A stretch of DNA of 44,365 nt from Saprospiraceae bacterium (lineage in GTDB: Bacteria > Bacteroidota > Bacteroidia > Chitinophagales > Saprospiraceae), in the NCBI GenBank assembly GCA_020627985.1, contig JAHDFV010000004.1, positions 1-44,365 of the forward strand, given 5' to 3'. The notes beneath the pieces were generated by a model, which searched no databases, was not told where the DNA came from, and saw only the letters and a program-made list of their open reading frames with translations. The position numbers and the translations under genes were made by a program. This document shows, piece after piece, positions 1 through 44,365 of the stretch. Position 1 is the first letter of the stretch. Each line of letters starts with the position of its first letter.

Positions 1-898
1 TATTAACTTTATCTACTAATCGGTTTTGTTCAGAATTCGATGTTTCAAAAAATGGATTTTTAACATTAAGGCCACTACCACTCTTAATCTCATCACGTAA
101 TAACGATCCAACTAAAATTACCGCAGAAATAGGGTCCTTAGAAATTTGAGAATCGTCAACAACTCCATAACAACCATAATACCCAGCCACTTTGTACTTT
201 CCATTTTTCTTTTTAAAATATCCTCCTATATGAATCATTGCACCATCAGCTACCCCATCTTTTTTTCTTTTCACAGCATCATCAATAGGATCCCCATTGT
301 AATCTGTATCCCAATTACTAGGAGTTGGCTCTGCATCTATTTTACCTAGGGCATAAGCTCCACTTGTATCGCCATAATCCACAGTTGCAGTAGCTCTTAC
401 AGTAACATCTTTTTTGGGTTCTGAAGATCTATTGACTAAAGTTCCATCACCTTGGTTGTACCAACCATCTCTTGTAACATTAAAAGTCCCCATTATTGTC
501 TTCTTTCCCTTCTGATCTACATCATAAACTATCATTTTATATGTTGGAACTATTATTGCCTTAGTTTTATGAGAACCATTAGCCGAATAAACATATGACA
601 CAGTATACCCAGTAATCTTGTCTGTAATCACAATTTCTGGTTCAAGGCCGTCTCTATCTATCGCATTAATAGGCATATTACCTGCAAATTGATAGGGAGT
701 ATAAAATGGATATTCAGGAGCTAGCGGATCTACCGACAAGAATTTTGCAATACTCGGATTATACAATCTAAATCCATAATCCTGTATCAGCTGAGAACCA
801 AAACTCGGATCATTCTCCTTCCCATTAAACCCAAATCGATAATCAGGCGTATTATATTGCCTTCCAGGCATCGCCCAGCCAAAAGGATAACACTTATA
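1..898 (-). pseudogene. 5'-truncated RHS repeat-associated core fragment plus variable C-terminal domain; continues off the left edge
   Basis: Manual minus-strand translation is open from 907 to 1: YKCYPFGWAMPGRQYNTPDYRFGFNGKENDPSFGSQLIQDYGFRLYNPSIAKFLSVDPLAPEYPFYTPYQFAGNMPINAIDRDGLEPEIVITDK... In-frame TAG at 908-910; first ATG at 869-871, inside the core motif. No YD repeats upstream. Confidence 0.8.
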
Positions 899-936
899 CA
901 AAAAAAACTACTCTCTTATCTAGTAGTCTTTTTTGT
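898..936 (-). terminator. Hairpin terminator downstream of the 1995-aa gene
   Basis: ACAAAAAAaACTACT-ctcttatct-AGTAGTcTTTTTTGT: 15-bp stem with one mismatch, A/T tracts on both sides, about 20 nt after the stop at 955. Confidence 0.7.
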
Positions 937-954
937 ATTAATTATTGTAATTGT

Positions 955-3900
955 TTAATCCCTTATAAATTGAAGCTCCCCTGGCGGAACATCGACTTCA
1001 ACTGTCGTCTCACAGCCATTGGCATCTGTAATGGTTACGGTATGTAAACCTGCATTCAACATGGTAGCAAGAGAATCGAGTTCTCCATTATCCCACAAGA
1101 AATCATAATCAGGTGTTCCTCCTGTAGGATGGACAGTGGCTGAGACATCATTTCCGTAACATATTTGAGTGGAATCAAACTCCATGGTTCCTTCTAGTAA
1201 AGGTGGTTCAGGTACGAAGATAGAATCTACTTCGAAACAACCATTAGCGTCAGATGTTACGGTTAAATAGTGCCATCCTGGTGATACATTCTCATAGATA
1301 GAATCAAAATCAACATTATCCCAATTATAATTGTATGGATAAACACCTCCAGAAACTTCAGCAGTAACTGTACCTAATTCACCAAAACAAGCAATAGAGT
1401 CTACTACAATCATGGAATCGATATCAGGACTAGTTAATGTAGTGATCATTATTTCACCTTGTACATTACCTCCTACTTCACCTCCTAAATAAAAGGCACC
1501 ACCATCAATCATAATAATATAAGTAGTGTTAGGATTCAATCCATTTAATTCATAAGAATAACTTTGTCCACCTCCTTCATTACAACCATCATAATAATCA
1601 CAAATGACTTGATCATCATAAATTCCATCACAAATATCAGTGTTATCTGCATATACTGAAAAGGCAAATCCATCATCTGCTCCAAAGGTATTACAAGGTG
1701 CATAATTTGGATCATTTTCATCATAAATTACATTTAAGATATCTATGGTAATTGATCCACCTGCACAATCTGATTCAAAAGTAAAATATACTGAATGTTC
1801 AGGATCAGGATCAGTAGAGCCTGTACCCGTACCACATTCAGGGTAACCTGGATCAACTCCTAACGTTTCTCCAGTAGCGGAAGAAGTGTTCCAACAATAA
1901 GGAACATTGGGTTCCATGACAATCGCATTTAAGCAATTATCCGCTCCACATTGTTCGGATACACAAATTTGAAAATCTTCATTATGAAAATCACCTCCAC
2001 CATCAAATACTTGAACATAAACTTTTGTTCCCGCAGGGGCTGCTACTTCAAAGGCTAATTCAGGATTTGCTTCACAATTTAATGGTGTTAAACCTGATGT
2101 ACAATCTCCCGTATAAGCGACCATTGTTAAATCATTATTATCAGAAAAACCATTATCATCATTTCCTTCAATCAAAGCTGCTCCTGAAGGCGGCATTGTA
2201 AAGCAATACCAAGTATCACCACAATTTCCATTTCCATTACAACTTTGAACATAAGCATCATTAATCGAAATGGTTGGATATCCATAATTTTCTGTATCCC
2301 AAATACCATCTCCAACAAAACAGGATTCATCTTGAACGGTTAAAGGTATCGCATCAATACATTCATTATTTTGTGGTTCGATAGTTGTTGCATAATTTGG
2401 AAATACATCCGTAATAATAATATCAAAATTACCTGTCGGATTAATCAACTGTCCATCAACTTGAACATAATAGGTTTGACCTGGTACAATACATGAAGTT
2501 TCTAAAATAAAATCAATAGATGTATTTGGGAATACATCTGAGTCTATTAAAGATAAATCACTGTGTAAACAACCAGCACCTGCTGTATTTTCAAATAAAT
2601 ATATTTCTGGTAGTAAATCTAACAAACCATCTGGGTCAACTTCAATAGTGATGTGCCCTGAAGGAGGAGCAATAAATTCATACCATACTGTATGTTGAGC
2701 ATATCCAAATATCCCTGGTTCTCCCAATTCAACATTTGCACATTCATTGGTTTGGTTGGTTAATGTTTGACTAGAAGTGATTGGTGGGAATACCGTAGCA
2801 TCACAAAGATCATTATTGATTGGAACCGTAGTACTTCCACCATCATCAGAAAGATTTAAAGTGAAATTACCTGTTTGTAATGCTTCTGTAATAGTCGAAC
2901 CATCAATTTGAATATAATAGGTTTGGTTTGGATCTAAACAAGTTATAGTCAAATCTTCATCCCATAAAACACCTGCTCCATCCCATTCATGCCCCAATGG
3001 AATCATTTGAGTAGGATCACAAGTACCATCAGCTGAAGCATAAACTGCAATTTGTAAATCTACATCATCAGCTAGACTATTTGCATCAATAAAAACATTA
3101 CCTGATGAAGGAGGTGTAAATGTAAACCAAACTGTATTATTAATAATATCAGTACCCAAGCCAAAACCAGGGTCAGGTTCAAAAGGCTCAACTGTTGAAC
3201 AGAGATTGGAATAAGATCCTCCTATTGTTCCAGTATTTTCAGGAACGGTCCCTAGACTGGTTGCCGTTGCACAAATATCATCATTTGTAGGGAACATGCC
3301 TCCGCCATCATCAATGATTTCAATATGGAAATATCCTTCAATACCTCCAATTAAATTATCAGCACCATCTATTTGCATGTAATAGGTTTGACCTGGAACT
3401 AGGCAAGTTACTTCTACTGTTTCAGCATAAAAACCAGGATCATATTCACTTTCTATTTCAGTCATGGTACCCGTACATGAACCATCTGAAGATTCATAAA
3501 CGGCTAATTGCAAATCTACTTCATCACCAATATTATTCGGATCACTTGTTAAGTTGACTGTTAAACTTGACGAAGCATTTGCTCCAGGAGTATTGGGTGC
3601 TGTGAAGGTAAACCAAACGGTTTGATCTAATCCAAAAGCATCTGGAACGACTTCATTTGCTTCTACATCTGCACAGAAATTATAATAATCTGTTCCAGCA
3701 GGTATTGTTCCTCCTACGGGTACTTGACCTAAATCTATAAAGTCGCAAATATCATTATTTGTTGCAGCTGGATTCGCTGTAATTGGTGTAATTTCTAAAT
3801 CAAAATATCCTTGTCCAAAACCAATATCTCCAGCGAAAGTAGTTAAACCATCAATCATGATATAGTATGTCATATTGGGTAATAAACACTGAACTTCTAC

Positions 3901-6900
3901 ATCTGTAATGAATGTAAATCTCGGAGGTATTATATTCGTAATGATGGGTAAATTTACTCCTCCATCACAAGCCATTTCAGTTAATGCCCCTGTACAACCG
4001 TTATTATCAGATTCAAAAACGGATATCTGAGGAATGATCATATCATATTCTGTAAACAAATCAAATTCATCACTAGTTACTGTAACATTTACAGCGTAAG
4101 TACCAGGAGTAGCTGGTGTTTCGAAAGAGTACCATACTGTATAATCTGTATCAAAACAAGTATTGGGATCATTTATATCATTTGCGCAAATGTTATGTTC
4201 TTGTGTAGGCAAAGCAACACCTCCCGCATTGAAAGGATCACCATAAGCCATCATATCTACTGCATTACAAATTAAATCATTTGCTTGAGTTGGAATAGGT
4301 GCAATCGTAGTAATTTCAATGGTAAATTCTCCGATTTCTTGAGTAGTAATTCCTACTCCATCTGGTTCTCCATCGATTAAAATGAAGTATGTTTCCCCTT
4401 CATTTAAACAATGAATTTCTTCTATATCTACATCTAGAACTAAGTTATCATCTTGACCCACTAATTCATAGAAAGTACCTTCACAAGGTTGTTGAGTTGC
4501 TGGATCATAATCTGACACAAAAACAGCCATTTGAAGATTAATACTTTCATCATCTAAAAGTCCTCCTTGAGATACCGCTTCTATCATTACACTTCCAGTA
4601 GCAGGTGCAATAAATTCAAACCAAACTGTAGAGTCAGGATCAAAAGCATCGAGGAACATTGTATCAATACCTGGTGTTGCACAATAGTTATTATATACGG
4701 TAGTACCCCCAATACTATTTCCAATATTTGGACCAGGTTGACCTAAAGGTATCGCAACACATGGTTCATCATTACCTGTAGGTGGCGGTTGATCAATGGC
4801 TTCAATTGTAATGGTAAAGATTCCTTCTAATAAATCTTGATTTTGAATAATACTGGATACATTTGGATTTCCATCGACCAAGATGTAGTATGTTTCTCCT
4901 GGAGTTAAACATTCTGCGACCATGTATTCATCATTGGCAGCATCATTAATATCTATACCTCCATCTATAACATCATTAGAAATCAAAAAGTCTAATAAAC
5001 TTACTTCACTGTCCCAGGCTAAAGGATTTCCTAGGTTTACATCATTTTGATTGGCCGTAGGAGAACCACCACAAGTAATTCCATTTACCGCTTCAAAAAC
5101 GGCTAATTCTATTTGTAAGGCATCTTGATAGGAAGGCAGCGGAAATGGGCAAAAAGTTGTACCATCTAAACTGGGTTGATTTTCAGCCCAAATTTGAACT
5201 GCTCCTGATGTTGGTGCAATAAATGAATACCAAACCCCTCTTTCATTCGTAAATCCAAAGTTATTAGGCTCAACTTCAGCAGAAGCACAATGATTGCTTT
5301 GATCTGCTAAAACAATTGGACCTCCTCCTACAATAGGTGCTCCTAATGAAATTACATCACAAACATCATTATTTGGAGCTGGGGGAAAGCCTAACTCCGT
5401 TATATCTAATTCAAAATAGCCTTCTGTTCCATCTCCAACTAAAGCAATATTGGGATCACCTTGTACCATGATCCAATAGGTTTGATTGGGAGTTAAACAA
5501 TATAAATCCATTGATTCATCATATGAATCATTTGGAGATAAGTCTAGTCCACAGGGAGAAGTTAAAGAATGCTGTTCATCTATAAGATCTAGTGTTCCTG
5601 TACAAGTATTATCATTGGTTTGATAAACTGCGATATATGTATCAAGATTGGTTCCTATTATATCTAAGATATCTGCAGTTGAGTTGACATCAATATTTAC
5701 AGAACCACTTGCAGGAGCCGTAAATTGAAACCATACTCCTTGTTGATCTGTATCATCTGGTATTCCCCATTGACCTGGTACTGGATCTAAACCACCCGTT
5801 CCATTGATTGCTGGTGTTGCACATATATTTGATTGTGTATTGAAAGCTGTAGTAACAGTACCTCCATTGGGTGGCATTCCTAAATCTTCGGCTGTACAAA
5901 TATAATCTGATGCTTGAATAACACCATCATCATAGATACCAATACCAAAAAATCCATGTTCTTCATCAAATAAGTTTGCAACATCTAGAACATTGCTTTC
6001 ACCATCAACAAGGATAAAATATTTGGTATTTGGCTTCGGGCACTGGAGGGTCATTGATTCATCATTCGAAAGATCAATAGGATCATCAGAATCAGCCACT
6101 AAAATTAAAGAAGAAGGATCAGCGCAACCATTTGGTGCTTCAAATACTGCGGCTTGAATCAAAATATCACCAATTAATCCATCAGAAGAAATTTCGATAT
6201 CTAATTCAGTACCTACTTGTGGACCTGTGTTGAAAGAAACCCAAACGCCCCATTCATTATTGAAGACTCCTGGATCTACATCTCCTTGTGCAGAACCCGT
6301 AGCGCAAAAATTATTATAAATGTAATTATTTTCATCCCCTAAACTACCTCCAAAGGTTGTTAAACCCATTTGTATAGCATCGCAAATGTCATCATTGGAT
6401 TGACCTAAAAAAGAACCAGAACGAGTAATTCTAGCTCTATAACACCATGTACCAGGGCAACCTCCTCCCCAAGTATAACAGACTTGAGGAAGTGTAGTTG
6501 TACCATTTGGAATAGAAGTAGAAATTGATTGAGCGGCATCTCCACCTCCATCACAAATTCCAGTAAATGCACCTGCAACGCAACCCGCACCATCATTTTC
6601 ACAAGCATGAAAAGTAAAATTTAGATTATTTGGTAAATCTGAAGGACAATCATAATCCTCATCTATCAAATCTAAATTTACACTTCTCGTACAACCATTA
6701 CATGTTGTTTCATAATAATTACAGTCAAAGGTTCCAATATCTCCTCCATTAAACCACCAAGCAGGGTCACTATCACCAGTTACATCAAAAAGTACATTAT
6801 CACAATCTCCAATTGTTGTACTTACTTCATAAACTTCAACTTGAATATTTACTTGAGCAAGTATACTTTGAAACAAAGTACTTCCTAAAAGAAAAAGAAA

Positions 6901-6942
6901 AAGAAAATATAGCCTTATGTGGTAATATTGCGGTAAATTCAT
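955..6942 (-). CDS. Large secreted multi-repeat protein (about ten Cys-containing ~170-200 aa modules) with C-terminal SprB-like repeats; no recognisable T9SS sorting domain
   Basis: N-terminal signal peptide (YFLFLFLLGSTLFQSILAQ); recurring NND.CD...LG...GG....N.CA.....VWF.F.AP..G......LQ.AVYE...C.G.....C..P.QTYYI.IDG....G.F.I; C-terminus GGVYPYNYNWDN / GGTPDYDFLWDNGELDS, ending PPGELQFIRD*. Confidence 0.9.
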   Translation of the reverse strand: MNLPQYYHIRLYFLFLFLLGSTLFQSILAQVNIQVEVYEVSTTIGDCDNVLFDVTGDSDPAWWFNGGDIGTFDCNYYETTCNGCTRSVNLDLIDEDYDCPSDLPNNLNFTFHACENDGAGCVAGAFTGICDGGGDAAQSISTSIPNGTTTLPQVCYTWGGGCPGTWCYRARITRSGSFLGQSNDDICDAIQMGLTTFGGSLGDENNYIYNNFCATGSAQGDVDPGVFNNEWGVWVSFNTGPQVGTELDIEISSDGLIGDILIQAAVFEAPNGCADPSSLILVADSDDPIDLSNDESMTLQCPKPNTKYFILVDGESNVLDVANLFDEEHGFFGIGIYDDGVIQASDYICTAEDLGMPPNGGTVTTAFNTQSNICATPAINGTGGLDPVPGQWGIPDDTDQQGVWFQFTAPASGSVNIDVNSTADILDIIGTNLDTYIAVYQTNDNTCTGTLDLIDEQHSLTSPCGLDLSPNDSYDESMDLYCLTPNQTYWIMVQGDPNIALVGDGTEGYFELDITELGFPPAPNNDVCDVISLGAPIVGGGPIVLADQSNHCASAEVEPNNFGFTNERGVWYSFIAPTSGAVQIWAENQPSLDGTTFCPFPLPSYQDALQIELAVFEAVNGITCGGSPTANQNDVNLGNPLAWDSEVSLLDFLISNDVIDGGIDINDAANDEYMVAECLTPGETYYILVDGNPNVSSIIQNQDLLEGIFTITIEAIDQPPPTGNDEPCVAIPLGQPGPNIGNSIGGTTVYNNYCATPGIDTMFLDAFDPDSTVWFEFIAPATGSVMIEAVSQGGLLDDESINLQMAVFVSDYDPATQQPCEGTFYELVGQDDNLVLDVDIEEIHCLNEGETYFILIDGEPDGVGITTQEIGEFTIEITTIAPIPTQANDLICNAVDMMAYGDPFNAGGVALPTQEHNICANDINDPNTCFDTDYTVWYSFETPATPGTYAVNVTVTSDEFDLFTEYDMIIPQISVFESDNNGCTGALTEMACDGGVNLPIITNIIPPRFTFITDVEVQCLLPNMTYYIMIDGLTTFAGDIGFGQGYFDLEITPITANPAATNNDICDFIDLGQVPVGGTIPAGTDYYNFCADVEANEVVPDAFGLDQTVWFTFTAPNTPGANASSSLTVNLTSDPNNIGDEVDLQLAVYESSDGSCTGTMTEIESEYDPGFYAETVEVTCLVPGQTYYMQIDGADNLIGGIEGYFHIEIIDDGGGMFPTNDDICATATSLGTVPENTGTIGGSYSNLCSTVEPFEPDPGFGLGTDIINNTVWFTFTPPSSGNVFIDANSLADDVDLQIAVYASADGTCDPTQMIPLGHEWDGAGVLWDEDLTITCLDPNQTYYIQIDGSTITEALQTGNFTLNLSDDGGSTTVPINNDLCDATVFPPITSSQTLTNQTNECANVELGEPGIFGYAQHTVWYEFIAPPSGHITIEVDPDGLLDLLPEIYLFENTAGAGCLHSDLSLIDSDVFPNTSIDFILETSCIVPGQTYYVQVDGQLINPTGNFDIIITDVFPNYATTIEPQNNECIDAIPLTVQDESCFVGDGIWDTENYGYPTISINDAYVQSCNGNGNCGDTWYCFTMPPSGAALIEGNDDNGFSDNNDLTMVAYTGDCTSGLTPLNCEANPELAFEVAAPAGTKVYVQVFDGGGDFHNEDFQICVSEQCGADNCLNAIVMEPNVPYCWNTSSATGETLGVDPGYPECGTGTGSTDPDPEHSVYFTFESDCAGGSITIDILNVIYDENDPNYAPCNTFGADDGFAFSVYADNTDICDGIYDDQVICDYYDGCNEGGGQSYSYELNGLNPNTTYIIMIDGGAFYLGGEVGGNVQGEIMITTLTSPDIDSMIVVDSIACFGELGTVTAEVSGGVYPYNYNWDNVDFDSIYENVSPGWHYLTVTSDANGCFEVDSIFVPEPPLLEGTMEFDSTQICYGNDVSATVHPTGGTPDYDFLWDNGELDSLATMLNAGLHTVTITDANGCETTVEVDVPPGELQFIRD

Positions 6943-7053
6943 AGTTAAAAGTCGTACTTTATTTGCTGTCTACCTTGTAAATATAATAAAAGCATAATGT
7001 GACGTGAATTTTTTTGTGAATAATTTTGTAATCAATCTTACTTAATCAATAAA

Positions 7054-7818
7054 ATGTTCTTTTATCTCTCTAAAATCTTCTATTATTTCATTGTTCCTAT
7101 CAACTGGATCAGTTTATTCTTTTTGCTTTACTTCATATTTAGGAAAAAGAAAGCTAGTAAAAGATTATTATATATTGCTATTTCTTTGCTTTTCATATTC
7201 ACAAATCCATTCATTTTCAATGTAATTGTAAAATCATGGGAAGGACCTCCTCAACCTATTACTATTTTAGATAAATCTTACAATTATATCATATTATTAG
7301 GAGGGTTTTCTGATTATAAGAAGAAAATTGATCCTCAATATTTGGTAAGTGAACGAGGTAATAGATTAGTAGCAACTTTACAATTGTACCATAATGGAAA
7401 TGCACCAAAGATTTTAGTTAGTGGAGGTTCAAGTAATATCTGGGAAAATATACCCAGTGAAGCTGAAAGAGTTAAAGATTTTCTGGTTCTTTTAGGTATT
7501 TCACCAGAAGATATCATTACAGAAACAAGCTCTAGAAATACATATGAAAATGCATTATTTACCAAACGTATTCTTGAACAAAAGAATAACAAAGCCAAAT
7601 GCATTTTAGTGACATCTGCATTTCACATGAAGAGAGCTCAAGGATTATTTGAAAATTTAGGGATAGATGTTACTCCATATCCTACAGATTATTTTGCTGA
7701 AGGATTAAATAATCCCAATCATATTATTATTCCCAATGCTAAAGTATTGTGGAAGTGGGAAACGCTAATAAAAGAATGGTTTGGTATTCTCGTTTATAAA
7801 ATAAAAGGAGATTTGTAA
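7054..7818 (+). CDS. YdcF/ElyC/SanA-like DUF218 family membrane protein
   Basis: N-terminal TM segments; IILLGG, GNAPKILVSGG, EAERVKDFLVLLGISPEDIITETSSRNTYENA, LVTSAFHMKRA motifs typical of DUF218. Confidence 0.88.
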   Translation: MFFYLSKIFYYFIVPINWISLFFLLYFIFRKKKASKRLLYIAISLLFIFTNPFIFNVIVKSWEGPPQPITILDKSYNYIILLGGFSDYKKKIDPQYLVSERGNRLVATLQLYHNGNAPKILVSGGSSNIWENIPSEAERVKDFLVLLGISPEDIITETSSRNTYENALFTKRILEQKNNKAKCILVTSAFHMKRAQGLFENLGIDVTPYPTDYFAEGLNNPNHIIIPNAKVLWKWETLIKEWFGILVYKIKGDL

Positions 7819-7822
7819 AAAA

Positions 7823-10800
7823 TTAATGTTTCATAATTTCATTTCTTAGGTTTTCATCTAATCCTGCATACAGGATTAATTTAAATTCTTTAGGTGTAAT
7901 ATTTATATCATTTGAAAAACCAGTTCTTAAATCAGTTAAAGTCGCTTTGAGATCATATAATCGAATCACTTTCATGACTTCTTTAGCACTTTTTTTCCCA
8001 AGAGTCTCTATTTCAACTCTTATGGGTAAAGGAGTTTGATGCGACCTATAAAATAAATGAATTCCTCTTTCTCCTTTGATTATTTCATGTAAAGAATGTG
8101 CTTCAGCTGTTATCGTTTTATGAGAATGATTTACTTCAAATTGTACTTCAGCATCTTTAAAATAATCCAAAACTATTTGCATTAAAAACTTGATTTCTTT
8201 TTCTCCAGTACCTTCGATACAAGAAGAAAATCTCATGGTGACTATATCTGATTGTTCATCTAAGAAACCTTTAGCAAATAGTCCAATAAATGCCACATCT
8301 AAATAATTGTCTAAAAATTCTGAATTTAAACTATCAAATTGATCAGATGCTAATCTATAAAATTCATTTAATTCTGTTAAAGCTTGTTCTTGAAAAAGCT
8401 TATCTTTTAATAATTGCCTATAGCCTTTGGTTGAAGCAGCACTCTTTTGCATATAGCTTCCTAATCCACCACCTTTTAAACGTAAAGGAATAGCAGGACC
8501 ACCTTTGAAATAATTATCCCTGAAACCCAACATCGTATCTTTTACTTTATCTTTTATGTTGAGTAATTTATCTTTAAAATCATAATATTGCCAATCTAAA
8601 TCACTTTCGTTACTAGAAATAACAATCATTTCTTCTTTATCTTTTTGTCGATCTTCGAAAGACAGTATTTTCCGTTCTATTCGTTCTATTGTCCGTAATA
8701 AATTCCCATAGAATTTTTTACCTTTTTTCTCTTCAGGCAAATGGGGTATCCATTCTTTTTGACCTGTTGGAATAAAGTCTAATGGTGTTATTCTGGGAAT
8801 CAATTTATTATTTTCAAGGAAAATATCCATGATTACAGGCGTCTCAGAATCTGCTTGAAGCAATTGTTCTGCTGATAAAGCTGTTAGGTCTTTTTCTATT
8901 TGACGTTTAAGCGCTCTACCGCCCATTTTCTCATCAAAACCTCTTCCTGAAACCCAGGCTAAAGCTTCTTTAGAAATATTGAGGATTGTTGTTCTACGAA
9001 CGAATCCATCTCTTTTTAATAGTTCATTGATTTGCAGACGAGCAATACCTAGAATATGCTTTTGAGTCAAAGGCTGGAAAATGACAATTTTATCAATTCT
9101 ATTGATAAATTCAGGACGGAATCTATTTTCCATCGCTTTTCGATAAACTGCATCAATTTCTTTTTGATCTGGCTCAAAACCTATTCTTGAAGAAACTTGA
9201 TCTGCTCCGATATTAGATGTCATTATTATCACGGTATTAGAAAAATCTACCGTTCTTCCTAGGCTATCTGTTAATCGTCCATCATCCAAAACTTGTAAAA
9301 GTAAATCATGTACTTTGGGATGTGCTTTTTCTATTTCATCTAACAATACTATTCCGAAAGGATTATATCTTACTTTTCCAGTTAATTGACCTTCCGGATT
9401 GCTGGCATCACCAATTAATCTAGCAACTGCAGTATGATCTATAAATTCATTCATATCAAAGCGCATCAAATGATCTGCACTACCCACCATGAAATCTGAA
9501 AGAACTTTAGCTGCTTGAGTTTTACCTACTCCAGTTGGTCCAATAAACATGAAAGATCCTTTCGGTTTATTGGCATTAATTAAACGAGATTTAATTCCAT
9601 GAATGACTTCTGTTAAGGCTTTTACTGCATCTTCTTGCCCAACTAATTGCCTATTTAATTCTCGTTCAACATCATTTTCATTAAACGTGATATTTTCATC
9701 AGTAATCAAAGAAGTTAAGCCAGAATAATCTTCAAATTCTTGCTCTACTTCAGCAATATCAATGGTATTAAATTTATACTTAATTGCCATTTGATTTAAT
9801 AACTGCATCACTCCTCCAGGCAAAGCTCTTCTTTTAAAATAGTTTCTATGTATCGAAAACAATTTATAAATAGCATGTGAAGAAATTTTACATCCATATT
9901 CTACTTCTAATAATTTTCTCCTTTGTAAAACCATTTTAACAGCATCTTCCATTTCGGGTTCTGCAATTCGAATAACTCTAAATAAATCTGCAAATTTTCT
10001 ATCTTTTTCTTGTATGATTTTCCATTCTTCAGGAGAAGCAACAAGAATGGTTTGAATGATTCTTTTTTCCAAATACGGCTTTAAAACATCGCTTAAAGTC
10101 ATGTCATTTTGTGAAGATTTGCCAATCCTCAATAATGCAACTGCATTATCAAAAAATAAAATATCTGAGGATCGATCTTTGTTTTTCTTCAGTCCTTTTC
10201 TTCTGTTTTTTACATGTTTAAGAATGGCTTCGAAACGCTTTTGCCACATACCTACAATACTCATTCCAGCGATGATTCTTGTTGGGTCTACAAACCAAAC
10301 TTTTTTGAGTTTCTCTGGCTCGATCCTCTCTTTATCCCTTAAATACCTGTAAAGTGATTCATGTAAAATACTTTTTTTACCAACTCCTTCTTTTCCGACT
10401 AAAACGAATGGTGTATTTTCTGATGAAAAAATAGCTCCTCCTATTTTATCAACTAATTCTTCTCTATACCAAGCTGTCAATAATTCAGAAGGATATTTTT
10501 CATTAAGATCCTGTCCGACTTTAGCAATTTCTACACCGCCATCAAAATCAGATTGAGATCCAAAACCAGCAAAGAAAATTGATGACAAATCTTGTTCAAA
10601 TGGATATTTTTGTTCCCCTAATTTAATGGTTGTTTTAATCGATGACTTGAATTCTGTCTTATTGGCATAATAGTGATCCATGTCTAATTGATTACCTCCA
10701 TCCCATTTTTTATAATTAGATAAGGTCTTTTCAATAACTCTACTGGCTTCTTTTTCAATATTATATTTTCCATTTTCATTTTTTTGAACCTGGAACATGT

Positions 10801-11152
10801 AATTATTAAAATTGGGTAAGAAAATGTATTTCTTATTTTTTAATTCAAAAACGACATAAGAAAACAAACCTTTTACATATTGTTTACCAATATTAAATTC
10901 AAATTGTTTTAAGACATATTTTAATTCAGGATGAAATCTAAACCATAAATAATTGGGTAGATTGGGCCTTGTTAAGGTAAAGTTTTGAAAATAATATTTG
11001 AGTTCTTGTTTAAAAGTAGATTCCGCTTTTTCAAATCTTCGGTGTGTAACAATAGGAAATGAGAAAAATAGTGGTCGAATCTGATAATGTAGTTTCCCTT
11101 CTATTTTTACTTGCTGTACAATGACAGGCACATCCATTGTTATTTGGCTCAT
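7823..11152 (-). CDS. Hsp100/Clp-type double AAA+ ATPase with release-factor-like C-terminal domain
   Basis: D2: FIGPTGVGKT, VLLDEIEKAHPKVHDLLLQVLDDGRLTDSLGRTVDFSNTVIIMTSNIG, ClpB-type D2-small domain. D1: degenerate GKEGVGKK and FFDN. C-terminus: EGTGEKEIKFLMQIVLDYF...IIKGERGIHLFYRS...VIRLYDLKATLTDLRTG, resembling RF1/RF2. Confidence 0.9.
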   Translation of the reverse strand: MSQITMDVPVIVQQVKIEGKLHYQIRPLFFSFPIVTHRRFEKAESTFKQELKYYFQNFTLTRPNLPNYLWFRFHPELKYVLKQFEFNIGKQYVKGLFSYVVFELKNKKYIFLPNFNNYMFQVQKNENGKYNIEKEASRVIEKTLSNYKKWDGGNQLDMDHYYANKTEFKSSIKTTIKLGEQKYPFEQDLSSIFFAGFGSQSDFDGGVEIAKVGQDLNEKYPSELLTAWYREELVDKIGGAIFSSENTPFVLVGKEGVGKKSILHESLYRYLRDKERIEPEKLKKVWFVDPTRIIAGMSIVGMWQKRFEAILKHVKNRRKGLKKNKDRSSDILFFDNAVALLRIGKSSQNDMTLSDVLKPYLEKRIIQTILVASPEEWKIIQEKDRKFADLFRVIRIAEPEMEDAVKMVLQRRKLLEVEYGCKISSHAIYKLFSIHRNYFKRRALPGGVMQLLNQMAIKYKFNTIDIAEVEQEFEDYSGLTSLITDENITFNENDVERELNRQLVGQEDAVKALTEVIHGIKSRLINANKPKGSFMFIGPTGVGKTQAAKVLSDFMVGSADHLMRFDMNEFIDHTAVARLIGDASNPEGQLTGKVRYNPFGIVLLDEIEKAHPKVHDLLLQVLDDGRLTDSLGRTVDFSNTVIIMTSNIGADQVSSRIGFEPDQKEIDAVYRKAMENRFRPEFINRIDKIVIFQPLTQKHILGIARLQINELLKRDGFVRRTTILNISKEALAWVSGRGFDEKMGGRALKRQIEKDLTALSAEQLLQADSETPVIMDIFLENNKLIPRITPLDFIPTGQKEWIPHLPEEKKGKKFYGNLLRTIERIERKILSFEDRQKDKEEMIVISSNESDLDWQYYDFKDKLLNIKDKVKDTMLGFRDNYFKGGPAIPLRLKGGGLGSYMQKSAASTKGYRQLLKDKLFQEQALTELNEFYRLASDQFDSLNSEFLDNYLDVAFIGLFAKGFLDEQSDIVTMRFSSCIEGTGEKEIKFLMQIVLDYFKDAEVQFEVNHSHKTITAEAHSLHEIIKGERGIHLFYRSHQTPLPIRVEIETLGKKSAKEVMKVIRLYDLKATLTDLRTGFSNDINITPKEFKLILYAGLDENLRNEIMKH

Positions 11153-11335
11153 CTAGTCTTTTATTTAAAAAAAGAGGGGAAATTAATAAAAAACAATAAT
11201 GAATTAAACTAATTCAACGTTTCTCTTTTTATAAGATTGGACTAACTTTAGACATTCATTTGAATTTTATCGTTTATTCTACTTTTTAATTGTAATTATA
11301 AAGACTCCTATTAACAGCGTACATAACTATATTTT

Positions 11336-14300
11336 ATGAGAAATTTTTTGTTCTTCCTGCTTTTAATTCTTCCCTGTATTCTCATTGCTCAAGAAGAAAA
11401 AGAAGCCCCTAAATATCAAAGTTTATTTTGGAAAATAGAAGGTAAAGGTATGTCTGCCCCATCCTATTTATATGGCACTATGCATGTGAGTCATAAAATT
11501 GCTTATCATTTGAATGATGAATTCTATGAAGCAATACAAAAAGTGGATCAAATTGCATTAGAAACAAATCCTGACGATTGGATGGATCAGATGATTGAAA
11601 ATAATAAAGGAGGTTATAGACAGAATGAACCGTTATATGATTTTTTTGTACCCTCTTTTATAGAAAAAGAAAATTTCAAATACATCTTAAAACAAAATAA
11701 TGATATTGTAAATGGTATCCTTTATAGAAATAGTGATGCACAGCAGAATTATCAGGAAGAAACGTATTTAGATATGTTCATTTATCAAGCTGGGGGCAAA
11801 TTAGGAAAACCAGTCCTTGCGTTAGAAGATTTAGAAGAAGCAGATGAGTTAGTTCAAAAAGCAAGTTTAAATTCTTATGATCCTAAAAGAGAATATTCTT
11901 CTTGGCTTAAAAAGAAGTTACAAGAAAAAGGGATTGTACAATTAATAGAAGAAGCATATCGAGATAAAAATTTAGATTTAATTGATTCTTTGAATTTTAG
12001 TTATTATCCAGAAAAATATAATCAATATATGCTGTATCAAAGAAACAGAAATATTGTTAATGCAATGGATACTGTCATGAAAAAAGGGACAGTATTTGTT
12101 GGAATTGGGGCAGCACATTTACCAGGAGAAAATGGAGTAATCGAGTATCTAAGAAACGAAGGATATACGGTTTCAGCTATCGAAGGAGATTTAACAAAAA
12201 AAGGAATTCAAATAAAAGAAAAATTAGAGAATAATTTTAAAAACAGAACTCACCTACCCTACACCACGAATGATAATTTTATTTCTCTGGAATTACCTGA
12301 TCAACTTTATGAGTTTAATTATAATGGAAATTCAGTAGGGCTGAGTATGGATATTACAAATGGCGCATATTTTTTAATTTTTAGAACGAGTAAATATTCT
12401 AATATATCTAAAGAAAAATTCGGTCTTGAAGAAATTGATGAAATGCTTTATGAAAATATTCCTGGAAAAATTGAACAGCAAAACAATATTACTTTTCAAG
12501 GATATCCTGCATTAGAAATAATTAATAAAACTAAGAGTGGAGAATATCAAAAATATTTAATTGTTGAAACACCATTAGAGATTATTACTTTTAAATTAGG
12601 AGGCAAAAAAGAATATGCTAAAACTTACGATAGTAAATTTTTTAAGCCTTTAAAGTTAAATCGTCAAAATAAAGCACTACAAAAAGTACAACCATTTTAT
12701 GGTTCTTTTTCAGTTGAAATGCCTGGCAGTCCGATATTATCTGGGAATAACGAATCTTCTTCGTTAGGGAATATGGTCGAAATTCAATCTATGGATAAAA
12801 ATAATGGTTATTATTTTGCAAAAGAATTGGTATATAATGATTTCAGATATATTGAAGAAGATGAATTTGAAGTTGAATATATTCATAGAATTTGGTATGA
12901 AAATATAGATACCAGTTTTCAAAAAATTGAAACTTTTCCTTATTCGAATGAAATATCTGCTCCTCATTCTTTTTCTAATTCTTCAACTCCTGATGGAAAA
13001 GATATTCGACTTTTTAGTATCAAAAAAGGTCCTCGATATTATTTATTAGGCACCGTCAATGTTGATAGTCTTTCTTCTGAAAAATATTTTTCTTCTTTAG
13101 AATTTATTCCTTATGTACATGAAGATGAATCTTATGAAATAAAAAATGATACCAGTTTATTTTATTCAGTTGTTTCTTCTGTAGAAGCACCTCCTTATGT
13201 AGATTATTATGGTGCTCGTAAAGATGAAGATACAATATTAGCTAAATATCAAAATGCGACGTATAAAACGCCTTATAAAGAATTAATAAATGTTTCTTAT
13301 AACAAGTATCATAGTTATTATGAAATAGAACATGTTGACTCTATTTGGAATAGAATTCAACGTAGATGGACTTCGTATGATTATATACTTAGTGATCAAA
13401 AAGAAGGAATAAATGAAGAAGGGCAACCTTATTTTTCTATGAATATATCAAGAGAAAATTCTCAAAAAATTATTCATAATTATTATTGTCTAAATTACGG
13501 TGTCATGTATTTAATACAATATGATTCGTATAAAGATGCTCCTCCTTCTGCTTTTATAGATACTTTTTTTAATACATTCCAGTTAGTAGATACTCTAATT
13601 GGGAGAAGTCCTTTACATACTAAATCTCAATTGTTTTTTGACAATATATACAGTACAGATAGTTTAACTCGAGATCAAGCTTTAAAATCTTATAAATATA
13701 TAGATTTTAAAGCTGAGCATGTTTCTTCATTAATGAAAGTGATTCAAGATTTTGATTTTGAAGAAAAAGAGTTAAATATAAAAATTGGTATATTAGAAAA
13801 ACTCGGGCAAATAGAAGACAAAAGAGTTTTTCCTTTTTTAAAGAATTTATATTCGCAATCTGAAGATAATAGTTTGATACAATTAGAGGTAATTTATGCC
13901 TTGATTAAAAATCCGAATACGCAGAATTATAAATCAATTTTAGATTTATTAAAAACGGATATTCCATTATCATCTGAACGAACGATATATAATACTTTTT
14001 CCCCTTTAATGGATTCATTGGCTATTCCACATGCAAGTGTCATGTTTCCTGATTTACTTGAATATTCATCTATAAGTGAATATAAAACATGGATATATCA
14101 ATTAGCTACTAAATTAAAAAACAAAGGATATTTAAAAACTAAAATTTTAAAAAAATACAAGCAATTTTTAATTAATGAATTAACTATAGAATACAAACGT
14201 CAAAAAACTAAAGACATTAATAAAAAGGCGAATAATAGTTATAATTATTATTCAAGTAATAATCAATCTTCTTTATTAGATGAATACATTTCATTATTAG

Positions 14301-14902
14301 CTCCCTTTCATTCTGATCCAGAAATTAAAAAATTATTTAACAAAATAAAGACCTTAGAGAATGCTAGAGTTAAATCTATTTTAATTGCTCAATTAGCAAA
14401 GCACAATGGTGATTTAGATGAAACGTTGGTTCAATCTTTAGCAAGTAATCCTAAGACGAGATATGATTTTTATTCCAGCTTAAAGAAATTGAATCAAATT
14501 CAAAAGTTCCCAGAAGCATTTAAAAATCAACAAGCCATAGCCGAAGGATATTTAATAAAGGATTCTGGTTATCCTAAAATAGATAGCACTCAATTTTATA
14601 AAAAGATAATCATTCCTGAAAAGAAAAATGATTATGTCATTTATTTCTTTAAAACATTAAAGAAAGAGGATAATATTTCCGATAGCAAGAAAGAAATTAA
14701 TGAAGATGATTGGGGAATCCAATATATCGCTTATAAAGTTAAAGATCAGGAAATCATTACAAAAGATTATTATGATAAGTCGTCTTATGAAGAAATGGAT
14801 TTTGAAGATAAAAAAGAATTAAAAAAATACTTTAAAGAAATAAAGGATAAAATAAAATATAAGAAAAGGAAAAGGATTGGTTATTCTTACCCTTCTTATT
14901 AA
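11336..14902 (+). CDS. TraB/GumN family protein with long C-terminal helical (HEAT-like) extension
   Basis: Signal peptide; FWKIEGKGMSAPSYLYGTMHVSHK, DQIALETNPDDW, VFVGIGAAHLPGENGVIEYLRNEGYTVSAI are TraB/GumN signatures; C-terminal third rich in helical repeats (VFPFLKNLY..IQLEVIYALIKNP). Confidence 0.85.
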   Translation: MRNFLFFLLLILPCILIAQEEKEAPKYQSLFWKIEGKGMSAPSYLYGTMHVSHKIAYHLNDEFYEAIQKVDQIALETNPDDWMDQMIENNKGGYRQNEPLYDFFVPSFIEKENFKYILKQNNDIVNGILYRNSDAQQNYQEETYLDMFIYQAGGKLGKPVLALEDLEEADELVQKASLNSYDPKREYSSWLKKKLQEKGIVQLIEEAYRDKNLDLIDSLNFSYYPEKYNQYMLYQRNRNIVNAMDTVMKKGTVFVGIGAAHLPGENGVIEYLRNEGYTVSAIEGDLTKKGIQIKEKLENNFKNRTHLPYTTNDNFISLELPDQLYEFNYNGNSVGLSMDITNGAYFLIFRTSKYSNISKEKFGLEEIDEMLYENIPGKIEQQNNITFQGYPALEIINKTKSGEYQKYLIVETPLEIITFKLGGKKEYAKTYDSKFFKPLKLNRQNKALQKVQPFYGSFSVEMPGSPILSGNNESSSLGNMVEIQSMDKNNGYYFAKELVYNDFRYIEEDEFEVEYIHRIWYENIDTSFQKIETFPYSNEISAPHSFSNSSTPDGKDIRLFSIKKGPRYYLLGTVNVDSLSSEKYFSSLEFIPYVHEDESYEIKNDTSLFYSVVSSVEAPPYVDYYGARKDEDTILAKYQNATYKTPYKELINVSYNKYHSYYEIEHVDSIWNRIQRRWTSYDYILSDQKEGINEEGQPYFSMNISRENSQKIIHNYYCLNYGVMYLIQYDSYKDAPPSAFIDTFFNTFQLVDTLIGRSPLHTKSQLFFDNIYSTDSLTRDQALKSYKYIDFKAEHVSSLMKVIQDFDFEEKELNIKIGILEKLGQIEDKRVFPFLKNLYSQSEDNSLIQLEVIYALIKNPNTQNYKSILDLLKTDIPLSSERTIYNTFSPLMDSLAIPHASVMFPDLLEYSSISEYKTWIYQLATKLKNKGYLKTKILKKYKQFLINELTIEYKRQKTKDINKKANNSYNYYSSNNQSSLLDEYISLLAPFHSDPEIKKLFNKIKTLENARVKSILIAQLAKHNGDLDETLVQSLASNPKTRYDFYSSLKKLNQIQKFPEAFKNQQAIAEGYLIKDSGYPKIDSTQFYKKIIIPEKKNDYVIYFFKTLKKEDNISDSKKEINEDDWGIQYIAYKVKDQEIITKDYYDKSSYEEMDFEDKKELKKYFKEIKDKIKYKKRKRIGYSYPSY

Positions 14903-14937
14903 TGAAATGATTTAAGAGATTAATTCTGGTTTTCTTT

Positions 14938-14971
14938 ATAAAAGTCATCCTATTTCAAGGATGGCTTTTAT
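14938..14971 (+). terminator. Rho-independent-type terminator after the TraB/GumN gene
   Basis: ATAAAAGTCATCCT-atttca-AGGATGGCTTTTAT, 14-bp stem with one wobble, followed by T-rich sequence. Confidence 0.75.
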
Positions 14972-15053
14972 GTTTTATTAAAGACTTAAAGAAAAAAATT
15001 ATGAAATTTTATGGAATCTAGATTCTTTTTTCGTCTATGTACTAAAATAGAAG

Positions 15054-15758
15054 ATGAAAAAGTCATATCAAAAATTGAATACAGGGATCAAATTTTGGGC
15101 TGAAGAAGATCGTCCTAGAGAAAAATTACTTTTAAAAGGGAAGTTAAGCTTAAGTGATGCTGAATTACTTGCTATTTTAATTGGCTCAGGATCTAGAGAA
15201 GAAACTGCCGTGAGTCTATCTCAAAAGATATTGCAATCACAAGAGAATAGTCTTCACCAATTAGGCAAAAGCTCCGTTAGTGATTTACAACAATTTAAAG
15301 GAATTGGTGAAGCAAAAGCTATATCAATTGTAGCAGCAATGGAATTGGGAAGGAGACGGCAATTATCTCCTATAAAAGATAAACCTCAAATCCGATCTAG
15401 TAAAGATGCTTATCAGGTTTTAGCTCCAATAATTTCAGATTTACCACATGAAGAATTTTGGATATTATTATTAAATCGGGCAAACAAAGTAATCGGAAGA
15501 GAACGTGTAAGTATAGGTGGTGTAGCAGGAACTGTGGTGGACGCTAAAATAATTTTTAGAAAAGCACTATCTTCTCTGGCCTGCGGAATAATACTTTGCC
15601 ACAATCATCCATCAGGAAGTTTACATCCAAGTCAAGCTGATTTAGATATCACACAAAAATTAAAAAAAGCTGGTCAAAACTTGGAAATCAATGTTTTAGA
15701 TCATTTAATTATTTCAGAAATGGGATATTTTAGTTTTGCAGACGAAGGGAAGTTATAA
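15054..15758 (+). CDS. radC: RadC family JAB/MPN domain protein
   Basis: DRPREKLLLKG...LSDAELLAILIGSGS, and HNHPSGSLHPSQADLDITQKL ending in the JAMM motif. Confidence 0.95.
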   Translation: MKKSYQKLNTGIKFWAEEDRPREKLLLKGKLSLSDAELLAILIGSGSREETAVSLSQKILQSQENSLHQLGKSSVSDLQQFKGIGEAKAISIVAAMELGRRRQLSPIKDKPQIRSSKDAYQVLAPIISDLPHEEFWILLLNRANKVIGRERVSIGGVAGTVVDAKIIFRKALSSLACGIILCHNHPSGSLHPSQADLDITQKLKKAGQNLEINVLDHLIISEMGYFSFADEGKL

Positions 15759-15772
15759 ACTAGAGAAAAGAA

Positions 15773-15780
15773 GTATCTTT
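15773..15780 (+). promoter_or_regulatory. Putative Bacteroidota -7 element (TAnnTTTG)
   Basis: TATCTTTG 28 nt upstream of the ATG at 15808; no clear -33 TTTG at canonical spacing identified. Confidence 0.35.
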
Positions 15781-15807
15781 GTTGCTCGAACATTCCGATA
15801 GAATTGT

Positions 15808-17585
15808 ATGTTTGAACAAGGTATGGATAAAACAGAAAACAGTACAAAATTCGATATTGTCTTGTTGAAGAGAGTAATTCAACTCGCTAAACCGTATCGT
15901 TTTATTTTTATCACTACTGCCCTATTGGCAATATTCCTTGCACCTGTTTCTGTCTTAAGACCTTACCTTATACAATACACTGTTGATCATCATGTATTAG
16001 ATTTTAATTATAATGGTTTAGTTAAAATGATTTTTATTTTAATAGGCGTTTTGTTTTTACAAGCGTTTATGAGATACTCTTTTATTTTTTCTGCGAATCT
16101 TTTAGGACAATCTGTAATCAAGGATTTAAGAGTTAAAGTTTTTCAACACATTTCTCGTTTTAATTTAAAATATTTTGATCACACTCCTGTGGGACGATCA
16201 ACAACAAGAACCATTAGTGATATTGAAACCATTAATAATATATTTAGCAATGGTGTGATTACGATTATTGCTGATGTTTTGACTTTGATTGTTATACTTT
16301 TTGTGATGTTTACAACGAGCTGGAAATTAACGGCTATTTGTTTGACCACTATTCCCTTACTCATAATTGCGACATATATTTTCAAGGAAAAAGTAAAATC
16401 TGCATTCGAAATTGTAAGAACACAGATCTCGAATATGAATGCCTTTCTGCAAGAAAGGATTACTGGAATGCGAATTGTTCAAATTTTTAATGCGGAAGAA
16501 AAAGAGCTTAAAAATTTCAATGAGATTAATCAAGAATATACTAATGCCAATATAAATACCATTTTATATTATTCCATCTTTTTTCCCGTTGTCGAAATTT
16601 TATCTGCTTCATCTTTAGGATTAATGGTTTGGTGGGGAGCAAAAGGTGTTTTAAGTAACGAAGTATCTTTGGGAGTCTTAATTGCTTTTCCGATTTATCT
16701 GGGAATGTTATTTCGGCCAATCAGAATGTTAGCGGATAAATTTAATACTCTTCAAATGGGGCTTGTCGCTTCTAATCGAGTTTTTAATGTTTTAGACAAC
16801 CAATCTTTCATTAAGAATGAAGGAAAAATTCAACCATCATCCCTAGAAGGACATATTAAATTTGAAGATGTAGATTTTGCTTATGATGATGAGAATTACG
16901 TTTTAAAGAATATTAATTTTGAATTAAAAGCTGGAGAAACTATGGCAATTGTGGGTAGTACTGGCTCTGGAAAAACCACGATTATTAATATTTTAAATCG
17001 TTTTTATGAAATTAATAATGGAATTATAAAAATAGATAGTACTCCCATTCAAGAATACGAACTCTTTGCTATGAGAAAACGATTAGCAATGGTTTTACAA
17101 GATGTATTTCTCTTTTCTGGCTCTGTTTTAGAAAATATAACATTAAGAGATCATTCTATTACTAAAAAACAAGTCATTGCCTCAGCTAAATTAATTGGTG
17201 CTCATGAATTTATAGAAAAATTACCGAATGGTTATGAATACCAAGTCATGGAAAGAGGTGCTACTTTATCTATGGGGCAACGACAATTAATCTCATTCGT
17301 TAGAGCCTTAGTTTTGATCCAGACATCTTAATTCTTGATGAAGCTACTTCATCTATAGATCCTGAAACTGAAGCTATTATTCAATATGCTATAGAGCGTT
17401 TAATTGAGAAAAGGACTTCTATTATTATTGCCCATCGCTTATCTACGATTCGACATGCAGACACCATAATGGTTCTAGATAAAGGCCAAATTAAAGAAAT
17501 GGGTAATCATGAATCACTTCTTCAAATTAACGATGGTCATTATAGAGAACTCTATGAAATGCAATTTGATAAGGTTAACCCATAA
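15808..17585 (+). pseudogene. ABC transporter permease/ATP-binding protein (MsbA/MdlB-like), frameshifted just before Walker B
   Basis: TM domain plus NBD ([31 protein letters not shown]), then frame breaks to VLIQTS*. Another frame continues [57 protein letters not shown]...DKVNP* to 17585. Restored by one extra T at GTTTTGATCC (17320-17329). Confidence 0.88.
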
Positions 17586-17754
17586 TTAATGACAATTAAT
17601 GTCACAAAGTGTAAGAATTAAACAATTTTGGCTACAATTAAATATATAGATTATATATATTTGTCTCCCTCCAAAAAATTAAGATTCATTCATATACAAG
17701 TATTTTAAGATTCAGCAAATCTTTGATGCTTTATTTATCACAAAATAATTTTTC

Positions 17755-19683
17755 ATGAGATTGATTCATACAATCCTTATTTTATTCTCTAGCACAATTA
17801 CCATATTAGCCAATACAATTATTCATACTGAAGATTTTAATAATTGTTCAAGTTTTACATGGTCGAGTATTAGAGGTAGTTCTGATACTGAATCTTTTGA
17901 TGAATGGTCTTGTTCTACTTTTAACGGCAGAACATATATGGAAATATATGATAATGATGGCAATAATGATGAGGATTGGTTGGTTTCACCTGCATTTAAT
18001 TTAGACAATTACACTCAAGAATATTTTTCATTTGAATATAATAATAATACCAGTTTAGATGGTCTAACTTTAATGTATTCTAATGATTATAATGGAAATG
18101 GAACTGCGGCTGCCTTAGCATCAGCTACTTGGAATACTATATCACTTGATTTATATGATATTGACAATGATTCCTATGTTTCTAATTTTTTATTTCAAAG
18201 ATCTATTGATTTAAGTGCTATTACAGGGTCTTCCGTTTATTTAGCATTTAGATATATCAGTCCAGGCAATAGTACCACTCAAGGATGGAGCATTGACAAT
18301 GTAAGATTGACAGCTGATTATTATGAAAACATAACAAACGGAATTAACTCTGGAGACAAATGTTATGATCTAAAACAAGAATTACATGATTTAATAAAAG
18401 GTCAAAATACGATAGAATATACGAGTTCTGATTTTGATGTTTGGGATTCACATTATGTAACAGATAGAAGATTGAATGATGCAGGTACAAAATACATTGT
18501 TTATGACATGTATTCGGATAATCCAAGTGGTACTGATCCTTATGAATTTACATTAGGAGAAGATCGAGATGGTGGTTCTCCTGCGGGATCTGAAGGTGTT
18601 TTTTATAACAGAGAGCATATCTATCCGAAATCATGGTGGGGAGGTGGCACTACAAGTTTAGATACACAATATACAGATATTCACTATGTTGTCCCGTCAG
18701 ATAAGATCGTAAATTCTGAAAAACTAAATTTCCCATTAGGAGATAATGATGCAATGGGCATGGATGCATTTACTTCCATGAACGGTTCCAAAGTTGGTGA
18801 TTGTACACATCCTAGTTATTCGGGTTCTGTATTCGAACCTATTGATGAATACAAAGGTGATTTTGCAAGAATGTATCTTTATTTTTCTACTCGTTATAAT
18901 AATAATATAGATGATTGGGAAAGTAATTATTCTGATGCTATGGATGGTATTTCCTATACAGCTTATGATCCTTGGTTATTGCAAAGTATGATTTGTTGGC
19001 ATGAAAATGATCCTGTAAGTCAAAAAGAAATTGATCGAAATAATGCCGTTTATTCTATTCAACAAAATAGAAATCCATTTATTGATCATCCTGAATATGT
19101 CTTTTTTATCTGGGGAACTTGTGCTACTGTAGGCTGCCCTACAGTTTTACCTGTTGAGTTAACTTCATTTAATGGCCATGTTATTTCTCCGTTACAAAGT
19201 CAATTAAAATGGATTACAGAAAGTGAGATTAATAGTTCTCATTTTATTATTGAACACAGTAAAAATGGTTCTGATTTCACACGAATAGGAGAAGTATTTG
19301 CACAAGGAGAATCATTACATAAATTCCAATATACCTTCATTCATAAAGAAGCGAATGTTGGAAAAAATTATTATAGATTGCAAATGGTCGATTTAGATGG
19401 TTCGTTTGAGTTTTCAGAAATAATTTTGGTCAAACATGAAGATCAGTATTGGGTCCATGCATATCCGAATTACACTAGAGATCAAGTTAAGTTAGAATGG
19501 AAAGAGACAAACGATCATATGACGATTTTCTTACTAAATACACAGGGAAAATTATTAAAATCTTGGTCGATTCCACAAGAAAATCAATTGATAATATCCT
19601 TATCTGAATTTCCAGTTGGCACTTATTTGATACAATGTAATTCTGGACAAAATTTAATGACTAAAAAGGTTATTAAATTTTAG
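17755..19683 (+). CDS. Secreted endonuclease I (EndA/NucM/BsnI-like) with choice-of-anchor-J-like N-terminus and T9SS type A sorting domain
   Basis: Signal peptide; DEDWLVSPAFNLDNY; FYNREHIYPKSWWGGG...TDIHYVVPSDKIVNSEKLNFPLG nuclease motif; C-terminal YPNYTRDQVKLEW...LLNTQGKLLKSWSIPQ...FPVGTYLIQCNSGQNLMTKKVIKF. Confidence 0.92.
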   Translation: MRLIHTILILFSSTITILANTIIHTEDFNNCSSFTWSSIRGSSDTESFDEWSCSTFNGRTYMEIYDNDGNNDEDWLVSPAFNLDNYTQEYFSFEYNNNTSLDGLTLMYSNDYNGNGTAAALASATWNTISLDLYDIDNDSYVSNFLFQRSIDLSAITGSSVYLAFRYISPGNSTTQGWSIDNVRLTADYYENITNGINSGDKCYDLKQELHDLIKGQNTIEYTSSDFDVWDSHYVTDRRLNDAGTKYIVYDMYSDNPSGTDPYEFTLGEDRDGGSPAGSEGVFYNREHIYPKSWWGGGTTSLDTQYTDIHYVVPSDKIVNSEKLNFPLGDNDAMGMDAFTSMNGSKVGDCTHPSYSGSVFEPIDEYKGDFARMYLYFSTRYNNNIDDWESNYSDAMDGISYTAYDPWLLQSMICWHENDPVSQKEIDRNNAVYSIQQNRNPFIDHPEYVFFIWGTCATVGCPTVLPVELTSFNGHVISPLQSQLKWITESEINSSHFIIEHSKNGSDFTRIGEVFAQGESLHKFQYTFIHKEANVGKNYYRLQMVDLDGSFEFSEIILVKHEDQYWVHAYPNYTRDQVKLEWKETNDHMTIFLLNTQGKLLKSWSIPQENQLIISLSEFPVGTYLIQCNSGQNLMTKKVIKF

Positions 19684-19805
19684 ATTCTTATATTGGAGAA
19701 AAGCTAAATTCGTCGATGTTCAATAGATATTCGTCAATAGATTAGGAGTTTGACTCAACCTTTTCTTACTTTAGATGGTAATATTATTGTACTATCATAT
19801 AAAAT

Positions 19806-20282
19806 ATGCTTAATAATAGAAATTCATTTCAATTTAGTCCTTTAATGGGATTTATCATGTTAGTGATTACACTAGTTATGATTTATTTCTTAGTAAAAGG
19901 TTTATTTTTTATCGCTTCTTGGGTGATGCCCATTTTAGCCATCGCTACTTTATTTATTGATTATAAAGTATATCTTGATTATGGCAAATTTGTAGTTGAT
20001 TTATTCAAAAATAATTGGGTAATGGGAATTGGAGTCGGTATCCTTTCTGTTGCTTTAATGCCATTTTTAATTCTTTATCTATTCGCTAAAGCTTTGTTGC
20101 TTCGTAAATTTAAAAATGGACGTGCGGATCAAATGTGGGAAGAAAAAAAAGTTTCTGATGAATATATTGAATTCGAAGAAGTACAGGATGATGATATTCC
20201 CATAATAGAATTACCCAAATTAAAGCCTAAAATAAAAGAGGCTCCTAAAAAGGATAATTCTTATGATGAATATTTTGAATAA
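19806..20282 (+). CDS. Small membrane protein of unknown function
   Basis: 158-aa ORF with TM segments and acidic/Lys-rich C-terminus; closely followed by the glycosyltransferase gene. Confidence 0.7.
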   Translation: MLNNRNSFQFSPLMGFIMLVITLVMIYFLVKGLFFIASWVMPILAIATLFIDYKVYLDYGKFVVDLFKNNWVMGIGVGILSVALMPFLILYLFAKALLLRKFKNGRADQMWEEKKVSDEYIEFEEVQDDDIPIIELPKLKPKIKEAPKKDNSYDEYFE

Positions 20283-20300
20283 TTCATTTACAATCTTTCT

Positions 20301-21446
20301 GTGTATATTTTTCTAACATTTTCTCTCCTTTGCGTATTTGCATATATTGCAATTATTCAATTTACTATTAAAGGTTGGGATAACATTCCTACTTGGAATA
20401 TTCCAAATAATTTTATTCCCGAAACGAAGGTGAGTATTATTATTGTTGCTAGAAATGAAGCAAAAAATATAGTTCATCTTTTAGATCAATTATCCAAACA
20501 AGATTACCCCAAAGAATTAATACAATTGATTTTTGTTGATGATCATTCGGATGATCAAACTCCTGATCTTATTCGAAATCATTCTTATTTAAATAAAAAA
20601 TTAATTCTACTTTCAGATCTAGTAAAAGATAATTCCGTTTATTCTTTTAAAAAGTTAGGTATTGAATCTGCTATACAACAAGCTACTGGAGATTTAATTA
20701 TTACCACAGATGCAGATTGTAGTATGAAAGAAGAATGGTTATCTCAAGTCATTTCTTTTTATCAAGAGAATACATATAAATTAATTGCAGCTCCCGTAAA
20801 TTTTTATCATGAAAAAAGCAATTTTGAAAAATTCCAATCTATTGATTTTATTGGCATGATGGGCGTTACTGGCGCGGGTATTCAACATCAATTTATGCGT
20901 ATGTGTAATGGCGCTAATTTAGCCTACGAAAAAAGTATTTTTAATGAAGTCGATGGTTTTAATGGTAATGAAGATAAAGCTTCTGGAGACGATATGTTTT
21001 TATTGCACAAAATTGCAGAAAAATATCCAGATCAAATTGGTTTTTTAAAAAATATAAATGCTACAGTTTATACTGAAGCCAAGCCAAATGTATCTTCTTT
21101 TTATCATCAACGTTTGAGGTGGGCCACTAAAAATGCAGATTATGATGATCCTAGAGTTTTAGTAGTCAATGCAATTGTATTTTTTACTTGTTTTAATTTT
21201 TTCACAAGTTTAATTTTCCTTTATTTTTATCATTATTTATTAGGAATTAATTTATTAATTATTTTTTTAGGAAAAGGAATTGCCGATTATATTTTCTTGA
21301 AAAAAATGAGTTCTTTTTTTAATCGAAAAGATTTAATGAAGACTTTTCTTTCTTCTCAAATTATGTATACTACTTATATTTTCACGATTGGTATGGCTGC
21401 TAATTTTATAAAAAAATATAAATGGAAAGGTAGAACGGTAAAATAA
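20301..21446 (+). CDS. Glycosyltransferase family 2 membrane protein (GTG start)
   Basis: KVSIIIVARNEAKNIVHLLDQLSKQDYP...IFVDDHSDDQT, TTDADCSM, HQRLRWATK (QxxRW), C-terminal TM helices. Confidence 0.9.
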   Translation: MYIFLTFSLLCVFAYIAIIQFTIKGWDNIPTWNIPNNFIPETKVSIIIVARNEAKNIVHLLDQLSKQDYPKELIQLIFVDDHSDDQTPDLIRNHSYLNKKLILLSDLVKDNSVYSFKKLGIESAIQQATGDLIITTDADCSMKEEWLSQVISFYQENTYKLIAAPVNFYHEKSNFEKFQSIDFIGMMGVTGAGIQHQFMRMCNGANLAYEKSIFNEVDGFNGNEDKASGDDMFLLHKIAEKYPDQIGFLKNINATVYTEAKPNVSSFYHQRLRWATKNADYDDPRVLVVNAIVFFTCFNFFTSLIFLYFYHYLLGINLLIIFLGKGIADYIFLKKMSSFFNRKDLMKTFLSSQIMYTTYIFTIGMAANFIKKYKWKGRTVK

Positions 21447-21491
21447 AGTTTATCATTAACCCTAATTGATTTCTCCATTTCACATAAAAAA

Positions 21492-21523
21492 ATCCCCAAT
21501 TTTCAAATATAAAAATTGGGGAT
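21492..21523. terminator. Bidirectional hairpin terminator between convergent genes
   Basis: ATCCCCAATTTT-caaatata-AAAATTGGGGAT: 12-bp perfect stem between genes ending at 21446 (+) and 21553 (-). Confidence 0.85.
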
Positions 21524-21552
21524 AATTCTAATTTAATTACAGAGAATTAATA

Positions 21553-22635
21553 TTAAATATATTTAAAACTCTGACCATTTTTTACAGCCTTTAATATTTC
21601 ATACATCCATTTAATGGTATTTTCGATATCGTCAATGTGTGCCATTTCTACAGTAGTGTGCATATATTTCAAAGGCAAAGAAATTAACACAGAAGGAACT
21701 CCTCCTTTAGAAAATGCAAAAGCATCTGTATCTGTTCCAGTTGCTCTACTCGAAGCTTCTCTTTGAAATGGAATTTCATGATTCTCTGCAACATCTTCTG
21801 CCAATTTAATGACATTATTATGGCAAGCAGGTGCATAATTAATTGAAGGACCTGATCCGCATTTTACATCCCCATATTTTTTCTTATTAATCATGGGTGT
21901 TGTAGTATCATGTGTTACATCTGTAACAATGGCTAAATCTGGAGATAAGGTATGAGCAATCATTCCAGCTCCTCTTAAGCCTACTTCTTCTTGAACAGAA
22001 TTTACAATATATAAAGTATAAGGTAATTTGACTTTGTTTTCTTTTAATAAACGAGCGACCTCTGCAATACAAACGCCTCCCATTCTATTATCTAAAGCTC
22101 TACCACAGAAATATTTCTTATTTAATTCTATAATGGGATCTGGATAAGTGATTACACATCCAACATGAACACCCATATCTAAAACTTCTTGCTTATTAGA
22201 AGCACCAACATCTATAAAAATATTTTCTAAGCTTGGTGCTAGTTTTGCATTTTCTCCTTTTCGAGTATGAATAGCGGGCCATCCAAAAACACCTGTTACA
22301 ATACCATTTTTTCTGGTATGAATATTCACTCTTTTGGAAGGAGCGATCATGTGGTCAGAACCACCATTTCTGCAAACAGTCAACATCCCGTCATCTGAAA
22401 TGTAAGATACAAACCAAGAGATTTCATCCGCATGCGCTTCTATGACCACTTTATATTCTTGACCAGGATTAATAATTCCATAAACGGTTCCATAATTATC
22501 AGAACCCCAATCATCAATATAAGGCTTCAGATATTCTAACCATATTTTTTGTCCAGATGCTTCAAATCCTACAGGAGATGCATTATTTAAATATTTTTCA
22601 ATAAAATTTTTAGACTCTTTATTTAAAACTGACAT
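21553..22635 (-). CDS. M42 family metallopeptidase
   Basis: VVIEAHADEISWFVSYI, CGRALDNRMGGVCIAEV, NSVQEEVGLRGAGMIAH, GTDTDAFAFSKGGVPSVLISLPLKYMHTTVE. Confidence 0.93.
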   Translation of the reverse strand: MSVLNKESKNFIEKYLNNASPVGFEASGQKIWLEYLKPYIDDWGSDNYGTVYGIINPGQEYKVVIEAHADEISWFVSYISDDGMLTVCRNGGSDHMIAPSKRVNIHTRKNGIVTGVFGWPAIHTRKGENAKLAPSLENIFIDVGASNKQEVLDMGVHVGCVITYPDPIIELNKKYFCGRALDNRMGGVCIAEVARLLKENKVKLPYTLYIVNSVQEEVGLRGAGMIAHTLSPDLAIVTDVTHDTTTPMINKKKYGDVKCGSGPSINYAPACHNNVIKLAEDVAENHEIPFQREASSRATGTDTDAFAFSKGGVPSVLISLPLKYMHTTVEMAHIDDIENTIKWMYEILKAVKNGQSFKYI

Positions 22636-22663
22636 AAATTGGGTTTAATTAAATTCTTTTTAC

Positions 22664-23293
22664 TTATTCGGAGAATTGTTTTCCCCAAGCTTGAGGATCT
22701 TTTCTCCATTCTATTAACAATTCTTTTTCTTCTTTCTTTAAATATCCATTTTCATAAGCAACTTCAAGTAATGCATGATAATTGCTTAATGTTTCAAAAG
22801 GACAATCTGCTTTTTTAAAGGCATCATCTGCTAATTGAAAACCATAAGAAAATAATGCCAAAACACCGACGACATCCCCACCAGAAGAACGAACTCCTTC
22901 TACAGCTTTCAAACTACTACCTCCAGTTGAAATTAGATCTTCGACCATTAGCACTTTAGCATGGGGTTCTAGATATCCTTCAATTAGATTTTGTCTACCA
23001 TGTCCTTTCTTTTTATCCCTTACATAAATAAAAGGTTTACCCAATGCATCGGCCAAAAGCGCTCCATGTGGGATTCCTGCAGTTGCCACACCTGCAATGA
23101 CATCAAAATCATATTTTTTAGACAATTCAACTAACCCAGTTTTGACGTGATTTCTTGCTTCAGGGTACGATAAAACAATTCTATTATCACAATAAATAGG
23201 AGAAAGAATACCAGACGCCCATTGAAAAGGGGTTTGTGGATTCAATCTAATTGCTTTAATTTGTAGAAGTTTTTTAGCTAAAGACTTTTCCAA
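22664..23293 (-). CDS. pyrE: Orotate phosphoribosyltransferase
   Basis: FQWASGILSPIYCDNRIVLSYPEAR, VATAGIPHGALLADALGKPFIYVRDKKKGHGRQNLIEG, VLMVEDLISTGGSSL. Confidence 0.95.
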   Translation of the reverse strand: MEKSLAKKLLQIKAIRLNPQTPFQWASGILSPIYCDNRIVLSYPEARNHVKTGLVELSKKYDFDVIAGVATAGIPHGALLADALGKPFIYVRDKKKGHGRQNLIEGYLEPHAKVLMVEDLISTGGSSLKAVEGVRSSGGDVVGVLALFSYGFQLADDAFKKADCPFETLSNYHALLEVAYENGYLKKEEKELLIEWRKDPQAWGKQFSE

Positions 23294-23333
23294 TTGTATT
23301 ACTTTAAGGTTTACTTACTAATATTTCGAACAA

Positions 23334-23957
23334 ATGTACAAAATATACATCAACAACATACCTCTTTATTTACAAGCATTTGATGATTATCATTCTGGAG
23401 ATGATAAAAATTTAACGGCGGTCTATATAAATAAACCTGTAACGCTTTTACAATATATCGATACATTAGAAAAAACAAACAGCTTGTCCTCTATTCAAAT
23501 TTTTTCTAGAGATGTAGAAAAATTAAAAAGAGATTTCTTTAATTTATTCGAAATCATAGATGCAGGTGGAGGCCTAGTCGTAAATGAAAAAGATGAAATT
23601 CTTGTTATTTTTAGAAGAGGACACTGGGATTTAGCCAAAGGCAAAGTAGATAAAGGTGAGACAATTGAAGATGCAGCGGTACGGGAAGTAATGGAAGAAA
23701 CAGGCATTAAAGACATACAAAGAGAAGAGTTGCTTTCTGAATCGTATCATGCGTTTAAACGAAAAGACGGAAAACGGATTCTAAAACGTTCTTTTTGGTA
23801 TTTGATGCGGACGCATTGGCAAGAGACTCATCCTCAAATTGAGGAAGATATTGAACAAGTTTTATGGGTAAATCCTAAAGAATTTTCTACTGATTATCAT
23901 CCTATATTCAGAAATATAAATGAAGTAGTTTTAGAATATTTAAAAAGGATTGAATAG
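23334..23957 (+). CDS. NUDIX hydrolase
   Basis: NUDIX box GKVDKGETIEDAAVREVMEETGI. Confidence 0.94.
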   Translation: MYKIYINNIPLYLQAFDDYHSGDDKNLTAVYINKPVTLLQYIDTLEKTNSLSSIQIFSRDVEKLKRDFFNLFEIIDAGGGLVVNEKDEILVIFRRGHWDLAKGKVDKGETIEDAAVREVMEETGIKDIQREELLSESYHAFKRKDGKRILKRSFWYLMRTHWQETHPQIEEDIEQVLWVNPKEFSTDYHPIFRNINEVVLEYLKRIE

Positions 23958-23961
23958 TATA

Positions 23962-24726
23962 TTATTTTAAATTTCTAACAAAATCTTTAGGCGTAACTCC
24001 TTCAAATTCTTTAAAGACTTTGTAAAAAGTTGATTTATTTCTAAATCCACAATGTTGGGCAATTCCGAAGGTGGTAAGATGTCTATAACCAGGATCTATT
24101 ATTTTCTTTTTAGCTTCTTTAATTCTAAATTCATTAATAAAATGAATCAAATTACAACCCGTTTCTTTATTTACGACTTGAGATAAATAACGCGTATTGG
24201 TTCCTAATCTTTCCGCTAATTCTTTTAATTTTAATTCGGAATTGAGATAAACTTTTTCATTTTCAAATAAGGTATTCAATCGAATAAAAATGTCTAAAGC
24301 CTTAGTATTGGATAAACTACTTTTTGAATATCTAGGATTGAGTTGTAAAATGCCAATTTCTTTGTCATTTTTAATTTTATCTCCATCAATTTCAAAAGCT
24401 AAAAAATTAGTTAGTTCTTGATTTTCATCAAAAAGAGGATAAATTACTAATTTACATAAATATTCTTCATCGTTTTTACGATAATTGGTAATTTCTGTTT
24501 TAATCGGCTGTAAATTAGATAAAGCATTTTTGATAGATTCTACAACCTCAGGTTCAGTATTTTTTCCTTGTAAAATACTCGGTTTTTTTCCTTTTACCTC
24601 TTTGAGATCATAGCCTGTAATCTTTGTAAAATCTTCATTGACCCATTTGATAGAACCCTTTCTATCTGTAAGAATTACAGCTATTTCTAGTTTAGGATTT
24701 AAAGTATGTTTGGTTGCAGCATTCAT
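23962..24726 (-). CDS. PAS domain-containing AraC-type helix-turn-helix regulator
   Basis: PAS: DRKGSIKWVNEDFTKITGYDLKEVKGKKPSILQG; C-terminal ELAERLGTNTRYLSQVVNKETGCNLIHFINEFRIKEAKK..GIAQHCGFRNKSTFYKVFKEFEGVTPKDF. Confidence 0.92.
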   Translation of the reverse strand: MNAATKHTLNPKLEIAVILTDRKGSIKWVNEDFTKITGYDLKEVKGKKPSILQGKNTEPEVVESIKNALSNLQPIKTEITNYRKNDEEYLCKLVIYPLFDENQELTNFLAFEIDGDKIKNDKEIGILQLNPRYSKSSLSNTKALDIFIRLNTLFENEKVYLNSELKLKELAERLGTNTRYLSQVVNKETGCNLIHFINEFRIKEAKKKIIDPGYRHLTTFGIAQHCGFRNKSTFYKVFKEFEGVTPKDFVRNLK

Positions 24727-24746
24727 CTTGTCGATAAATATAAGAA

Positions 24747-27700
24747 TTATTTTTCGCTATCGCTTGCTTCTTTTTCTTTTCTTAACTTTTCAACTTCTTC
24801 TAATAAATCCCTAAGAACAGAGTTTGCTTCTTCTAATTCTAGGTTAACTTCATCTAATTTTTCTTTTTGCTCTGCAACTTTCATTGCTGTATCTTCTTTT
24901 ACTTTTTTCATTTCTTCCACTGCAGCTTGTTTAGCGGCATATACTTCATCTGAAGATTCTTTTTTAGCTTTCGTTATTTCTTCTTGTGAAGCTTTTCTTG
25001 CTTCTTCAGCTTCTTTATTATATTGTGCTTTTTTCGTATTCACTTCTTCTCTAGATTTCGCAATTTCATCTGCTGATGTTTTTTGAGTGAGTTTTATTTC
25101 TTCCAAAGATTTAGCCTTTGATTCAGCAACGTCTTGTGCATATTGAGCCTTCATGGTTTCAGCATCAACTTTCGTTTTTTGAATTTCTTGGGCAGCCGCT
25201 TGTTTGGTGGCAGAAACTTCTTTAGCAGATTTTTCTTTCGCAGCAGCAATTTCTTCAGCTGCAGTTTGTTTTGCTTCTAATTCAGCTAATTTAGCTTCTT
25301 GCTTTGCTTTCGCTGCAGATTCTTTAACTAATTTTACTTCTTCAGATGCTTGTTTTTTAGTTTCATTAATCTCAAGCATTGCTTTTTCTTTTGAAGCAGC
25401 AACTTCTTCTGCTAATTTTTGTTTTTCAGTAGCTGCATTTTCCTTTGCAGCACGTACTAATTCTGCTTCTTCTTCTCTAGTTTTAGAAATATTTTCAGCT
25501 GCAGCTTTCTGAGCTTCAGCTACACTTTTCGCTGCTTCTTGTTTCGCTTTAGCTGTTTCTTCTTTTGCTTTTGCAATTTCTTGGGCAGCTAACTCTCTTG
25601 ATTTTGCAATTTCAGAACCTGCCTTTTCTTTAGCGGCTTGTACATCCTCAACAGACATATTCTTAGACTCTGATTCTTTTTGCTTGATCTCCTTCATTTT
25701 AGCAGCCATTTCAGACTGTATTTCCTGAATTTTAGATTGAGATGTTTGCTGCGCTGTTTGCACATCAGACGCATATTTGGTTTTCGCTTCTTCCGAATTT
25801 GATTTCGCTTCAGTTACTTTTACTTTTGCTTCCTCATTTGCTTTTTGAATTTCTTCTGCAGCCCTTGTTCTCGCATCAGCTACTTCTTTTGCAGATACTT
25901 CTTTGACTTCTGTCTCTTTCTTTCGAGCTAGTTCAGCAGATTCAGCTACTTCTGCTTGGATTTTTTGAATTTCTTCTGCAGCTCTAGATCGAGCTTCTGC
26001 CACTTCTTCTGCTATTTTAGCTTTTTCTTCTGTTGCTTTATCTTTGGCTTCTTTCACTCGCTCTACTTCTTCAGCATTGATTTCTTGAATCGTTGTTGCT
26101 GCTTTTTTCTTAGCTTCTACCACTTCTTCTGCGACATTTGCTTTTTCTTCTGCCCCTTCTTTTTTAGCTTCCACTACTTCCATCGTCACTTCTTGCTTCG
26201 TAGAATCTATTAAAGATTTTGCCAATTGTTTTTCTTCAGCTACTTGTTTTTTTGCAGAGTTAATTTCCTCAGCGGCTCTTTGTTTAGATTCTGCAACTTC
26301 TTTAGCATTCGTTTCTTTTTCTAGGGCTACTTTTTCTTTAATATCTGCAATTTCTGATGCACTCGCTTCTTTTACTAAGGCTTTTTCTTCTGCTGCATTT
26401 CTTTTAGATTCTGCTACAGAAAATGCCACTTTTTCTTTTTCTAAAACTGCATTTTCTTTAATTCTTGCTATTTCTTCAGCTGTACTTTCTCTAACTTCTA
26501 GTATCTGTTCTGCAGCCGTTTTTTTAGAATTCACGACATCTTCAGCAGTTTTGTTCTTTTCTTCTTTTGCTTTTAAACGAGCATCAGCTATAATAGCAGC
26601 TGTTTCTTCTCTAATTTTTAATAATTCTTGTGATGAATTTTCCCGGGCAGTTGCTACTTCATCTGCGTATTCTTGTTTTGCTACTTCCAAATTTTCTTTA
26701 ACCACTAAGATTTCATCAGCTGCTTTTTGACGAGCGGCAGCCACTTCTTCAGCAGATTTCATTTTAGCTTTTTGTACTTCTTCTGCCGCTTTTTGCTTAG
26801 AATCTTGTACAGACAAAGCAATCTTCTCTATTTCTCCACCAGCTTTTTCTTTAGCAATTTTAATGGCATTCGCTTCATCTTCTAATGCTTTTTGAATTTC
26901 TTCATCTGCTCGTTTTCTCGAAGCCAATACTTCTTGAGCAAACTCATTTTTCTTAGCTGTAGCTGCTTCTCTAGAGGCTGCTACCTCTTCTTGTAATTGT
27001 TTCTTAATGGCATCACCTCTTTCTTTTTCTTTAATGATTTCTTCTTGTAACCGAGCTTTTAACTCCATTAATTCTTCTTGTAAATTTCTGACTTCTTTTT
27101 CGTCTTCAGGATTTACCTTACCTCCTCCAGCATTAGATTTTCCTCCTGCAGTTTTAGAACCACCTGATTTAGAAATACCACTATTTACAGAATTGTCTCT
27201 TTTGGCATTCGGAGATACTTTAGAAGGGTCTAATGTTTTATTAACACAACTAAAAACATTTCTTATGTCATTTTGCTTTGTAGGAGGAAAGGTTAATTGC
27301 AACCCTTTACCCGACATATTATCCAATAATAAAACTCTGTTAATTTTTGCACCTGACAACCATTTCAAAAAGCCTATATCAATTGTTAAGCTATTAGTGT
27401 AAGTTGGTACACCAGAAGAATTTTTATTTAAATCAGACATACTATTAAACTGATATACTTTCTTCTTTTTATTCACATCTTCGAAAACAACTCGATCTTC
27501 TTGATTTAACCGAGCTCCTCCTTTAGAATAAATGACCATATACAAACCACTATTCTTGTTTTCAATAATGAAATCATAAGAAGATCCAGATCGAATAGCC
27601 AGTTGTTTCTTTTCAGATTTAATGATTTGAATATTTCCAGGTGTTTTATTGTCTGCAATTATACCACTACAGTTTTGTGCTTCCATTTGATGGATAAAGA

Positions 27701-27749
27701 AAACTAAAATAAAAAGAAGCCCAGAAAGTTTGATTGAAAATTTTTTCAT
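24747..27749 (-). CDS. Exported long coiled-coil repeat protein (11/11/18-residue superperiod) with N-terminal globular domain
   Basis: Signal peptide MKKFSIKLSGLLFILVFFIHQMEAQ; ~170-aa globular region; linker GGSKTAGGKSNAGGGK; then ~780 residues of AEEVAxAKxKA-type charged repeats. Confidence 0.9.
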   Translation of the reverse strand: MKKFSIKLSGLLFILVFFIHQMEAQNCSGIIADNKTPGNIQIIKSEKKQLAIRSGSSYDFIIENKNSGLYMVIYSKGGARLNQEDRVVFEDVNKKKKVYQFNSMSDLNKNSSGVPTYTNSLTIDIGFLKWLSGAKINRVLLLDNMSGKGLQLTFPPTKQNDIRNVFSCVNKTLDPSKVSPNAKRDNSVNSGISKSGGSKTAGGKSNAGGGKVNPEDEKEVRNLQEELMELKARLQEEIIKEKERGDAIKKQLQEEVAASREAATAKKNEFAQEVLASRKRADEEIQKALEDEANAIKIAKEKAGGEIEKIALSVQDSKQKAAEEVQKAKMKSAEEVAAARQKAADEILVVKENLEVAKQEYADEVATARENSSQELLKIREETAAIIADARLKAKEEKNKTAEDVVNSKKTAAEQILEVRESTAEEIARIKENAVLEKEKVAFSVAESKRNAAEEKALVKEASASEIADIKEKVALEKETNAKEVAESKQRAAEEINSAKKQVAEEKQLAKSLIDSTKQEVTMEVVEAKKEGAEEKANVAEEVVEAKKKAATTIQEINAEEVERVKEAKDKATEEKAKIAEEVAEARSRAAEEIQKIQAEVAESAELARKKETEVKEVSAKEVADARTRAAEEIQKANEEAKVKVTEAKSNSEEAKTKYASDVQTAQQTSQSKIQEIQSEMAAKMKEIKQKESESKNMSVEDVQAAKEKAGSEIAKSRELAAQEIAKAKEETAKAKQEAAKSVAEAQKAAAENISKTREEEAELVRAAKENAATEKQKLAEEVAASKEKAMLEINETKKQASEEVKLVKESAAKAKQEAKLAELEAKQTAAEEIAAAKEKSAKEVSATKQAAAQEIQKTKVDAETMKAQYAQDVAESKAKSLEEIKLTQKTSADEIAKSREEVNTKKAQYNKEAEEARKASQEEITKAKKESSDEVYAAKQAAVEEMKKVKEDTAMKVAEQKEKLDEVNLELEEANSVLRDLLEEVEKLRKEKEASDSEK

Positions 27750-27898
27750 AATGAAGTGGATTATTTGTGACCTTAAATTACCTAGTACACAAGATAATAA
27801 AAATTAATATCATACAAAACGATTATATAAAAAGGTAACGAATCACCATATAAAATTGTGATTGTTATTTGTAAAATTTTATATAATTTTGCGAAATG

Positions 27899-28834
27899 TT
27901 AATTCCGAAGTGAAGAAAGTAAATAGAGCACTGCCATACGAATAGCAACACCATTTTCTACTTGATCTAAAATAATGGACTGATCAGAATCAGCTGCATC
28001 ACTTGTTAGTTCTACACCTCTATTAATAGGACCTGGATGCATCACGATTACTTCAGAATCTAGGCTATCGAGAAGAGACTTAGAGATTCCAAATGTCTGA
28101 TGGTACTCTCTCAATGTTGGAAAATATTTGATGTCCTGCCGTTCCAATTGAATTCTCAAAACATTAGCTACCTGACACCATTCTAAAGTTTCTCTGACAT
28201 CATACGAAACTTCAACTCCCAATTGTTGAATATGCTTTGGAATTAGGGTTGGCGGTCCACAAAGACGAACATTCGCTCCTAATTTCTTTAAGCAAAAAAT
28301 GTTACTCATTGCCACTCTAGAATGCAAAATGTCTCCAAAAATAGCTATGTTTTTCCCTTTTAATTCATCATTTAAAGCCAATTTCATAGAGAAGGCATCA
28401 AGAAGTGCTTGAGTAGGATGTTCATGAGTACCATCACCTGCATTAATAATATTAGCTGGTATTCTTTTTGACAAATACAAGGGAGCGCCAGGCGCAGGAT
28501 GCCGCATGACCACCATATCTACTTTCATTGAAAGAATATTATTAACGGTATCTAATAATGTTTCTCCTTTCTTAACAGAAGATGATGATGCAGAAAAATT
28601 AACCACATCAGCAGAAAGTCTTTTCTCTGCCAATTCAAATGAAATTCTTGTTCTGGTAGAGTTTTCAAAAAATAAATTTGCGACAGTAATATCTCTTAAA
28701 GATGGGACTTTTTTAATGGGTCGATTAATGACTTCTTTGAATTCTAATGCTGTATTAAAAATGAGATGTAAATCTTCTGGTTGAAGATATTTAATGCCTA
28801 AAACATGTTTTGTACTTAATCGGTTTTGTGACAC
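27899..28834 (-). CDS. pyrB: Aspartate carbamoyltransferase catalytic subunit
   Basis: FFENSTRTRISFELAEKRL, ADMVVMRHPAPGAP-like region, IFGDILHSRVAMSN, VMHPGPINRGVELTSDAADSDQSIILDQVENGVAIRMAVLYLL. Confidence 0.96.
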   Translation of the reverse strand: MSQNRLSTKHVLGIKYLQPEDLHLIFNTALEFKEVINRPIKKVPSLRDITVANLFFENSTRTRISFELAEKRLSADVVNFSASSSSVKKGETLLDTVNNILSMKVDMVVMRHPAPGAPLYLSKRIPANIINAGDGTHEHPTQALLDAFSMKLALNDELKGKNIAIFGDILHSRVAMSNIFCLKKLGANVRLCGPPTLIPKHIQQLGVEVSYDVRETLEWCQVANVLRIQLERQDIKYFPTLREYHQTFGISKSLLDSLDSEVIVMHPGPINRGVELTSDAADSDQSIILDQVENGVAIRMAVLYLLSSLRN

Positions 28835-28846
28835 TCGTTTTTAATT

Positions 28847-29395
28847 TTAATGTTTTTTTGGAAACAACAATATTTTATCCTTCCCTTGTATTTCATCCCA
28901 TTCTACACTCACATATGCTTCATCTAAAGCATCTACTTTTATTCCTGTATAATCTGATGTTATTGGTAAATGTCTATTATAATGTCGATCTACCATGGTA
29001 ACTAATTCAATTTTATCTGCTCTACCATAATGTTCTAAAGCGGTCAAAGCAGCACGTACCGTTCTACCAGAATAAAGTACATCATCGACAAGGATGACTT
29101 TTTTATTTTCTACAAGAAAATCCATTTCCGTTTTATTGGCAATTAAAGGCTTATCCCGAGTTCTAAAATCATCTCGATAAAAAGTTACATCTAATAAACC
29201 TAAAGCGATTGATTTTGAATTTGTTATGGATAATAATCTGGAGTGAATTCTCTGGGCTAAATAAGTACCTTTGGGTTGTATTCCGATAATACAAGATTGG
29301 CTAAAATCATCATGAGTTTCAATCAATTGATGACAAAGTCGATCAATGGTAAGTTTGAACTGTAAATCCTTTAATATGGTTCTCCCTTTTTCCAT
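28847..29395 (-). CDS. pyrR: PyrR: pyrimidine operon regulator/uracil phosphoribosyltransferase
   Basis: IGIQPKGTYLAQRI, LDVTFYRDDFRTR, KKVILVDDVLYSGRTVRAALTAL. Confidence 0.95.
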   Translation of the reverse strand: MEKGRTILKDLQFKLTIDRLCHQLIETHDDFSQSCIIGIQPKGTYLAQRIHSRLLSITNSKSIALGLLDVTFYRDDFRTRDKPLIANKTEMDFLVENKKVILVDDVLYSGRTVRAALTALEHYGRADKIELVTMVDRHYNRHLPITSDYTGIKVDALDEAYVSVEWDEIQGKDKILLFPKKH

Positions 29396-29400
29396 TGGTA

Positions 29401-29408
29401 CAAAGGTA
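29401..29408 (-). promoter_or_regulatory. Putative Bacteroidota -7 element (TACCTTTG) for pyrR
   Basis: Reverse complement of CAAAGGTA, 5 nt from the pyrR start codon and separated from argS by a terminator hairpin. Confidence 0.4.
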
Positions 29409-29432
29409 ATTGTAATATTTAAACTTTAATTG

Positions 29433-29474
29433 AAAAAACGAATCAATATGCGAATTTAATTCACATTTTGATTC
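29433..29474 (-). terminator. Rho-independent terminator after argS, upstream of pyrR
   Basis: On minus strand: GAATCAAAATGTGAAT-taa-ATTCGCATATTGATTC followed by GTTTTTT; 16-bp stem with one mismatch and one wobble, 6 nt after the argS stop. Confidence 0.85.
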
Positions 29475-29480
29475 TATTAA

Positions 29481-31328
29481 TTACATTCTTTCAGGTATTT
29501 CGATTCCTAATAAATCCATTCCACTGATTAAAGTATTTAAAGTTGTTGCTGTTAAAGCCGCTCTAAAAGATTTAGCTGCTTCTGTTTCTGCTTTTAATAC
29601 ATATAAACCACTATTAAAGAATTTATGGAAATTCTTAGCTAATGCATAACAGTAATTCGCAATGTGAGATGGATCGTAATCTTTTGCTGCATCTTGAATC
29701 ACTTCAGGATAAGAATGAATTAATTGTAATAACTCTTTTTCAGGTGCTTGAATTTCAGTATAATCCAACAAGTTGGAAGAATCATACTCCCCTAATTTTC
29801 TTAAGATAGATCTGCATCTTACACCCGCATTTTGAACATATGGTCCTGTTTGTCCTTGCATATCTACTGATTCTGTAGGATCAAAAATCATTGATTTTTT
29901 GGGATTCACTTTAATGATAAAGAATTTCAAAGCAGCCATTCCGATTTGTCTGAAAATTTCTTTTTGATCTTCTTCTGGCAGTCCAGCTAAAGCACCTATT
30001 TCATTTGCAGCTTTAGCAGCTTCTGTAATGACTTCTTTCATAAGGTCATCCGCATCAACTACTGTTCCTTCTCTAGACTTCATTCTACCTGAAGGAAGAT
30101 TGACCATTCCATAGGATAAGTGATGACATCCTTTTGCATAGGGTTCACCTAATTTTTCTAAAATGGCGAATAATGCTTTAAAATGGTGGTTTTGTTCATC
30201 AGCTACAACATAAATCATATTTTCGGTACCATGTTTTTCATATCTTAAATGAGCAGTACCTATGTCCTGCGTTGTATAGACTGAAGTACCATCACTTCTT
30301 AGCACCAATTTAGGATCCATTTTATAATCCTCTAAATCCATCCAAATTGAACCATCATCTTTTTGAAAAAATTGCTCTTTTTCCAATCCTTTTTGAATTA
30401 AAGATTTCCCTAATAAATAGGTATCTGATTCATAATATAAAAGATCAAATTCTACGCCTAAATCTTTGTAAGTTACTTCAAATCCATCATAGACCCAGCC
30501 ATTCATTTTATTCCATAAAGCTCTTACTTCTTCATCTTGATCTTCCCATTTCAATAACATTTGTTTGGCTTCTTTACCAAGAAGACTGAATGAATTGAAA
30601 TATTCATTTTTATATTTTTTAAAGAATTCAACAACATTCTCTGGTTTCACTTCTTTATCAGAAAGGACATTTTTCGCTTCATCAGTTTGTTGCCAATTGC
30701 TGTACTCTTCTTTAAAATGTGTCTCAAAATTCACATACCAATGACCAACAAAATGATCACTTTTCATTCCTTCAGATTCAGGTGTTTTTCCTTCACCAAA
30801 TTTCTGCCAAGCCAACATGGATTTACAAATAGCTATGCCTCTATCATTAACGATTTGAGTTCTTACTACATCAAAACCTGCCGCTTTCAAAATTTTAGCT
30901 GTTGACCAGCCTAGTAGTATATTTCTAATATGACCGAGGTGTAAAGGTTTATTGGTATTCGGAGAAGAGAATTCAACCAAAGCTTTTTTACCATTAGCTC
31001 CTTGTTTACCAAAGTCTTTTTTATTCAAAATATCACTTAAAAAGTGCTTCCAATAGGAATCTGAAATAGAAAGATTAAGGAATCCTTTTATGACATTAAA
31101 ATCAGTGAATTCTTCAACTTTATCTACCAAAAAAATACCTAATTCTTCAGCGATTTGATCGGGGCGTTTTTTTGCTTGTTTTGTGAATGGAAATGTTACG
31201 ATGGTATAATCACCATCAAATTCTTTCTTGGTAACATTAATGACCAATTTTTGAGCTGGAATGTCAATCTGATATAACGCTTTTAATGCGTCAGAAACTT
31301 TGGTTTGTATGATGTTGAGTATGTTCAT
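29481..31328 (-). CDS. argS: Arginyl-tRNA synthetase
   Basis: VEFSSPNTNKPLHLGHIRNILLG (HIGH-like), DRGIAICKSMLAW, HHLSYGMVNLPSGRMKSREGTVV, class I ArgRS C-terminal domain. Confidence 0.97.
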   Translation of the reverse strand: MNILNIIQTKVSDALKALYQIDIPAQKLVINVTKKEFDGDYTIVTFPFTKQAKKRPDQIAEELGIFLVDKVEEFTDFNVIKGFLNLSISDSYWKHFLSDILNKKDFGKQGANGKKALVEFSSPNTNKPLHLGHIRNILLGWSTAKILKAAGFDVVRTQIVNDRGIAICKSMLAWQKFGEGKTPESEGMKSDHFVGHWYVNFETHFKEEYSNWQQTDEAKNVLSDKEVKPENVVEFFKKYKNEYFNSFSLLGKEAKQMLLKWEDQDEEVRALWNKMNGWVYDGFEVTYKDLGVEFDLLYYESDTYLLGKSLIQKGLEKEQFFQKDDGSIWMDLEDYKMDPKLVLRSDGTSVYTTQDIGTAHLRYEKHGTENMIYVVADEQNHHFKALFAILEKLGEPYAKGCHHLSYGMVNLPSGRMKSREGTVVDADDLMKEVITEAAKAANEIGALAGLPEEDQKEIFRQIGMAALKFFIIKVNPKKSMIFDPTESVDMQGQTGPYVQNAGVRCRSILRKLGEYDSSNLLDYTEIQAPEKELLQLIHSYPEVIQDAAKDYDPSHIANYCYALAKNFHKFFNSGLYVLKAETEAAKSFRAALTATTLNTLISGMDLLGIEIPERM

Positions 31329-31364
31329 CGATCACTGATATTTTTCATAATTTACAAGCAGGTG

Positions 31365-31372
31365 CAAAGGTA
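31365..31372 (-). promoter_or_regulatory. Putative Bacteroidota -7 element (TACCTTTG) upstream of argS
   Basis: Reverse complement of CAAAGGTA, about 37 nt upstream of the start codon; -33 box not identified. Confidence 0.35.
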
Positions 31373-31530
31373 TTATATTTATCCTATTCCTCTCTTATTA
31401 TTTAAATGAGTATTACAAAAGGAACTGAATTTTTAATAGAATCGTTCCAAACGGATTATATACTTATTTGATATATCCAGTTTTTAAAGTACCTTAGAAT
31501 AGAAACATACGATGAATACTAAATAAATTA

Positions 31531-32454
31531 ATGGTTAATCAATTATCAAAATGGATGGCAACTATTTCTTCAAGGCTTTGGTCTGGAGTGATAATGGCCT
31601 TTCTTTTGGGACAAGTATTAGCGATTCAAGAATTAGGTTTTGCTGATATTACTCTATTTTGTTTGGGACTTTGTTTTGTGATTTCTTTTACATTATCTAG
31701 TATTTTTTTCAATCATTTAGCTGATCAAAAATCAGATTTACTGAAACAAGAAATGAATGAGAATTGCATAAGATATTCATTATTCCCTTCTCCAAAATTA
31801 TTAAAAACATCAGGTATATTTTTTGGATCTATTTCTTTTTCATTTCTCTCAATCATTGGAATCATTAGTGAAAATTATTGGATCTTAATCTTTGGTTTTT
31901 TAGGGTACTTTCTTCTAGCATTATATTCTTTTAAACCTTTCAGATTTAATTATAAAGGAGGAGGTGAATTTTTAGAATTATTGGGTATTAGTATTTTAAT
32001 TCCTATTTTTTCATATTTCCTCAACACACAATCTCTACATTTTCCAAAATTATTTACATATGCTCTACCTTTTACCCTTTTAATACTAGGAAATACAATT
32101 GCACATTCTTTGCTTCATGCCAAAAGCGATAAATACGCAGGCAAAACAACATTTGTCACTGTTAGTGGATTTAAAGGATCACGATTATTAATTGAATATT
32201 CTTTATTTACTTTTTTATTGGTAATCATTGGTTTAAAGTGGCTGGGAGCTGTTCATGAATTATCATGGATATTTGTAGTTTGTTCAGCAATATCTATTTT
32301 GTATTTTTTCATGGCTATGAAAAAATTACCTGGTATAGTTTCCATAAATCAAGATTCATTGAATTTATTCGAATTTTATACGAACACTGCCATTCTTTTT
32401 GGAATGGGAATCATCAATTTTGGTTTATTCTATGAATATTTAATTCGTCCTTAG
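31531..32454 (+). CDS. UbiA-like prenyltransferase family membrane protein
   Basis: [11 protein letters not shown] (first Asp-rich motif), [39 protein letters not shown] (second motif), multiple TM helices. Confidence 0.7.
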
Positions 32455-33473
32455 AGAGATTTAACGGTATCCACAAAACATTTTACACCATCAAGCGGTG
32501 TATCTGGATATACACCGTGTCCCAAATTTACGATTTGATTTCCTCCAAAACCTTTAATCATTTCTTTCGTTTTAGTTTTAATATTCTCAAAAGGAGAATA
32601 TAAAACACAGGGATCTAAATTCCCTTGGACTACTCTATTGGCACCTAATTTTTCTCTTGCGAATTCAGGTCTTGTATTCCAATCTAATCCTACAACATCA
32701 CAAGGTAAATCACCAATTTTATCAAGGACGAACCAAGCGCCTTTAGCAAAAACAGTAACTGGAGCTTCGTCTATTGCCGCACAGATTCTTTTGATATAAG
32801 GCAATGAGAATTCCTCATATTGTTCAGGAGATAAAATACCTCCCCAAGAATCAAAAATTTGCACTAAATCAGCACCCGCATTTATTTTATTCTTTAAGTA
32901 AACAATAATCGTTTCTGTTAATTTATCTAAAAGGGCATGTGCTGCTTTAGGTTGGGTATATAAAAACTTCTTCGCTTTAGAAAAAGTCTTTGAACCAGAA
33001 CCTTCTATCATATAAGACAACAAAGTCCATGGCGCACCAGAGAAACCAATTAACGGGACTCTACCCTTTAATTCTTTTTTTGTAATTCTTAATGCTTCGT
33101 AAACATATTCTAATTCTGCTGCAGCTTCCGCTCCCATTCGAAGTTGTTGGACATCTTCCATCGATTTAATCGTTTCAGGAAACCAGGGTCCTTTTTTCTC
33201 AACCATTTGGTATTCTAATCCCATGACTTCAGGAATCACCAAAATATCTGAAAAGATGATTGCAGCATCTACACCGAGTTCATCAATAGGTTGAATGGTA
33301 ACTTCTGCAGCAAGATGAGGTGTTTCTACTAATTCCTTAAATCCAGATAATTTACCTCTTAATGCTCGATATTGCGGTAATATTCTACCCGCTTGTCTCA
33401 TCAACCAAACAGGTGGTCTTTCTGTAGTTTCTCCTTTGGCTGCTCTTAAAAATAAATCGTTTTGTAATTCCAT
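32451..33473 (-). CDS. hemE: Uroporphyrinogen decarboxylase
   Basis: [74 protein letters not shown]. Confidence 0.97.
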
Positions 33474-33555
33474 GCTGCAATATTAAAGAAAAAGAAAAAT
33501 CTAATGTTCATATTATGGTCAAATTTCATTATGTTCGTAAAAACTAAACAAACAT

Positions 33556-35616
33556 TTGAATACTTATAGACCCATACCTTTTGTTCGATTTATTATTCCC
33601 TTAATCTTAGGGATAATTTGCTACGAAATTTGGTCTATTCCTAATCTTACTTATATTTTATTATTTCTAATACCACTTTACTTAGTATCTCATTTCAAAA
33701 TCATTCCTTTCATTGAAAAAGGGCATCGTTATATTGCTTTTTTTTTATTATTTTTTATAGGATATAGTAGTATTAGTTTTAAAGATGAACGAAATAAAAA
33801 CGACTATTTTGGTCATTATCTCAAAGAGAATAAAAATATTCTTAAAGGCAAGATTAATAATATGCCTAGTCCTAATGAACTTGTATCTTTTAGGATAAAT
33901 GTTGAGGCTATTTTGCATGAAGAAAAATGGAAAAATGTTTCAGGCTATCTTGAAGTAAAATTAAATCGAGATACTTTATCTACTCATTTGGAATATGGAG
34001 ATGAAATATTATTTTCTACTTGGATTAACCCAGCTCCTCCTCCTGCAAATCCAAAAGCTTTCGATTACTCGAAATATCTACATTTTCAAAATATTCATTA
34101 TACTTCATTTATTCAAGAAGGAGACTGGAAATTAGTAGCTAAAAATAAAGGAAGTCCTTTTTATCATTATAGTTATAACATTAGAAAAAAAGCAATTTCT
34201 TCTTTAAAAAAACATTTAACTGGTGCAAATGAGTTTGCAGTAGGTTCTGCATTATTGCTCGGATATAAAGATGAGATTACTGAGGATGTTAAATTAGCTT
34301 ATGCTGGTACTGGTGCCATGCATGTTTTAGCTGTTTCTGGTTTACATGTTGGAATTTTAGCTTCAGTTGTTCAATTTTTGTTAGGCTTCATTCGTAGGAG
34401 AGAATTGCATTACAAAATTTTAAAAGTTAGTATAGCTATAATCGTTATTTGGGGTTTTGCATTTATTACGGGTGCATCTCCTTCAGTTTTAAGAGCAGCT
34501 ACCATGTTTTCTTTTCTAACGGTAGGAAATATAATTAATCGATCCAATAACATTTACAATACTTTAGCTTCTTCTGCATTTTTATTATTACTCCTTAATC
34601 CCTATTTAATTTTTAGTCCAGGTTTTCAATTATCCTATTTAGCTGTAATTGGAATTGTATTTTTTTATCCTTGGATTAATAAAAGCTGGTATGTAAAAAA
34701 TAAAATAGGGAAATACTTTTGGAGTTTAATATCTGTTTCTTTAGCAGCACAAATTACAACTTTGCCTATTAGTTTATATTACTTTGATCAATTTCCTACA
34801 TATTTTATATTTTCTGGAATTGTTGTTATTCCTGCAGCAGCATTTGTGATGTACACTGGAATGTTACTTTTATTTTTTGAAATGATTCTTCCTTTTTTAG
34901 CTGATATATTTGGGATATTTTTACATTCTATTATTTGGTGTATGAACGCTTTTATATTTATTCTTGAAAAATTCCCATTAAGTTTAATTGAGTATATACA
35001 TTTCAATGGGTTTCAAGTATTTTTATCATATATATCTATTGCAATTCTCATGTTCTTTTTAACTAAAAAGAATAAAAGATCGCTTTGGTTTTTCTTTGGA
35101 TTTTTAATATTAATATTAATGATACAAAACATTAGAAAGATAGCAATATCCCAAAAAGATGAAATTGTTTTTTATCATTCTAAACAACCTTTAATTGATT
35201 ATTTTCATAAAGGGAAAAGAATCACCATTGCTTCAGAAGAACTGACTGAAAAATCAGAGCGGTTTGCATCTAAAGGCTATCGTACATTCATGAACAAATC
35301 GAATATTCATCCTGAAAAATATAACGAATCTTTATTTTTTAAAAATGGTTCTTTCTTATACATTGCTGATCAAACTTATTATATTTTAAATAAAGATTAT
35401 TTTGATATAAGATCTATGAATAAAATAAAAGTAGATGGAATTATTATCCGAAACAATGTATTTGTAAATTTAGAAGCTTTAGCTGAAGAGTTTGATTTTT
35501 CTTTCATTTTGTTTGATGGCACAAATAAAAAACATAAGACTACATTTTTAGAAAAGAAATGTAAAGAAAAAAATATTCCTGTTCATCATACTCCTTTTAT
35601 TAAAAATTTGAATTAG
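33556..35616 (+). CDS. ComEC/Rec2 family competence protein (no obvious metallo-beta-lactamase domain)
   Basis: DUF4131-like N-terminus; ALLLGYKDEITEDVKLAYAGTGAMHVLAVSGLHVGILASVV; GASPSVLRAATMFSFLTVG; PGFQLSYLAVIGIV. TTG start. C-terminus lacks a visible HxHxDH motif. Confidence 0.92.
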   Translation: MNTYRPIPFVRFIIPLILGIICYEIWSIPNLTYILLFLIPLYLVSHFKIIPFIEKGHRYIAFFLLFFIGYSSISFKDERNKNDYFGHYLKENKNILKGKINNMPSPNELVSFRINVEAILHEEKWKNVSGYLEVKLNRDTLSTHLEYGDEILFSTWINPAPPPANPKAFDYSKYLHFQNIHYTSFIQEGDWKLVAKNKGSPFYHYSYNIRKKAISSLKKHLTGANEFAVGSALLLGYKDEITEDVKLAYAGTGAMHVLAVSGLHVGILASVVQFLLGFIRRRELHYKILKVSIAIIVIWGFAFITGASPSVLRAATMFSFLTVGNIINRSNNIYNTLASSAFLLLLLNPYLIFSPGFQLSYLAVIGIVFFYPWINKSWYVKNKIGKYFWSLISVSLAAQITTLPISLYYFDQFPTYFIFSGIVVIPAAAFVMYTGMLLLFFEMILPFLADIFGIFLHSIIWCMNAFIFILEKFPLSLIEYIHFNGFQVFLSYISIAILMFFLTKKNKRSLWFFFGFLILILMIQNIRKIAISQKDEIVFYHSKQPLIDYFHKGKRITIASEELTEKSERFASKGYRTFMNKSNIHPEKYNESLFFKNGSFLYIADQTYYILNKDYFDIRSMNKIKVDGIIIRNNVFVNLEALAEEFDFSFILFDGTNKKHKTTFLEKKCKEKNIPVHHTPFIKNLN

Positions 35617-35620
35617 GATC

Positions 35621-36070
35621 ATGCTCTTAGAAATAGATTTTCTTTCTTATGTGGATCATTTAAAAATTAAGAAAGAAGAAAATAAAAAATATGTTTGGGA
35701 TGATTTACGAAAGAAATGGTATGTTTTATTACCTGAAGAAATGGTTCGTCAATTAGTCATTCAACATTTAATCCAGGAATTAGGTTATAATAAAAATAGA
35801 ATTAAAGTTGAAAAACAATTAAAAGTGAATACTTTAGAAAGGCGTTGTGATATTCTTACTTATAAAAAAAATATGGAACCTTTTTTGTTAGTAGAATGTA
35901 AACGTCCCGAAGTAGAAATTAACCAAAAAGTTTTCGATCAGATCGCTTTATACAACATTGAATTAAAAGTTCCTTATCTTATGGTCACTAATGGCATTCA
36001 AACTTATTGTTGTTCTATTGATTTTGAAGAAAAAAAATATAATTTCATCAATAAAATTCCAAGCATTTAA
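35621..36070 (+). CDS. HsdR N-terminal-like (HSDR_N_2) putative PD-(D/E)XK nuclease-fold protein
   Basis: PEEMVRQLVIQHLIQELGYNKNRIKVEKQLKVNTLERRCDILTY...PFLLVECKRPEVEINQKVFDQIALYN: D...ECK core. Confidence 0.85.
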   Translation: MLLEIDFLSYVDHLKIKKEENKKYVWDDLRKKWYVLLPEEMVRQLVIQHLIQELGYNKNRIKVEKQLKVNTLERRCDILTYKKNMEPFLLVECKRPEVEINQKVFDQIALYNIELKVPYLMVTNGIQTYCCSIDFEEKKYNFINKIPSI

Positions 36071-36076
36071 TTTTTT

Positions 36077-37231
36077 ATGAATATTAATGATTTAATACAA
36101 CGTAACAATGAGTTAAGTATTTTAAATACAATTGCTAAGTATTTAAATCAAGAAACAATTCTAACGAATGCTTTGGATTATACCTTAAAGGAAGTTGTAA
36201 AATTATTCGAACTAGAAACAGGTTGGATATGGTTAATGGATCAAAAGAATCAAACATATTTAGCCAGTTCTTATAATTTACCACCTGTTTTTATTGATAA
36301 TGAAAATTTATTGGCTGGAAGTTGTTGGTGTATTAAACAATATTTAAACAATGATTTAAATGCTCCTTCTAATATTAACGAAATTGAATGTACTCGATTA
36401 CAAAATCTTAATAGTGGAACTGCTGGTTTAAAATTTCATGCAAGTGTACCTTTATTTACATCTGGAAAAAAAATAGGTATTTTAAATGTTGTAAGTCAAG
36501 ATAGCCAACAACTTTCAAAACAAAAGTTAGAATTACTTTATACCATCGGTGATATGCTCAGTGTTGCTATTGAAAGAAATCGATATCTAGCTGAAAGTAA
36601 AAAATTAGGAATCGTTGAGGAAAGAAATAGACTTGCTCGAGAAATACATGATACCATTGCTCAAAGTCTAAGTGGTATTATTTTAAAAATTCAATCAGCG
36701 CAGTTATTATTAGATCAAAATAAAAAAGAAAAAATACAAAGCACTTTAAATGATGTTATTGATCTGAGTCAAAAAAGTTTAGAAGATGTTAGACGATCTG
36801 TTTTAGATTTAAAACCTAGTGAATTAATTGATGAATCTATTGTTAAAGTTTTTAGGCAACAATTAATTTCGATAAAAAAAGAACAAGGAATTAATTATAC
36901 TTTATCCGTAAAAGGTTTATTACCTCAATTATCTAAAAGAATAGAATCAAGTATTTATAGAATCGGTACTGAAGCTCTATATAATATTTCTGCTCATTCT
37001 AATGCTAAAGAAATTTCGTTTACGATTATTTGTGAAAAAAGAAAAATAATTCTTACTATTGAAGATGATGGCATCGGTTTTAATCCTGATGAAATTATTG
37101 ATAAAAGATTTGGAATTATTGGAATGAATGAGCAAGTAAAATTATTAAATGGTATATTTGAAATTCAAAGCGAACCCAACAAAGGAACAATAATTCATAT
37201 TTCTATTCCTACTTATGAATCAAAAGATTAA
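36077..37231 (+). CDS. GAF-domain sensor histidine kinase, NarL/DegS-type (HisKA_3)
   Basis: GAF-like N-terminal half; H-box VEERNRLAREIHDTIAQSLSGI; HATPase IEDDGIGFNPDE..RFGIIGMNEQVKLLNG. Confidence 0.93.
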   Translation: MNINDLIQRNNELSILNTIAKYLNQETILTNALDYTLKEVVKLFELETGWIWLMDQKNQTYLASSYNLPPVFIDNENLLAGSCWCIKQYLNNDLNAPSNINEIECTRLQNLNSGTAGLKFHASVPLFTSGKKIGILNVVSQDSQQLSKQKLELLYTIGDMLSVAIERNRYLAESKKLGIVEERNRLAREIHDTIAQSLSGIILKIQSAQLLLDQNKKEKIQSTLNDVIDLSQKSLEDVRRSVLDLKPSELIDESIVKVFRQQLISIKKEQGINYTLSVKGLLPQLSKRIESSIYRIGTEALYNISAHSNAKEISFTIICEKRKIILTIEDDGIGFNPDEIIDKRFGIIGMNEQVKLLNGIFEIQSEPNKGTIIHISIPTYESKD

Positions 37232-37838
37232 AATATTTATTACAGACGACCATCCTATTGTAAGAGATGGTTTAATTTCAATTTTAGAAACTCAAGAAGA
37301 TTTCGTAATTGTAGGTCAAGCATCAAATGGTAATGAAGCACTGTCCAAATTAAAAAATATTGAATCAGATATCCTTATCTGTGATTTAGAAATGCCTGAA
37401 AAAGATGGTCTTTCTTTAATTCAAGAATTACAAAAAATAAAACCTTCTATTCGTATAATTGTATTCACTGTTTTCGATACGGATAAAAGAATAATAACTG
37501 CTATTAAATCGGGATCTAAAGGTTATTTATTAAAAGGCGCTAGTCATCAGGAAATATTTAATGCGATTCGCGTTGCTTATAAAGGTGAATCCATTTTACA
37601 ACCAGTAATTGCTTCCAAATTAATTCAACATTTAAACAGTGATAAAGATGAATTAAGCCCAAGAGAATTTGAAGTTTTACAAGAAATGGCAAAAGGAAAC
37701 AAAAATAAAGAAATTGCATCAACCCTTTTTATTTCTGAACGAACTGTAAAATTTCATATCTCTTCTATATTTAGTAAACTCGCTGTAAAAAATAGAACGG
37801 AGGCTGTTTTAATTGCTACAAAAAAAGGAATTATTTAA
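37215..37838 (+). CDS. NarL/LuxR-family response regulator
   Basis: FITDDHPIVRDGL, CDLEMPEKDGL, LSPREFEVLQEMAKGNKNKEIASTLFISERTVKFHISSIFSKL; overlaps the kinase gene by 17 bp. Confidence 0.95.
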   Translation: MNQKIKIFITDDHPIVRDGLISILETQEDFVIVGQASNGNEALSKLKNIESDILICDLEMPEKDGLSLIQELQKIKPSIRIIVFTVFDTDKRIITAIKSGSKGYLLKGASHQEIFNAIRVAYKGESILQPVIASKLIQHLNSDKDELSPREFEVLQEMAKGNKNKEIASTLFISERTVKFHISSIFSKLAVKNRTEAVLIATKKGII

Positions 37839-37848
37839 GACACCATAT

Positions 37849-37941
37849 CTATTAGCTATGGACTAAAGTCCATAGCTAATAGGTCCGCAAATAATAGGTC
37901 CATATGTTGTCCTGTACTTTGGTACAGGGAATACCCTGTAC
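37849..37941. repeat. Composite palindromic intergenic element
   Basis: CTATTAGCTATGGACT-aa-AGTCCATAGCTAATAG (perfect 16-bp arms), AATAGGTCC direct repeat, then CCTGTAC-tttg-GTACAGGG-aata-CCCTGTAC. Confidence 0.85.
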
Positions 37942-38034
37942 TTCTTTCCATTTATTTCTATCCTTAAGCATGTAATATTATTTTATTACCTCACCGATAT
38001 TTGTATTGTATTTAATAACTAAAAATATAATACA

Positions 38035-38736
38035 ATGGAAAATAAAACTGCAATTATTACAGGAGCGTCAAGAGGCTTAGGATTTGCACTTGCTACAGCT
38101 TTTGCGAAAAAGAATTGGAATTTAATTATTAATGGAAGAAATGCAGAAGCATTATTAAAAGCCAAAAATAAATTAGAACAATGGACTACTGTTGAGGCCA
38201 TTTCAGGAGATATTATTGATGAAATTCATTTATTACAATTTAAAGAAAGAATTAAAAAATTTAATGGCGTTGATTTAATTATTAATAATGCGAGTACTAT
38301 AGGTATTTCTCCTCAACCCAATTTATTAGAATATCCAATTGAAGTTATTCATACTATTTTTCATACCAATGTTATTGCTCCCCTTTCTTTGATTCAAAAA
38401 TTAAAAGATGATTTTAATTCTGGAGCAACCATAATAAATATTTCTAGTGATGCAGCAGTAAATGCGTATAAAAAATGGGGCGGTTATAGTGCAAGTAAGG
38501 CAGCTTTAGATCATATGACTTTAATTTTGGCTAAAGAAAATCCAACTTTAAATATTTACACCGTAGATCCAGGCGATATGAGAACACAAATGCATCAAGA
38601 AGCTTTTCCTGGAGAAGATATTTCAGACAGACCTTTACCTGAAGAATCAGTCCCTGGATTTTTATCATTAATATTTGGACAATACAAAAGTGGAAGATAT
38701 GAAGCAAAAAAGATAGAAAATATTCATTCAATTTAA
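38035..38736 (+). CDS. SDR family oxidoreductase
   Basis: AIITGASRGLGFALA, NNAS, YSASKAALDHM (YxxxK), DPGDMRTQM. Confidence 0.94.
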   Translation: MENKTAIITGASRGLGFALATAFAKKNWNLIINGRNAEALLKAKNKLEQWTTVEAISGDIIDEIHLLQFKERIKKFNGVDLIINNASTIGISPQPNLLEYPIEVIHTIFHTNVIAPLSLIQKLKDDFNSGATIINISSDAAVNAYKKWGGYSASKAALDHMTLILAKENPTLNIYTVDPGDMRTQMHQEAFPGEDISDRPLPEESVPGFLSLIFGQYKSGRYEAKKIENIHSI

Positions 38737-38743
38737 ATTAATT

Positions 38744-39817
38744 ATGATGACAGCGATATATAATAATATTCCATTCCATTATCATTTACCTAAAAATTTG
38801 GAATGTAGTATACCGACAGAAATTAGAGGGATCAATAGAGATGAAGTTCGTTTGATGATTTCTAACATTTCTACCGATAACGTACAACACGATACTTTTA
38901 AAAATATTGTAGACTATTTAAATGAAGATGATGTTTTGGTTGTGAATACTTCTGGCACGATTAAAGCAGCAATTCCAGCGAAAAATAAAAACAATACTTT
39001 TTTACAAATTCATTTATCGACTCAATTAAAAAATAAAAAATGGGTTGCAGAATTAAGAGAAATATCTGAAAATAATACTCAAAGATATTTTGGCGGTCAA
39101 CCGAATGAAATAATTGAATTAATTCATGGAGGTAGCATACGATTAATTCAACCTTATTATTCCAATTCTAATCAAGAAGATCATTTACAATTATGGACTA
39201 TTGAATTAATAATAGAAGAAGAAGTAAGTCATTATTTAGAAAAATTTGCTCAGAATATTCAATATTTTAATATTAAAAAGAATTATCCAAATTCATTTTA
39301 TCAAACTATTTTCGCTAAAGAATTTGGTAGCGCAGAAATGCCTTCTGCAGGTAGAGCCTTTACACAGAATGTCCTTGATCAATTAGAAAAAAAAGGAGTA
39401 GAAATCATTCCTATCTTATTGCATACAGGTGTAGCCAGTTTAGAAATGAATGAAAAACCTTATGAAGAATATTTCGAAATTTCTAAGAAAAGTGCAACGG
39501 CTATAAACAATGCAAGAAAAAAAGGAAAAAATATTATTGCTGTAGGCACAACCGTAATAAGAGCTATCGAAACATTAACTTCCAGTCAGAAAATTACAAG
39601 TTCAGGAAAAGGCTGGACTAATATTTTTATTACACCTGAAAGAGGAGTCAATGGAATAGATGGATTAATCACAGGATTTCATGAGCCAAAGGCCTCTCAT
39701 TTATTTATGCTAGAAGCCATTACAAAAAGAAAGCATTTAGAAATCACATACCATGAAGCTGTCCATCATAAATATTTGTGGCATGAGTTTGGAGATTTGC
39801 ATTTAATATTGCCGTAA
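38744..39817 (+). CDS. queA: S-adenosylmethionine:tRNA ribosyltransferase-isomerase family protein
   Basis: DVLVVNTSGTIKAAIPA, SAEMPSAGRAFTQNVLDQL, LLHTGVASL, AVGTTVIRAIET, TNIFITPERGVNGIDGLITGFHEPKASHLFMLEA. Confidence 0.88.
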   Translation: MMTAIYNNIPFHYHLPKNLECSIPTEIRGINRDEVRLMISNISTDNVQHDTFKNIVDYLNEDDVLVVNTSGTIKAAIPAKNKNNTFLQIHLSTQLKNKKWVAELREISENNTQRYFGGQPNEIIELIHGGSIRLIQPYYSNSNQEDHLQLWTIELIIEEEVSHYLEKFAQNIQYFNIKKNYPNSFYQTIFAKEFGSAEMPSAGRAFTQNVLDQLEKKGVEIIPILLHTGVASLEMNEKPYEEYFEISKKSATAINNARKKGKNIIAVGTTVIRAIETLTSSQKITSSGKGWTNIFITPERGVNGIDGLITGFHEPKASHLFMLEAITKRKHLEITYHEAVHHKYLWHEFGDLHLILP

Positions 39818-39830
39818 TTTATATTTATTT

Positions 39831-39857
39831 AACGCCAGAGTTAGTTCTGGCGTTTTT
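39831..39857. terminator. Bidirectional hairpin terminator between convergent queA and dinB-family genes
   Basis: AACGCCAGA-gttagt-TCTGGCGTT followed by TTT and T-rich sequence. Confidence 0.85.
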
Positions 39858-39862
39858 ATTTT

Positions 39863-40429
39863 TTATAAGTTTTTTAAAATATTTTCTGCTTGAAGAATAT
39901 GCCGATCATTATGAAAAATTACAACTCTAAACGTATCCCCTAATTTTAATTTAATTAATTTAGAAATACTAATTGATGTTTTAGTTTTATTTAAATTTAC
40001 TTTTCTAGACTGATCTAATAAAGACAGCATTTTTTGCTGTTGTTCCAAAAATCGATCTAAAACATTTTTAGACAACGATGAACCTACAGGATTTTTATCT
40101 GCAAAGGTTTTCATTTTATTCAACTTCTCTTTGGGCAGCATAGATTTTGCAAAATAATTCCCTAATAAACCTGATTTAAAAACATCCTTAGAACTCGTTG
40201 TATTCTTTTTTAATCTATTTTGAATTTCGGGAATATAAAAATCACCATATAGATTTAAATGTTCAATACATTCTAATACACTCCAAGATTCTTTTGAAGA
40301 TTTATAATTCAGTTTTTCATCAGAAATAGAACGATAATTTTCTACAACTTTTATATTATTATGCGTTCTTCTTTCTAAGTCTTGTATTAATTGATTCGTA
40401 TTAATTTTCATTGTTATAATTTTATACAA
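39863..40429 (-). CDS. DinB family protein
   Basis: Helical protein with SWSVLECIEHLNLYGDFYIPEI and C-terminal VVIFHNDRHILQAENIL, typical of DinB/YfiT-like metal-binding folds. Confidence 0.85.
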   Translation of the reverse strand: MYKIITMKINTNQLIQDLERRTHNNIKVVENYRSISDEKLNYKSSKESWSVLECIEHLNLYGDFYIPEIQNRLKKNTTSSKDVFKSGLLGNYFAKSMLPKEKLNKMKTFADKNPVGSSLSKNVLDRFLEQQQKMLSLLDQSRKVNLNKTKTSISISKLIKLKLGDTFRVVIFHNDRHILQAENILKNL

Positions 40430-40466
40430 AGATCAGCCATTCTTTAATCTAAAACATTGATTGAAA

Positions 40467-41003
40467 TCAACGTTTTTTGATTCTAGATAAAGTTTCTGGT
40501 GTCATTCGTAAATACGAAGCAATATATTTATTTGGTATTTCTTGAAAAAGCTGTGGAGATCGTTTTAAAACGCGTTCATATCTTTTGATGGGTGAAGATG
40601 TCAGAATATCTCTTTCTCGTTCCATTTGTTGATAAATCAGCATGCCTAAAATCTGATTCCACAATTGAATATTCTCTGAAGTAGAATGAATAAAATCCAT
40701 ATATCTCTTTTTTGAGATGGATTTTACATTTGTTTTCTTAAGTGCTTGAATATTTAGATCTGATGCTTGTTCTGAAATAAAAGAATCTAAAGCCACTATT
40801 ATATCATTTTGATAACCAAAACGAATCGTTTGCTCTTCCCATTCATCTAGAACAAAAATTCGTATACTACCATCATTGACAAAATAGATATTGGTGTCAA
40901 TACTCCCCTCTTTTTTTAGAAATTCATTCCTTTTGATCGTCCATTCTTTTTCCCATAAATCAGCTTGATTTATTTTGTCTAAAAGAATGTCTTGATAATT
41001 CAT
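40467..41003 (-). CDS. Crp/Fnr family transcriptional regulator
   Basis: cNMP-binding-like beta region and C-terminal RVLKRSPQLFQEIPNKYIASYLRMTPETLSRIKKR. Confidence 0.88.
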   Translation of the reverse strand: MNYQDILLDKINQADLWEKEWTIKRNEFLKKEGSIDTNIYFVNDGSIRIFVLDEWEEQTIRFGYQNDIIVALDSFISEQASDLNIQALKKTNVKSISKKRYMDFIHSTSENIQLWNQILGMLIYQQMERERDILTSSPIKRYERVLKRSPQLFQEIPNKYIASYLRMTPETLSRIKKR

Positions 41004-41018
41004 GATGCAAAAAGCTGT

Positions 41019-42578
41019 TTATAATGGTAAATTACCATGTTTCTTTTTTGGTAATTTTGCCACTTTATTTTCAAGCATTGCAAATGCTTTTATTAATTTC
41101 CTACGTGAATCTCTCGGTTCAATAACTTCATCAATGAAACCTCTAGAAGCTGCTCGATAAGGATGTGCAAATTTATCGGCATACTCTGCTTCTTTTTCTT
41201 TTAATTTTTCAGCAGGATCATCCGCAGCTTTAATTTCTTTTCTGAATATGATTTCACTGGCTCCTTTTGCTCCCATTACTGCAATTTCAGCAGAAGGCCA
41301 AGCAAAATTCATGTCTGCTCCAATGTGTTTAGAATTCATAACATCATATGCACCACCATATGCTTTTCGGGTAATTAAAGTAATTCGAGGAACTGTTGCT
41401 TCACTAAATGCATATAATAATTTTGCGCCATTTGTTATGATACCATTCCATTCTTGATCGGTACCAGGTAAGAAACCAGGAACATCAACCAAGACTAAAA
41501 GTGGGATATTAAAACAATCACAGAACCGAACAAATCTTGCTCCTTTTTTAGATGAATTCACATCTAAAACACCAGCCATGTTCATAGGTTGGTTGGCAAC
41601 AATTCCTACACTTTTACCAGCAATCCTAGCAAAACCCACTACAATATTTTCTGCGTAATCTTTATGTATTTCATAAAAAGAATCTTGATCAACTATTCCT
41701 TCAATCACCTCTTTCATTTCATAAGGTTGGTTAGCACTATCGGGAATAATCGTTGATAATTCTTCTCTATATTCATCTCCTATTTCGTACGGAATTGCCT
41801 TTGGCTTTTCCTCACAGTTCTGAGGCATATAACTCAATAATGCTTTCAATTTATTGATACAATCAATATCATTTACGGCAGTAATATGTGTAACTCCTGA
41901 TTTAGTAGAATGGGCAGATGCTCCACCTAATTCTTCAGAAGTCACTTCCTCATTCGTTACTGTTTTCACGACATTCGGTCCTGTAACAAACATATATGAT
42001 GTATCTTGAACCATCATAATAAAATCAGTAATTGCAGGAGAATAAACAGCTCCACCCGCACAAGGACCCATGATTGCAGATAATTGTGGAATCACACCAG
42101 ATGCTAATGTATTTCTATAAAAGATGTCAGCATATCCTCCTAAAGATCGAACACCTTCTTGAATCCTTGCTCCACCAGAATCATTTAATCCTATAACAGG
42201 CGCACCATTCTGAATGGCTAGATCCATGATTTTACAAATTTTCTCTGCATGCGTTTCTGAAAGAGAACCACCGAAAACGGTAAAATCTTGCGCAAAAACA
42301 TATACTATTCTGCCTTGTACAGTTCCATATCCTGTTATGACGCCATCCCCCAAAAAGATTTGTTTCTCCATACCAAAATCAGTACTACGGTGTGTAACCA
42401 ACATTCCAATTTCTTCAAAAGAACCTTCATCCATCAAAAAGTGAACTCTTTCTCTTGCGGTAAGCTTTCCTTTTTCGTGCTGCTTTGCAATCCGATTTTC
42501 TCCACCGCCTAATAAAGCTTTATCCTTTTTTTCTTGAAGTATTTCTAAATTTTTCTTTAGCATCTTTTTGTATTTCAA
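41019..42578 (-). CDS. Acyl-CoA carboxylase (propionyl-CoA carboxylase-type) beta subunit
   Basis: [122 protein letters not shown]. Confidence 0.95.
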
Positions 42579-42585
42579 TTCTGTA

Positions 42586-42593
42586 CAAAAGTA
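42586..42593 (-). promoter_or_regulatory. Putative Bacteroidota -7 element (TACTTTTG)
   Basis: Reverse complement of CAAAAGTA, 7 nt upstream of the carboxylase start codon; -33 box not identified. Confidence 0.35.
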
Positions 42594-42596
42594 AAA

Positions 42597-43526
42597 CTAC
42601 TTTTCAATATTTGTATCTTTTACGATGTATAATGGTCTTCTTTTTACTTGGGTATTGATTCGACTAATATATTCTCCAATTATTCCAATAGATACCAATT
42701 GTATTCCTCCTAAAAATAAAATACTGATAATAATAGATGTCCAACCTGGTTCATAATTGCTTGTAAAATAACGAGCATATAAGGCAAACAATAAAGTAAC
42801 AAAAGCAACAATAGAAACAATGAAGCCTAGAAAGGTAGCTAGCTTCAACGGAAAATCAGAAAAAGATGTTATTCCATCTAAAGCGAATTTAAACATCTTA
42901 CTATATGAATAACCTGTTACCCCAGAATTACGCTCATCTCTTTCGTATTCTACATAGGTTTGATTGTATCCAATCCAAGAAATCTGTCCACGAATGTATC
43001 GATGATATTCAGGCATTTCTCGTAATACTTCAACAATCTTACGATCTATAATTCTAAAATCTCCTGTATCAACAGGTATGTCTATTGATGTAATATTTTT
43101 CAAGATCCTATAAAAAACCCTCGCTGTGAATTTCTTAAGCCAGCTCTCCCCTTTCCTCTTTTTCCGCCTAGCATAAACTACTTCAAATCCCTCTTTCTTT
43201 TTTTGATATAAATCTTCGATTAATTCAGGTGGATCTTGTAAATCTCCGTCTATGATGACGATGGATTCTCCTTTGCTTAATTCCAAACCTGCAGTAACTG
43301 CAATTTGATGTCCAAAATTTCGACTGAAATCAATATACTTTACAAAAGGATTTTCTTGAGCTTTTATTTTTAATTTATCAATGGATTTATCTTTCGATCC
43401 ATCATTCACAAATATCAATTCATAGGATTCTCCGATCTTTTCTATCACCGAAATTAATCGTTGATATAAAAGTTCAATGTTATCTTCTTCATTGTAAATC
43501 GGAACAACTATGGAAAGCGCTATCAT
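42597..43526 (-). CDS. Glycosyltransferase family 2 with two C-terminal TM helices (DPM1/GtrB-like)
   Basis: ALSIVVPIYNEEDNIELLYQRL, FVNDGSKDKS, YIDFSRNFGHQIAVTAGLE, IIDGDLQDPPELI, DTGDFRIIDRKIVE. Confidence 0.95.
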   Translation of the reverse strand: MIALSIVVPIYNEEDNIELLYQRLISVIEKIGESYELIFVNDGSKDKSIDKLKIKAQENPFVKYIDFSRNFGHQIAVTAGLELSKGESIVIIDGDLQDPPELIEDLYQKKKEGFEVVYARRKKRKGESWLKKFTARVFYRILKNITSIDIPVDTGDFRIIDRKIVEVLREMPEYHRYIRGQISWIGYNQTYVEYERDERNSGVTGYSYSKMFKFALDGITSFSDFPLKLATFLGFIVSIVAFVTLLFALYARYFTSNYEPGWTSIIISILFLGGIQLVSIGIIGEYISRINTQVKRRPLYIVKDTNIEK

Positions 43527-43530
43527 TGAT

Positions 43531-44148
43531 TTAATTTAATTGAGGTTTGGGTTTTAATTGAAAAACGACGTAATGAGCTAAACGACTATTTACATAATAT
43601 CTTCTTTCTTTTTCAATTTCGAAGTATTGGCTTAATATCATTCTTTCGTGCTCTACTGTTCTAACAAATTTTCCTCGATCTAAATGACAAACTAAATTAT
43701 TTATTAAATGCCATTTAGAATAAAAATTATCCATAACAACGAGACGCTCCGTTAATATTTCGCTTGATTTTTTTAATAATTTCAAAGCGTCTTCTTCGGG
43801 TAAATGATGAATTAATCCTAACATCATTCCTTTGTTAAAACTATTTTTTGGATATTTTTGATCAATGGTTAGTACATCTTGAACAACAAAATTCCTTTTA
43901 TCTGTTTTCCATTCTTTATTTGCCGTTTCTATATATTCTTCATTTAAATCAATTCCTAAATATTTCGCATCATCTACGATTTTCGTATAAGTACCTACAC
44001 CACAAGCAATATCTAAAACCGAATCTTCGGGTTTTGGATCTAAAAATGTTTTAATCGGTTCATATCGAATCCCCAAGGTAAATAACCAACGAGCGTAATG
44101 GTAAAAAAAAGGAATTCCAAAAAATTTATCAATGAATTTACTCAGCAC
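43531..44148 (-). CDS. Class I SAM-dependent methyltransferase
   Basis: DSVLDIACGVGTYTKIVDDAKYLGIDLNEEYIETA, NSFNKGMMLGLIHHLPEEDALKLLK. Confidence 0.92.
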   Translation of the reverse strand: MLSKFIDKFFGIPFFYHYARWLFTLGIRYEPIKTFLDPKPEDSVLDIACGVGTYTKIVDDAKYLGIDLNEEYIETANKEWKTDKRNFVVQDVLTIDQKYPKNSFNKGMMLGLIHHLPEEDALKLLKKSSEILTERLVVMDNFYSKWHLINNLVCHLDRGKFVRTVEHERMILSQYFEIEKERRYYVNSRLAHYVVFQLKPKPQLN

Positions 44149-44172
44149 TATTCTTAATTTTAGATTCGATGA

Positions 44173-44365
44173 TTACTTTTCTGCATGGCAATAATACTGT
44201 GCACCAATGGGTAAAAAAGTTAAGTATTTTTCAATGGGTTGTAGAAAGCTCACAAAGTTAGGAATGAATAAAATGAAATTGCACTTAATATTAGCAAATT
44301 TTAAATGGTTAAATGTTTTTTTGCTATATCTAGGTGATAATAAAACAGCATCTTCATCAAATTCA
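44173..44365 (-). CDS. C-terminal fragment of a protein running off the right edge, possibly methyltransferase-like
   Basis: Manual minus-strand translation open to window edge: EFDEDAVLLSPRYSKKTFNHLKFANIKCNFILFIPNFVSFLQPIEKYLTFLPIGAQYYCHAEK*. Confidence 0.55.
   Translation of the reverse strand, partial: EFDEDAVLLSPRYSKKTFNHLKFANIKCNFILFIPNFVSFLQPIEKYLTFLPIGAQYYCHAEK

Follow-up and report, generated by a model that had tools for sequence, protein, structure and literature searches.

What shape would be taken by a protein tail of about 785 residues, rich in Ala, Glu and Lys, that keeps a 40-residue beat up to the C-terminus, and what might such a tail be for? The question is raised by a gene on contig JAHDFV010000004.1 of the Saprospiraceae assembly GCA_020627985.1, whose positions 1 to 44,365 were analysed in full (referred to here as the window). 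The original prediction, made from the DNA letters, had described an exported coiled coil at positions 24747-27110, preceded by a signal peptide and a separate globular N-terminal domain. The coordinates are correct, position 27110 corresponding approximately to residue 214 of an ORF at 24747-27749 on the minus strand, and a start resembling a signal peptide and a separate N-terminal domain are both seen. The gene is laid out as follows:

24747..27749, minus strand: whole gene, 1000 amino acids (signal peptide, N-terminal domain, linker and coil with a 40-residue period)
27678..27749, minus strand: putative signal peptide, approximately residues 1-24 (MKKFSIKLSGLLFILVFFIHQMEA|Q), judged by eye from the translation; homolog N-termini are hydrophobic
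27222..27677, minus strand: N-terminal domain, approximately residues 25-176, mostly beta-strand in the AlphaFold2 model, with near-invariant C27 and C168
27105..27221, minus strand: linker rich in Gly, Ser, Lys and Asn, approximately residues 177-215, delimited from the sequence; poorly conserved, with low pLDDT at 183-219
24750..27104, minus strand: coil, residues 216-1000, 19.6 units of 40 residues (11+11+18), from periodicity and helix prediction

The signal-peptide-like start ends in MEA|Q and, on inspection by eye, contains no lipobox; read from its sequence, the protein is probably exported. AlphaFold2 models the N-terminal domain, about 150 residues long, as mostly beta strands plus two helices (mean pLDDT 91, pTM 0.79). 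The domain has no significant match in Pfam, NCBIfam, PHROGs or PDB sequences, and Foldseek found no PDB fold at E<=1e-3; a single match came from the viral library (A0A1B0WMU9, E 8e-5, TM 0.49). C27 and C168 are invariant or nearly so among homologs, which suggests a disulfide stabilising the domain and would fit an oxidising compartment. In one genome (G029) the domain occurs twice in a 1309-residue protein with TPR repeats, a CHAT (caspase-like) domain and a hydrophobic C-terminal segment (L053:7855-11781, minus strand), making it a reusable module.

The 40-residue period of the coil

Autocorrelation of residues 216-1000 with BLOSUM62 scores peaked at lag 40 (z=17.5), above lags 80 (z=13.6), 120 (z=11.7), 18 (z=10.9), 29 (z=10.6), 11 (z=9.6) and 7 (z=3.8). 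In the Fourier spectrum the peaks fall on harmonics of 40, with the strongest at 3.63 residues (40/11) and others at 5.71 (40/7), 2.22 (40/18), 9.99 (40/4) and 13.39 (40/3). For large apolar, all apolar and acidic residues, power at 3.63 ranges from 31 to 60, against a 99% limit of 10-12 in shuffled sequences, while the same classes reach only 0.0-1.8 at 3.5 and 0.9-4.3 at 3.667. The coil is therefore neither a purely heptad structure nor one lacking a 40-residue peak, and the mixture of hendecads and heptads that had been proposed, with 40 residues in 11 turns, is supported. Large apolar residues occupy phases 7, 18 and 29 of the unit, at spacings of 11, 11 and 18, bearing out the predicted 11+11+18 superperiod. 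A 40-phase model trained on the coil itself scored 500, compared with 247-263 for shuffled sequences and 219-355 for the other periods tested, and detected no phase jump over the 19.6 units. With a family-wide template the unit boundary may move by 11 in mid-coil, leaving the 40-residue beat unaffected; unit boundaries are thus partly conventional and the beat is not. The 11/29 jumps returned by a family-trained 40-phase model were judged spurious.

Among 201 unrelated ORFs of at least 400 amino acids from the same loci, one had a lag-40 z above 5. This exception (L115:14172-15626, minus strand, 485 amino acids) contains strong short-period repeats, with a best lag of 6 and a lag-40 z of 11.8. 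SMC, considered as a coiled-coil control, gave hits only in short fragments. A recent tandem array at the DNA level was rejected as the origin of the period: TRF sees no 120-bp array and the protein units average only 23% identity. Moreover, homologous units resemble each other rather than their neighbours: of 1355 units from homologs, 1125 best match the unit with the same number in the window protein.

Distribution and conservation of register and length

A search of GTDB genomes found 98 relatives, 80 of which were kept; nearly all are titled Saprospiraceae, for example Phaeodactylibacter xiamenensis, P. luteus and Lewinella cohaerens. Homologs of the rod are present in 80 loci (genome contigs) and in 25 of 61 relatives. 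Of 299 genomes in the order, 37 were matched by a profile of the N-terminal domain; 36 of these belong to the window's own family and the other to a second one. A class-wide genome sample yielded just three matches, all in the window's own family. The protein was thus found only in Saprospiraceae and one sister family. Coil and domain profiles match the same genomes apart from two domain-only cases, one a gene cut by the end of its contig and the other the most diverged relative; the two parts therefore occur together in a single protein. In one genome (G004) the gene is present twice, on different contigs (L028 and L029), and each copy is 74% identical to the window protein. Sequence and profile searches of Pfam, NCBIfam, PHROGs and the PDB returned no homolog of known function, and the rod appears to belong to no family in these libraries.

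Two pyrimidine genes lie upstream of the rod gene in the window:

27899..28834, minus strand: pyrB (aspartate carbamoyltransferase; Pfam OTCace_N and OTCace), immediately upstream of the rod gene
28847..29395, minus strand: pyrR-like phosphoribosyltransferase (Pfam Pribosyltran), upstream of pyrB

With the window included, 50 loci have a pyrB homolog upstream in the same orientation and at a similar distance, and 47 have pyrR; these genes may merely mark the ancestral position of the rod gene. A terminator-like site on the strand of the rod gene lies inside pyrB (27952-27927), one such site being found where 0.7 are expected by chance. In 28 loci the downstream gene combines DUF4369 or DUF5106 with a TlpA-like thioredoxin-like domain (for example L099:11063-12499, with a CGHC motif); the window has an AraC/PAS regulator there instead. 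A thiol oxidoreductase gene adjacent to one whose product has a conserved cysteine pair would agree with export, though oxidoreductases of this kind are widespread in Bacteroidota. Elsewhere in the window, 17755-19683 (plus strand) encodes a secreted endonuclease I with a C-terminal sorting domain of the type IX secretion system (T9SS), evidence that the organism has such a system. The 1995-residue product of 955-6942 (minus strand) looks like a secreted surface protein from its matches to T9SS-associated galactose-binding, purple acid phosphatase N-terminal, fn3 and SprB-repeat domains.

The periodicity is a property of the whole family. Lag 40 is the best lag in 73 of 74 full-length homologs (the exception, L051, being the most diverged), and the median apolar period across the 74 is 3.635 (IQR 3.6345-3.636). 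Their 56,459 coil residues include only five Pro, one Cys and no Trp. Length is conserved as well. Measured from E219 to I958, the coil is exactly 740 residues long in 29 sequences out of 73, and all but one of the 73 lie within 711-784; the remaining coil (L122) has 642 residues, 98 fewer than 740, or 27 turns (27 x 40/11 = 98.2). Variation in coil length between conserved anchors is confined to three sites, where the differences are -29, -22, -18, -11, +11, +15, +18, +22 and +29. Sites 1 and 2 are positioned as follows:

26130..26276, minus strand: indel-tolerant site 1, residues 492-540; homologs differ by -29, -22, -18, -11, 0 or +15
24996..25226, minus strand: indel-tolerant site 2, residues 842-918; homologs differ by -11, 0, +11, +22 or +29

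By parsimony, at least 21 indel events took place in the coil, with sizes of only 11, 15, 18, 22 and 29. Each of these sizes corresponds to complete helical turns to within half a residue, whereas roughly 27% of all possible sizes would do so. The tally leaves aside gaps of 26 and 4 residues in L039 and small gaps in L051 and near the C-terminus, which were seen in a smaller first alignment. Recombination between repeat units could account for part of the in-phase indels and would yield the same sizes, so that they are evidence of a kept register rather than proof of selection. Across homologs the rod gene has dN values of 0.12-0.31 (coil 0.12-0.26, globular domain 0.13-0.31), with synonymous differences saturated or nearly so. 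The coil thus evolves about as slowly as the globular domain, and because both its sequence and its length are kept, it probably does more than act as a simple spacer. The most likely reading of these patterns is that selection holds both the length of the coil and its helical register.

Packing and possible role of the rod

Taken together, the protein is probably an exported hendecad-heptad rod, with an exact 40/11 superperiod, restricted to one bacterial lineage. Each turn of an undistorted alpha-helix takes 3.63 residues, and coils built of hendecads supercoil only very slightly (PMC9858780). An apolar stripe recurring every 40/11 = 3.636 residues practically follows this pitch, from which one would expect a rod that is close to straight and supercoils little if at all, in line with the nearly straight coil originally envisaged. 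At 0.15 nm per residue, 740-785 residues in a continuous helix would extend over 111-118 nm, so that the proposed length of over 100 nm holds if the coil is fully helical. AlphaFold2 models the coil monomer as helix from residue 215 to 996 with short breaks at 399-401 and 696-700, at low confidence (mean pLDDT 62, pTM 0.27).

The unit was mapped over all homologs onto a helical wheel of 99 degrees per residue. Ala, Val and Ile form an apolar arc at 279-351 degrees, phases 18 and 29 being apolar in 90% and 97% of cases. Proceeding around the wheel, there follow a basic stripe at 0-45 degrees, an Ala stripe at 54-90, acidic residues at 108-162, a variable back at 171-225 and an acidic stripe at 234-261. 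The arc of lowest entropy, from 261 to 36 degrees, covers the apolar core and the basic stripe. With the core centred at 320 or 330 degrees, the flanks are opposite in sign, acid on the left and base on the right, in all 73 sequences; with the core at 347 degrees the same holds for 72-73 of 73, and the effect is weaker. An initial charge analysis (core centre 348 degrees, wide flanks) was uninformative, and the family wheel was used in its place. With acid on one flank and base on the other, parallel chains would attract each other and antiparallel chains repel, and the charge stripes beside the core appear to favour parallel packing. The Ala stripe lies far from the core centre; a simple dimer may therefore not be the end state.

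The reading that we favour, and consider reasonably probable, is an exported, parallel and nearly straight rod of about 110-118 nm that serves as a fixed-length strut in the cell envelope. Removal of the signal peptide would leave a disulfide-stabilised N-terminal domain, joined by a flexible linker to a single, almost continuous alpha-helix of some 740-785 residues. Two or more such chains would lie side by side in parallel, with little or no supercoil, around a core of Ala and Val/Ile, the acidic stripe of one chain pairing with the basic stripe of the other, and the additional Ala stripe, on the far side of the basic stripe, could mediate lateral packing. The product would be a fixed-length stay for which the N-terminal domains provide attachment points. 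Since the rod is too long to span the periplasm end-on, it would either run parallel to the wall within the periplasm or project from the cell's outer surface. The searches found no partner, anchor or membrane domain for it.

The main structural rival is an antiparallel hairpin or bundle, in which the helix would fold back near residue 698, or perhaps 400, giving a shorter and thicker rod of about 44 nm. The breaks in the AlphaFold2 model leave segments of 294 and 296 residues, indel sites 1 and 2 (centres near 516 and 880) are roughly symmetrical about residue 698, and both 399-404 and 699-702 keep a Ser/Thr with Glu/Asp after it, in the manner of helix caps. That model is of low confidence, however, and no conserved Pro or Gly is present at the would-be turns. 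Antiparallel packing would also set base against base and acid against acid, and indels at site 1 are not compensated at site 2 within the same protein, all of which makes the hairpin unlikely. It is more doubtful still that the coil acts as a single charged helix of the ER/K type, a stiff monomeric lever or spacer. The richness in E, K, R and A and the enrichment of K-to-E pairs at i+4 (z=5.9) would suit such a helix, but it needs neither a sharp apolar stripe nor a basic stripe between apolar residues, and it leaves unexplained why conservation is highest on the apolar face and why indels are strictly phase-keeping. Group 3 LEA proteins also contain 11-residue motifs rich in Ala, Glu and Lys. 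A mostly disordered stress-protection protein of this kind is nonetheless highly improbable: no Pfam LEA family (LEA_4) matches at E<=1, and the long-range 40-residue phase, the scarcity of Pro and the unit-specific conservation described above point to an ordered rod.

Location and higher-order assembly allow two further readings. A fibre or adhesin on the cell surface, beyond the outer membrane, in which the N-terminal domain served as binding tip or anchor, would agree with a length exceeding that of the periplasm, with the signal peptide and with the order of domain and long stalk. Against this, Pfam and NCBIfam detect on the rod neither a T9SS sorting domain (Por_Secre_tail and similar), which the same test does detect on the product of 17755-19683, nor any other outer-membrane export signal, and the N-terminal domain is conserved as much as the coil, unlike many adhesive tips. 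We regard a surface fibre as having a small but real chance of being correct. Somewhat less probable is a lineage-specific envelope cytoskeleton, in which parallel 110-nm rods would pack laterally through the second, Ala-lined face into periplasmic sheets or cables. Such a system would be the extracytoplasmic equivalent of intermediate-filament-like proteins, its 40-residue unit determining how long the struts are. If the rod is indeed an envelope strut, as we prefer to think, Saprospiraceae would own a fixed-length scaffold beyond the cytoplasmic membrane that the families in the libraries searched do not describe. Relative to the original prediction, the family itself, its conserved length, the in-phase indels, the charge stripes favouring parallel chains, the gene neighbourhood and the conservation of the coil sequence are new.

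Comparison with known coiled-coil systems

By analogy, the nearest counterparts would seem to be the Scy and FilP rods of Streptomyces and the coiled-coil spacers of cell envelopes. Scy and FilP are long, hendecad-rich rods with an Ala-rich core, the coil of Scy exceeding 1000 residues, and dimeric hendecad cores need Ala (PMC9858780). For FilP, a filament-building parallel dimer has been proposed (PMC6599971), and a heptad/hendecad superperiod has been reported for this class (Walshaw et al. 2010, as cited in PMC3718342). The window protein shares the extended hendecad coil and the Ala-rich core, with a 40/11 period and Val/Ile beside Ala. Scy and FilP, which are related to DivIVA, are cytoplasmic and carry an N-terminal DivIVA-like motif, whereas the rod begins with what looks by eye like a signal peptide, which would speak against a place in the cytoplasm, and has an unrelated beta domain, a 40-residue period and a Saprospiraceae host. 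The superperiod of Walshaw and colleagues is said to be 51 residues long. Pfam detects no DivIVA match in the rod protein, and PF05103 has no match anywhere in the window's genome, which is about 83% complete.

Deinococcus SlpA/OmpM offers a second likeness, an exported long coiled coil with a proposed role as envelope spacer. The SlpA coil measures about 28 nm (PMC9388160), and that of the rod would be approximately four times longer. SlpA/OmpM proteins form trimers and have an SLH domain, an outer-membrane barrel and a heptad-based coil, none of which was found in the rod; Pfam gave no match to an SLH domain or a C-terminal beta-barrel, and the coil occupies the C-terminus. The peripheral stalks of rotary ATPases (F-type b2, A-type EG) are hendecad-based, Ala-rich, right-handed parallel dimers (PMC6131620). 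They differ in being short (the A-type EG coil is 140 A) and membrane-bound, and PMC6131620 describes no 40-residue superperiod in them. The apolar periodicity expected of a hendecad-based straight coiled coil, about 3.63-3.67 with no heptad peak, is what the rod displays. Such straight coils are under-represented among characterised proteins, and a near-perfect 40/11 periodicity over some 780 residues provides a natural test case for coiled coils that do not supercoil. Conserved length is a mark of coiled-coil spacers, and sequence conservation along a coil has been linked to roles beyond that of a bare spacer (Truebestein and Leonard, PMC5082667). Set against the spacers and rulers of that review, the rod is distinguished by a sequence that is also conserved, over almost its whole length.
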